64,000 bases of DNA from Isoetes taiwanensis (Eukaryota; Streptophyta; Lycopodiopsida; Isoetales; Isoetaceae): assembly GCA_021234155.1 (NCBI GenBank), contig JAJEKV010000014.1, positions 6,401,563 through 6,465,562 of the forward strand. Direction: 5' to 3'. A program made the translations under genes and the position numbers. Positions 1-64,000 of this stretch are shown here, in pieces; positions within the stretch are counted from its first letter, which is position 1, and the number at the start of each line of letters is the position of its first letter. Below the pieces are notes generated by a model, which saw only the letters and a program-made list of their open reading frames with translations, did no database searches and was not told the origin of the DNA.

Positions 1-862
1 CACATTCTATTATGCCAAGTTTTTAAAGATGCATACTAGGCATTTGTTCAAGATCAAAACCAAAAAGATTCCCAACTCTTTTACCAATAAACTTAACTTT
101 ATTTCCAAAGAGAATTTTACATTCAAGTTTCCCAAAAGTGACCTTATAATCAAGGTCAACCAACTGGCAAACAGAAATCAAATTTCTGACTAATCCAGGC
201 ACACACAAAACTTCTTTGAGTTTTACAGGTTTTCCTTCTAAATCAAATATTTCCAATACACCAATGTCTTCTATTCTTTGCAAGGTTCCATCTCCCAGCT
301 GCACATGTCCAGCTTCTTCCTTTTGCACTCCTTAAGCATTTTTGAATCACAATTCACGGTTTTCTCAACTCCTGAATCTATTATCAAGAATTTGTTACCC
401 TTTTTGTTCAAATCATTTGAAATAGACAAAATATGATTGTCCTTTACCTCTGTTGTTTCATCAATCTCCTCCTCTTGGACTGACTTTGATTCTTGTACAA
501 TGTTCATGGTTGGAATTCCTCTTTGGTTTGATCTTCCTCTTCCAAATCCTCCCCTTGTATTTTGTCCTCTTCCCCTTCCTCTGCCTTTTCCAAAATTCCC
601 TTTTGGACTCGGGCAGTTTACTGCTACATGACCTTTCCCATCACAATTATAACATCTAATAATTCTGCCCTCATTTGGACACTCAGCCTTAAGATGCCCA
701 TATTGGTTACAATTGTAACATGGCCCTAATTTTTCTTTATTGGTATTCACTCCTCTTTTCATTTTTCCAGCAAATAGGACCTCAGCAGAATTTTCTTCAT
801 CATCTAACTCAACTCCCTTTTGCGCAAATTCTGTTCTAATCATTTTGAACAAAGATGTTCTA
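1..862 (-). pseudogene. Ty1/copia gag-protease-integrase remnant (array unit 0)
   Basis: Coding remnant of the copia family whose fullest copy lies at 40,754-46,720. Read on the minus strand it has two CCHC zinc knuckles (CYNCNQYGHLKAEC and CYNCDGKGHVAVNC), a Gly/Arg-rich linker, and the protease motif IIDSG followed by V, where the unit-2 copy has A. It then runs towards the integrase and off the window edge. A single T missing near position 331, compared with the copy near 44,930, breaks the frame between the protease half and the next block. A 14-16-base gap near position 34 removes sequence present at 28,555. The right edge is a fusion: gag stops after its MIRTEF motif and joins the unit flank, giving a chimeric reading frame up to position 945. 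The element continues left of the window. Assignment as copia is secure; functionality is excluded. Confidence 0.9.
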
Positions 863-1440
863 ATCTTGAAATGTTCATGAGCAGATTTAAAGAGGGATTC
901 TTGTGGCATGTTATTTTTCATGTCAAGCTGCATTCTGCTGAACAATCAATTGTTTTTACATACATGTATTTTTTTGTACGTAATGCAAATTGTCCATGAG
1001 CAGATTTAAAGAGAGCTTCTTGTGGCATGTTGTTTTTCATGTCAAGCTGCATTCTGATGTGAATTACATCTTTGCTTTGCCGCTAAGTTTTGGGGTGGGG
1101 GGGTGCTAGAGTTTTATTGTTACTTTTCATAGACACCGGAATAAATTTGAGAGCATTTTGTCTTTCATGATGCGTATTAATGCTCCATGTTCCACTAATT
1201 TAGTCACAATAGAGGTCCTAAAGCGTTCCTGCAGGAAAATGATCAGATGAAGGTGCTAATTTTTGGGCCAGAGCAGAGTAGCAGTTTAGAACTGTAACCG
1301 GATGCAACAAGCGTGTATAAATGGATGAAAAATCTGGAGTCCAACATAAAATGAATCTTTATGGAGTCATTTAATTACCCAAATTATATGGATTTTCTTG
1401 ATGCTAACAATCTGATATGATCTAGGAGCGAGAGTTGCAT

Positions 1441-1808
1441 CAATGTTGTCCCGTACGCGTACCGTTCCGTACGTGTCGGACGTATTTTTTGAAAAAATAC
1501 GTATTTTATACAATACGTACTTAAAGTGCTTAAAATACGTTTTTTAAAAAAACTGAGAAAAAGCTTAAATATAACAAATTATGCAATATAAACACAAACA
1601 AACTGTTGGAAAGTTGGTTAGCATGTTTGTTTGCTATCTGGGAGGCCCAGGTTCGAATCCTAGTGGATGTAAATTGAGTCTGTTTGAGAAAACTGTGTCT
1701 GTTTTTTTGAAATAAGCATCAAGCGTATTTTTTAAAAAATACGTGTACCGTACGGTACGGGAGGGTACGTATGTATTTTTAAAAAATACGCGTATTTGAA
1801 CAACACTG
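1441..1808. mobile_element. Non-autonomous hAT-type MITE, 368 bp
   Basis: The element is bounded by an exact 8-bp target duplication AGTTGCAT (1,433-1,440 and 1,809-1,816). Unit 2 at about 31,610 holds the empty site with one AGTTGCAT. The termini are imperfect inverted repeats: CAATGTTGTCC at the left and, on the other strand, CAGTGTTGTTC at the right. Both ends are rich in short CGTACG/ATACG palindromes. An 8-bp duplication with short TIRs is the hAT signature; no transposase is encoded. It inserted after the tandem duplication because only copy 1 has it. Confidence 0.85.
1606..1672 (+). other. tRNA-like segment inside the hAT MITE
   Basis: A perfect RNA polymerase III B-box (GGTTCGAATCC, 1,650-1,660) lies about 30 bases downstream of an A-box-like stretch (TTGGTTAGCATGTTTG, from 1,614), the spacing of a tRNA gene. 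Acceptor-stem pairing is not convincing, so this is a pseudo-tRNA or SINE-derived promoter rather than a functional tRNA gene. Confidence 0.5.
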
Positions 1809-2399
1809 AGTTGCATGCATTTCATTTACAAGAGGGTGGGATACAATTTCATTTTATCCGAATTTCATTTTATGCTTAGGTGACACTTTGTGCTAGTTGT
1901 TTTCAGATATGGCATATGTACAAATATGACATAATAGTGTCTAAAAAATCTTGTCTGATTATAGGGGATCTTGATAAGTTGATTGCTAGTCATTGGTTTC
2001 ATTGGTAGTTATCTTCTATTCAATTCTTATTAGCAATACTAAACTACATTTGATGCAAGAGACATGCAACACACATACACAGGATCAAGAAAACTGTTCA
2101 AAAGTAACTGGACCTGTGTTATTAAATTCAATAGCTAACTAATACTTGAAGACTAGGCATTTGAGTTTTTAGGAGAAACTTGTTTCTTCGACTACAGTTC
2201 AAACGAACAAGAACATTCAATACCAATCAGATGGGAGATGTTGTATCCTCTATTGCACTATGTGTTTCATATATCATTAGCTTAGCTTCAGGTTCCCATT
2301 TACAACACAATTGCAAGAGCAACCCACAGTGCGCTAGCATATTATTTTTATCTATACAAGAATTTGTCGCGACGGCAGTCGCCGCCGCTAGTTTGTTCT

Positions 2400-2590
2400 T
2401 TCCAGTGGGTGCTTATGTGTGTAAGAGATTTAAGATGGTTTTGGACTGGCTATTTGGATTATGAGATTAACAATGGAGTAGGAGAATGCGTCTTAGATTT
2501 TCCAATTGCTTTGAAGTACGATATTTATAATGAAAAAGAAGTAGATAGCATATATAGTGTGTAACGTGGCACATCTTTGTAAGAAATCTA
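2400..2590 (+). repeat. Diverged local duplication (partner from 3,246)
   Basis: The block starting at the GTGGGTGCTTATGTGTG motif recurs in diverged form from 3,246. It is interrupted there by the Helentron-like element at 3,377 and resumes at 7,202. The same pair exists in unit 2 (32,200-32,390 and about 33,045-33,230, uninterrupted). The duplication therefore predates the array. No coding function is recognised. Confidence 0.6.
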
Positions 2591-2658
2591 AGAATTAAAA
2601 AAGTGTTCTTTACATTGGCAGTAGAGATAGGATTATTAAACTCCTCAGTGCATCTTGG

Positions 2659-2764
2659 AATAATAGTTGGCAAATACCTTTAGGCAAAACTTACTTTTTG
2701 TTGAGTTGAGGGATAATAGTTGGCAAATACCTTTAGGCAAAACTTACTTTTTGTTGAGTTGTTG
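2659..2764 (+). repeat. 53-bp tandem duplication
   Basis: Two adjacent near-identical 53-bp copies contain the motif TAATAGTTGGCAAATACC. The same pair is present in unit 2 around 32,457-32,562, so it predates the segmental duplication. Confidence 0.85.
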
Positions 2765-4239
2765 CTCAAATGGACACAACCATTGAGAAAATGTATTATT
2801 GCACAATAACATAACTCATTTATTGGTAGACAAACAATTTTGAGCCTAATCAATTTAGAAAGTGAAATTAAGAGTCCAAAAACTATAGACTGCCCTTATT
2901 TACCCATTGATACATGCCACGAAAGTGAAAAAATGACTAGAACTTTTCAGCAAAGTGAGTACACCAAAAAGAAGAACGGAAAAAAAAAAAGAGAATAAAG
3001 TTTTATGCCTCATTTTGAAAAGCTCATATGATGGGGTAGTTCTGAATTCTTTTATGTAATCTTCATGTTCAAGAGTTGAACCTTCATGATATTAAATCAA
3101 TTGACTCAGAACTTGGCAACGTTCTTTATGGAATGGAAGTCCTAGTACAAAGAAAATAATATTTGGAATCTTCTCTAGATAGTTCACCATAAGTCAACGT
3201 GAGTTTGTTGTCATCACATAACTTTTTTGCAACTCCCAGATTTCTAGTGGGTGCTTTGTGTAGGAGATTTAAGAGGATTTTGCACTATCTATTTGGTTTG
3301 CGAGATTGACAATGAGGTAGAAGAACATGTTTTAGATTTTTCAATTGTTTTGAAGTACTATATTGACAATGAAAAACAAGGTGCTGCGCACGGAGGGTTG
3401 CCCTCCATGGCCGGAGAGTGAAGTGGCTTAAGTTGTAGTTGTAGACAATAGAGTGTTTGAATCAAAATTGCTATTTTAAAACATTGACATTTTGTGAAGG
3501 TGATGGTACGCATTTGCATTACTAAGTTCTGCTTAGGTGTTGAGGTGTTGTTGGAGTAGGATGCAGTTGGACATATGGACTTTGGGGTTTGAGTGCAAGG
3601 TATTGGTGCTTGGTATGGAACTAGGATGGCAGAAGCATAAGGAAGGAAGGAAGGAAGTGTAATAAACGAGAGAATGGATGTACATGTTTTGTGAAGTGGC
3701 TTAAATCGTAGTTGAAAGTTATGTTTTGACATTTTATTGAAATTGGTACTTTTAGACAATAGAGTACTTGAAACCATGAGTTTATTAATAGGATGATATA
3801 CATTGGAGTACTTGATAGTTGATAACATACGAAACAATTTATGAAGAATCGAAATAGAGGAACAAGAGACTGAGGGTGGGTGTGTGCAAAAGATGTTAAG
3901 AATTATGAATTGTTTTGCATGTGAATTTTGTTTAGGGTATGAAGGAAGAATTCAATACTTTAAATTGAAGAAGGTTGCTAAGAATTTAATAGCATGGAAT
4001 ACATGGAAGTTGCAAGCAAAGTAAAGCTGTTTAAAAATATGAAGGGATGACTTTGTGCATGCACATTATTTCATGTAGCTTCTTTAGCATGTATGCTCTT
4101 GCACTCCAACAATTTACCATTGTCATGAGATGTCTTAGCCAGCTTGTCCTTACAGTCCACAAGCATATATACATTTGCACTGCAAAGACGCGCCAGGAAG
4201 AAGGCAAAACGAGTTGAGTTTATGTTTGCAAAATAATAC

Positions 4240-5045
4240 TAGGGGTGCAAAAACAAGACCGTATAACACTCATGTCGAAAGTTGGATTGTCAATCATGAA
4301 TGTTTTTGGTGACAAATCAGGTGAATGCTCTAGTGGATGTGCTCTTAAAGCTTCCATCCAGTTTTCAATGTCCTTTTCTTTTGAGCTTGATGTTATAACG
4401 CAAGCTACATGCAAGACACTTTGAAACTCATCAAATACCAGCAAATTGTACAGAGGATACTGCACCAGATAGTGCCGTTGATTCAAAATTATTAAATGTA
4501 TAAGGCTTATGAACTCTTAAATGCATTCTTTTTTAACGAATCAACGTTTCACAGTAGAATCTCACCTTAATATCTTTTGTCCCAAATGTGGAGTCACATG
4601 TTATACCATTGTGGCCATACTGAATAAGCATCTCTCATTGCTAGATGGCCTGAATTCCCAAAGTGAATGGACTTAGACAAGCATCACAGTCCTCATAAAA
4701 AAATATCATATCTTTATTTTGCTCTCTCCATAGTCGAACATTTTCCTCGTCATTAAGATGTAATTGGAATGTGCCTTCTTGCACTTTTCGGGGAAGGTTA
4801 AATACATCCTTGGAATGTAGGTGGTCATTTCTGTTTAAAGAAGCAGCATCTCTTGTCTGTCTTTCTCGAATGACTTTGATATGTGCATCTAAAATTTCTA
4901 ATGCAGGTAGACCTACATAGAGCGTTGACAAAACATATTGCCTAAGTGTGTCAAATATCCTAGGTGCTAGCATTGGCCGCATCCCTAAGACACTTGCATT
5001 TAACCTCCCATGACAAGGCTGTGTGTTTTTGTCAACATGCAAAAC
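4240..5045 (-). pseudogene. Captured fragment of a SWIM/MULE-transposase-type (FAR1-related) gene
   Basis: Two exons are visible. Exon 4,567-5,045 opens after an AG acceptor with LHVDKNTQPCHGR and contains the DMIFFYEDCD and FTLGIQ motifs. It then has two in-frame stops (TAG, TGA) before GITCDSTFGTKDIK and a GTGAG donor. Exon 4,240-4,459 opens after GCAG with YPLYNLLVFDEFQ and contains WMEAL and FMIDNPTFD. This order matches the MULE-transposase-derived domain of plant SWIM zinc-finger proteins, in which the DSxFGT and TLLVFD motifs surround a catalytic Asp. The SWIM finger itself is absent. Retained intron borders show capture at DNA level. It lies inside Helentron-like element A and is a broken passenger. 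Confidence 0.65.
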
Positions 5046-6626
5046 CTGCTGATATGAGATGGGTGTAACATTCAGATGCAGATATAAACAGTTTACTGCA
5101 AAATGACATTGAAATACACCTCGCTGGCTGATGCTTTAAAATGTACATACAGCATAGATGTCTCTGCCACCTCAGAAATGGATGTTTTACAATTCAGACC
5201 AAGGGGCTCTTTTATTGCAGCTTGCACTTGCCAAAGATGGCAAATTCTAAATGGTTATGATGGCACTGCACAAGTACAGGCAGTTGTAAGCCTGTAGAAA
5301 ACTTCAAGGCAATGTTCAGTAGTATGAGCAGGGCAAGTGCAGCTTGTTTACAAACTTCAGAAAGAAGGCTTAAAACAGTCTTCTCGTCAATGGTACAAAA
5401 CCATCCACAAATAAATAAAATATTGGAATTTCGTCAAACATAGATTACCACAAGTGCATGAGAAGAAATTACCATAAGTACATGTGAAGAAGTTAAAGCA
5501 TGTGGTTTATCATTGACCCAAGCATGTCCAAATCAGCAGGTGACATGACAAGGACATATGTCGTTCAAACAAACTGGTCTTTGTAAAAGTCCACGCTAGC
5601 TAGGGCGTAGATCCTGCATTGAGAATGATAATGTCAACAATACAGTGCAATGCATATAGTTGGCGAGTTTTCTAAGCACAGCCTTATGCTACTGGCGAAG
5701 ATCTCAAAGTTTAGAAAGACAATAAATGGAAATTTCAGAAGAACATGACCAGCCTAATACTTTTCATACTGAGTCCTTGCCCCAAGTGCATAATATGCTC
5801 CAAGTGCTGGATCTAGAAATATTCTTAGAATAGTCCTTTCTTGATGGATCTTTCAATACAAAATTTAATTGCAAGAATAGAACATGCTTTCCGTATTCCA
5901 TGTGAGATGCTACCTTTTGAAGTGCTTGTATAAACTACCGACTAACAACTTGCACAAGGCTATGCTTCAGGCACTACATAGCATAGGCTGTGCAGCATCT
6001 TATACCTTAGCATCTTATACCTTACGAGTGAGCATCATACTCCTGTATACAATTCAGGCCTTATTTCATAATCCATGCAAGATTATGAAGTGTAGTGTCA
6101 ATCTACATTACATCGCAGTAGAGGCATGTACTAAGTATTCTAAAGCAAAAACGATAATGTGAAAGAAGATGGCATAAGGAAAACAACATAACGATATATC
6201 TAATTGAAAGAACAGGGAACAGGGGGCGTAGAATCTTGCTAACTCCACTGGTCATGCCTAAAAAGGTTAAATCACTTAACCCATGATCAGTTGAGGCATG
6301 CAATTCCCTACTGATTTGCCTTTACCCACCACTGATGACTGTATGATGAAAGGCCTCCAAATCTTGTATGCATGCAAGATGAAGCAGCCAAAAACCAAAT
6401 GGGAGCAAACACTCAAACAGAATAGTTCATCATCCGATGCACAAAAATACGAAAAAATGTCCTGAACTCAAACAAAAGTCAACCTTTTTCCTAAAATCTA
6501 TGCTGCCTAGAGTTTACATTGACCCTAGAGCTCAGTAAAGGACGCTAAAGGGAAGAACAAAAGGTATGCACTTCTACAAAAGATATGCACTTACTAATAA
6601 ACTCCTTGCCCTCATTTCTGTTGGGC

Positions 6627-7049
6627 ATGGATCTGTTCGATCTTCTACCGGAAGTTCTGATAAGCGACATCTTTTTAAAGATAGCCTGCGTAAAGGAGCT
6701 GGCAAAGTGCAGCGTTGTGTGCAAGCGGTTCAAGCAGCTATGCAACACAACGGAGAAGCTGGATTTTATGTGCATAACAAACAGAAAAAACAAGGAAAGT
6801 ATCATGGTAAAGGTGCTTGCCTCTAATCCTGATAGGCATTTGCGAGGCCTCGAAGCGGCAGCATGTCTATTCCCGCCCCCTCTGTTTTTCAAAGCGCCAT
6901 GCCTTCAAAATCTGGTGCTTCTCAAGCTTGTAAGCTGCAATGTTCCGTCCATTTGTTCTGGCATGCCCCATCTCCGAACCTGCATCCTCCTCAACGTATC
7001 CATCAGTAGATGTTCCGGCATTTTGGAGTGTTCTGGAGCTACAAGTTAA
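6627..7049 (+). pseudogene. F-box gene fragment carried by element A
   Basis: From the ATG at 6,627 (MDLFDLLPEVLISDIFLKIA) the first 40 residues match an F-box, including LPEVLISDIF and CSVVCKRFKQL. These families bind SKP1 and recruit substrates to SCF ubiquitin ligases. The frame continues with Leu-rich sequence (CLQNLVLLKLVSC) resembling the start of LRR/FBD-type F-box proteins and stops at 7,047 after 140 codons, short for such proteins. It ends about 150 bp inside the element terminus, so it is probably a captured 5' exon rather than a complete gene. Expression is unknown. Confidence 0.6.
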
Positions 7050-8773
7050 CCGGTTTCCAGAGGGGCTCCCCTGCAACATAAATGACCGAGCATTTACCGC
7101 CAACAGTGGGTTTTTAGCAGTCATTAGCATATCCCATGTATATACTGGCATATACTTAAAATACACATAAACAAGGGTTTGCCCCCTTAGGGGCAACCCA
7201 AAAAGTAAATAGCATATGCAATATATAATGGGGCACAGCTCTGTAAAAAATTTAAGTCAATTTTAAACTAACTATTTTGTCGAGTAAAGTCTTGCATTCA
7301 GAAGACCAAGCAATTTAGAAGACTAAGCAATATGTTTGATTCCTTAGTGATATTTTCTCTTTTTCTATTCATGTACTCATTTTGTATGGCGATAACATGT
7401 AATAGTTGGAGAATCTATATTGCTTTTTCTTGGTAGTTGCTTGATCTGTGCTTCGGCCTGTTTGTGCTATTTTGTCCATGTATATATTCACAGCAAACTT
7501 CATGGTGTTTCCATCTTTTCTAACGAAGGACTGGCATGCATTCTCGTTTGAGAATGTTGCATCAAAGTGAAACCTCCATAACATCCATGAACATGGAATA
7601 TAAGAGTCGTCTACATATATTGTGATAAATTCAAGATGACTTTAACCTAGATATTTTCTCCTCCATGTATTTATTCACAACACACTTCCATGCTATTTTC
7701 ATCTTTCCTATTGAGAGTTGGGCACACCATCAAATTGCTTTATATTATGAGAATAAGCATCCCCATCTTGCCATGCACTTTGTCGTGCTTTCAAAATGAC
7801 TCCCATACAAAAACTCTCCATTAAGATGTACTTCGTGAGAATTGTGATACAAAAAAACTCTCTATAAGATTGTACTTCCATAAGAATTGTGCTCGAGGAT
7901 CTTCAAGTCTAGCATTCTTCTGAAATACCATGCAAACACTTGTGATGAATACATCTCTACTGGCTAGCATCCTTCTGAAAGCCCATGCAAAGGCTCTGAT
8001 GAACACATTTGTGATGAACACATTTCTATTGGCTAGTTTATAAGTCATATAAATGCTTTTGTCCTAATGGCAGGGTGAAGTAATTATTGTACTCAAATGA
8101 GTCGCTCAGTTCTAAGATCTACATGGGTTAGAATTTTAGCCTGACTGCCATAATGCAAACAAATGCGAATTCTAGTTTATGCTCCTATAATTAACTTATA
8201 TCACCTGTGTGGAAGATGTAGATGAAAGGAGATCAAAATAGAGAATGGTATAATCACTTACATAGTCGCTGGTACCTTAATTAGGTATACTCAAAGAAAA
8301 GCAACAGATTCTGAAGTTATTAATAACAAAAACAACATTCTGACAACAATCAAGCTTTTTAGAGTTAGCATAATTTCTCTTTGAGAACTAACATGCCGTT
8401 GCAAGTGGAAGATAAGCACCATGTTTGAAAGCATCACAATTTAAAAACATAACATCCCCAGAAGCAAAATTATGCATGAAGGAAGATGAATGTAGATTTG
8501 ATTTTACCTATAATTGCAACAGTAGGAATGCCTTGCAGTGCATGTAGCACCTCTAAATTTTAGCAACTGCTTGTCAAAACTTGGCTTCGCAACACTGCTG
8601 GGGATATCTTGCAACGCACGTAAAGCCTCTAAATTTTAGCTTAGTGCTTGTCAAATTCGTTTCCCTAACCTGTGAAACAGAAATCCAACAGAATCTAAGA
8701 ACCAAAAAAAGGCCCAGGTAACGTGTAAGGAAAACAACAGTGCTAATGGGAAATAAAAACTGTTTGACAGTGC

Positions 8774-8997
8774 CTAGCTGCAAGTAATAAACGATAGGGC
8801 GAAATTACGATAGGGCGAATAGTGCGCAAGGGCGGTAGGAACAGCAGGAGGAAGTGCAGCCTTTTTAACAAATTTCTTGGGCTTTTTCGTAGTGGATTTT
8901 TTAACAGATTTGGGTTTCCAAACCTTGGCCTTCCTAGCAGAAGGCTTGACGCCTTTGGTTTTGCAACTTTGGCACACTTAGCTTTGGCAGGCTTTGC
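8774..8997 (-). pseudogene. Linker histone H1 C-terminal tail remnant, copy 1
   Basis: After a good splice acceptor (TTTTGTTCCAG, ending at 8,998) the minus strand encodes AKPAKAKCAKVAKPK. In the next frame over it encodes VKPSARKAKVWKPKSVKK and TTKKPKKFVKKAALPP. The Lys/Ala/Pro composition with PAKAK/VAKPK repeats is typical of plant H1 C-terminal domains. The frame change between the two halves and the absence of a globular domain show it is a remnant. It is duplicated at 39,857-40,082. Composition rather than alignment supports the call. Confidence 0.55.
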
Positions 8998-10131
8998 CTG
9001 GAACAAAATTTTCGGTTATAACATATAATAAAATTTAGGCTTCGATTGCTCCATCCATATAAACGACAGTCAGTGACATTGAGCTTCACACCTGCACAAG
9101 CCGAATATGACTGGGTAGGCTTATCTGTAAATTCTCAATTCAAGTTGAGAAAATAGAGAACCGAAGGACATCTCAGCTAAATCCAATCTGTATTTTATGT
9201 ACACCTCTGTATTTTTGGCTGATAGTGTGAAAAAACCTCTGAATTTCAGTCCGGAAACATCAATCTCTCCTTCTCAGAAGCGAAGGCTATCCAGTTAAGG
9301 AAATTCAAGATTGCGAACTAGCTACAACTTGATTTCGACGTCCCATCCACTAAAATAAGTTAAAACTCTCCAATCCAGTCAAGAATAAACCAATAGCACT
9401 GCGCCCTTATTGCACTGCGCCCTTACCTCTAAAAGGCCTTCCTGACTTGCCACAAATGCCACACAAACGGGTCTAATGCATGCATCAAAGTGAAGCTGAT
9501 TAATCAGAATGAACCTCGTGCCAATTTTTTTTGGCATCTATAGGAGGAAAACACTTTCTATTGCAATATAATCTAACCCATTGTTTCTAAATATACATTG
9601 AAAATGGATCCATGGCAAAGAGCAGTGATGTCGTACAATTCAGAATTCTGGGATCTGCGGCAAAATTCTGGATTCTGGCGACCTAAGTTATTGGAGGGTC
9701 GTTGCCTACAACCACCAAAGCATTCGCAGAACAAATAAATCCTTAAAAAAAGGATTGGCCGCCCTTTCATTAAGAAGCATCAAGCTCTTTGTGTTTGTAT
9801 CTCATGCTTTTTCCCGGTGAAATTGAAGACCCTGCTTCGGCTTACATAACTAACATTTCTTTAACCCTACTTCGAGCTTACACGCCTTGATCTCAGCAGC
9901 TTACATTTGGCTTTTATATACCAGGCCGAAGAATACGCTGGAAACTTCCAGAAGGTGAACGGAGGTTTTGAAACAAAGTTCCTACAGCACACGAAAGTTC
10001 CAGAAAGAGCTACCTCCTTCCAATTTTTTTATGTGTTGACACGTGTTTAATTTAGATCATAATCTTCTATAGAAAATACATATAGGTAAGCTGCCCCCTT
10101 ACCTCCCACATTAGAATTATATATTAGAGAT

Positions 10132-10260
10132 AAGTATGTCACGTGTCAATATTTTATTGGTTACAAAATCATATTAAAAACTTACTTTTTTTATTTATAA
10201 GTATGTCACGTGTCAATATTTTATTGGTTAAAAAAAATCATCTTAAAAACTCACCTTGTT
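10132..10260 (+). repeat. 67-bp tandem repeat with CACGTG and inverted CCAAT motifs
   Basis: Two copies, starting at 10,132 and 10,199, each contain GTCACGTGTCAATATT followed by TTATTGGTTA. They combine a G-box core (CACGTG) with an inverted CCAAT box. The pair is conserved in unit 2 (40,470-40,600). A promoter role is possible but no gene start is identified nearby. Confidence 0.6.
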
Positions 10261-10415
10261 TTTTTTTACATGTTATAATATTGCTTTTTATATCTTTTTA
10301 TTTGAGGAAAACAATAGCTAGATTTTAATAATGCACGTGGTTTTTTGTAAGTTAAAAGGGCCATAGTAGTTTTTTTTTTTAGTTTTTGCAAAACCAACAC
10401 TTGAAACGATGTGTC

Positions 10416-11042
10416 TGAAGAAAGAATAGGACTATGATATCAACTAGATATAGACAATTCAAAGATAAAATTGAATGTCTATATCATCAACATAGTTTGC
10501 TCATCAAATAATTATACAATGGTCTTCAAGTTTAAAGATTTAAAGGTAAATCTTTAACCATTGAGTTGCTACAGTAACTCGAGCACTGTACCTAAGGTAA
10601 TACTGACTAAACTTGATCAGCCCAAGCACTTCCGAAATCGCATTGGGAACACCTGCAAATCAACCATTCAAAGCACACCATACATTAGATCCTTCTTTCG
10701 TGTTTTAAGGTCCAGCCCCGGCCGCTATGGCGAGCCGAACGATTCCCCTTTGCCGGATCAAGCAAGTTTCCTTTTTTGAAACGCTAATTCCCTCCAACGT
10801 GAAATATCCCACATTCATAGTTCTCCCAAAACGACGTTCCTTTTTTTTTTTTTTTAAATATGGCAGACCATTATGCAACCTTGAGTTTAAAATCTTCAAC
10901 CAAAATTTGAACCTAGGTAAGCTCGACCTTTTCACCCTAGGACTTAATCAACTAGGTCATACTTCCAACTGTGATTTGGTGTTTAAACATATCCAGCTCA
11001 AACCAGCTCAAATGAGAAATATTACATGATCACTTAACAACA
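10416..11042 (-). repeat. Copia LTR of unit 1 (3' LTR, element sense)
   Basis: The sequence starts TG after the target sequence GTGTC (10,411-10,415) and ends CA at 11,042, co-linear with the LTR pair at 40,754-41,378 and 46,102-46,720. The purine tract complement TTTCCCCCTTCA follows directly, as expected for a 3' LTR of a minus-strand element. A SINE-like block is embedded in it. The matching 5' LTR was lost at the tandem-duplication junction near 29,390. Confidence 0.9.
10841..10960 (-). mobile_element. tRNA-derived SINE-like block inside the copia LTR
   Basis: On the minus strand it starts GACCTAGTTGATTAAG (A-box-like), has a B-box-like AGGTTCAAATT about 40 bases later, and ends in a 15-base A-tail (T-run 10,841-10,855). 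All three copia LTRs contain it (about 41,180-41,300 and 46,513-46,641), so it was part of the LTR before this copia inserted. No clear target duplication remains. Confidence 0.5.
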
Positions 11043-11149
11043 TTTCCCCCTTCATGTAATATTTCTTTACTGCTACAGTGAATCAAATCTTTTAACTCCT
11101 GAAACCTGTATACTGGTAATACTTTAGTCATGATGTCTGCTATTTGCTC

Positions 11150-12098
11150 TTATGTGTTAATATAGGTTAATAAGTGTATCAATCCTTTTCCAACCACATC
11201 CCTTATAAAATGAACTTCTAAGTCTATATGTTTAGACCGTTCATGCGGCACTGGATTCTTGGACATGGCTATGCAAATGGTGCTGTCACAAAACACCACT
11301 GTAGGTTTAGTCTGAGCTATATTTAACTCAGTCATTAATCTCCTCTCCCAGATAATCTCTTTGGCAACTAAAGTTGCTGAGTTATACTCAGCTTCAGCAG
11401 TTGATAAGGCAACACTGTTTTGTTTTTTGCACTTCCATGCTACAGAAGCTCCACCTAGCAATATTAAATATCCTGAAGTTGACTTTCTTTTGTCAAGATC
11501 CCCTCCCCAGCCTGAGTCACAATAAGCTTTTAAGTTCAGATCATCTGAATTATACATTATGCCAAGATCCATAGTGCCTTTGAGGTATCTCAAAATTCTT
11601 TTTGCTGCAATTCAATGAGCTTTACCTGGATCATTCTGCAATGGAAATATCAGGTCTGGTACAATTTGCAATATATAATAAACAACCAATTAAAGATCTG
11701 TAGGGAATATTTTCCATTTGTTTTCTTTCATTTGCATTTTGAGGACACATGAGTCCAGAAATTTTATGTCCAGGAGCTATGGGAGAATTTGCAATATTGT
11801 AGTCTTTCATACCAAATCTTGCAATCATACTTTCAATATGCAACCTTTGATTCAGCAACAATTTTTTGTTTTCCCCATTTCTATGTACTTCTATACCCAA
11901 GAATCTTTTCAATTCACCAAGATCTGTCATTTGAAACCTTTTGTTCAAAATACTGTTGCATTGATCCAAGATCTTTTTCCCTTTAGCAACCATAATATTG
12001 TCATCAACATAAAGTCCAATGATGCACCAATCCTCCTTGTCCTTAAACCTATACAAGTTGCCATCATAATTCAATTTTTCAAACCCCTGTTTTTGCAA
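11150..12098 (-). pseudogene. Copia RT C-terminus and RNase H, unit 1
   Basis: The minus strand encodes the RT motif LYVDDNIMVAKGK, the segment LGELKRFLGIEV, and RNase H with AYCDSGWGGDLDKRKSTSGY and ALSTAEAEYNSA. The tryptophan motif reads DSGW here but DSDW at the paralogous position near 42,250. A gap near 11,629 has lost about 22 bases relative to unit 2, so RT and RNase H are out of frame. The sequence at 11,150 runs into the terminal noncoding part. Inactive copy. Confidence 0.85.
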
Positions 12099-13453
12099 CG
12101 AGAGCTGTTGGATAGGCATATTCACCCCTTATTCCTTAATCTACACCGTACGTAAAGTTCCTCGTTTGTGGGGTATACAAGTACAAAATTTGCTATATTG
12201 TATAACAAGATTCGCAAAATACTATAAGATTTCAAGCGGAATACTATATGGTGTTGATTTTGTACGTGAAAAATACAATTATGAGGGCTCTCGCTGCCCT
12301 ACGTAACCCCCCGTGTGAATATGCACCCAAACCAAAGGGGGTTTAAGGGGGATTTTAATTTAAATGTGTTGGACCCAATGGTTGTGTTAATTAATGTCAA
12401 TGGTAGTTATGTGTTGGTTGTTAATGTCAATGGTTGTTATGTGTTGGTTGTTATGTGTTGGGGGATTTAATTTTTATATGTTGGATGTTAATGGTTTGTG
12501 TTGCAAAAAAAAAATTTTGGCCCCTTCGGGGCCTTAGGGACGTCACCCGGTGTGACAAAAATTTTAGAATTCAAACAAAAAAAAAACTAGAATTCATTTG
12601 AGGCTTTCATCACCTGTAGCTTTTGAATTTCATCACAATAAAACAAATAGAACATAAGTAAAAGTTACCATAAAGATAGAGCAGATTGATCCCATTATTC
12701 TGAAAGTCATAAAGTTTGCAACACCCATACACAAACATTTTTCAACTGGAATTTAACAGCAGCCTTTGGCCTCCATGGATTCTTGTGGTGAGAAACCAAA
12801 GTGGGAAACTTTTCTGCTTATTAGCACAAGGATCTAGAAGCCTTGAAATTTGCTTAGTAACTGCCTCAAAATCTAAAAATGCATGGTAATTTTTTGCAAG
12901 CTTCATTTGGAATGAGCCATAAAACAATATCCAATAGCGCAATCCTGTATTAATCAACTGATAGGATGTGAAAGCCTACCAAACCCGGCCGAAAAATTGT
13001 TGTTTTAACATAGATAACTTAACCAAACATATCCATATCATACACTATCAAAAAGATCTCGGAGAGAGCTTTCCAGCGCAATAAAAATCATCTGAAACAG
13101 AGCTCTGGATCAAAAGTTATAATAAGAAATGTGTTGCCGGCGGGGAAACTGCACTACATGCGCCCTTCAAGCCCTTCATGTGCCCATTATGCACCACACA
13201 CACAAAAAGAGGGCTTTTGTTGTGAGCCATTGGTTGTTGACCATTATGCACCACACGCACAAGAAAAGGGCTTTTGTTGTGAGCCATTGGTTGTTGACCA
13301 TTGAAAAAAAAAAGGCTAAAATCAATGGCTCAGAAATGGTGCACTCTAGATGTACGCATTAGTACATCCATTTGAATACATCACGAAATCATAGGAAAAC
13401 CTTAGTGAAAAGCGTACAAAAACACAAAGAAAACCCCCTGTTATTATGCTACA
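12099..13453. mobile_element. Composite repeat R, copy 1 (unclassified, possibly Helitron-related)
   Basis: Unit 2 has uninterrupted copia here (about 42,866), which defines this 1.35-kb insert; about seven target bases are missing. Its left 440 bp, with CCCCCCGTGTGAATATGCAC and a GGGGTTTAAGGGGG-like stretch, recur at 52,900-53,080. Its right 110 bp, with hairpin GATGTAC-GCATTA-GTACATC and end CCCCCTGTTATTATGCTA, recur at 55,355-55,468. The interiors differ. The first 90 bp are inverted relative to copy 2 and resemble the CTCGTTTATG-containing 5' end of Helentron-like element C. No transposase is visible. Class is uncertain. Confidence 0.6.
13184..13297 (+). repeat. 57-bp tandem repeat, two copies
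   Basis: Copies starting at 13,184 and 13,241 share CCATTATGCACCACAC and GCTTTTGTTGTGAGCCATTG. A third copy begins and breaks off into an A-run. It lies inside composite repeat copy 1. Confidence 0.85.
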
Positions 13454-14808
13454 TATTCATACATTTGTACCACTCCCTTGGTGATTGTTTCCATCCATAA
13501 ACTGCCTTTTTCAATTTCCAAACCTTCCCATTTCCTTTTTCAAATCCTGGTGCTTGTTTCAAATATATTTCTTCTTCAAGATTTGCATTTAAGAAGGCTG
13601 TGCTGACATCCATGTGATGCACCTCAAGATCATGTGAGTTTGCAATTGCAAGCAAGATTCTCAAACTGTTTATTTTAACCAAAGGTGAAAAAGTTTCATC
13701 ATAATCTCGTCCCCTTTTTTATGTAAAGCCTTGTGCAACTAATCTGGCTTTAAATTTGTCAGGCTTTCCCTTACTGCCAGGTTTGATTCTAAACACCCAT
13801 TTATTTCCAATGACATTTTTATCTAAAGTTCTGTCAACAACATCATATGTATCAGTTCTTTTAAATGCTTCCATCTCTACTTGCATGGCTGCCAACCATT
13901 GTTTTGCAAACTTCCCATTTATAGCTTCATTATAGCTTTTTGGCAGTTCAGCATTTTCCAAGCTTAAAACATCAAATACACTGTGTATTTCACCTACATG
14001 CGGCTGAAACCTTTTGCTTCTTCCTAATTCATTTCTGCCATGAAATTCCACTAATTTTTTATTTTCATCTTCAAGCATTTGAGCCTCAGTTCTTCTTGCT
14101 TTTCGTTTTGGTTTTTCTGGTGTAATATCTCTCCCAGGATCATCTGGTATTTCTGCTTCTTCTCCATGTAATAATGCTCTATCCACTGTTTCTGTTTCAC
14201 TCTCATCTTCAGATTCATCACATGAATAATTTTGTGTTTCCATCATTTCCTTTTCCATTTTAACATCTTCTAGTTTTTCCTCTACAGTTTCAGACCTGTT
14301 GTCTTCATGTTTATCTGAAGTATTTACCTTTGGAATCAATTTATAAAACTGAGACTCATCAAAGATAACATCCCTACTTATTATAATCTTCCTATGTGCA
14401 GGATCAAACAGCCTATAGGCTTTAGAATTCTCGTCATAGCCAACTAGATAGGTGATATATGCCCTGTTGTCTAATTTTTTTTCTCAATTCTTCTGGTACA
14501 TGTGCAAAAGAAAGACATCCATAAGCTCTTAAATTATCAAAAGAAGGCAACTTACCTGACCACAGCATTTCAGGAGCAGCTCCATTTGTACTTGATGTTG
14601 GCAATAGATTTTGAACATACACAGCAGTCTTAACAGCTTCATCCCAAATAAAGTTTGGCAGACCTGAGTACTTCAACATAGATCTAACTGCATTAAGCAG
14701 TGTTCTATTCTTCCTCTCTGCCACTCCATTTTGTTGAGGTGAAAACCTGCAAGTCAATTGCCTTTTGATTCCAAGTTTAGCACAAAACACCTTGAATTCC
14801 TTTGACAA
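13454..14808 (-). pseudogene. Copia integrase C-terminus, linker and RT N-terminus, unit 1
   Basis: In sense order: integrase end with FSPQQNGVAERKNRTLLNAV (catalytic Glu) and GYLSFAHVPEE-like GKO-domain residues, then an acidic linker (CDESEDESETETV), then RT start with NKWVFRIK, RLVAQGFT and HHMDVSTAFLNANLEEEIYL. Frame breaks occur near 14,480 (an extra T in a T-run) and near 13,717 (Q to stop at the VAQGFTQ position). The gypsy element entered the integrase region at 14,808, so the core is split across 13 kb. Confidence 0.85.
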
Positions 14809-16372
14809 TGTGACGCTCCCTGAATATATACGACCCCCGGTCGTATACATACGGGGACTTTCCCCTCCCATGGCGACCATCTCGCCACGAGCAGGGCCCT
14901 CCATCTAACCCGAGCCGTCTACATAGAGACGCTCAGGTGAAGGACACGGAGGGGTCATTCGGCCCACGCCTTCGATGGGCGCCTACGTCGCGGAAGCATG
15001 AATACAAGGGTTAGCACACAACATAAATCATATACAATTAGCCACCACGAAGGGTGGCGCATCCATCCAAATACTAACAACAAGGAATATGCATCTAAAC
15101 TAAGAAAACACCCAAAACCCAGGTTCTACCCCGGCTCAGACTCTAGTGGGGAGCGACTGACGGCTGGGTCTCAGGAGATCAGCAGACCGAATCTTGGCAT
15201 GGCGTTGGCTGGCATAGAACATCGGCTAGGGTTGTCCACTCCATCCGCCCCTCCTGTACACACTTTGCAGATGGGTCGATTCACCCTATGGCTTCGCTAT
15301 AGCCTTCCGGAGATGCAGACTCAAGGTATCACCCTTTGAGCCTACTCCAGGTTCATGACACCTGGTCCGATGAGGCAGGTCAGGGAAGCGTCCCCTTCCA
15401 GGATCACAGTGGTTCCATGGGTGAGCTAGAGGATACGTGCCGCATCAGCGACCCCCGCACCCGTACCCAACTTACTCACCCTAATTCTACTCAAAGTGCA
15501 TGGTGCCCCATACGGGTCACACCACTACACCCAGGGAGTGTCAGACCCATACCTGGCCCTCTACGTGACTGGCTATCAGGCCTAGCCCACTGTAGGAGTC
15601 TCAGGAGCCTTTTATGCTCGTGCAAGACCCCACCCCCACTTCGCCACTGTGTCCTTTGTCTGGTGCTAAGCCAGACCATAGCGTCTATGACCCGGTGGGC
15701 TCTTGTGCACATGCCGAACTAGTAGGGAGCATTCTATACTCAAGCTCAGAGGCCTCTACCCCCCCTTTTAATCCCTGTTTACTGGAGCTACTAAACTGAC
15801 TCATAGAGACATCGACCATCCCATAACAGAGTATCATTCATAATTAAAAAGTATTCCTAATTACCAAAGAAGGGTTAATCTCAACCAAAACTAGCAAAAC
15901 AAGAATACTAGAGTATTATTCTACAATTTGCAAGTTAAACTACCACTAACCAGAGTTTCGGCTGGACCCGTTGTCAAGGGGTGCTTCCATAGTGCTGTAC
16001 TGGGGTAGCAGCGACAGGTAGAGGGTGTCTTGGCGATTGGGGGATGTTCAGCAACTGTGCTTTGAGCGCTTAGCTGCTCCTTGGTGCTGGCTGGGTCGAA
16101 ATTGGGGGCAGGATGGGGGTGGCGCTGCCTTTGGTGGCTCAGTTTAGAAACCCCCATGCTGGCCACTCAGGTTATGCCAATTGGCGCCTTCCCACCATTA
16201 GGTGACTTAATAGCAAGTATTTAGATAATTATCCTTAATAATTAATTTAACATAGCTAATTAAATCCCTTGTGGCCAACCCCCTAGGTTATCATACCCCA
16301 GGTGGCGTATCTATACCGAGTGACGTGTCAATATATTTATACGGACTCCGTATAAATACTTGGAACGTCACA
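14809..16372 (-). repeat. Chromovirus 3' LTR (1,564 bp)
   Basis: It begins TGTGACGCTCCC and ends GGAACGTCACA. Near its right end is a palindrome TTTATACGGA-C-TCCGTATAAA (about 16,337-16,357). It lacks the 251-bp MITE and the 18-bp insertion present in the other LTR. ORFs in it in either orientation have no recognisable content. Confidence 0.95.
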
Positions 16373-16385
16373 TTCTCCCCTCCTT
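16373..16385 (-). other. Polypurine tract of the chromovirus
   Basis: The minus strand reads AAGGAGGGGAGAA directly upstream of the 3' LTR, the usual plus-strand primer. The rest of 16,386-16,989 is a 3' untranslated stretch without a recognisable ORF. Confidence 0.85.
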
Positions 16386-16989
16386 AGAACTAATGCTGTC
16401 CTCAGCATTGGGGTTAGTTACGAATGTAGAAAGAAATACATTATGAAGGAAGGTAATTCCTTATTTTTGCAAAAGTAATACATATATTCAAAACTTCAAA
16501 GTTTGCAAAATAGTTCAAGCACCGTGGTGCATTCGACATCATTATCATAATCAAAAAGTTCAAGAACAGAAGTCCAATACTAACATCAGTGGACACACAA
16601 ACAAAACATGTAGACAAATAAAACTGAAGAGTTCGGGTCATCAGTAACCCTCTAGCATGGGCAGGGCACGCACTGCTTACTGGCCTGCACATGTCAGTAT
16701 ATCAGTATGTATGATGAAATTGTGGTTGAAGGGACCACCCCCTTATAATAATTACAAGAAAATCTTATCTATCAGGGAACTTATCATGTCTATAGTTTGC
16801 AGTTCATTGCAGCATAGGGAAGGGTCAAGTTCTCATTGTAGCCGAAAGGAACGCGGCCTATGAACTATATGCTCTGCAACAAGTTGTGGTTAGGTCAACA
16901 TTGACAGTACACCACGTCCTAGAGAACACAAAGTGATCTCATCATCGGTAACCTGTTATTATTTACGATGCATCTACCCCTCTAAGGCG

Positions 16990-18480
16990 CTACAAGCTTC
17001 TAAGCTTACCGCCAGTTGCGGGGTTGATGGCATCGTTGATGGTGCGGCCTTGAGATTCGCGCATGAAATCCGGATAATGCCTGTCAAGGTCTATCTTCAT
17101 CACCCACGTAGCATCCTCAACTGGTAAGTGTTTCCACTTAACCAAGTATTGCAACATTTGAGTTCTTCTGGTTTGTTTGTAAGCTCGATCAAGAAGAGCT
17201 TCAGGCACTATTTCGAGTTGCTCTTCTGTCATTTCTAGGAGGGTTGGTGTATCCAAAACCTCCTCTGGATCAGGGGTGTGTTGCTTCAGAAGACTCACGT
17301 GAAAGACCCTGTGGATCTTCAAGCTGGGCGGCAATTCTAATCGATATGCCTGCTCTCCAACGCGCTCAATAATCTTGAACGGTCCAGCCCATCTGGGGGC
17401 CAACTTTTTGCAGTTGCCAATCTTAAGCTTGGCTTGCTTCACTTTAATCTTAAGCCAAACTGATTCACCCACCTGAAAAACGCGTGGGGTTCTGTGCTTG
17501 TCGGCTACACTCTTCTGACAACTGCGTGCGGCTAACAAGTAGCCACGAACTTCTTCGACCAGAGCTTGCATCTCCAGGAGGAGTTTTTGAGAAACCTCCA
17601 CCTTAGAAACGGGGTTATGCCATGTGTCCGGAGTAAGACATTGGTAACCATAGTTTATCATAAAGGGAGACATTCTGGAAGACTCCTGTTTCATGCTGTT
17701 ATAGGCAAACTCGACTAGGTAAATATAGTCAGCCCATTGTGATTGTTTACTCCACACATAACTTCTTAGCATATCCTCTATAATGCGATTGGTACGTTCG
17801 GTCTGACCATCTGTTTGAGGATGATATGCTGTACTCGTAGCAAGCTTGGTCTGAATGGTGGCAAAGAAATCTTTCCAGAATGCACTTACAAATTTGGGAT
17901 CCCTATCCGACACAATTACTCGTGGCATTCTATGCAATCTGAAGATTTCTTTGGCAAAGAGCAGAGCAGTATCAAAGGCTGTATCTGTGGTATGACATGG
18001 CAAGAAATGAGCCATTTTCGACAATTTGTCGACCACAACCATTAAGGCATCATACCCCCGGAGAGTTCTTGGAAGGCCCACAATGAAGTCCATGGTTATC
18101 ACTTCCCATTTGGCGTTGGGTACATCCAGAGGTTGTAACTCGCCTGGGATCCTTAACTGTTCAGCTTTTGTTTGCTGGCATACTTGACACTGCCTAATGT
18201 ATCTGGCAATGTCCTTTTTCATAGAAGGCCAGAAATAGCTGGAGCGAATCTTAAAGTAGGTTTTCATAAAACCTGCGTGTCCAGCTATAGGGCTATTGTG
18301 TGTGTCATGAAGAATGAGCTTCCGTACTCCTGAGGTCTCGGGTACGCACAACTTATCCTTGTGATATAATAAGTTGCCCTCTTTCTTATATGCACGAAAG
18401 GCCTCGTGCTCTGTATCTGTGCGAGCTTCCTTAGCCAAACTATCCCAAATGTCACAGAACTCCGGATCTGTGGACAAGGT
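16990..18480 (-). CDS. Chromovirus integrase with C-terminal chromodomain
   Basis: About 495 codons, opening just after an in-frame TAG at 18,481. The HHCC finger is visible as HDTHNSPIAGHAGF followed by CQVCQQTK. The catalytic triad is D in VITMDFIVGLP, D in VSDRDPKF and E in NRIIEDMLR. A GPF/Y-type module follows (PRWAGPFKI, LKIHRVFHVSLLK). Residues about 422-471 form a chromodomain with PEALLDRAY, YLVKWKHLP and DATWV. In such elements the chromodomain is thought to steer integration to chromatin carrying particular H3 methyl-lysines; that role is family knowledge, not shown here. The catalytic residues are intact. The stop before it separates it from RT, so translation needs readthrough or an intact relative. 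Confidence 0.93.
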   Translation of the reverse strand, partial: TLSTDPEFCDIWDSLAKEARTDTEHEAFRAYKKEGNLLYHKDKLCVPETSGVRKLILHDTHNSPIAGHAGFMKTYFKIRSSYFWPSMKKDIARYIRQCQVCQQTKAEQLRIPGELQPLDVPNAKWEVITMDFIVGLPRTLRGYDALMVVVDKLSKMAHFLPCHTTDTAFDTALLFAKEIFRLHRMPRVIVSDRDPKFVSAFWKDFFATIQTKLATSTAYHPQTDGQTERTNRIIEDMLRSYVWSKQSQWADYIYLVEFAYNSMKQESSRMSPFMINYGYQCLTPDTWHNPVSKVEVSQKLLLEMQALVEEVRGYLLAARSCQKSVADKHRTPRVFQVGESVWLKIKVKQAKLKIGNCKKLAPRWAGPFKIIERVGEQAYRLELPPSLKIHRVFHVSLLKQHTPDPEEVLDTPTLLEMTEEQLEIVPEALLDRAYKQTRRTQMLQYLVKWKHLPVEDATWVMKIDLDRHYPDFMRESQGRTINDAINPATGGKLRSL

Positions 18481-19938
18481 CTACTCTATCTGTTTCCCAA
18501 ACTCACTGGTGAGTGTAGAAATGGCATTACAATGGGTTCGGGTCACCAAGGGATGGCGTGACAATGCATCCGCAATCACATTGTGCTTGCCAGGCTTATA
18601 CATAATCTCGAAATCATACTCCTCCAAGAATTCCATCCATCTTCTCTGACGAATGTTGAGATTTGGCTGGGTGGATAAATAACGGAGACTTTGATGATCC
18701 GTATCCAACAGGAATCTTCTACCAAGAAGGTAGTGTCTCCATATCCGCAGAGCACGGACAACGGCTAACAATTCCTGATCATGGGTGGGATATCGTTGCT
18801 CCGTCTCGTTCATTTTCTTTGAATCATAAGCAATGACCCTCCCCTCCTGCATTAGGACTCCACCGGTGGCAATCTTGCTGGCATCCGTCGCCACCAGTTT
18901 ATCCTGGTCAGGATCGGGCAATGTGAGAACTGGTGCTGATGTTAAGGCCTCCTTAAGCTGCTGGAAACTTTCCTGAACTTTTGTCTTCCAGTGCTCCATC
19001 CAATCTTTCACCTTCTCTTGCTTTGTGAGGTTTGTAAGAGGGGCTGCAATCTTTGCAAAATCCTTTACAAATTTTCGATAATATCCTGCTAATCCCAAGA
19101 AACTCCGGACTTCGGAAACATTCCCTGGAATAGGCCATTCTCTTACGGCCTCTATCTTTGCGGGGTCTGTAGCAATTCCCTCTGCCGAAATGATATGGCC
19201 CAAATAATCGACCTTCGGAGTGGCAAACTTGCACTTAGAGAACTTAGCATAGAGCTGATGACGCCTTAGCTTTTGTAGGGCTAATCTAAGATGTTTCTCA
19301 TGCTCCTCGAGAGTCTTACTATAGATGAGAATGTCGTCGAAGAAAATAACAACAAAATCATCCAAGTATTGTCGGAAGACATCATTCATTAGTCGCATGA
19401 ATGTTGCTGGGGCATTAGTTAATCCAAAAGGCATAACTGTAAATTCATAATGCCCATACCTAGTGCGAAAAGCAGATTTATGGATGTCCTCCTCTTTGAT
19501 CCTTATCTGATGGTATCCGGAGCGTAGATCAATCTTTGAGAAGTACTTAGCCCCTTGCAACTGATCCATTAGGTCATCGGCTCGAGGCAAAGCATAGCGA
19601 TTCTTGATGGTATGCTTGTTGAGTTGCCGATAATCAATACACATCCTTAGCGAACCGTCCTTTTTCTTAACGAAGAGAATAGGAGCGCCAAAAGGCGAAA
19701 CGCTAGGTCGGATGAAACCTAGGTTTAGTAGCTCCTGAAGTTGCTTCTTAAGCTCTGCCAATTCTGGAGGACTCATGCGGTACGGGGCCTTGCTGGTAGG
19801 CTTGGTACCTGGCTCTAAAGCTATTTCACATTCCACCCCTCTAAAAGGAGGAAGCTTCTGAATCTCATCTGGGAAAAGGTCACCAAATTCCCGGAGAAGA
19901 TGAGCAATCCCCTCTGGCAAGGTGTCGATTACTTGCTT
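18481..19938 (-). CDS. Chromovirus reverse transcriptase and RNase H
   Basis: An open block between two in-frame TAG codons (19,939-19,941 and 18,481-18,483), same frame as gag and integrase. RT motifs run in order: [55 protein letters not shown], the catalytic [10 protein letters not shown], then [15 protein letters not shown]. RNase H follows with [32 protein letters not shown] and [11 protein letters not shown], and [10 protein letters not shown]. Key Asp residues are present. It shows no internal damage apart from the bordering stops. Confidence 0.95.
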
Positions 19939-20973
19939 CTATTTAGCATCTGACTCTATGGAAGCAAGCCTAATGACGCAAAGGAGTTTTTCCTTGCGTA
20001 TAGCTTTAGCTAACTGTCTGATGGACATAGACTGCATGATAGGGTTGAATGGTTCACCTTTGATAGTCACGCGGGCTCCATTAGCTGCGTTGAAGGTAAC
20101 TTGTCTCTTCTCGCAGTCTATGTTGGCTTTTGCAGATGCCAAGAATTCCATCCCAACAATGAGGTCATATTTGCCAATATCCATCAATTCAGCACCCAAA
20201 GCAACTGGTGCACCTGGCAATTGCATCTTAAGATTGATGCGGCGGCCATGAGTATGCCTGACCTTACCACTGGCTAGAGTAACAGGCCTCGGTCGGGATC
20301 TTAATGTTTCAAGCTGTAAGACCTGGGCCATCCTAGGGGCAGCAAAATTATGTGTACTTCCCGTATCCATAAGAATTACAAAAGGCTTACTGTCTACTTG
20401 ACCTATGGTGGAAATGACAGCAGGCTGACTTTCGGCATTGCCGGTTTCGATAGCTGCAAGGATATGAGACGCACCGTGAATATACTCGGGAGCCTCCTCT
20501 TCGACAGGTAAGGTCGACTCCAAATCGTCCCAATCGAGGTCGGCCATGGCTAGCTGGGCAGTCTGCGTAACATAAGGACAATTGTGCATAAAGTGCCCGG
20601 GCCGCATACACCTGTAGCATGCCTTATCCTGGCGGAGCTGTTCTCGGGCCTCTTTAGGAATTGACTGTAAGAGGTTCCGTACTTCCCTACCGACATTGCT
20701 CTGTTTGTCCGCTGTGGTGAAGGTAACTTTCTTTTCCTGGCGGCCATAGGAATTCTGCTGAGAGGGGCCCGGGCTTGGCGACCGGGGTTTGTACGGTGTG
20801 GATGGCCGGGGCTGCGAGTAGGGAGCAGGACGCGGATACTGGTTCCTTGGTGTGTCCTCCTCGAGGCTCAATGCCTTAGCCTCAGCCTCCGCAACTGATT
20901 TCGGGTCTATAGCCTTAACCATCCGTTTGATTGATGGGGCCAACCCTTCAATATAGCCCTCAACGGCTCTCTT
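19939..20973 (-). CDS. Chromovirus nucleocapsid zinc knuckle and aspartic protease
   Basis: The same frame as gag, from the codon after the TAA at 20,974. A basic, Pro-rich stretch precedes a CCHC knuckle, CYRCMRPGHFMHNC. The protease core is ILMDTGSTHNFAAP, with a second motif around LIVGMEFLASAKANID. The block ends at an in-frame TAG (19,939-19,941) six codons before LPEGIAHLL of the RT block. It is part of the gag-pol polyprotein, split only by the stop codons. Confidence 0.92.
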   Translation of the reverse strand, partial: KRAVEGYIEGLAPSIKRMVKAIDPKSVAEAEAKALSLEEDTPRNQYPRPAPYSQPRPSTPYKPRSPSPGPSQQNSYGRQEKKVTFTTADKQSNVGREVRNLLQSIPKEAREQLRQDKACYRCMRPGHFMHNCPYVTQTAQLAMADLDWDDLESTLPVEEEAPEYIHGASHILAAIETGNAESQPAVISTIGQVDSKPFVILMDTGSTHNFAAPRMAQVLQLETLRSRPRPVTLASGKVRHTHGRRINLKMQLPGAPVALGAELMDIGKYDLIVGMEFLASAKANIDCEKRQVTFNAANGARVTIKGEPFNPIMQSMSIRQLAKAIRKEKLLCVIRLASIESDAK

Positions 20974-21753
20974 TTAATTTATACCTGGTACATACAGCCT
21001 CAGGCGTATAAATTCATCAGTGTAAGCCTGAACCGACATACCCTTCTGCTCTAACCTATAAAAGGTCTGAATTTGCTGGCATTTGTGCACACGAGGCACA
21101 TAATGCGACTTGAATGCTTTGGCAAACTTTCTGAAATTGCATCTGCTCCTGTCTAGGTGCTTGGCCCTGGCGTAGCCCTTCCACCAAATACGGGCAGCTC
21201 CTGTAAGGTTGGTGGTGGCAACCTTTCCTATATCCTTCTCCGTCATGCCATAGGACTTCCCAAACTCCTTCATTTCGTCCAACCAAGACTCTGCATTCAG
21301 TCCGCCTCTGGATTTCCCATCAAACTGGGCCAATTTCCTATTCTTCCATATACTAGTTATAGCTGTATCAATCGTCTTACGGTATTCCTTATCCCGGCGC
21401 TTTGCATGGTCACCAGCTGATACCGATGAATCAGAAGACACCGAAGTGGTTGAGCGTGAGGAAGTGGCACTATCCTTAGAGGAACTTCGGTGACGCTTAG
21501 TATGAAGCCTCCTCGGTGTGGGTACAGGACTGGCTCCAGGGGGGGACGGCTGTTGTGCAGGTGGGCTCGGTGGTAACGGAGGTAACTCCGGCCCATCTTC
21601 CTGGGTTTGCTGTGGTGGATTGGCATGCAACACATAGGCCTGTAACTCGCCTAGCTGCCTTTTCATTAACATCAGTTCCTGTTCGGGTGTGAGTCTACTG
21701 GCATTTGAAGGCGTCTGCCAGGCGGCGCTACGTGCACCGTCTAAATCGAGCAT
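20974..21753 (-). CDS. Chromovirus gag (capsid)
   Basis: About 259 codons from ATG at 21,753. A Pro/Ser-rich N-terminal half (PPLPPSPPAQQPSPPG) is followed by the retrotransposon-gag fold: FDGKSRGGLNAESWLDEM, KVATTNLTGAARIWWKGY, FKSHYVPRV and MSVQAYTDEFIRL. The frame then meets TAA directly after LYVPGIN, where the family normally continues; the same frame resumes with RAVEGYIEGL. A CAA-to-TAA change would explain this. Gag forms the particle core. It begins about 250 bp after the accessory ORF at 22,004. Confidence 0.9.
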   Translation of the reverse strand: MLDLDGARSAAWQTPSNASRLTPEQELMLMKRQLGELQAYVLHANPPQQTQEDGPELPPLPPSPPAQQPSPPGASPVPTPRRLHTKRHRSSSKDSATSSRSTTSVSSDSSVSAGDHAKRRDKEYRKTIDTAITSIWKNRKLAQFDGKSRGGLNAESWLDEMKEFGKSYGMTEKDIGKVATTNLTGAARIWWKGYARAKHLDRSRCNFRKFAKAFKSHYVPRVHKCQQIQTFYRLEQKGMSVQAYTDEFIRLRLYVPGIN

Positions 21754-22003
21754 GGAAAAGGTATAAGCATAGTTATAACATATAAATTCTTACAAATTTT
21801 ATTATGTCGGACACAAGGGTAGAGAAAGAACATAAGGGAAATTTATTATTATAAGAGGAAAAACTTTCCTATTACAGTTTCACACCCTAGTACTGCCAAA
21901 ATTGATACAGGAGTATTACACAAGGACAATCATGATACAACTGATGCTTAAAGTTGAGCTCACCTACAGTATATAACACAAAAAGAAACTAGAAAGACCC
22001 GGC

Positions 22004-22449
22004 CTAGGGGTTCGCAAAGGGGTACAGGATTGAATAGCGAACACTCTCACGCACAGCCCTAACGAGCTTGTAGCGTGCCCAGGCCTGGACAATGACTGGT
22101 TGGTATTCCCACGTTGGGCTAATAATGAGGAGATTGAAAAGCCTCCTCAAAGCATAGAAGAGTTGCCACAGGTGGTCGTTAGCGTCCTCGAAGGCTTCGT
22201 GCCTGGTCATGCTCCAGTAGTCCCATGTGCGGCACAGAGTTTTCTTCAGGTCCTCAAAAGCCCTGTCCCTCCATCCCTTTGGCTGGATCATAGGGTTCTC
22301 CTGGTGGCGGGAGTTCCATCTCGTATCCTTCATCCCATTCTGGATATTCTCCATATCTTTGGCCATAGTCCTGTTCGGGCGGCCCTGGATCCTCCCTCCT
22401 GATCAGATCTGTAATCCTCTCTTCATATTCCAGAAGAGTTTCTTCTGCA
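22004..22449 (-). CDS. Small accessory ORF region upstream of gag (two overlapping frames)
   Basis: Not recognised. A splice-acceptor-like TTGTCTTGCAG ends at 22,450, followed by an open frame to 22,253 that is acidic and Pro-rich (RREDPGPPEQDYGQRYGEYP, EMELPPPGEPYDP). A second frame from ATG 22,366 to 22,004 (120 codons) has a helical-looking C-terminal part (RDRAFEDLKKTLCRTWDYW, DANDHLWQLFYALRRLFN). The two look like halves of one protein separated by a frameshift near 22,280. It could be a spliced exon leading toward gag or the decayed end of a captured gene. Confidence 0.4.
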
Positions 22450-22660
22450 AGACAATAGCAATGAATATAGAGTGTTGCATAATTTTATTTTACTTTAACT
22501 CCAATGATTAGAAGAACTTAACATGGAAAAGAACAATTGTATTCCTCGATACCATAATCACAGTCGATCAGAAAAAGTATATCATATTATAGAATGGCTA
22601 AAGAATTTGCCAAAACAAAATTTTACAATCATACAATACAAAAATGCGTAGTACAATTAT

Positions 22661-24037
22661 TTAAGAACTAGGTCCTCCCTCTTCATTTTTAGGCCTAGGA
22701 GGTGGTGGTGGCGGTCGGTGTCGCAGCAGAGTCACCCCGGGGTCTACTGTGGCAGCCGCAATAGATGCAACCTCTGGTGGATAAGCAACAGCCAATGGGG
22801 CTGCCGTAAGGAGCTTCATGCTCATCCAGGGTGCAATATCTTGGCCCAAAGCCGTCAGGGCGAGATCCCGTCGTACGAGTACATAAGTAAACGTACGATA
22901 GGGAAGTTTCTTATGCCCGGCCAATGTGGAGAGAGCACGGAGGGTCCACCATGAAGCTTCAGCCTCCGGCCCTAGATCTCGGGCTATAAAAAGAACTTGG
23001 CCCTGCCGAAAAGCTGATAAGAAGAAGCGGGTAATGTGGTTTCCCAATACCTTCCCTTGTGGGGTCTCCGACGTGGCCACTTTCTTATCCAAATCCATAG
23101 GGACTTCTTCTTCCTTGAGTTCCTGTTGCTCCTCCTTCACATGAGCAGGATTATGATATAAATCCTCTCCCTCGTCATCTGACCCAGAGGGAACCTCAAC
23201 CATATTGATATTTGGGACATGAGGTCCCATAGCCGTGAAGGCATCTGGTGAAGGCTGAGAGGCCGGCTCCTGCATCACCAAGTCCCGAAGCCGTAGCAAT
23301 GTCTCGGCGGGTTCTATAGTCTCCTGACGGAACTGGAGCAGCTGCTGCACCTCCGGAGGAAGCTCAATAGAAGTGAAGTCGATGAAATCGTCCATACAAT
23401 ACTCCGCAAGCTTGCGTCTAAATCCGGCCACCATGTGATAAGTCCAGATAATATCATCCAAGAGAAGGTATTCTTGCCCTTGGTGATAAATAACTGGAAG
23501 GGCATCCAGCCCTGACAAGCCTCCAGCTTGCTCCCGGCGCGGTGGCAGCTCTTCCGCCAGTTGCTTCCAACGGGCGAAGTCGCCCATGCCTATGTGTTCG
23601 TCTTCCCCCTCCTCGGAAGACGCAGGCAGTTTGCCTTTCTCTACAGGCAAGGTTTCATCCTCGACGTATTGGTCCATGAGGATGGCTAGGGCGAAGGCAA
23701 CCTCAAGATATTGCCGCCCCTGATGCTGCACAACGGGCAGGTGTTTGCCCCATCGGAGCTTTCCCTTCAGCACATCATATGCATGGGTGTCTCCCCCTAA
23801 CATCTCCCGGACTACCTCCTGCTCCAAATACAGTTGGGGAGGATCCCCAAGAGGGATACACAGAGGGAGCATCTCCTCCATGTAGAAGTCTAGAAATCCG
23901 GCATAATCCGAGTGCCGCTGCATGTTGGTAATGAGGTCTAGGCGTTGGCATAGTAAGGGCCGCAACAGGTCGAAAGGGACTTGCGGATCCCAATGTTCTC
24001 CGTCTTGATACCATGCGAGAAGGTCAGCGGCTGCCAT
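22661..24037 (-). CDS. Accessory ORF of unknown function, about 458 codons
   Basis: Chosen start is ATG 24,037 (MAAADLLAWYQDGEHWDP); the frame is open a further 39 codons upstream but without ATG. I do not recognise the family. Visible features: two diverged internal repeats, LPVVQHQGRQYLEV and LPVIYHQGQEYLLL, about 90 residues apart; an acidic region (SGSDDEGEDLYHN, EEQQELKEEEVPMDLD); a hydrophobic/aromatic segment (RFFLSAFRQGQVLFIARDLG); and a Pro-rich tail (PPPPPPRPKNEEGG). No signal peptide or membrane helix is evident. The long open frame free of stops suggests recent constraint or recent acquisition. It sits between the H3-like ORF and gag on the same strand, as if part of one transcription unit. 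Confidence 0.7.
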   Translation of the reverse strand: MAAADLLAWYQDGEHWDPQVPFDLLRPLLCQRLDLITNMQRHSDYAGFLDFYMEEMLPLCIPLGDPPQLYLEQEVVREMLGGDTHAYDVLKGKLRWGKHLPVVQHQGRQYLEVAFALAILMDQYVEDETLPVEKGKLPASSEEGEDEHIGMGDFARWKQLAEELPPRREQAGGLSGLDALPVIYHQGQEYLLLDDIIWTYHMVAGFRRKLAEYCMDDFIDFTSIELPPEVQQLLQFRQETIEPAETLLRLRDLVMQEPASQPSPDAFTAMGPHVPNINMVEVPSGSDDEGEDLYHNPAHVKEEQQELKEEEVPMDLDKKVATSETPQGKVLGNHITRFFLSAFRQGQVLFIARDLGPEAEASWWTLRALSTLAGHKKLPYRTFTYVLVRRDLALTALGQDIAPWMSMKLLTAAPLAVAYPPEVASIAAATVDPGVTLLRHRPPPPPPRPKNEEGGPSS

Positions 24038-24260
24038 GGCGCTAGGAGGGAGGAGGAAGCAAGAAAACAGAGAGAGCAATTGATATGAACCTTGAAATTC
24101 CTTTTGAACTCTTTTTATTATTATGCTGACGTCAGCAAATTTCGTATTTAACACTAAGTAAAATAAAAATAAAAAAATAAAAAAAATATCCTTAATACAA
24201 ACAAAAGTTTTTTATTAATTCTCAAAAATATTTACAATGTGGAGAACCCAGCAAAATATG

Positions 24261-24980
24261 CTAAGGATGCTCCCCCCGAATCCTACGGGCAAGGGCTAAA
24301 TCCTTAGGCATAATGGTAACCCTCTTTGCGTGGATCGCGCAAAGGTTGGCGTCACCGAAAAGCGCCACTAAATAGGCCTCCGCAGCCTCTTGGAGTGCCA
24401 AAATTGCAAATGTCTGGAAGCGGAGGTCGGTTTTGAACTCCTGGGCAATCTCACGTACCAACCGCTGGAAGGGAAGCTTCCGTATCAGAAGTTGTGTCGA
24501 CTTCTGAAACTTACGGATTTCCCGTAAGGCGACAGTGCCGGGTCGGTACCGATGAGGCTTCCTCTGCGGAGCAGGGTTTGGAGGCGGCCCCCTTGAGGCC
24601 GGCACGGTCTTGGCCCCAACAGCGGGTCGGGACGCATCCACCCGCTGCTGCCTCCGGCTGGAGCTCGCGTTCTTCCCAAAAGCCCCGACAGTCTTTAGCT
24701 TTTCCTTGTATTGACTGCCGGACTTCCGGGCCACGGACTTCCTCCGGTGCTTCACGGTCATGTGCTCCGTTGGGATTGGGCCCTTCCCACTCCCGGATGC
24801 TCCTGCACCCTGTTGGTCCGGCTGTTCCTGTCGGGCCTTCTCCGCTTTCTCCCGTTCTATCCTATCCTGCTCTTCCCGGAATTCCCGGGCTCTCCTAAGA
24901 TCTTCTTCAACCTGAGCAAAATGTTGTGCGGCGCTACGGCGGAGAAGTTCAGCATGGTACCGGTCGGGTCTCTGGGCCAT
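24261..24980 (-). CDS. Histone H3-like protein with long novel N-terminal tail, encoded inside the chromovirus
   Basis: An intact ORF of 239 codons from ATG 24,980 to TAG 24,261. Residues about 142-239 (nt 24,557-24,264) are a complete histone H3 fold: [15 protein letters not shown], then [40 protein letters not shown], and [16 protein letters not shown] ending ARRIRGEHP. From the Pro of KPHRYRPG on I count about 15 differences from ordinary plant H3, so identity is near 85%. Residues at the H3-H3' tetramer interface (Cys-Ala-Ile-His, Arg, Asp) and the K56, K79, K115 and K122 equivalents are kept. Loop 1 lacks the insertion typical of plant CENH3. Residues 1-73 are charged and probably coiled ([20 protein letters not shown]). 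Residues 74-141 are basic and include ARKS (84-87), like H3 K9/K27 context. The frame is also open upstream of the ATG to about 25,250. Function is unknown. Confidence 0.9.
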
Positions 24981-25509
24981 GTCAATCTGGATTGTTATTA
25001 AATAATCTATACTAATATCTGGGATTTCCCCCCATATGAAGCTGCGGGAATCCTCATCCCATCGGTATGGGGGAATCGCGATGGCCCTGCCATCTATGAC
25101 GGCGACCCCATCCCCGAGGTACCTGTACTCCCTGCCCCGAGCCGCCGTATCAGCTCGCTCTATCTCCCGGCGGTCATCCTCCCTCGCCAGGTTTCTGATG
25201 CGGTCGGCCTCATCCCTGATGTCCCCCTCCTCGGTATTCGGGAGGGTAGAACTTGATCAGCATCATGACCAAGTCAGGCTGCTCGGCCATGGTGTAAGGG
25301 AGCTGGCGAAGGTTCAGTCGGATCAAGAATGGTTCCGAGAAGTGGTAAATGGGATAGGGAATCCTTTCATTGTTCTCAAACCTGTTAACTAGCTCGTCTA
25401 GAAGTATGTCGATCAAAGCAGGGTCGGTAGCCATATTCCGAGCAATCAAGGCATAAATCTGGCCGATAGTAAGGTTGGTAGGATCCGGAGCACTCTTGGT
25501 ATTGGCCAT
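24981..25509 (-). CDS. First accessory ORF of the chromovirus, frameshifted
   Basis: From ATG 25,509 a 99-codon frame ([20 protein letters not shown], then [16 protein letters not shown] and [18 protein letters not shown]) ends at a stop at 25,210, just after a G-run near 25,230. In the next frame over, coding-like sequence starts about there ([48 protein letters not shown]). It runs without a stop straight into the ATG of the H3-like ORF. One base too many in the G-run, or a frameshift during translation, would explain this. Family not recognised; it may be the N-terminal part of one large H3-containing protein. Confidence 0.5.
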
Positions 25510-25805
25510 AGCTGTGGCGCGAAGGTATAAGACGGCAGGCGGTGAGGCGCGGCCGGCAAGGGAGACGGCAATGGGGCCGCTAGGGTTAGCGGAGCACTAA
25601 GGCGGAAAAAGCAAGGTCAGATCGGGCGGCGATGGCAGGCGTCGGTTCCGGCGGTCGAAGGCGCTGAAGGCAAGGCGAGAACAAAACAACAAAAAAGAAC
25701 TCTTAATGGGCCAGTTAACTTTTGAAATTTTAAAATTTTTCTTATTAACTTTTTTTTTTAATTTTGTTATTATAAAATAATTATACGGCAGAAATACGCG
25801 ACACC

Positions 25806-25993
25806 TACGGTCGGGCGCCGGCTGCATTATACGTGCTCCCGCCTCGACTGGGGGTCGTCGAAAAGCAAGCGGCGCCCGAGTTGACCTTGCGGGGCCGCGT
25901 TGACTCCCATCTGTACGATCGGGCGCCGACTGCATTTTCGGCTCTTCCACCGTGACTACAAGGCGATAAAAAGCAAGCGGCGCCCGAATTGGT
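25806..25993 (-). repeat. Duplicated GC-rich stem-loop in the chromovirus leader
   Basis: Two copies of about 80 bp with a period of 108 bp (from 25,806 and 25,914). Each begins with TCGGGCGCCG and ends with its exact reverse complement CGGCGCCCGA, so each can fold as a 10-bp-stem hairpin. They lie in the 5' untranslated leader between PBS and first ORF, where packaging or dimerisation signals of retroelements reside; that role is inferred. The rest of 25,510-26,284 has no gene I recognise. Confidence 0.65.
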
Positions 25994-26284
25994 TTTCGAG
26001 CCTGCCCTTGATCATTTTTCGCCGGGAGACGACTGTTCTAGGGTAATTTGAGTACGCCCGATCCAATGGAACCACCTTCTCCGTCTTTTGAGCTACCCAC
26101 TGATATTTACTTCTCTTCCAATCTTGGGCCCTCCAGTCGCCCTATCTTCTTTAAAGCTACAATTTCATAATTTAACCTAACACCGACCCAAACATCAAAG
26201 AGGACTAACAACACATTAACTTAGCCTCCTCCTAACTACCGTACTACGAGTTAGTGTTTGGCCAGTGCTATGATTTCGAGCAAC

Positions 26285-26307
26285 CGAAATCACGGCTCTG
26301 ATACGAC
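26285..26307 (-). other. Primer binding site of the chromovirus (initiator tRNA-Met type)
   Basis: The minus strand reads TCGTATCAGAGCC right after the 5' LTR. Plant initiator-tRNA-Met PBS begins TGGTATCAGAGC, so it matches with one substitution in the first 12 bases. Confidence 0.75.
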
Positions 26308-28144
26308 TGTGACGCTCCCTGAATATATACGACCCCCGGTCGTATACATACGGGGACTTTCCCCTCCCATGGCGACCATCTCGCCACGAGCAGGGCCCTC
26401 CATCTAACCCGGGCCGTCTACATAGAGACGCTCAGGTGAAGGACACGGAGGGGTCATTCGGCCCACGCCTTCGATGGGCGCCTACGTCGCGGAAGCATGA
26501 ATACAAGGGTTAGCACACAACATAAATCATATACAATTAGCCACCACGAAGGGTGGCGCATCCATCCAAATACTAACAACAAGGAATATGCATCTAAACT
26601 AAGAAAACACCCAAAACCCAGGTTCTACCCCGGCTCAGACTCTAGTGGGGAGCGACTGACGGCTGGGTCTCAGGAGATCAGCAGACCGAATCTTGGCATG
26701 GCGTTGGCTGGCATAGAACATCGGCTAGGGTTGTCCACTCCATCCGCCCCTCCTGTACACACTTTGCAGATGGGTCGATTCACGCTATGGGCAAAAGTAT
26801 GCTGGTGGGTATCAAAAGCAGGCGTCTGGACACATGCTGACAGCACTCATATAGCACCCCATATGGCAGCTTGTTTAAGGTGTTACTGGTACTAGCACAT
26901 GGTAATTAGGTAATCAATAGAAATATGTAACAACTCCAACTAATAACAAGTGGAATACTATGATAGAATAGTACATCCAGGGTGCTGATCTAAGTGCTGG
27001 GGCCGCGTTTTTTTGATACCCACTAGCATACTTTTGCCCCTATGGCTTCGCTATAGCCTTCCGGAGACGCAGACTCAAGGTATCACCCTTTGAGCCTACT
27101 CCAGGTTCATGACACCTGGTCCGATGAGGCAGGTCAGGGAAGCGTCCCCTTCCAGGATCACAGTGGTTCCATGGGTGAGCTAGAGGATACGTGCCGCATC
27201 AGCGACCCCCGCATCCGTACCCAACTTACTCACCCTAATTCTACTCAAAGTGCATGGTGCCCCATACGGGTCACACCACTACACCCAGGGAGTGTCAGAC
27301 CCATACCCGGCCCTCTACGTGACCGGCTATCAGGCCTAGCCCACTGTAGGAGTCTCAGGAGCCTTTTATGCTCGTGCAAGACCCCACCCCCACTTCGCCA
27401 CTGTGTCCTTTGTCTGGTGCTAAGCCAGACCATAGCGTCTATGACCCGGTGGGCTCTTGTGCACAGGCCGAACTAGTAGGGTGTTAAAGGAGTACTAGGA
27501 GCATTCTATACTCAAGCTCAGAGGCCTCTACCCCCCCTTTTAATCCCTGTTTACTGGAGCTACTAAACTGACTCATAGAGACATCGACCATCCCATAACA
27601 GAGTATCATTCATAATTAAAAAGTATTCCTAATTACCAAAGAAGGGTTAATCTCAACCAAAACTAGCAAAACAAGAATACTAGAGTATTATTCTACAATT
27701 TGCAAGTTAAACTACCACTAACCAGAGTTTCGGCTGGACCCGTTGTCAAGAGGTGCTTCCATAGTGCTGTACTGGGGTAGCAGCGACAGGTAGAGGGTGT
27801 CTTGGCGATTGGGGGATGTTCAGCAACTGTGCTTTGAGCGCTTAGCTGCTCCTTGGTGCTGGCTGGGTCGAAATTGGGGGCAGGATGGGGGTGGCGCTGC
27901 CTTTGGTGGCTCAGTTTAGAAACCCCCATGCTGGCCACTCAGGTTATGCCAATTGGCGCCTTTCCACCATTAGGTGTCTTAATAGCAAGTATTTAGATAA
28001 TTATCCTTTATAATTAATTTAACATAGCTAATCAAATCCCTTGTGGCCAACCCCCTAGGTTATCATATCCCAGGTGGCGTATCTATACCGAGTGACGTGT
28101 CAATATATTTATAGGGACTCCGTATAAATACTTGGAACGTCACA
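26308..28144 (-). repeat. Chromovirus 5' LTR (1,837 bp, with nested MITE)
   Basis: Co-linear with the LTR at 14,809-16,372, with the same TG...CA ends. It is longer because of a 251-bp MITE (26,789-27,039) and an 18-bp insertion near 27,481. Confidence 0.95.
26789..27039. mobile_element. MITE of 251 bp inside the chromovirus 5' LTR
   Basis: Terminal inverted repeats of about 29 bp with one mismatch begin GGGCAAAAGTATGCT at both ends. A 4-bp target duplication CTAT flanks it (26,785-26,788 and 27,040-27,043). The empty site is in the partner LTR at about 15,289. No coding capacity. The same MITE sits at the same LTR position near 63,790. Superfamily is not certain from the ends. Confidence 0.88.
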
Positions 28145-29390
28145 GACAACCACCTCGATCAGATCTCAAGCATTTTATTTTTCTTCCTGTTTCAAGTTGG
28201 ACTTCAGCAATGAATAATTTAAAGGCATCAAAAGCTTGATCCTTAGTTTTCAGACAATAACATCTTGTTTTTCTGCTGAAATCGTCTATAAATGTCATGA
28301 AATACCTATGTCCTGTCATGCTTGTCACATTTATAGGACCACATAGGTCAGTATGCACAAGATCTAATATTCCTTTTGCCCTTTTTGTTGATCTTTTAAA
28401 TGGCGGCCTAGTTTGCTTCCCTAGAACACATCCTGCACATAATTTGTTGTCAAGAATCTCATCCTTTGCTCTGATCCATTTCTTTTTTGCTAACATCTCT
28501 ACATTTGTCATATTTGTATGACACATTCTATTATGCCAAGTTTTTAAAGAAGCATACTCCACAATATTCATACTAGGCATTTGTTCAAGATCAAAACCAA
28601 AAAGATTCCCAACTCTTTTACCAATAAACTTAACTTCATTTCCAAAGAGAATTTTACATTCAAGTTTCTCAAAAGTGACCTTATAATCAAGGTCAACCAA
28701 CTGGCAAACAGAAATCAAATTTCTGACTAATCCAGGCACACACAAAACTTTTTTGAGTTTTACAGGTTTTCCTTCTAAATCAAATATTTCCAATACACCA
28801 ATGTCTTCTATTCTTTGCAAGGTTCCATCTCCCAACTGCACATGTCCAGCTTCTTCTTTTTTGCACTCCTTAAGCATTTTTGAATCACAATTCACGGTTT
28901 TCTCAACTCCTGAATCTATTATCAAGAATTTGTTACCCTTTTTGTTCAAATCATTTGAAATAGACAAAATATGATTGTCCTTTACCTCTGTTGTTTCATC
29001 AATCTCCTCCTCTTGGACTGACTTTGATTCTTGTACAATGTTCATGGTTGGAATTCCTCTTTGGTTTGATCTTCCTCTTCCAAATCCTCCCCTTGTATTT
29101 TGTCATCTTCCCCTTCCTCTGCCTTTTCCAAAATTCCCTTTTGGACTCGGGCAGTTTACTGCTACATGACCTTTCCCATCACAATTATAACATCTAATAA
29201 TTCTGCCCTCATTTGGACACTCAGCCTTAAGATGCCCATATTGGTTACAATTGTAACATGGCCCTAATTTTTCTTTATTGATATTCACTCCTCTTTTCAT
29301 TTTTCCAGCAAATAGGACCTCAGCAGAATTTTCTTCATCATCTAACTCAACTCCCTTTTGCGCAAATTATGTTCTAATCATTTGAACAGC
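28145..29390 (-). pseudogene. Copia gag end, protease and integrase start, unit 1
   Basis: Zinc knuckles (29,103-29,300), protease IIDSGVEKTVNCDS, the integrase HHCC region (WHNRMCHTNMTNVEM, CAGCVLGKQTRPPFK) and the first catalytic Asp in LVHTDLCGP are on the minus strand. A small frame break near 29,104 (C to A and stop) separates gag. The protease has Val after DSG, as in unit 0, whereas unit 2 has Ala. At 29,390 gag is fused to flank sequence. At 28,149 about seven bases (ATATTCA in unit 2) are missing next to the gypsy target duplication. Confidence 0.85.
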
Positions 29391-29645
29391 ATGTTCTAAT
29401 GCGAAATGTTCATGAGCAGATTTAAAGAGGGATTCTTGTGGCATGTTATTTTTCATGTCAAGCTGCATTCTGGTGAACAATCAATTGTTTTCACATACAG
29501 GTATTTTTTTGTACGTAATGCAAATTGTCCATGAGCAGATTTAAAGAGAGCTTCTTGTGGCATGTTGTTTTTCATGTCAAGCTGCATTCTGATGTGAATT
29601 ACATGCTGCACTGCCTGCTAAGTTTTGGGGTGGGGGGGTGCTAGA

Positions 29646-31285
29646 TGTGACGTTCCAGGGGAATATACGCTATAAATACGTATATTCCTGGACCCGTCAC
29701 CATACAAGTCTACCTATGTAGCCTTGTATGCCTTAGAAAGTGGCAAGGGGTGCACATCTAAGTTAATTGTGTAACTTAGATAACCTTAGGATAAGGCCCA
29801 TTTCCACATGGCCTTATCCTATTGAGCAACCGCCACACGGCCTCACCCTAGTGGTGCCACGTGGCATCCCATGTGGACCCACACCTATATTGGCTCTAAC
29901 CCTAACCCTAGACCCTTTTCCCTGACCTAGCACCTGAACTCTCATCTACATGCCCGAAACCCCGTTTCGAGCATCGTTCGTCATAGTCTAGCCTGGAGCA
30001 GCAGCCCCTGGAAGGTGTGCATGATCGTAGAGGGAGCAGGCCTTCGACCCACGTCAAGGAGCATGGAGACGCCAGGGATGGGAGGAAGCGCTTCTGGAGG
30101 AGGTAGGTTGAGTAGGGTTCATGTAGTTCATCTGGAGGTTAGCACTCCAGATGGGTTAGTATTTCGTGTCTAGAGTAGAGCCACCCTAGAACCTTTGTTG
30201 AACATCTTGAACCCTAATCAAGGAACCCTAACTGTTAGTTAGATATGTATGATTAGGCTAAGATGTTCATATGATATTGATCATGATGTGATGTATGTGA
30301 TGTTGGTTGATCATGTTGCTTCTCTTGTACTGGGAAGGGGGTTAGAGACCTAGGGCCATATGTAGCATGCTCCTAGTATAGAGCCCTTAGTTCCTATTAG
30401 TTGCGGCCTGTGCATAGGAACCCACCGGGCTATGGAAGCTATGATATGACTCAGCACTACACAACGGGGCTAGAGGCAAGATGGAGGGAGGATCCCCGCC
30501 GAGTGGGGGCTTCGGGGGATCCCATAGTGGGCTAGGCTTATGGTCGGTCACTTCGTGTGGGCCGAGCATGGGTCCGACACCTCCTGGGGCAATGGTGTCG
30601 CCCTGCCTCTCAAGAGTTGCAAGTGTCAGCTTGGCTCTTGTTTTGGGGGGTTCAGTCGGGTACGAATCGTGTGTCGTCACGATTCTCTAGCCGCCCGTGG
30701 AGCCTCTAGACCCCGGGAAGGGGAGATGCAACCCTTCCTACCTCGTCGGACCAGGGAGATGCAACCTGGAGTAGTCCCGATGGGTGATGCCATGGGATTG
30801 CGTATCTGGAAGGTTAGAGTCATGCCACAGCTTGATCTAGCCCATCTGCAAAGTATGCACAGGAGGGGCGGATGGAGTGGTCAACCCTAGCCATTGTCTT
30901 ATGCCAGCCCCGCCATTGTTATGACTCGGTCTGCTCTATCTTGAGGCCTATCCAGTCAGTCGACTACCTTATGTGTCGGAGCCACGGGTAGGAGCTCTCA
31001 TGTTTTATGGCATATGATTATGTTCGTTGCATCTATAGATATGTGGTTGAGCTACCCTTCGAGGTAGTATGTTGTATTGTATTGCTCGTTCTGATGTGTT
31101 TATCGCTTCCGCTGTTATAGGAGCCCATAGGGGAAGGGCGCGCAAGACACCTTCGTGTCCCCTCCCCGCATTAGGGTCACCTCAGAGTGCGGGGTAGACG
31201 AAGGGCCTGTGCGGTCGTTGAGCCGGACGGGGGATTTCCTGTCGAGTGTACGGCCGGTGCCGTATATTTAGCAGGGAGCGTCACA
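29646..31285 (+). mobile_element. Solo LTR related to the chromovirus LTR
   Basis: 1,640 bp starting TGTGACGTTCC and ending GGGAGCGTCACA, flanked by the 5-bp duplication CTAGA (29,641-29,645 and 31,286-31,290). Unit 1 at about 1,108 is the empty site. Its reverse complement shares blocks with 14,809-16,372, such as CACTCCATCCGCCCCTCCTG, so it belongs to the same or a sister family in the opposite orientation. The internal region is absent, so it arose by LTR-LTR recombination. ORFs in it (for example 30,387-30,680, minus) look incidental. Confidence 0.9.
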
Positions 31286-34200
31286 CTAGAGTTTTATTGT
31301 TACTTTTCATAGACACAGGAATAAATTTGAGAGCATTTTGTCTTTCATGATGCGTATTAATGCTCCATGTTCCACTAATTTAATCACAATAGAGGTCCTA
31401 AAGCGTTCCTGCAGGAAAATGATCAGATGAAGGTGCTAATTGTTGGGCGAGAGCGAGAAAGCGGTTTAGAAGCAGAGCGGATGCAACAAGCATGTATAAA
31501 TGGATGAAAAATCTGGAGTCCAACATAAAATGAATCTTTATGGAGTGATTTAATTACCCAAATTATATGGATTTTCTTGATGCTAACAATCTGATATGAT
31601 CTAGGAGCGAGAGTTGCATGCATTTCATTTACAAGAGGGTGGGATACAATTTCATTTTATCTGAATTTCATTTAATGCTTAGGTGACACTTTGTGCTAGT
31701 TGTTTTCAGATGGCATCTGTACAAATATGACATAATAGTGTCTAAATCTTGTCTGATTATAGGGGATCTTGATAAGTTGATTGCTAGTCATTGGTTTCAT
31801 TGGTAGTTATCTTCTATTCAATTCTTATTAGCAATTCTAAACTACATTTGATGCAAGAGACATGCAACACACATACACAGGATCAAGAAAACTGTTCAAA
31901 AGTAACTGGACCTGTGTTATTAAATTCAATAGCTAACTAATACTTGAAGACTAGGCATTTGAGTTTTTAGGAGAAACTTGTTTCTTCGACTACAGTTCAA
32001 ACGAACAAGAACATTCAATACCAATCAGATGGGAGATGTTGTATCCTCTATTGCCCTATGTGTTTCATATATCATTAGCTTAGCTTCAGGTTCCCATTTA
32101 CAACACAATTGCAAGAGCAACCCATAGTGCGCTAGCATATTATTTTTATCTATACAAGAATTTGTCGCAGCGGCAGTCGCCGCCGCTAGTTTGTTCTTTT
32201 CGGTGGGTGCTTATGTGTGTAAGAGATTTAAGATAGTTTTGGACTGGCTATTTGGATTATGAGATTAACAATGGATTAGGAGAATGCGTCTTAGATTTTC
32301 CAATTGCTTTGAAGTACGATATTTATAATGAAAAAGAAGTAGATAGCATATATAGTGTGTAACCTGGCACATCTTTGTAAGAAATCTAAGTATTAAAAAA
32401 GTGTTATTTACATTGGCAGTAGAGATAGGATTATTAAACTCCTCAGTGCATCTTGGGATAATAGTTGGCAAATACCTTTAGGCAAAACTTACTTTTTGTT
32501 GAGTTGAGGGATAATAGTTGGCAAATACCTTTAGGCAAAACTTACTTTTTGTTGAGTTGTTGCTCAAATGGACACAACCATTGAGAAAATGTATTATTGC
32601 ACAATAACATAACTCATTTGTTGGTAGACAAACAATTTTGAGCCTAATCAATTTAGAAAGTGAAATTAAGAGTCCAAAAACTATAGACTGCCCTTATTTA
32701 CCCATTGATACATGCCACGAAACTGAAAAAATGACTAGAACTTTTCAGCAAAGTGAGTACACCAAAAAGAAGAACGGAAAAAAAAAAGAGAGAATAAAGT
32801 TTTATGCCTCATTTTGAAAAGCTCATATGATGGGGTAGTTCTGATTTCTTTTATGTAATCTTCATGTTCAAGAGTTGAACCTTCATGATATTAAATCAAT
32901 TGATTCAGAACTTGGCAACGTTCTTTATGGAATGGAAGTCCTAGTACAAAGAAAACAATATTTGGAATCTTCTCTAGATAGTTCACCATAAGTCAACGTG
33001 AGTTTGTTGTCATCACATAACTTTTTTGCAACTCCCAAATTTCTAGTGGGTGCTTTGTGTGGGAGATTTAAGAGGATTTTGCACTATCTATTTGGTTTGC
33101 GACATTGACAATGAGGTAGAAGAACATGTTTTAGATTTTTCAATTGTTTTGAAGAACTGTGTTGACAATGAAAAAAAAGTAAATAGCATATGCAATATAT
33201 AATGGGGCACATCTCTGTAAAAAATTTAAGTCAATTTTAAACTAACTATTTTGTCGAGTAAAGTCTTGCATTTAGAAGACCAAGCAATTTAGAAGACTAA
33301 GCAATATGTTTGATTCCTTAGTGATATTTTCTCTTTTTCTATTCATGTACTCATTTTGTATGGCGATAACATGTAATAGTTGGAGAATCTATATTGCTTT
33401 TTCTTGGTAGTTGCTTGATCTGTGCTTCGGCCTGTTTGTGCTATTTTGTCCATGTATATATTCACAGCAAACTTCATGGTGTTTCCATCTTTTCTAACGA
33501 AGGACTGGCATGCATTCTCGTTTGAGAATGTTGCATCAAAGTGAAACCTCCATAACATCCATGAACATGGAATATAAGAGTCGTCTACATATATTGTGAT
33601 AAATTCAAGATGACTTTAACCTAGATATTTTCTCCTCCATGTATTTATTCACAACACACTTCCATGCTATTTTCATCTTTCCTATTGAGAGTTGGGCACA
33701 CCATCAAATTGCTTTATATTATGAGAATAAGCATCCCCATCTTGCCATGCACTTTGTCGTGCTTTCAAAATGACTCCCATACAAAAACTCTCCATTAAGA
33801 TGTACTTCGTGAGAATTGTGATACAAAAAACTCTCTATAAGATTGTACTTCCATAAGAATTGTGCTCGAGGATCTTCAAGTCTAGCATTCTTCTGAAATA
33901 CCATGCAAACACTTGTGATGAATACATCTCTACTGGCTAGCATCCTTCTGAAAGCCCATGCAAAGGCTCTGATGAACACATTTGTGATGAACACATTTCT
34001 ATTGGCTAGTTTATAAGTCATATAAATGCTTTTGTCCTAATGGCAGGGTGAAGTAATTATTGTACTCAAATGAGTCGCTCAATTCTAAGATCTATGCATT
34101 GAATTCATGGGTTAGAATTTTAGCCTGACTGCCATAATGCAAACAAATGCGAATTCTAGTTTATGCTCCTATAATTAACTTATATCACCTGTGTGGAAGA

Positions 34201-35230
34201 TGTAGATGAAAGGAGATCAAAATAGAGAATGGTATAATCACTTACATAGTCGCTGGTACCTTAATTAGGTATACTCAAAGAAAAGCAACAGATTCTGAAG
34301 TTATTAATAACAAAAACAACATTCTGACAACAATCAAGCTTTTTGGATTGCCCCTGTTAAGGGGGCAATTCGTTAGGGGGAGGGTTGGTTTTGGCATATT
34401 CTGGCATATCAGGGGTATATCGATAATCGGCGGTAGTCACATTCGATTCTTTTCCGTGGTGAAAAACTTTTTATTTTTTTGCGTATGAATATACGCTAAG
34501 GTTTTCCGTGTTTTGGACGCCAAATTATTTTTCCGGCGATCGGAAACTCGTTTTTTTTTGTGAAAAACTATTGGTTTTTTTAACCTTTGGGCTAGAGATT
34601 CCTTTTTTTAGAATTTATCTTTGGGTTTTTTATTTTTAAAACAAACTATTTTTTTATGGAATCACTATTTTTTGAACTGATGCATCCATTCCGGTGGCTA
34701 CGGCCATCCTTTTTTTTCTTGAGCTTGTTCAAGAGGCCGCCTTCACCGCCTCCGCACGAACCACCCCATGGGCGTCCTGTTTTTCCATTCAAGCTTGAAT
34801 GAGGCATTTTTTCAGCATGTAAGTACCCATCTTCTCCCTGTTTTTTTTGTTTTTCTTTTGCACATTACGCTGTTCATTTTGCCTTTTCAATGGCCACCTT
34901 CTCATCATTAACCTTGTGCTTCACCTTCACAGCAGTCTTCTCTTCAATCCCTTTCAGATTGGCCTCATAATCAGCTTTAGAATTGGCCTTCTTCTCATTC
35001 TCCGTTTTTTTGTTGCAACCCACATGGAATTTTAAAAATTTTTCTACTATTGAAGCCATCGATCCAGTTGTGGCCTCTGCAGCTTCCCTTGGGTTTATAT
35101 GCTAATCTCAAAGTAGTGCATTTTTCTACACAAAGCAGTGTAGGACGATTCCCTTGGAACTGTTGAATGATGCAAACAGACAAAACTTTTTTGTCCTCAA
35201 ATGGGTCCAGTCTTCCATTCTTTAATTTGT

Positions 35231-35434
35231 CTTAATATGCCCTCGGGCATATGCTTTACTAAGTCTAAGGATATGCTTTGCTAAGTCCGAGCATATTGTT
35301 AATCAGCCTCTGGAGTCATATCAATCTGATTACTTAATATGCCCTCGGGCATGTGCTTTAATAAGTCCAAGGATATGCTTTACTAAGTCCGAGCATATTG
35401 TTAATCAGCCTCTGGAGTCATATCAATCTGATTA
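35231..35434 (+). repeat. 102-bp tandem repeat, two copies
   Basis: Copies starting at 35,231 and 35,333 each contain the palindrome GCCCTCGGGC and end with TATCAATCTGATTAC. The two differ at a handful of positions. Confidence 0.85.
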
Positions 35435-36242
35435 CTGCTTATCACATATTTGAAAAACCATTATTCCTTTGTACTATCAAGGAATAGTTGCCACTTTACC
35501 AAACGGCCAATGATTTTGACCAACAGCAGTGCATGTCAAATTCAAACCGAATTTCATATTTCTATTCAAAATGAAAACATACAATTGCGGGTTAAGAACA
35601 ATAAGCTGCGTACCCTTAGATTGACATAGTTATTGCCTAGTGGACAAAAAACACGGCCAACAAATTCATTATGCGTTTATTATGAATTCTTGATGGAAGT
35701 TAAACCTGAATTTGGATTTGGAGTGCAAGATAGAGAAGAACGCATAAAGCCCTTCCATCTCTTTGCTGAATTTTCAAGACATTCGTTCCAAGTTGTATTT
35801 AATAAACTTTAGATTTCAAACTGCTACCTTCATTTATAAAGTAAAGTACTGTTGTTTATAGATGTTCACTCGTTGAATACATGAACTATTCTTAGATAGT
35901 AAAATTTAGCCTCTTAGGGCAGAAAGTTTCTTCTTAGCAGCAACAAGATCCAAGCATTGAGAATTGGAATTCCTTGCCTTATGCTGCCATGCCTATTGTC
36001 ACTTTCTTGAGCTCATTTAATCATGTCACTTACCTTTAGAGGACTGACTTCTCTAGAATTAAGTTGCGGAGAAGAAATCAACAGTTATAAACGTTAAAGG
36101 GGAGTTAAAGGGGGAATTGTGAACCGGTCATAAGATATTTTATGTTCCCAAGGGTTAAATGTATTCATCTTTTAGCCATAGAAGAAATTTGACTCATGTT
36201 CATACAGTAATATAGTAGCCATATACTTAGAGAAGCCATGCG

Positions 36243-37980
36243 TCAATCCAAGGACGCTTCCCCTGTATATGTGGAACCCCGGGGCATTAGCCCAAGGTGC
36301 ATCAATGCTGTGGCAGCAGCTTTTTTTGCTTCTATGGTTCCAGTTGTCATTGTGGAAGTGAGACCTGATCTTGCAGCTTTAGAGTATTTATCGTCTCGGT
36401 AATTTTTAAATTTAAATATTCTTTCCAAAGACTTTGTGACCTTCTCACTAGAACTTGGTGTCTTCCCCACCGGTGCTATCACCGGGTTTGAGTATACCAT
36501 TTTTTTGAGATAGTCAACCCCACCTTTTTCGGTCACGGACTAGCGTTAATAAAGCTTCTACAACGTGTGCTCTGCAACTCTCAAGTCAAGCATCTCCAAT
36601 CAAGGTTATGAGTCCTGGAACAGCTCACGCTTCAACAAGGCATAAAGTGGTCTTCCCCGTGCATTGGCCTCCATGGACCTTGCATATTTTATATCTCTTA
36701 AAACCCAATCTTGAAAGGAGTTTTTGAAGAAAGGTTGTACTTGAGTTAGTTTTTCGTGCATGTCTTGAAAAATACCCCGGGATGACAAGCAAGCATGTAG
36801 CTTCCCTCATTCTTCGCCACTTTCTATTATATTGAGAAGGAGAGGGTAAATACCCAATGCAACAAGCTTTATGTGCAATGGTTCCACAATGTTGATACCT
36901 AAATCGGGGATGTATTAACTGCAGATGACCGGTTGTAAGCAAAACCTCGTTACCTCAAGTTGTTTGACTTCAAACATGCAATTAAAGTCTCAAAAGGATC
37001 CTCGAAATCATTGCAAGCTTCGATCACGTTTTCCATTCTTTGCCATGCCGGCTAAAATGCCAAGGATAAACCCCATCTCCTCTGCGAGAAATCTTCTGCG
37101 TTAGAAGTTGAAACATAAGTTGGAGGACGGTGGGTAAATTTCCAATGCCGCCTACTGATCCACGATCTGCAAACAAGATGATATAGAAGACCCATGATAT
37201 TCACTCTACAAGGTGCAGATAGTGATTTATCTTTGCAAGCAAAAGACCTGAAAAGCTTAGGAACGCATTTGAGATCTTTTGGCAGTGCACTAACAGTCGA
37301 CTTGTTTTAGCAAGAAATTGTAAAGTAACTAAAGAATACTCCTTCACAAGATTATCACCTAGCCTTAACATTTCTAAAAGCGGGACACGGCTCCTTCCCG
37401 ATCAATTGCAATGGCACCCGTTGATCCGTGGCTAAATTGGCTAAGGTAGAGATTATTTCTAGCTTTAATTCAGATCCAAGATACTTTACTAGTATTGGTA
37501 TTGCCCCGCCTTTGCAATTGTTACCTTATTTATATCAATAGCGAGAAAGACACCTTAGTGCTTTCCACGGAAGCCGCCACGCAATTCTTTGGATCCATTT
37601 TGCAAACAATCTAACAGGGGGACAACCCTGCGCTTACAAGTGCATGATTTGTCTTTGTCATTAAGTTCCAACTTTTCATATATTGCACTAGCCATCTCGC
37701 ACCTTACATGATCATCACACGCAAAGAAAAATTGTATAAACATCGAGTTGTCCTTGCACCTTATGTATTAATTGCACCTGAAATGTGCATAAAAAGACAT
37801 ACCGGTTGATAAATAACCCATTAGCGGGCCAAACAATCCCAATTTGCTTGCGTCAATTGCAATTTTATAGTTTTCACAACACAAATTTTCCAAAACTTGT
37901 ATTGCATGTAACCGTTACGATATTTCTATGTTGGTGACCATAGCAATAGTTAGGATAGCCCCCTCTCGGCAATAATTAAT
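36243..37980 (-). pseudogene. ARM-repeat (U-box PUB44-like?) gene fragments inside element B
   Basis: Several short open stretches on the minus strand resemble one decayed ARM-repeat protein: SELKLEIISTLANLATDQRV and NLVKEYSLVTLQFLAKTSRL (about 37,240-37,470), CDDHVRCEMASAIYEKLELN (37,560-37,740) and GTIEAKKAAATALMHLGLM (36,260-36,340). Each has the helix-helix Leu/Ala spacing of ARM repeats as found in plant U-box 43/44-type ligases. No U-box is seen and the frame is broken many times. The family name is tentative. Confidence 0.45.
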
Positions 37981-39275
37981 TTTACGCCTTCTTGGTCTTT
38001 GAGATCTCCGGAAGAAGATGCGGCATATAAATTATCACCTTGACATTTGTAAGAACACGGAGCAACAAGGGTACCACGCCAGCATTGCTGATTTGCACCT
38101 GGTGATAAAAAGGAAAAGCGACCTCAGGCATAAACAAACACATCTCATTAGCTTTAGTCTTAACGGAATGAATCGAACATCATTAGGCCATGCATGGAGT
38201 GAGTGATTTAATCTAGCTGTCTATGTATAAGTATTTGTTCAGTATGTGACGCAGAAATGGCATAGAGGCCATGGTTCACCATGTAATAATCTGTAATACT
38301 AACTCGAAGGTAGTTGGACAACAAAAATGCATCAAAGGCAAAGAAAAGGGTTCCATTATCTGGCCATTTAACGAAAAACGCATGACAATGCAGGGAGGGA
38401 CACATGGAACAGTACTCTTGTATGCTATATATTGCAGAATGGATGGTGCTGCAACAGTGGGAATATTGATGTAACAATTCGACGCATGAAAGACATTGTG
38501 TATCTAAGTCATGTCGAAAACAGCAAGGACGTAATGGTAAGCAAACAATTGTACCAATCACAAATATATGCAAGTAATTTCAGTATAAACTGACATATGG
38601 CCTGCAGATCAAAGGCAAATTTGAAGCACAAACTAACAATTTCGATAGCATACGATACGTTTGTACACATTGCACAGCTGAAACGTATGAAGAAGAACAC
38701 TGCGCACGATGTGAAACTGCAAATCCAAAGCCAGTACCAACACTTGCTGGTTCCATCTACAGCGATACAGGCAAAGCATACAAAGCACTCTTCCGAAATG
38801 AACTCCTTGACAAAGCATATGGAATGGACGATGGAGAATTGTATAATGAAATGATGACGTCGCCACTAAAATTCCGTGAACGAGTATCTCAACAAAATCC
38901 AACAGGGATATTCAAAATCAATTGTGCAAACGTAATCATCGAGTACGAAAACAACTAGACAATCAACACTCTGTCTATGAGCTTTCTGTCTGTTTTAATA
39001 ATTGTAGAAATCTTTGCTTTTAAAGCAAAACTAGACACTTTTATATAAATGATTTACTTTTACGTGATTTTAAAAATTCAAATCCCATATGTTACTCATG
39101 TTATTCAACACTAAGTCGAACCCTACACCTCAAAGGACTTAACCATTCAACACAAACACATGCTAATAAATAATGTTCAAAATCTACATCTAAACATAAA
39201 AAAAAAAAAGTTACGCATCACCCTTAACAAAACAAAAAAAATACACATGAATTGTCAACACGGGATCAGATTGAC

Positions 39276-39366
39276 ACCCAACAGTTCAAAGTGCGATTCT
39301 GGGCGGTCTCAAACTTGAGACCTATAGTTGCTACACCTAGTGTATTACCACTAGACTAAACGACCA
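39276..39366 (-). other. tRNA-like block (SINE-type promoter) near the 3' end of element B
   Basis: The minus strand reads GGTCGTTTAGTCTAGTGGTA (A-box-like) and about 45 bases on AAGTTTGAGACC (B-box-like), as in tRNA-derived SINE heads. No tail or target duplication is recognised. Confidence 0.4.
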
Positions 39367-39856
39367 GACGCATGAAGATACATTTATAAAGCTTTATTCA
39401 TAATAGCATTTTGGGGGCAATCCACAGTGCTTTGCACCTTGTTAGAGTTAGCATAATTTCTCTTTGAGAACTAACAGGCCGTTGCAAGTGGAAGATAAGC
39501 ACCATGTTTGAAAGCATCACAATTTAAAAACATAACATCCCTAGAAGCAAAATTATGCATGAAGGAAGATGAATGTAGATTTGATTTTACCTATAATTGC
39601 AACAGTAGGAATGCCTTGCAGTGCATGTAGCACCTCTAAATTTTAGCAACTGCTTGTCAAAACTTGGCTTCGCAACACTGCTGGGGATATCTTGCAACGC
39701 ACGTAAAGCCTCTAAATTTTAGCTTAGTGCTTGTCAAATTCGTTTCCCTAACCTGTGAAACAGAAATCTAACAGAATCTAAGAACCAAAAAAAGGCCCAG
39801 TTAACGTGTAAGGAAAACAACAGTGCTGATGGGAAATAAAAACTGTTTGACAGTGC

Positions 39857-40082
39857 CTAGCTGCAAGTAATAAACGATAGGGCGAAATTACGATAGGGCG
39901 AATAGTGCGCAAGGGCGGTAGGAACAGCAGGAGGAAGTGCAGCCTTTTTTAACAAATTTCTTGGGCTTTTTCGTAGTGGATTTTTTAACAGATTTGGGTT
40001 TCCAAACCTTGGCCTTCCTAGCAGAAGGCTTGACGCCTTTGGTTTTGCAACTTTGGCACACTTAGCTTTGGCAGGCTTTGCC
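39857..40082 (-). pseudogene. Linker histone H1 C-terminal tail remnant, copy 2
   Basis: Paralogue of 8,774-8,997. The acceptor CCAG of copy 1 reads CCGG here, so the splice site is lost. An extra T in a T-run near 39,945 changes the frame, joining the AKPAKAKCAKVAKPK frame to KKAALPPAVPTALAHYS. Both changes arose after the duplication. Confidence 0.55.
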
Positions 40083-40753
40083 CGGAACAAAATTTTCGGT
40101 TATAACATGTAATAAAATTTAGGCTTCGATTGCTCCATCTATATAAACGACAGTCAATGACATTGAGCCTGCTTCGGCTTACATAACTAACATTTCTTTA
40201 ACCCTACTTCGAGCTTACACGCCTTGATCTCAGCAGCTTACATTTGGCTTTTATATACCAGGCCGAAGAATACGCTGGAAACTTCCAGAAGGTGAACGGA
40301 GGTTTTGAAACAAAGTTCCTACAGCACACGAAAGTTTCAGAAAGAGCTACCTCCTTCCAAATTTTTTATGTGTTGACACGTGTTTAATTTAGATCATAAT
40401 CTTCTATAGAAAATACATATAGGTAAGCTGCCCCCTTATCTCCCACATTAGAATTATATATTAGAGATAAGTATGTCACGTGTCAATATTTTATTGGTTA
40501 CAAAATCATATTAAAAACTTACTTTTTTTATTTATAAGTATGTCACGTGTCAATATTTTATTGGTTAAAAAAAATCATCTTAAAAACTCACCTTGTTTTT
40601 TTTACATGTTATAATATTGCTTTTTATATCTTTTTATTTGAGGAAAACAATAGCTAGATTTTAATAACGCACGTGGTTTTTTGTAAGTTAAAAGGGCCAT
40701 AGTAATTTTTTTTTTTTTAGTTTTTGCAAAAACAACACTCGAAACGATGTGTC

Positions 40754-41378
40754 TGAAGAAAAAAATAGGACTATGATATCAACTAGATCTAGACAATTCA
40801 AAGATAAAATTGAATGTCTATATCATCAACATAGTTTGCTCATCAAATAATTATATAATGGTCTTCAAGTTTAAAGATTTAAAGGTAAATCTTTAACCAT
40901 TGAGTTGCTACAGTAACTCGAGCACTGTACCTAAGGTAATACTGACTAAACTTGATCAGCCCAAGCACTTCCGAAATCGCATTGGGAACACCTGCAAATC
41001 AACCATTCAAAGCACACCATACATTAGATCCTTCTTTCGTGTTTTAAGGTCCAGCCCCGGCCGCTATGGCGAGCCGAACGATTCCCCTTTGCCGGATCAA
41101 GCAAGTTTTCTTTTTTGAAACGCTAATTCCCTCCATCGTGAAATATCCCACATTCATAGTTCTCCCAAAACGACGTTCCCTTTTTTTTTTTTAATATGGC
41201 AGACCATTATGCAACCTTGAGTTTAAAATCTTCAACCAAAATTTGAACCTAGGTAAGCTCGACCTTTTCACCCGAGGACTTAATCAACTAGGTCATACTT
41301 CCAACTGTGATCTGGTGTTTAAACATATCCAGCTCAAACCAGCTCAAATGAGAAATATTACATGATCACTTAACAACA
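40754..41378 (-). repeat. Copia 3' LTR, unit 2, with PPT at 41,379-41,391
   Basis: 625 bp. The adjoining TTTCCCCCTTCA is the complement of the polypurine tract GAAGGGGGAAA. It contains the SINE-like block (about 41,180-41,300). Confidence 0.92.
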
Positions 41379-41505
41379 TTTCCCCCTTCATGTAATATTT
41401 CTTTACTGCTACAGTGAATCAAATCTTTTAACTCCTGAAACCTGTATACTGGTAATACTTTAGTCATGATGTCTGATATTTGCTCTTCTGTGTTAATATA
41501 GGTTA

Positions 41506-41915
41506 CGGCCCTTTTTCCATGGTAGTCTTATTTCTAAAAATCACATATTTTATCAAATGATGTTTGGCCACCTATTGTCTTAAAAATATTTCACTTTTCC
41601 ACCATAAAAATAAGACATGTCTTATTTAGGTTCGGGATAGATTTGGATTATTAATGGAGTCTTATTTTATTCCGGGGGATTTCCCCCGCCATAAAATAAG
41701 ACACCTAGTCTTATTTGAAATATAACTAAAAATAAGACGTGTCTTATTTTTTCATGGTTTTCCACTAGTATTTTAGTGGTGTCATATTTTATGACTACCA
41801 TGCAGTGGAAAAGCAAGATTCAATTTGTGTGTCTCATTTTTAGCCCTGGAGTCACAAATGGTGTCATATATGGTATATGGTAGTCGTATTTTGCGACTAC
41901 CGTGGAAAAAGGGTC
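41506..41915. mobile_element. MITE of 410 bp with TA target duplication, in the copia RNase H end
   Basis: Absent at the paralogous site in unit 1 (about 11,168). Ends are inverted repeats CGGCCCTTTTTCCATGG and, reversed, GACCCTTTTTCCACGG, continuing to GTAGTC. TA flanks both sides, suggesting a Tc1/mariner-type element; alternatives are possible. The interior has palindromic AATAAGAC...GTCTTATT motifs. It replaces the normal C-terminus of the copia RNase H frame with MITE-encoded residues. Confidence 0.78.
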
Positions 41916-43361
41916 TAAGTGTATCAATCCTTTTCCAACCACATCCCTTATAAAATGAACTTCTAAGTCTATATGTTTAGACCGTTCATGCGGCACTGGA
42001 TTCTTGGATATGGCTATGCAAATGGTGCTGTCACAAAACACCATTGTAGGTTTAGTCTGAGCTATATTTAACTCAGTCGTTAATCTCCTCTCCCAGATAA
42101 TCTCTTTGGCAACTAAAGTTGCTGAGTTATACTCAGCTTCAGCAGTTGATAAGGCAACACTGTTTTGTTTTTTGTACTTCCATGCTACGGAAGCTCCACC
42201 TAGCAATATTAAATATCCTGAAGTTGACTTTCTTTTGTCAAGATCCCCTCCCCAGTCTGAGTCACAATAAGCTTTTAAGTTCAGATCATCTGAATTATAC
42301 ATTATGCCAAGATCCATAGTGCCTTTGAGGTATCTCAAAATTCTTTTTGCTGCAATCCAATGAGCTTTACCTGGATCATTATTATACCTGCTGAGTATAT
42401 TTACTGCAATGGAAATATCAGGTCTGGTACAATTTGCAATATATAATAAACAACCAATTAAAGATCTGTAGGGAACATTTTCCATTTGTTTTCTTTCATT
42501 TGCATTTTGAGGACACATCAGTCCAGAAATTTTATGTCCAGGAGCTATGGGAGAATTTGCAATATTGTAGTCTTTCATACCAAATCTTGCAATCATACTT
42601 TCAATATGCAACCTTTGATTCAGCAACAATTTTTTGTTTTCCCCATTTCTATGTACTTCTATACCCAAGAATCTTTTCAATTCACCAAGATCTGTCATTT
42701 GAAACCTTTTGTTCAAAATACTTTTGCATTGATCCAAGATCTTTTTCCCTTTAGCAACCATAATATTGTCATCAACATAAAGTCCAATGATGCACCAATC
42801 CTCCTTGTCCTTAAACCTATACAAGTTGCCATCATAATTCAATTTTTCAAACCCCTGTTTTTGCAAATAACTATTCATACATTTGTACTACTCCCTTGGT
42901 GATTGTTTCAATCCATAAACTACCTTTTTCAATTTCCAAACCTTCCCATTTCCTTTTTCAAATCCTGGTGCTTGTTTCAAATATATTTCTTCTTCAAGAT
43001 TTGCATTTAAGAAGGCTGTGCTGACATCCATGTGATGCACCTCAAGATCATGTGAGTTTGCAATTGCAAGCAAGATTCTCAAACTGTTTATTTTAACCAA
43101 AGGTGAAAAAGTTTCATCATAATCTCGTCCCCTTTTTTGTGTAAAGCCTTGTGCAACTAGTCTGGCTTTAAACTTGTCAGGCTTTCCCTTACTGCCAGGT
43201 TTGATTCTAAACACCCATTTATTTCCAATGACATTTTTATCTAAAGTTCTGTCAACAACATCATATGTATCAGTTCTTTTAAATGCTTCCGTCTCTTCTT
43301 GCATGGCTGCCAACCATTGTTTTGCAAACTTCCCATTTATAGCTTTTTGGCAGTTCAGCAT
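41916..43361 (-). pseudogene. Copia reverse transcriptase and RNase H, unit 2
   Basis: RT begins NKWVFRIKPGSKGKPDKFKA, with RLVAQGFTQKRGRDYDETFS and HHMDVSTAFLNANLEEEIYL, then an in-frame TAG where unit 1 has Trp (SPREW). After the stop come LYVDDNIMVAKGK, FLGIEVHRNG, CLLYIANCTRPDISIAVNIL, and RNase H with AYCDSDWGGDLDKRKSTSGY, ALSTAEAEYNSA and HERSKHIDLEVHFIRD. All RNase H acidic residues are present. The frame then enters the MITE. Confidence 0.92.
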
Positions 43362-45309
43362 TTTCCAAGCTTAAAACATCAAATACACTGTGTATTTCAC
43401 CTACATGCGGCTGAAACCTTTTGCTTCGTCCTAATTCATTTCTGCCATGAAATTCCACTAATTTTTTATTTTCATCTTCAAGCATTTGAGCCTCAGTTCT
43501 TCTTGCTTTTCGTTTTGGTTTTTCGGGTGTAATATCTCTCTCAGGATCATCTGGTATTTCTGCTTCTTCTCCATGTAATAATGCTCTATCCACTGTTTCT
43601 GTTTCACTCTCATCTTCAGATTCATCACATGAATAATTTTGTGTTTCCATCATTTCCTTTTCCATTTTAACATCTTCTAGTTTTTCCTCTACAGTTTCAG
43701 ACCTGTTGTCTTCATGTTTATCTGAAGTATTTACCTTTGGAATCAATTTATAAAATTGAGACTCATCAAAGATAACATCCCTACCTATTATAATCTTCCT
43801 ATATGCAGGATCAAACAGCCTATAGGCTTTAGAATTCTCGTCATAGCCAACTAGATAGGTGATATATGCCCTGTTGTCTAATTTTTTTCTCAATTCTTCT
43901 GGTACATGTGCAAAAGAAAGACATCCATAAGCTCTTAAATTATCAAAAGAAGGCAACTTAGCTGACCACAGCATTTCAGGAGCAGCTCCATTTGTACTTG
44001 ATGTTGGCAATAGATTTTGAACATACACAGCAGTCTTAACAGCTTCATCCCAAATAAAGTTTGGCAGACCTGAGTACTTCAATATAGATCTAACTGCATT
44101 AAGCAGTGTTCTATTCTTCCTCTCTGCCACTCCATTTTGTTGAGGTGAAAACCTGCAAGTCAATTGCCTTTTCATTCCAAGTTTAGCACAAAACACCTTG
44201 AATTCCTTTGACAAATATTCACCACCTCGATCAGATCTCAAGCATTTTATTTTTCTTCCTGTTTCAAGTTGGACTTCAGCAATGAATAATTTAAAGGCAT
44301 CAAAAGCTTGATCCTTAGTTTTCAGACAATAACATCTTGTTTTTCTGCTGAAATCGTCTATAAATGTCATGAAATACCTATGTCCTGTCATGCTTGTCAC
44401 ATTTATAGGACCACACAGGTCAGTATGCACAAGATCTAATATTCCTTTTGCCCTTTTTGTTGATCTTTTAAATGGCGGCCTAGTTTGCTTCCCTAGAACA
44501 CATCCTGCACATAATTTGTTGTCAAGAATCTCATTCTTTGCTCTGATCCATTTCTTTTTTGCTAACATCTCTACATTTGTCGTATTTGTATGACACATTC
44601 TATTATGCCAAGTTTTTAAAGAAGCATACTCCACAATATTCATACTAGGCATTTGTTCAAGATCAAAACCAAAAAGATTCCCAAGTCTTTTACCAATAAA
44701 CTTAACTTCATTTCCAAAGAGAATTTTACATTCAAGTTTCTCAAAAGTGACCTTATAATCAAGGTCAACCAACTGGCAAACAGAAATCAAATTTCTGACT
44801 AATCCAGGCACACACAAAACTTCTTTGAATTTTACAGGTTTTCCTTCTAAATCAAATATTTCCAATACACCAATGTCTTCTATTCTTTGCAAGGTTCCAT
44901 CTCCCAGCTGCACATGTCCAGCTTCTTCCTTTTTGCACTCCTTAAGCATTTTTGAATCACAATTCACGGTTTTCTCAGCTCCTGAATCTATTATCAAGAA
45001 TTTGTTACCCTTTTTGTTCAAATCATTTGAAATAGACAAAATATGGTTGTCCTTTACCACTGTTGTTTCATCAATCTCCTCCTCTTGGACTGACTTTGAT
45101 TCTTGTACAATGTTCATGGTTGGAATTCCTCTTTGGTTTGATCTTCCTCTTCCAAATCCTCCCCTTGTATTTTGTCCTCTTCCCCTTCCTCTGCCTTTTC
45201 CAAAATTCCCTTTTGGACTCGGGCAGTTTACTGCTACATGACCTTTCCCATCACAATTAACATCTAATAATTCTGCCCTCATTTGGACACTCAGCCTTAG
45301 GATGCCCAT
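43279..45309 (-). pseudogene. Copia protease and integrase, unit 2 (best-preserved block)
   Basis: 676 open codons, beginning just 5' of the second zinc knuckle (CDGKGHVAVNC). Protease IIDSGAEKTVN has the canonical Ala after DSG. Integrase has the HHCC finger (WHNRMCHTN, CAGCVLGKQ) and catalytic D in LVHTDLCGP, D in LRSDRGGEYLS and E in NGVAERKNRTL. The tail continues through LRAYGCLSFAHVPEE, a GYDENSKAYR motif, and an acidic linker. The frame ends in a shift caused by about ten bases lost near 43,344 compared with 13,930. Confidence 0.93.
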
Positions 45310-46076
45310 ATTGGTTACAATTGTAACATGGCCCTAATTTTTCTTTATTGATATTCACTCCTCTTTTCATTTTTCCAGCAAATAGGACCTCAGCAGAATT
45401 TTCTTCATCATCTAACTCAACTCCCTTTTGTGCAAATTCTGTTCTAATCATTTGAACAACATGTTCTTTATATCTAGCAATATTTCTTATCAAAGTAGAC
45501 AATTGACTATTATGAGATACTGCTCTTGCCAATGATAAAATCTGGTAATGTTCATTTAGAATTATACCTGCTCCATCTAGATCAGCTATTATTGAATCAA
45601 ATTTTTCTAAAAACTCTGTCATGTTGTCCTTTTCATATAGCTTAAGCTTCCTAAGCTGTTTCTCTAAAACATCAATTTGAGATGAAGTTTTGATTTCATA
45701 CTAACTAATCATATATTTCCACATATCCTTTGAACTCATACCTCTCAATTTAAGTTTTATTGCAACTCCAACCTTGCTTGTAATAATGGCTTGGGCTTCC
45801 CTAACCTTCATGATATCTGCTGAACCTGCAATCACTCTAGATGCAGCAGTAGTCAGATTACCTCCATCACCTGCAGTTGAGCCCTCATCTCCCACCTCCT
45901 TCAGTGCTTGATCCTTCAGTGCTTACCATTGTACTGACATTGTTTTCTTCAACAAGATGCCACAAGTTCTCAAATTCCAACACTTGCTTAATCCCATGTT
46001 TCCAGATCTGAGAACCACTATCTCCTTTAAACACATCAATAGATGTTAGCAAATTAGCCCCAAATCTTGTTGACAT
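45257..46076 (-). pseudogene. Copia gag, unit 2, frameshifted
   Basis: The probable start is ATG 46,076 (MSTRFGANLLTSIDVFKGDS), followed by QIWKHGIKQVLEFENLWHLV, typical of copia gag. A frameshift near 45,890 is followed by REAQAIITSKVGVAIKLKLR and, after another break near 45,700, by MTEFLEKFDSIIADL and the first zinc knuckle. Two bases (AT) missing near 45,258, relative to 28,520-29,190 and the window start, break the second knuckle. Confidence 0.88.
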
Positions 46077-46082
46077 TGTTCT

Positions 46083-46100
46083 GTTATGGCTCTGATACCA
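46083..46100 (-). other. Copia primer binding site
   Basis: The plus strand is GTTATGGCTCTGATACCA; the minus strand TGGTATCAGAGCCATAAC follows the 5' LTR directly and matches the plant initiator-tRNA-Met PBS start TGGTATCAGAGC exactly. Confidence 0.92.
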
Positions 46101-46101
46101 A

Positions 46102-46720
46102 TGAAGAAAAAATAGGGCTATGATATCAACTAGATCTAGACAATTCAAAGATAAAATTGAATGTCTATATCATCAATATAGTTTGGTCTCAAATAATACA
46201 ATGGTCTTCAAGTTTAAAGATTTAAAGGTAAATCTTTAACCATTGAGTTGCTACAGTAACTCGAGCACTGTAGCTAAGGTAATACTGACTAAACTTGATC
46301 AGCCCAAACACTTCCGAAATCGCATTGGAAACACCTGCAAATCAACCATTCAAAGCATACCATACATTAGATCCTTCTTTCGTGTTTTAAGGTCCATTCC
46401 CGGCCGCTATGGCGAGCCGAACGATTCCCCTTTGCCGGATCAAGCAAGTTTCCTTTTTTCAAACGCTAATTCCCTCCAGCATGAAATATCCCACATTCAT
46501 AGTTCTCCCAAAACGACGCTCCCTTATTTTGTTTAATATGGCAGGCCATTATGCAACCTTAGGTTTAAAATCTTCAACCAAAATTTGAACCTAGGTAAGC
46601 TCAACCTTTTCACCCTAGGACTTAATCAACTAGGTCATACTTCCAACTGTGATCTGGTGTTTAAACATATCCAGCTCAAACCATCTCAAATGAGAAATAT
46701 TACATGATTACTTAACAACA
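46102..46720 (-). repeat. Copia 5' LTR, unit 2
   Basis: 619 bp, co-linear with 40,754-41,378. The flanking GTGTC repeats the target sequence at the left side. Positions 46,726-46,890 beyond it are ordinary AT-rich flank with no gene seen. Confidence 0.93.
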
Positions 46721-47060
46721 GTGTCCTTAGTTGAGAAAAACAATATTTGAAAATATCATTTTTCTCTTTCTTGTAGTCCATTAATATAGTGTTGTAACTT
46801 AGTTTTCCATGTGTAGTAATATTTAAACTTATGAGTATTATTTTGATGAAAAACAATGCCTGGCTTCGCTAAAAACAACAGCAAAGAAAATAAGGTGCTG
46901 CGGTTGCTAGGTTACTAGTAGCAGTGTTCTCAGGGTTGGTTATTGTGTGGAGGAAAAGTTTTTCTTGAAAGAAAACTGTGGTGTTGCAAATCTTGGTTGC
47001 AAAGCTTGCCATGTAGTTGCTGGAGGATTTTCCTATAACAATGCATCAAACTGCAATGTT

Positions 47061-47419
47061 TTTTTTTTTGAAGAACTGTGTCATCAATATATTAAAAGAA
47101 TGCTAATGTTACAAAGCAAGTGAGGAGGAAGGAGAACTGCCCCAAAGAGACAACGATACCTCGACACTCCACAACAAACTCACAGAAAAATTGTAACTCT
47201 ACTGCTGTACAAACTGACCATCACCATCTACAACACCCAAGAAGTCCCGCCAAATGGCAAACTTCTGCTCTACTAATCCCGGGAACACCAGAAAGCTTTG
47301 AAATAGCTTGTACCTGAGTCGAGGAATCAGAGAGGCTGCAGGCTGCTGAATCCCCTGAAAGATCCACAACCGCCGCCGCTTCCAAATCAGCCACACCAAC
47401 CAAGCCACGCACAGATGCT
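47061..47419 (-). mobile_element. 5'-truncated LINE remnant with 15-bp target duplication
   Basis: The target duplication TCAAACTGCAATGTT is exact (47,046-47,060 and 47,420-47,434). A T-run at the left is the A-tail of a minus-strand insertion. The minus strand encodes LCVAWLVWLIWKRRRLWIFQ, the C-terminal signature of plant LINE ORF2. Confidence 0.85.
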
Positions 47420-48546
47420 TCAAACTGCAATGTTGGTGCCCATGAGCCTGCTTTTTTGTGATCTTTTTGGGTAATTTACAATATTCCTTTTTGTCCTGCA
47501 TGATTCAGCCAGTCATATATGGGCCTGAAAGCATCCTCCCATCATCTGTTCAAGTTATTCAGCAAAACATGGAATACAATAAAATCATAACATGCCGGAG
47601 AACCATTTGGCATGGACGTGGGTGTAAGATTTGTTAGCTGCTTCGCGCATTGCCTAGACACTCAGAGATGGGCCCCCATGCATCCAATGCAAAAGACATT
47701 CAAAGCTAAAACTTGGACCACTGCATACTGCAAGTCACTAATAGACTCATAGTTACCCGGAACGGGAACTTTTTGGGAACTTGGACTCAAAATCTGGAAC
47801 GGGAACGGGAACGGATGGGAACGGGAACGACCAACATTCGAATTTTTCAATTTTAAAAACGGATTTGGAGTTGCTTAAAGAACATCTTAGAACACTTAGA
47901 ATAAAAAAATGTTTCAAGGGGAGTGAGTTGCAAGAAAAAACATGTATAGCTACTCCGTACAATAGTATTTGAACTTTAAACAACATTTTTTCATTCAAAG
48001 CATATATTTTAAGTTCTAATACATTGTCAGCCATCAAAATACACAACTAGTTATAGCATAAAGAACATAAGCCATATAATATATTAAGTTTTCATACAGT
48101 GCCTAGTATTCTTAAGTCATTTGAGAATGCACATCATTCTAAAAGTGCATGTTGTGTATTAGTTACTGGCCTACAAAGAGGTGAAACCAATTTTAAAAAA
48201 GGAATTAATGAGTTCCATTTCGTGCATTTTACATGCTTTGCTACATAAAAGGACATATCGTCAACATGAGTGTCAACTATGTTCTTTTCAACCCCCACAT
48301 TGTGCCAAGGAATTGTAAAACGTGAACAGCATGTTCGTTCAGTATCCATCTATACAGATTCTTCAACAACCACTATGGAAACAAAATGTTGGGTGCACAA
48401 AAAGTGGTGTAAGCTTTACCATTCTACATGGACCCAAAACTGCTAGAATTATGATGATGACAATGAGCAGAAGCCTTCGAGACCTAAAAACCAACCAACC
48501 ATCTCAATTTTCTATCTACTTCAAAATATGCACGTCATGACTTTAC

Positions 48547-48861
48547 TTGAACTTCAATATTATCAAGCATTCCCCCTTGTGCCTCCATTAAGCCTGCCAT
48601 GTCTATAAAAATCTGAAATTCCAAAAGTCAAGATCGTCACCATATGATAACCCTATTATTATATCTGGAAATAATAACATAAATATCAAGACAAAAGTGG
48701 GTACCTGACAGATCGAGAAGATTTCTTTCAATGTCCTTGACAAAATCATGCCGATCTCGGATTTCCTTCATGGTGTCTAATACCTGACCACGTCCTTGTT
48801 CTTCGATTGCCTTCTGAAAGATGGACTCACTATCACTTATCTCTATTAGGTTGTCCATAGT
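48547..48861 (-). pseudogene. SYP1-type syntaxin (Qa-SNARE) exons, captured
   Basis: Exon 48,705-48,861, between AACAG acceptor and CAG/GTACC donor, encodes [20 protein letters not shown] and [20 protein letters not shown] followed by [11 protein letters not shown]. Exon 48,547-48,612, after TTTCAG, encodes IFIDMAGLMEAQGGMLDNIE and ends at GTAAAG. Both match the start of the SNARE motif region of plant plasma-membrane syntaxins (EQGRGQ, RHDAVKEIE, FxDMAxxxEAQG). Both exons keep open frames and splice borders. The membrane anchor and the rest of the SNARE helix were not found, so it is a fragment. Likely captured by element C. Confidence 0.8.
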
Positions 48862-50088
48862 CTGTTACACTTGGTCATAGATCAGAAAATAATCAATCAT
48901 TCCTCTGAAGTCATGAGCATGGCATATGTGAATGAATACCTCTTAATCTAGTTTCTGCCCCGTAACTGCTAGTCAGAACATAAGATCTAATTTCAGAACT
49001 GTTATCAAGTGCAGACCATGTAATCCAACTCCTATTACATCTGTATTTCACAAAACATGCATAACTTGCAGTTAAAGCTTCAAAATTTAAAAGCTTAATG
49101 ATAATTCCAGCATACATTAGATATGTATTGCAGAGAAAGGTACTCTTTGAGTACCCTACTGCAATAAGGCATTTCTGCTTCATTAACCCATGAATTGAGA
49201 AGTGTCCTAAAATATAGATTTTAGATATGCACAGAAGAATGAATAATAATATAGACAAGAGCAAGCTCTTAGCAAAAATAGAAACATGAAGCTATGAACT
49301 TACTCGGAACTTGGAAGTGCCGAAGATCAAGGCCTCTTAACATTTCTTCTTCTATTTCCGGCTTATTCTAGCAGCCTGAATCAAAAGCAAGCAATATTAG
49401 AATTAGACGTCATCATGTACATGGCTATCTCCAAGTACCAATCTCTTAATATTTCAAGCACGTAATTTTGGGCAATAACCAAAAGAAATGCAATCTTGTA
49501 GACCCTAAATCTTACCATAAATCCTCTGCTGCAGAAGGTATTTTCAGGCATTTTTATAGCAATAAGCAAGACTTGTGAATGTGAAGGGCCTGGTCAGATC
49601 ATGATCAATCATCCAGTATGTTATCGCAGAGCAAAGCAAGGATAGAGAAAATGAATCGCAGAGCAAAGCTAGACTAAATACTGATAAATAGAAACTTAAA
49701 AAGCTTACCTGTTGAGTCTATTTTGGTTGAACTTCTACTAAATCGATGCTGAAGGCCATATCTGCCTGCAATCGATGAGGTCACCAACGAAATGGAAAAA
49801 AAAATATAGCTTAAGAGTCGACCTGATCAAAGGCTACATAAGGGTTTCGATACGACGGCAAAAGGGCTGCAATCGACTGCAGGCAGAGTGGTTTCTTTCG
49901 ACGGCAGAGGCGGGAAGAAGGAAAGGTTCATTCGTTGTTGTGCGAAGGAATGGGGCTGGATGACCGAGAGTTTACAGGCAGCAGCCAGTTTGGAGCAGTC
50001 ACTAGCATATGCTAGGCATATGCCGGCATATACCTGGATATGCCCATATACCCACATAAACGAGGGTTTGACCCCCTAGGGGCAACCC

Positions 50089-52372
50089 AAAAATACACAT
50101 CTACAAAAATTGCTAAAAACAATAGTGAAGAAAAAGTACACGTTGATAAAAACTAAGCGTGTAGAATTTTTGCCAAGAGACCACACGCCATTTTTAGCAA
50201 TTTTGGATAAATGGGACACGTAGTCTTTTAGTGCTATTTTGATGTTTTCTTGCTAAATACAATGCTTAAAACAACACGTGGATTAAATATTGGGGTCAGT
50301 GTACCTCTAAGTTTTTATAATTACCATTTCGCCCTTAACATGTTTTAAAATTACTATATTGCCTTTAAATACATTGTATACGATGGGACAATATAATAAG
50401 TTTGAAACGTATAAGGCACTATGGTAATTACTAAGACTTGTAGGGGCAATTTGATAATTTAATAGAAAGACTAGATGACGATTTTTACCATTATTTCATT
50501 TGTGGTATTTAAATTAAGATTTTTGAACATGGCCTAGGGAATAGTATCTACTAGAGGGCACAATTTCAAGTCGACGACAAATACAATGAATTTAGCATGA
50601 ATGGATGCCAATTTCAATTGACTACATAAAAGAATGAAAAAGCATTGTTTTTGTAGAATAGATAAAATAATGACGAAACATGGCTACAGATTGCAAGCAA
50701 TTTGTATAGGCCATGGTATGAGAACCCCCCTTCCCCAAACCCCACCAAAAAAAAAGAAAAAAAGTTAAAACACGACAATCTCAATTCCCTTCATAATTTT
50801 CTTCATCATTATTTGTTTGGGTATTTTAATTTCATTATAAGCTTGATATAGATAGAAAAAGGTGTTATCTTGTCGTACTTTTCAACAAATTGTATTCCAA
50901 CTCATGAGAGCTATAAAGGTGTTGCCCACATTGAGCCACATCCCAATAAAAGAAAAAGAATCATAGACCAAGTTGAGAGAGACTATAACTTAATAATACA
51001 AGAAACTTATCGCGGCGGCCAAGGCCGCCGCGAACGTTTCTCTTTCCCAGCTCATAACAAATGGCCTAACGTGCAACATCCTGCTATTCTACCAAGGTGA
51101 ATAAGCTACAATTTTTTCTTTGAAATCGCAATGGCCTAAAAGTAATGTTTAGGTTCTCTTCACCAATCAAATTTGCTTAACATCTTCAATTATTCTTGGT
51201 AATCTATAGATATCACAGCAAGTCCAATCACAAGATGCCACATACACATCTTTTTGAGGATTGTGAAAAATTTAACTAGCTTGATGGGCTAAAAATCCAG
51301 ATCCGGACTCATCAATATTATGAAATTAGTCAGAAAGAGACGCACTTAGAAATTTGGGGTCAAAGCCCTTCATGTTGCATGCCTGTTAGTTCTTCACAAA
51401 AGTCAAAGACATGCGTCATGGATTAAAGTTGCAGACTTATGGGCAGCTGTTAGGCCTATATCACATTCCAGGATGCGTCATTATATTATAGTGTTTAAAA
51501 CAGACAGAAATGAAATAGAATGGCATCGACTTAGATATTGCATGCATGCATGGACTCTACAACTTCTTTTCTAAACTTACATAAGTAAACTCAAATCTAG
51601 AACTTGATATAACACTTACATTATACAAAATACACAGTTGTGCTCTCCAGCCAAACCTTCTTATGCGATAACATGTAAGGGCCAACTATACAATCTTGCC
51701 CAGTGATACAGATGAGATGACTACATATATCAGTATGTCCAAATGAAATATTCTCTTAGGAAAAGGTTCTAGAATTGCCAAACTCTATAGAATATTGTTA
51801 TCTGCCCAAAAAAAAAAAGCTATCACATATTGTCAAACCTTGAATCTCTCAGTGAGTAGAATTAAATATAGTTATCATCACCTAATATTTTACCAAACAC
51901 ATCAAAAATAATTTCAAAAGGAATAAATACGTTCAAACTAGGCCTACCTCCCCTATATCTCTTAGAATGAAAGATTCTGCCAGATTAAGGATCCGATAGA
52001 TGTCGCTTCATGTCAGAAAGTGGACCCAAGTGTGTGGCAATGCATGTGGTTCCCCCAAGAGTTTCAGAAATCATATTTATTAACCAATCCTCATGTTTGC
52101 ATTGCCCAACAATCTTCCAGGTTGCTTTTGTTTAAAGAAAAAATAGCAGAGTATGCAATCTATATGCATGGCATACATAGTATGCAATCTATATGTATAG
52201 CTTAATTTTAGTACTGGAAATGGTGAAAGAAAAAAGAAAATAAACATTATCTCACAATGTCATGTGCAGGGATGCGAGATGTACAAATGGTTTCCCATTA
52301 AGCTAACTAGAATAAACCCAATTCTTTAACTAACTTGGGTATGAATACAATTACCCAATTAAAGTTAACGGT
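50089..52372. other. Intergenic stretch without recognisable gene
   Basis: AT-rich sequence. It contains a perfect 14-bp inverted repeat (AAAATTGCTAAAAA at 50,106 and its complement at 50,191) that may bound a small unclassified element. It also has a 22-bp GC palindrome at 51,011-51,032. An ORF at 50,870-51,100 (plus) reads through that palindrome and is probably incidental. Confidence 0.6.
51011..51032. repeat. GC-rich palindrome CGCGGCGGCC-AA-GGCCGCCGCG
   Basis: Ten-base perfect arms around AA in otherwise AT-rich DNA. The right arm and next 20 bases (CGAACGTTTCTCTTTCCCAG) recur almost exactly at 60,829-60,858. A diverged version appears at about 2,367 and 32,163. Confidence 0.8.
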
Positions 52373-52393
52373 AAAAGTTAACCGCAAGTGCAA

Positions 52394-52826
52394 GTGCATT
52401 CTCCAAGTGCATTCTTCCCTCTCCAAGTGCAGTCAGACAAGGCTGTCCTTTGGCTCCTTATTTATTTATTGTGGTTGCTGAATTATTAACCAAGGCTGTA
52501 AAACATCACCAAAGGATTGGAAATCTTTCTGGTCTTAAGCTTCCTGACTCTACTTCTATTTGCATCCAACAATATGCTGATGACACTTTCTCATTCTTGG
52601 AAAATGAGGCTCATAATATTAATTTCTTCATGGATGTCTTGAGCCAGTTTAGTGCTGCCTCTGGAGTGGACCTAAATTTATCCAAATGTGTTATTATTGG
52701 TGACAGTGATATCTCTAATGTGGCTGGCATTAAAATTATTAAAACCTCAGAAGTCACCAAACTTCTGGGTATGCCATTATCTCTAAATTCCAATCTTTCT
52801 GGTCTGTGGTCCCCTATTATTTGTAC
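52394..52826 (+). pseudogene. LINE reverse transcriptase, C-terminal half
   Basis: After the truncation point the frame gives VRQGCPLAPYLFIVVAELL, then CIQQYADDTFSFLENEAHN (YADD catalytic box), SAASGVDLNLSKCVI and KLLGMPLSLNSNLSGLWSP, where it is cut by the composite repeat. Endonuclease and the first RT motifs are missing. Confidence 0.9.
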
Positions 52827-55468
52827 ATGCATACCCCATAAACGAGGATCGCTATGTACGGTCCAGATCTTGGAATAAAGAGCAAATATGCCCATCCGAC
52901 AGCTCTTGTTGCCCGGAGTAACCCCCCGTGTGAATATGCACCCAAACTAAAGGGGGTTTAAGGGGGATTTGAATTTAAATGTGTTAAATGCAATAGTTTG
53001 TATTAATATGTTAATGGTAGTTGTGTGTTGATTGCTATTTAAAAAAAAATTTGGGCCCTTCGGGCCCTTAGGGAAACAAAGAGATGGCAACATATCTTGT
53101 GTAAAAAAATATTGGTGACATTAAATATAAGAAAAGTTCAACGGAACAAACATAAGAAAAGTGCAATGGAACAAACACGTAATGAATAGCAAGTTTAGAA
53201 TATGGGGCTTCTTGCAAAACCATAGTGCCTATATCTTGTCAAAACTATACCACCTATATGTTTGACAAATAAGGATGAGATACCATAGGACCATAGGGAT
53301 TGATATTGCAACCACCATAGATTGCAACCACCGTAGATGGTGAAGCTTCAAATTTGATGTTTAAAGAGCAAATAGGGACTTGAACCCAATGCATCCTTGC
53401 AAAATAGTAGTGCTTAAATCTTGCCAAACCATAAAAGCTATATCTTCATCAAAGAAGGATGAGGTACTACACAAATTGATATTGCAACCACCATATATAG
53501 TGAAGCTTTAAATACGAAACAATGTTTGTGTTTAAAGAACAACAAAATTACCTGTAACATAAAAGCAATTTGGCAACAAAATGTGTTATGTAGAATGTCT
53601 TGTAAGTTCTAACACTAATGTGCAGAAAGTGCATAACTGTTGAAGTGTATGGCACCAAAACTCAAAATTATAAGCATAGCGCATGAATATAAATGATAAA
53701 CGTAATGATGACATGGTAATGAGGCTATGGCCTGCACAACAGGATTAGAATCCTCTTCAGAATCACTCCACACTAAATTATCTTTACCTGCATGACAGTA
53801 TTCAACAAAGACAAATGCTCAATTTAAAAGAAAATAAAGACTTGTGGTCTATTTACTTGCCTGCAGAACATGTGATCTTTCATGGGATACATCCATCTCT
53901 GTAAGTGAATTAAAAAAATGCTCTTCAGTATATAAGAGAGGATGGTTGACCTGAATGAACAAAAAAAAGACATAACACAACTACCATATTTTTTCAGAAA
54001 TTAACACATGGACTAGAAAAGCATCTAGAGTACCCAATGCCAAGAATATGCAACCTGGAAAGTGTTGAAGGGAGTGCAAAAATCTTCTATTAAGACTTCA
54101 AGGCCTTCAAGGCCTAATTAATGCATCATCTTCCAAGCATCCTCATTCAAACCCCACCAAAAAGGAAGCTCTGCTGACACAAAGGCTATAAGATGCATTG
54201 AGTAGGCATAAAAAGGGTACATCTTGATAGCTTTTAGAGCATCTTCATAATAAAAATATGAATGGTATCTTCTAGCAGAACATAACTCCAGAGGATGAAT
54301 GTTAATAGGGGAATTAGATGCTCTTGAGCTGAAACCAAGAACAATATGACAAATCTGAAGCAACTGTAAGCATACATGCAAATAATATAAGGTGGTCCTG
54401 TCTGCATGTCAAATTCCTGTATCAATACCTCAAATGTCGCACTTGATCTTACTATTAAATGTGTAGAGCCTAATCAAGGATTCATCTTCTGCAAAACTTA
54501 AGGACATAGGGATCACATCATTATGCTTGGACAGGGCAGGGCAGGCATTAGTTCCCTTTGTGTCTTCTTATGGGACCTCTCCACAATTATGGACGATGCA
54601 ACTCAGGGTATTTCATTCAGGTAACTTTTCCAAATAACAACAACATGACTTTAATCAACCAGAAGACTTACAGTTTGTAGCAAGGAATTAGCCCCTTCAA
54701 GAAAGAGCTTTGTGCCAATTGTAGATCTGCTCGCCCTTCCCTTCCTGAAATTCAAGATCGTGTCATTGGAAAACCGTAAAAATGATACTTAAACTGGGTG
54801 ATCCAGGCAGTTCAGATACGGTAATAAGGGCCTCTACTTCTTGCACCTCTACAACAGGTTCAGCTGAAGCATCTCTTCCAGTACCTTCAGCCTGAAGATT
54901 GTGAAAGACACTTTGCAAATGAAACATACATCACGACAACGATAAACGGCTTGTTTAAGAAAATCCACCTCTTCAGCTTCAGGTGATTGCTACTCTCTTG
55001 GTTCGTCTTGGCTAAAGCCCTAAATATTAGTGTCTTGGTTACGTAAATCTGATTTTATGCCCCTGCAAACAAAAATCGGAGGTTCAAAAAACATCTGAAC
55101 CGTCTTCTCCGCCCCTAAGACCCCAGAACCTGTCAACCATTGGCAAAAACTCCTTCGAAATCTGAAAGAAACCCTATTTCGGGGCTTCCATTTTTGTTCA
55201 TCTGCTAGAGGCCCCCCCTTTTGATTAATCATCATTCTACTCTGGCCGAAAAATCAAGGGCCCTAAAACCTCTCGAGATTTGCATGCCATGAATCGGGGG
55301 TTTTTTTTTTAAGGGGTTAAACCATTGGCAAGTGGCATAAAAAATAAGAAATGTGTATGCGCACTCTAGATGTACGCATTAGTACATCCACGACAATACA
55401 CCAAGAAATCATATAAAAACCTTAGGGAAAAACGTACAAAAATACAAAAACAACCCCCTGTTATAATG
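52827..55468. mobile_element. Composite repeat R, copy 2, inserted in the LINE
   Basis: The ends match copy 1 at 12,099-13,453: CCCCCCGTGTGAATATGCAC and GGGCCCTTCGGG-type stretch on the left, hairpin GATGTAC-GCATTA-GTACATC and CCCCCTGTTATAATGCTAG on the right. The interior is different and about 1.3 kb longer. It includes an open stretch at 54,118-54,381 (minus; ICHIVLGFSSRASNSPINIH and FYYEDALKAIKMYPFYAY) that looks like an exon of an unrecognised gene, and 55,020-55,235 (minus), of unknown nature. Some LINE codons around the site appear lost. Confidence 0.6.
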
Positions 55469-56690
55469 CTAGATATTGCTAATCAAGTTCTCACCAGTTC
55501 TCATATTTATTTCTCCACTGCCTTAGTGGCTCCTGCCTCTGTTTACAAGCAAATAGAGAAGATCATAAGGAATTTCATTTGGAATGGAAACAATTTGGTT
55601 AATTGAAACACTATCACTAAAAAGAAAAAGGATGGTGGTCTGGCTTGTAAAAATATTCATAAACAAGCACAAGCTCTTGCTGGTAAGTTTGTTTGGAAAG
55701 CTTTAAGTGGATCTGATAGTGTGGCCTCCAAATTTATTATGTATTGGCTTAGGGAAAGTTCTCCTGTGGGACATCCTTCAATCTCTCATGAATTGCCAAA
55801 TTCTACTTTTTATGAAGTCTCTTTAGCATCTAATATGTCCCCTCTTATGAGAAATATTATTAAGGCTTGGAAGAATATCCTTTTGGCATTCAAATATGAT
55901 CAGGGTGCAAGTTTTCATTCTGATATGTCTATTTTCTGGTCCTCTTTTTATGGATCATCCAAACCATGTTCTTGCTTTAAAACATCCCCAGATTTATAAG
56001 AAATGGAGTTCTCTTGGTATCAAAAGCTTGGGTGATTTGTGGCAAAATAATAGATGGATTACCTGGTCGAATCTCAAATTGAGAATCAAGGGATCTCATA
56101 CTGATAAGAAGATCTATAAACATATCAGGAACATAGTTGGAAATTCGATTCCCAATCAGACCTTAAACAGCAGATTGGATTGGAGCCTAAACAAAAAATC
56201 TTGCTATAAGGTAAAGGATATTTACAATTTCTTAGATCAGAGTCTTGACCTTCCTAAATCTTCCATTGCTTGGAGCATTGATGTTGCTGCTACCAAATCT
56301 CTTATTAAAAAATGTCTGGAATTCTTATGCTTCCAAGAAAATATCCTTCTTTATTTGGCTTATTGCAAACAAAAGTGTTCCTTGTCTTCAGGTCATGAAT
56401 AGTAGAAATTCAAATGTTTCAGCCAATTGTCCTCTAAATTGTAATGTTGTTGAGGATTTGGAACACATCTTCTTCTGCTCTAAGTTGGATCCCTTATGGT
56501 CTTGGTTTAATTCATACTTTGGCAACTTTGATAGATCTTCCATCATTAATTCTCTGCAAGGGAATGACACCTACAAAAACACTATTGTCTTCCTGTGTCT
56601 TTGGAATATTTGGAAATCGAGAAATAGATGCTTGTATGGTAAAAAAAAGGTTTTCTATTACCTGGATCAAATTACATATTAAATATAATA
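55469..56690 (+). pseudogene. LINE ORF2 C-terminal part with RT-associated zinc finger
   Basis: Continues the LINE after the insert: NQVLTSSHIYFSTALVAP and KIIRNFIWNGNN (a stop follows where W is usual), then DGGLACKNIHKQAQALAGKF. Later come SFFIWLIANKSVPCLQVMN and CPLNCNVVEDLEHIFFCSK (zf-RVT Cys/His pattern) and FLCLWNIWKSRNRCLYGKK. At least two frameshifts occur (about 55,960 and 56,310). Confidence 0.88.
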
Positions 56691-57389
56691 TTGAGCTTTG
56701 TGCTACTGCACATAGAAAATTATTTGCTGACAACTATGACAGATGCTGGGATCAAATTGGTGAATTTGTGGGGTATCATCATTTATTCATTTCAAGACTC
56801 TCATTTAGAAATACTAATTGAATTTTATTGCCTAGGATATATGGAGCTTTGCAGAGGGCCTCACACAAACAGGTATTTCATCGCTAAAGATGGTGCCTCG
56901 TTGAGAAATGAAGTGGCTAGATATGGGGAGCAGAGAATTCATGAGCATCAGGTCTGTTATCCTCCACATAATCATTGGACAATCAGGCAGATAGAAAATG
57001 ATAAAGAGGTCAGAAGGAAAGCAGAAAGGTTATGGGCCAGAATATTCTCAAGAGAAGTGATGCAAACAGTTTACATGTTCTGGTTTATTGAAAAGCATCA
57101 TCATGAATTTACAGAAAGACAATTCCTGAGATATAGAGAACTGTATTACACTCACAGGATGCTAGCTGACAGCTATGTAACTCTTATTCTGCTCATGGTA
57201 CAACAGGATTACTACAGATTGATCAGAGATCAGCTTTGGATGGAGGTCTCCTACACTCATGGCACAACTTCCAAATTCACCTCCCGTTTCAACCACCTGA
57301 TCCTTAATGATGATCCTAATGATTGCAGAATTCCTACCATTCCCTCCACTATGATCCTCCAAAACATTGACAGCATTGCCTCTTTATGA
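56691..57389 (+). CDS. Unrecognised open frame in the LINE 3' region
   Basis: 232 open codons between zf-RVT and the poly(A). The first 50 residues overlap the end of ORF2 in another frame. The later part is strongly coding-like, rich in charged and aromatic residues: GASLRNEVARYGEQRIHEHQ, KEVRRKAERLWARIFSREVM, HHEFTERQFLRYRELYYTHR. It does not look like RNase H. It may be an extra 3' domain of this LINE lineage or a transduced host exon. I cannot assign a function. Confidence 0.5.
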   Translation: MSFVLLHIENYLLTTMTDAGIKLVNLWGIIIYSFQDSHLEILIEFYCLGYMELCRGPHTNRYFIAKDGASLRNEVARYGEQRIHEHQVCYPPHNHWTIRQIENDKEVRRKAERLWARIFSREVMQTVYMFWFIEKHHHEFTERQFLRYRELYYTHRMLADSYVTLILLMVQQDYYRLIRDQLWMEVSYTHGTTSKFTSRFNHLILNDDPNDCRIPTIPSTMILQNIDSIASL

Positions 57390-57764
57390 TTGCAGAAATT
57401 CTATTTGTGTTTGCAGGTTTATTAGTAATCATAGCAGAAGGGATGTACATGGAAGATTCTCAATTTCTTGTCTCAAGCCAGCTGTTCGGGTTCTTTCACC
57501 TGAAATTTTGGCAGAAGTGGCTACTTTTTTGGACTCAACTGCTCCTTTCAAGATCTTGCCTACTGCAACTCTAAGTTACTTGGTTTTGCTGCTGCTATTA
57601 TAAACTACTGTGTTGATAATTATCCTGTTACCTTATTTCAAAATTTTCTTTGTTAAGCCTTTGGGACTTAACAATATTTTGTATGCTTTTCCTTAATTAA
57701 TGAAAAAATCTACTCGTTCCTTCAAAAAAAAAAAAAAAAAAAAAAAAGTTAACCGCAGGTGCAA

Positions 57765-58261
57765 ATTTACTAATAGGAGTTAACTCGTGGCTATTGCCTG
57801 CAAGAAATTTCATACACAAAAATAGTAACTCATGACTATTGCCTGCGAGAAATTTAATATGCAATCTTCGTTCTTCGTCCTTGGTTGATGTTCTATCCAG
57901 TGATGAGCTAGTTTTCACTAGATGTGATTCTAGCCAAACACTAGTACTAAACTAAATAAATACAGCTTAGTGCAAAGCTTCATATATTATATCCCATTGT
58001 TATTTTTAATATAACAAACATTCTGAATCAACCATAAGCATAATCACTAAAAAACATAATTTCCAGTTGCACATTCTTATGATTGTGCCCGGTGGACATA
58101 TTTACAATCGCCTGCTGCTTGATAATATATTAGGTCTAGATTCCTAAAATGCTAACAAAATTACATGCCGCAATTAAACCTCCATTGAAGATGATTCAGG
58201 CACCATGTATGTCTTCCTCTTTTTATCTGAGCATTCTTTTAGAATGTTTATAGCATCCTGT
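57765..58261. other. Intergenic, one short direct repeat
   Basis: Contains a diverged 47-bp direct repeat with CTATTGCCTGCRAGAAATTT (57,779 and 57,827). No gene recognised. Confidence 0.6.
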
Positions 58262-58723
58262 TCATTTCTGGGTATCATATCTTACTCCAATGTCATCGCA
58301 ATTGACATGCTTGAATGCTCCAGAAAGCTTTGAAGAGCAGCAAGTTTCCGTGTCACAAGACTCTGGGATGGTTGAGCAATGTTGTATCAGGGTGGAGGTG
58401 CAAACACTTTGACTTGGAGATATTTCATTGGATGCCTCAGTTAATTGTTTCTCTGCAGGATATGGTGCCTTTTGCCGAAGTTGAACGACGCATAGAATAG
58501 TAGACAAAAAAGTCTGGTAACCATACCTCTCTTTCCGCTTCTATAGGAACCGTTGCAGCAATGCTTTTCTTGCTTGTGGTAATTCTGCAGATGAAAAGCA
58601 AATTGGATGTGCACCTTCTGGTGGAGTTGCAGCTGAAATGGGGGTCCTATTAGGCAATGGCATAGGCAGTATTGTCTTTGAAGGTAAGGTACCATTTCCC
58701 GCAAGACGCATTATTGCATGTGC
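58262..58723 (-). pseudogene. JAZ/TIFY gene fragment with a stop in the Jas motif
   Basis: Exon 58,527-58,723 follows TTTTTAG and encodes AHAIMRLAGNG, the end of a TIFY domain, a Pro-rich linker, and SAELPQARKALLQRFL. Then TAG (58,541-58,543) stands where JAZ proteins have Glu, and KRKER runs to a GTATGG donor. The next open stretch (58,262-58,470) starts QKAPYPAEKQLTEASNE, fitting the X5-PY end of Jas. JAZ proteins repress jasmonate-responsive MYC factors, and the Jas motif is the COI1-dependent degron. The exon carrying the TIF[F/Y]XG core was not found up to 62,450, so this is a gene relic, or a truncated allele if the first exons lie further out. The exon junction phase is imperfect. Confidence 0.75.
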
Positions 58724-58818
58724 CTAAAAATAAATTAGTAGTACAAAGCACAATTTAGAAGCCTAAAGAAACCATTGTCCAGCAAAAGTTTTACTTCTCC
58801 CTATAATAATACAGATTG

Positions 58819-58882
58819 CTATTCTATTCTATTCTATTCTATTCTATTCTATTCTATTCTATTCTATTCTATTCTATTCTAT
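58819..58882 (+). repeat. (ATTCT)n microsatellite, about 12 units
   Basis: Perfect pentanucleotide array, likely polymorphic. Confidence 0.95.
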
Positions 58883-61800
58883 AAGGGCGTCTATATTGCA
58901 TTCTCGGCAGAATTAAGCAGAGCCCAAGTAATGTCAATATTCGCAAATATCATATTTGTTTTAATCAAATATGAATGAGAATGCAAAATGTAATAGCAAT
59001 ATATAGAGTATTATGGAAAAGATTTACTGCACAACCTGATAAAGGAAAAGCAGCATTCCAAACATTCCAAACACAAAATGAATCCATCGAGGGCTATTTG
59101 AGTCGAAATAAGGTGAATGCACAGATGTGTTCAAACAGATCAAACAAATTTTAAGTGGACACTTTATAAAGCAAGAGTAAAAAAATGAAAATTTTCACAT
59201 GTATAATGCAAGCCATAAAGCACGAGCAAGAATCATGGAAGAAATGGCAACTTGAATTCTTTGTTATTCTTTGTTATTGCGCCTATCGACCACCCAAGAA
59301 TGCTCCAATAGATCCGAATTGAACAATGGGCAGTAATTCTGTGTCCTAATATATGTTTCAGCTCGACTACTTGTTGTCAATAACAGATCTCGCTGTTTGT
59401 ATTTTATGCAACTCCTCCAAAGAATGTATTCTCCATAGTAAGTCGTGTGACGTATGATATATCCTAATTAACAATATCTCTGTGCTTCTCCCTCATTACA
59501 ACCTAAATTATGCACAAGGACTAAAAAACGCATAGCAAGCCATAAACTTATGCTTTCCCCTCCCATAGCCACCAGCTGCAGTCAACCTGGGAGCAATCTT
59601 GCAGAACATATTTGTAGACTGTAGCAAAATGCTTATCTTAAGACTAAATACTTTAGGACAATGTTCATGCTCAATGAAGTGCGAGCCTTAAATGGACCTT
59701 AGTCTGCATGTCTGCAGCTGGCTTATTCCTGACCAGGCTAGCTATTGTTTTGTTTCTTTGTCCCAATAATATAAAAGCAGCTAAATAGACTATTGATATC
59801 AAAAGTACTGCAAATTTTGCAAGCTTCACCTGTCAAGATCTTATCTTGTAGAATGATGTGTGCCATCTCTGTCTGTTTTGTTCTCTTCTGGCAGAGATGG
59901 GATGCTACAAAATGTAGTAAACCCAGATATAAATTGCTAAATCTCTTATTTCTTCATTTCGGTATTCCTCAACACTTATTAACTGTTTCAAACTTTTAGA
60001 AACTCCAAAACTTTTGAAACTCCTTTGTGACATTAATGCTTAGCCCTCGTACTGATTCTACTAGGCTGCAGAATCCCGGGAATAAGAACACTATTCAAAT
60101 GATTATTGCTACCATATATTTTCACCTCTTTGAACTTGACCTGGTGTTATGCTATGTTAAATCTCAATCTCTCTGGATTACGTATGATAAATGCTTACAT
60201 AAGAAAGTAGAGCAGATGCTACCACCAGCAAGAAACCGGATAAAGTAATCTGCACCAACAGTACAGAGCATGATATTAGTGACACATACTATGATATTAT
60301 GCCCCAGGGAATTCAAGTTTAAGATGGATACCATGTTGGGTCTGGTTCAAAAGCATGTAAAAAGGAACAGAACAATAGATTAGATATATAGATACCAAGA
60401 CAAACGAAAAAAATGATGGCAACTCGATTTGAAGCTAAAACTCGTCCCTTTGTTGATCATATCCATCATGAATTCGTCAAATCTGTGCCCAATGCTCACA
60501 AGGCATAAAGAAGCACTGAAATTGGGCTAATCGAGATGCCCCCCTAGGCAGGGGAAGCAGAGTATAAAGAGATTGCCCATTGGAGCACAAAAGCACCTAA
60601 GAACCGCGATAATCTAACCCTGGGCTCTGCCATAGCTAGAGTACTTGGGAGGAGGCGAGAAGCATCCAGTTCAGGAGGTGGATCTGCCATAGCCAGAGCG
60701 CAAATCCGTAATCTAACAAAATCTCGATTATTCTTGATGCTCTTTTTCATTAGAATTTTCAAACACGTGTCGGCTCCAAAATCGTTCAAAAAAATATTAC
60801 ATCTCAAACAAAAAATTAAGACTGCATTGCCGCCGCGAACGTTTCTCTTCCCCAACTCGTCTATACATGCTAGAACATGCAGAATTTGAACTGCATTTTG
60901 TTGCCTTGTGTTCGGTGCCCGCACATCAAAGCTGGAGCTTCCCCACAATTGAATTTTGGATTTAGTATTTGAAACTCGTTTAGATCTTTAAAATTTCAGT
61001 GCTCTCCAGGCCTTTGATTAAGGCTTCCCGTGAAAACTTCTAGTTGTTAAAGACGGCTGCCTACTGGGAACTCGGCATATTTTGATCATGACAACCACGG
61101 ACAAAGTATTTCGATAAATCAAATACATAGATTGTATTAGCACCTAATCAAATGGATAGATTGTATTAGCTCCTATACTATTTTCCGTGCTCTAAATCCT
61201 TTCAATGCAACATGTATAACTGAGGTTTCTACATCATGAAATGCAAGAAATTTTTAACAAACAGGAAATGGATGAGATTCCCTGAACACAAACATTCTTA
61301 CATACTGCAGAATGCTTGAAGCGTCTGCATGCACACACAATACCTACAATATTAAAATGGAAAATATGAACTAACACAATAGGCTCGGAAGCAAGAGATA
61401 AAACACAAAAATATGCCACCATTTTGCCTCTGTAATGTATAAATCAAGGGCTTTACCTTCTGCCATGGAGCCCAAAACCTGTGCATTTATACTTGCTGAA
61501 TTAGGATGACATCGTGGCCATTAAGAACGAAAAATGAAACCAAAGACACATAAAGATGCTAGAGTTGTGCCAGACTATAACACCTGAAAGGCTCACCTGA
61601 AAATATTAAGAGATTGATTTCCCACAGAAATTTGGCAACTGACAGCGCATCTGAATTATGGTGGACCATCATTGTCAAAAAAGAAATAATCCCATCTGAA
61701 GTTCCACGGGCCAAAGAAAGACCCAAATTGGGTTCGTGCAAAAACCTTCACAATGTCTCAAATGTATCTGTCAAAAACGTTGTATAAGCTCATGGAAAAA

Positions 61801-62452
61801 GTTCTTGAATGCCACAAGTTTGGGATAAGGTAGAGGCAGATGCACCACTTTCGGAAGAAGACGCATCAAAAAATCAGTCTGCACTTTGGCCCATAACAGT
61901 AATTGATCTACCTAGACTAACATGTAAATTCAAACAGAACCATCTCAGAAGCAAATGGCCTTGGCCCATAACAGTAATCGATCCACCTAGTCTAAGAAGT
62001 AAATTCAAACAGAACCATCTCAGAAGCAAATGGCCAGAGCTTTACATCCAGTATAGGCCATAAAAAACCGATTTTGAACTGCAAGACCATAGTAATGCGC
62101 CAGTTTTTGCCTTATATGGTGTCAATCTGCTCTGTGGATGCGAATCTTGCGTATATAGAAAAAAGTTAAACCTAAGTAGAGCACAAAAATGGCAACTACC
62201 TGATATGGGCGTCCATCTTTTATCAGAAAATGTTCTGGGGTTTCTCCAAATCGGCTCCAAAGCACCCTTTTTGGATTTAAGCTTCGGTCTTTGGATTCGA
62301 ACTTCAGCGTGGAAGATCCACATCATACAGGCAAATCATACAGGCGGCCACACTGGCGCCAAAAAAAACTCGTGGGCAGAGCTCCCCTAAATACACACAG
62401 TCGAAAATTTCCTTCTATTTTGTCTGTATTTTCTGGCAATCATTCTTATGCA
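58883..62452. other. Intergenic stretch without recognisable gene
   Basis: Scattered short ORFs, none with family motifs. A minus-strand ORF at 60,544-60,948 (134 codons) has a MADPPPELDASRLL stretch that looks like an exon start but matches nothing I know. It contains the 30-bp GC-rich match to 51,023-51,052 at 60,829-60,858. Confidence 0.55.
61888..62037 (+). repeat. 75-bp tandem repeat, two copies
   Basis: Copies from 61,888 and 61,963 share GGCCCATAACAGTAAT and AACCATCTCAGAAGCAAATG, with few differences. Confidence 0.88.
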
Positions 62453-63100
62453 GAAAAACCCTTGAGCTTCCTCTCGGCTCAGACTGTGTTCTGGAAGAAT
62501 GGGAGGCTTGGGAGAAATCTCTGTTGGATAATAAGGAAGAGAAGCCTGCTTTGAAGAAGCCCAAGATCGAAATAGTTGAGAATCCGGCGCCTCTGCAGGG
62601 TGTTCAGGTTGATTTAGTCACTCCCAATCCAGAATTTGAATTCCCTGCTTTTGCCCCTTTTGGAGATAATTATTGTTTGGTTCAATCCGGCGAGAGGTCG
62701 GTCTGGGGCAAAAATCTGGCCATTTGTCAAGAAGCAAAGTCTCTGCAGGATCAATTTGACGCCCAGGAAGCAAAAACTTTGAAAGACCAATGCTCTGTTA
62801 AATGTAAGGAAGAATCTTTGTCTCATTCCGACAGCGACGAAGGGAGCGAACATGGCCAATTTAACAGGCATTTTCGAGGAGTAAGGCTGCGCCCATCAGG
62901 CAAATGGATCCAAGGCAAAGGGCTCGGTTATGGCTTGGATCTTTTGCCACGGCGACGGAAGCCGCCATAGCTTACGACATAGCTACTCAAGACATCAAAT
63001 TCGATGGCTGCAATGATTATGGCTGCAGCAAAGTGAAGCCTATATCGGATAGACTATTGATGGCGCTATTTCTCTATTTTTGGTTTTTTTTTTAAGGAAG
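62453..63100 (+). pseudogene. AP2/ERF transcription factor gene, frameshifted in the AP2 domain
   Basis: After an acceptor-like TTCTTATGCAG the frame gives LEEWEAWEKSLLDNKEEKPA and an acidic N-terminal region. It then has the AP2 start [13 protein letters not shown], followed directly by out-of-frame sequence ending in a stop at about 62,968. The next frame from 62,904 continues the domain: [34 protein letters not shown]. The central AAEIR of the AP2 beta-sheet is missing, so about 14 bases were deleted and the frame shifted. AP2/ERF factors bind GCC-box or DRE sites through the first two strands. The copy cannot encode a full AP2 domain. Confidence 0.85.
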
Positions 63101-63386
63101 TTTTACACGTGTCTCCTTCATAGATTTTCTTGGCGAAAAATATTAGGTTCAAACAAAAAACCCAACTGTTTTTATATATGTTTAGATGGTAGGAAAATAT
63201 TTCTCAAGCCGTTGATGAACTCCAACATATTAATCTTACGTTCAATTCGAGGCAAAATGTAAGGGGTCAATCTTTTAGGCTCGTGGAACGATGGTTTTAA
63301 AATGCGCTGGATTTGGGTTGGCCTCCCGCGAAACCGCTTAGGGTTTTAATGCAAAAACCCGGAAACTGGTGTGGAAACCCTTCAGG

Positions 63387-63478
63387 GTTTTAATGGAAAC
63401 CCTTGCGATTTCAGCCGGGAAGGGTTCTATAAACCATAGGTTTTCCGATTTGAAAACGGGAAGGGTTTCCATTAAAAC
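63387..63478. repeat. 18-bp perfect inverted repeat
   Basis: GTTTTAATGGAAACCCTT at 63,387-63,404 and its exact complement at 63,461-63,478. Further TTTCCATTAAAACC copies lie nearby. It adjoins the LTR fragment starting at 63,502. Confidence 0.8.
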
Positions 63479-63501
63479 TTTCCAGTTTCCATTAAAACCG
63501 A

Positions 63502-64000
63502 AAGCATGAATACAAGGGTTAGCACACAACATAAAATCATATACAATTAGCCACCCGCGAAGATTGGTATCCAACTCAAATACTAACAACAAAGGAATAT
63601 GCATCTAAGCCCAAGAAAACCACCCAAAACCAGGTTCTACCATTCGAGACTCTGAGTGGGGAGGCGTGGAGTCTCGAGGGAAGTCCGGCGGACGAATCTG
63701 GCGTGCGTTGGTGGCATAAGTGTAATAGGGTTGTCCACTCCATCGCCCCTCACGTACACACTTTGCGGATGGGTGCGATTCACTTGTATGGGCAAAAGCG
63801 TAATGGTGGGTATCAAAAGCGGTAGGACATCTTTGTGGCCTCATATAGCACCCCATATGGCAGCTTGTTTAAGATTATTCTTGGTACTAGCACATGGTAA
63901 TTGGGTAATCAGTAGGAAATATGTAACAACTCCAACTAATAACAAGTGGAATACCATGATAGAATAGTACATCGGGGTGCTGATCTAAGTCTTTGGGGCA
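63502..64000 (-). mobile_element. Degraded chromovirus LTR fragment with the same nested MITE
   Basis: From AAGCATGAATACAAGGGTTA the sequence follows the chromovirus LTR from about 183 bases inside its terminus (compare 14,995), with many single-base gaps. At 63,790 the MITE terminus GGGCAAAAG starts at the same LTR position as at 26,789, and the MITE runs to the window edge. Dense indels mean an old copy or poor sequence quality. Confidence 0.82.

Follow-up and report, generated by a model that had tools for sequence, protein, structure and literature searches.

The question raised by this locus is why a plant retrotransposon carries an open reading frame that ends in a core histone, and whether that histone is a gene of the element or a host sequence carried along without function. 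The locus lies in a stretch of 64,000 nucleotides of the Isoetes taiwanensis genome (contig JAJEKV010000014.1, positions 6,401,563 to 6,465,562), which is called the window below and whose own numbering is used throughout. A preliminary description of the window reported an intact 239-codon ORF on the sense strand of the element, between the 5' LTR and gag. This was borne out: the ORF occupies 24261-24980 of the minus strand, and its ATG stands in the context GACATGG. It is one of three extra ORFs between the 5' LTR and gag, the others being termed ORF2 and ORF3.

The surrounding element is a chromovirus (Ty3/Gypsy) of 13,336 bp (14809..28144), located on the minus strand, as are all of its features given here. 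It is bounded by a 5' LTR of 1837 bp (26308..28144) and a 3' LTR of 1564 bp (14809..16372), and the target-site duplication GACAA is found at 14804-14808 and 28145-28149. The site of insertion was a Ty1/copia element, and the flanks match 43407-45072. The two LTRs differ by 13 substitutions in 1564 aligned positions; the insertion age is about 0.3 million years at the substitution rate of rice (1.3e-8), which may not be the rate of this plant. A primer-binding-site-like sequence, TCGTATCAGAGC (26295..26306), was located by eye 1 nt after the 5' LTR, and we take it to resemble the tRNA-iMet type of primer-binding site. The polypurine tract AAGGAGGGGAGAA (16373..16385), also identified by eye, adjoins the 3' LTR on its upstream side. 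Between these sites were found gag (20974..21753; Pfam Retrotrans_gag, 1.9e-12), a protease (19939..20973; RVP_2, 2.7e-13, with a weak zinc-knuckle match at 0.01), reverse transcriptase (RT) with RNase H (18481..19938; RVT_1, 1.5e-39), and an integrase (INT) with a C-terminal chromodomain of type II (16990..18480; Integrase_H2C2, 1.4e-20; Chromo, 1.1e-7). The element thus has the paired LTRs with duplication, the gag-PR-RT-RH-INT order on one strand and the chromodomain at the integrase C-terminus that define a chromovirus. In the window copy, gag-pol is one frame with three in-frame stops and is therefore broken.

Several other features of the non-coding parts were recorded. The 5' LTR includes an extra insert of ca. 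250 bp with terminal inverted repeats (about 26790-27037) that is absent from the 3' LTR. Similar sequence occupies the same site in a related LTR at the right end of the window (63499-63990; 83% identity), so the insert seems to be of earlier date, and the 3' LTR may have lost it. The leader (25790-26010) contains repeated CGGGCGCCG/CGGCGCCCG arms, and its fold is better than that of 195 shuffles out of 200 (z -2.33); it may be a packaging or dimer signal. Seven splice-acceptor-like sites were counted in the element interior, where mononucleotide shuffles average 2.4. Four such sites precede the H3 fusion and ORF2 (25597-25664 and 24042-24154), and one of these is 4 bases ahead of the ORF2 ATG. 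The sequence TGCTGACGTCAGCA at 24124-24137 is palindromic.

The histone part of the ORF was delimited using Pfam, matches to solved structures and alignment. It comprises ORF residues 142-239 (24264..24557, minus strand), corresponding to H3 residues 38-135. The Pfam Histone match extended over ORF residues 124-235 (E=1e-40), and a phmmer search against solved chains gave a best E of 1.6e-53, with the best 60 of the 176 matched chains all named H3. The core is identical to plant H3.3 at 85 of 98 positions and to plant H3.1 at 84 of 98. The centromeric variant CENH3 has a core strongly diverged from H3; at 87% identity to H3.3, the element core is not of this kind. For the core, the earlier claim of a complete H3 fold close to plant H3 therefore stood. 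At 24 of 24 inspected positions that we assigned to contacts with DNA, with H4 and between H3 molecules, the residues of the window core were unchanged. A chance ORF is excluded by length, the H3 frame being open for 331 codons from stop to stop, whereas no frame exceeded 215 when the interior of the element was shuffled 200 times by mononucleotides; the fold match stands independently of this count. Single-sequence AlphaFold modeling of the histone part was poor (block means of 43-61 from residue 131 on), and Foldseek returned one match with E<=0.001, a nucleosome chain, at a low TM-score (0.18 by query). When the core was searched against proteins and the best 120 of 8000 matches were taken, the ten inspected were nearly all H3 doublets; single-domain relatives may rank lower. 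Searches for viral contigs with H3, ORF2 and RT, and for prokaryote contigs with H3 and ORF2, gave nothing useful.

The core departs from the host genes at the chaperone site (residues 87-90), which reads FAIL or HAIL in the element, according to subfamily (A and B, respectively), and SAVL, TAVL or HAVL in the host genes. L90 is kept in the element H3s, and residue 87 is F in subfamily A, unlike the S, T or H of the host. The 15 host H3 genes (L031-L045) are single open 136-codon frames with L at 90 and serine, threonine or histidine at 87.

The genome (1,658,258,908 bases in 1110 contigs) was searched for further copies, and the matches were ranked by similarity; L001-L030 are accordingly the closest copies, and the counts are lower bounds. 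With the H3 ORF as query, 11,633 first-look candidates yielded at least 150 genome matches that were 74-100% identical, and 110 of the best 150 had no stop (counted by eye). With a canonical H3 as query, the 15 host H3 genes (97-99% identity) were followed by at least 135 places at 72-87% identity, the range counted as element-type. There are thus at least 213 distinct element-type H3 places, many of them broken, versus 15 ordinary H3 genes among the matches listed. A search of the same genome for elements of the same order, as the preliminary description had proposed, was successful: among six 9-kb stretches picked for diversity, the order H3, ORF2, ORF3, gag was found in all six. In five, gag is followed by the protease, RT and integrase of the element itself; in the other (L061), a foreign element in the opposite orientation breaks the order after gag.

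A further sample was drawn through ORF2, so that the presence of H3 did not decide which copies were included. Of the 86 ORF2 matches, one in four was taken over ranks 10-86, and 1.15 kb upstream was inspected. An H3 match (E<=1e-5) in the right place and on the right strand was present in 20 of 20 copies, several badly broken. An H3 insertion private to the window copy is ruled out by this sample, together with the six stretches and the genome-wide count. The sample found through RT was less clear: at least 23 of 89 copies had a listed H3 upstream, and for 60 no H3 and no ORF2 was listed. Of those 60, six were inspected over 1.4 kb each: three (L088, L089 and L092) had a broken H3 in the right orientation, and one (L091) had H3 and ORF2 only on the opposite strand (L091:108-1368), which suggests another nearby copy or an inversion. 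The remaining two (L087 and L090) had no H3 in the 1.4 kb inspected, so relatives lacking H3 may exist.

One alternative is a passive transduction, in which a host H3 was caught in the element and carried without function. Gene capture is common in plant LTR elements, as described in excerpts of a review of additional ORFs (PMC7264820) and a capture survey (PMC3726574), and many copies are broken: in the ORF2-based sample, the core was open in one piece in 10 of 20 copies and the whole ORF in 4 of 20. The preliminary description had named dN/dS between copies as a check, a ratio near 1 indicating incidental capture. Ratios were obtained by pairwise Nei-Gojobori counting with our own script. 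They were not near 1, being 0.035 for the core in the 10 open cores of the ORF2-based sample and 0.038 in 48 distinct open cores. The adjoining N-terminal part (N part) of the ORF was far less constrained. In 39 copies with both parts, the core gave 0.033 (codon bootstrap 0.02-0.05, 100 replicates) and the N part 0.23 (0.185-0.287); in the six ORF2-sampled copies with both parts, the values were 0.025 and 0.254. In 35 ORF-spanning copies, some of which contain stops (stop codons were skipped), the core had a dN/dS of 0.040, the N part 0.193 and the domain upstream of it 0.105. Across the window and the six longer stretches, it was 0.038 for the core, 0.099 for RT, 0.127 for INT, 0.130 for gag, 0.216 for ORF2 and 0.258 for the N part; here, 6 or 7 copies were used for each and frames were pooled, so the non-core values may be too high. 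The H3 core is the most constrained part of the element that was measured. When frames were pooled over the complete ORF2-based sample of 20, intact and broken copies alike, the estimates were 0.202 (core) and 0.435 (N part); since such pooling mixes the reading frames of broken copies, these values are superseded.

Comparison with the host genes gives the time scale. Among themselves, the host H3 genes have a pS of 0.61 and a pN of 0.026; the constraint on the element core is thus of the kind seen on histones. Between element and host H3, synonymous sites are saturated (pS 0.95) and dN is 0.12, which indicates that the core has been held over a long time and makes gene conversion with host H3 an unlikely cause of the low ratio. 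Neutral evolution was also simulated from plant H3.3: of 4000 runs, 2138 stayed free of stops, and 13 of these changed as conservatively as the window copy; the share was 0.6-2.3% of stop-free runs when donor and rate were varied. The core ratio, far below that of the adjoining N part, rules out the incidental capture without function that the preliminary description had offered as an alternative, although 10 of the 20 ORF2-sampled copies lack an open core; together with the saturated synonymous difference from the host, it leaves passive transduction as a highly improbable account of the family. The H3 is, rather, an old, selected gene of the element.

The proposed phylogeny against host H3 points to a single origin. 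A tree of cores placed the 43 element sequences in a single clade (support 0.992), apart from the 14 distinct sequences of the 15 host genes. Five loci were left out of this tree: L026, L028 and L029, in which the anchor motif was not found, and L053 and L060, which repeat L017 and L001. The 15 host genes and most element cores have Glu at position 77, where the comparison plant H3.3 has Asp, and this common residue suggests a donor from this plant's lineage. Two subfamilies were distinguished, A (which includes the window copy) and B (L049/L065 and L055). The H3 of subfamily B is nearer to canonical H3 in several residues and less derived (HAIL), and its ORF2, open over 440 codons in L065, is 47% identical to that of the window. 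Since the H3s of both subfamilies fall in one clade, the capture seems to be older than the divergence of A and B. Next to the subfamily-B element of L065 lies another H3-bearing copy, broken and in the opposite orientation (L065:7941-8576, minus strand). We hold with great confidence, from sequence comparison, that a chromovirus lineage captured a host H3 once and long ago, fused its core to a new N-terminal region, and kept a working protein through transposition.

What was fused to the core differs from an H3 tail. The N-terminal part of the intact ORF (24558..24980, minus strand) consists of a helix followed by a basic stretch where the H3 tail would be. The helix spans ORF residues 7-51 (mean pLDDT 81-92 over residues 21-50) and is the sole confidently modeled part; the basic stretch has many conserved columns among the element proteins. 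A protein-collection search with ORF residues 1-141 gave 607 candidates, none at E<=0.01 among the lengths of 131-418 considered, a range that longer relatives could escape. When the N-terminal part was compared to the H3 tail, 13% of 5000 shuffles scored as high, so there is no likeness beyond that of shuffles. The completeness of the H3 is thus confined to its core. The canonical tail with K4, K9, K27 and K36 is missing, and the window copy has R at the position of K36. Of 45 element proteins, among which two are repeats and some are truncated, 32 contain the tetrapeptide ARKS; diverged copies have AHKS or AHKA at that site.

The 239 residues of the window copy appear to be the end of a longer protein. 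In this copy, the H3 frame is open for 92 codons upstream of the ATG, and a further piece of ca. 100 residues lies in another frame; the upstream domain (24981..25509, minus strand) is thus split over two frames here (25509-25213 and 25256-24981) and is continuous elsewhere. Among the 30 loci L001-L030, 12 have a single frame of 401-500 codons, free of stops, that runs through H3, with a MAN... stretch near its start. From these single long frames we conclude that the family protein is a fusion of about 420 residues, about 320 of which stand in place of the H3 tail.

These results bear on the proposal, also made in the preliminary description, that the element could supply its own chromatin mark and read it with its chromodomain. 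An element-supplied mark of the K9 type found no support: the usual tail lysines are gone, and the ARKS site is not constant. A mimic of the K9 tail as the main function was likewise rejected on the tail-shuffle test and the incomplete conservation of ARKS. As for the reader, the best solved relatives of the element chromodomain are chromodomains, and the W of its chromo box (YLVKWKHLP) is conserved; by eye, however, the first cage position is I and the third is L, so that the three aromatic cage residues of a type I chromodomain are not all present. The cage residues follow the pattern described for type II chromodomains, for which the binding partner is given as unknown in the excerpts of PMC3350952 and PMC6317226. 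Reading of H3 methyl-lysines was therefore not supported, and the idea of an element reading its own H3 mark is left without support.

The same pattern does lend something to a role in the targeting of integration, in which the fusion would enter chosen chromatin and its N-terminal domain would tether integrase or particles, replacing methyl-lysine reading. A type II chromodomain whose partner those excerpts leave unnamed is consistent with such a role, as are the conserved upstream domain (dN/dS 0.105) and the long helix ahead of the basic stretch. We consider this function rather unlikely.

A different use of the protein was considered in view of its DNA-contact residues, which are kept, and its basic stretch with many conserved columns: the H3 core, together with host H4, might bind the DNA of the element before integration and thus package particles or cDNA, like the virion histones of some large DNA viruses. 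Packaging histones exist in Marseilleviridae (excerpts of PMC9145170). These doublet histones are highly diverged, however, and the element core is near-canonical, like the single viral H3s that are thought to enter host chromatin (PMC9145170); packaging is accordingly judged unlikely.

Every contact position inspected is conserved, and no stretch measured is more constrained than the core; the element protein is therefore likely to bind host H4 and to be incorporated into nucleosomes or H3-H4 complexes. The protein could also act on the host at large, by titrating H4 or H3 chaperones or by altering host nucleosomes generally, thereby weakening silencing in trans. A precedent is the bracovirus H4, which becomes part of host nucleosomes and, by means of its additional tail, changes expression (excerpts of PMC9145170 and PMC5423620). 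A vertically inherited element, however, gains little from broad harm to its host, and such interference seems quite improbable as the main role.

The kept contacts and the replaced tail, taken together, favor a tail-swapped nucleosome that escapes silencing marks over these rivals. The H3 fusion would be translated, pair with H4 and enter chromatin. Nucleosomes with the element H3 would lack the tail with K9 and K27 on which plant silencing marks are written, and would display in its place an element-made domain of about 320 residues. On the chromatin of the element, the tail-swapped H3 would then blunt heterochromatin marking and keep the element transcribable. The combination of capture, a kept gene and H4 pairing, with a role at the level of chromatin, is on balance favored; counter-silencing is the leading candidate for the benefit and is advanced with some doubt. 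Weighing against this reading are the poor model of the histone part, the F at residue 87 in subfamily A, the many broken copies and the possible existence of relatives lacking H3.

The two other extra ORFs offered few clues to function. ORF2 (22661..24037, minus strand; 458 residues with a likely ATG at 24037) is conserved and has no assigned family. It contains acidic stretches, and its predicted structure has a mean pLDDT of 38.7. Two relatives, 41-43% identical over about 90% of the sequence, were found in 3-kb ENA contigs; both have a similar start and the same GPSS end. ORF3 (22007..22484, minus strand) is short, falls in two frames in the window copy, and was matched in all six long stretches. 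Searches of NCBIfam and PHROGs with the extra ORFs gave nothing convincing. Elsewhere in the window, a 232-codon ORF (56691-57389) had no Pfam match and no BLAST relation to the extra ORFs of the element.

Histones on mobile and viral genomes have been described before, and the comparisons made here draw on excerpts of the papers cited. A hAT DNA transposon of Pyrenophora tritici-repentis carries an H3-like gene, H3L, with 26 H3L genes in the genome (PMC3538342). In both cases, a mobile element with an H3-like ORF and another ORF of unknown function has multiplied in one genome. The fungal system is a DNA transposon with near-identical recent copies, whereas the Isoetes element is a plant LTR retrotransposon that is old, diverged and selected and has a long N-terminal fusion; it has gag-pol in place of the terminal inverted repeats and transposase of a hAT element. 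Single viral H3s, with 73-87% core identity, are known from Dishui Lake phycodnavirus, Manila clam xenomavirus and two cases of "late phycodnavirus", the last two having about 170 extra N-terminal residues (PMC9145170). Like these, the element H3 has a host-like core (87% here), a new or longer tail, as some of them have, and an altered chaperone site (TAIL and SAIL in the viral H3s; FAIL or HAIL in the element). Those belong to DNA viruses; the present gene belongs to an endogenous retroelement family, whose population of copies allows dN/dS to be estimated. The bracovirus protein CvBV-H4 (about 87% identity in the fold, 38 extra residues, H4 tail lysines kept; PMC9145170) is likewise a core histone with an extended tail used by a parasitic genome, but it is an H4 and acts in the parasitized insect.

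Among retrotransposons, the closest likeness in these sources is to the type II plant chromoviruses (PMC3350952, PMC6317226), which share the Ty3/Gypsy order and a chromodomain without a full aromatic cage; the descriptions there mention no histone gene, whereas the present element has three extra ORFs before gag. It also resembles LTR elements with additional ORFs or captured genes (PMC7264820, PMC3726574) in having protein genes beyond gag-pol, and in sorghum the genes captured by LTR elements are enriched for chromatin terms (PMC3726574). The word "histone" has no occurrence in the main texts of the review of additional ORFs (PMC7264820), the capture survey (PMC3726574) or the Isoetes genome paper (PMC8566536). 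In the open-access literature, which was the scope of the search (preprints and subscription papers lay outside it), no LTR retrotransposon with a core histone was found described. Histones of mobile elements are thus already known; within that literature, the novelty is an LTR element and the selection shown on its histone.

For the plant, the abundance of the family has practical consequences. Element-type H3 places outnumber ordinary H3 genes about 14 to 1 among the matches listed (at least 213 versus 15, many of the former broken), and this matters for H3 gene counts, antibody work and peptide mapping in this species. In a family of at least 200 copies, of which many are broken, the histone part has stayed nearly constant under selection. 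It is conceivable, and is proposed here tentatively, that a lycophyte retrotransposon makes its own nucleosomal H3 variant with the silencing tail swapped, and so would counter or bypass epigenetic silencing by supplying the nucleosome itself. Retroelement silencing is written on histone H3, and a family of tail-swapped H3s is a natural experiment on a parasite that may alter the nucleosome directly.
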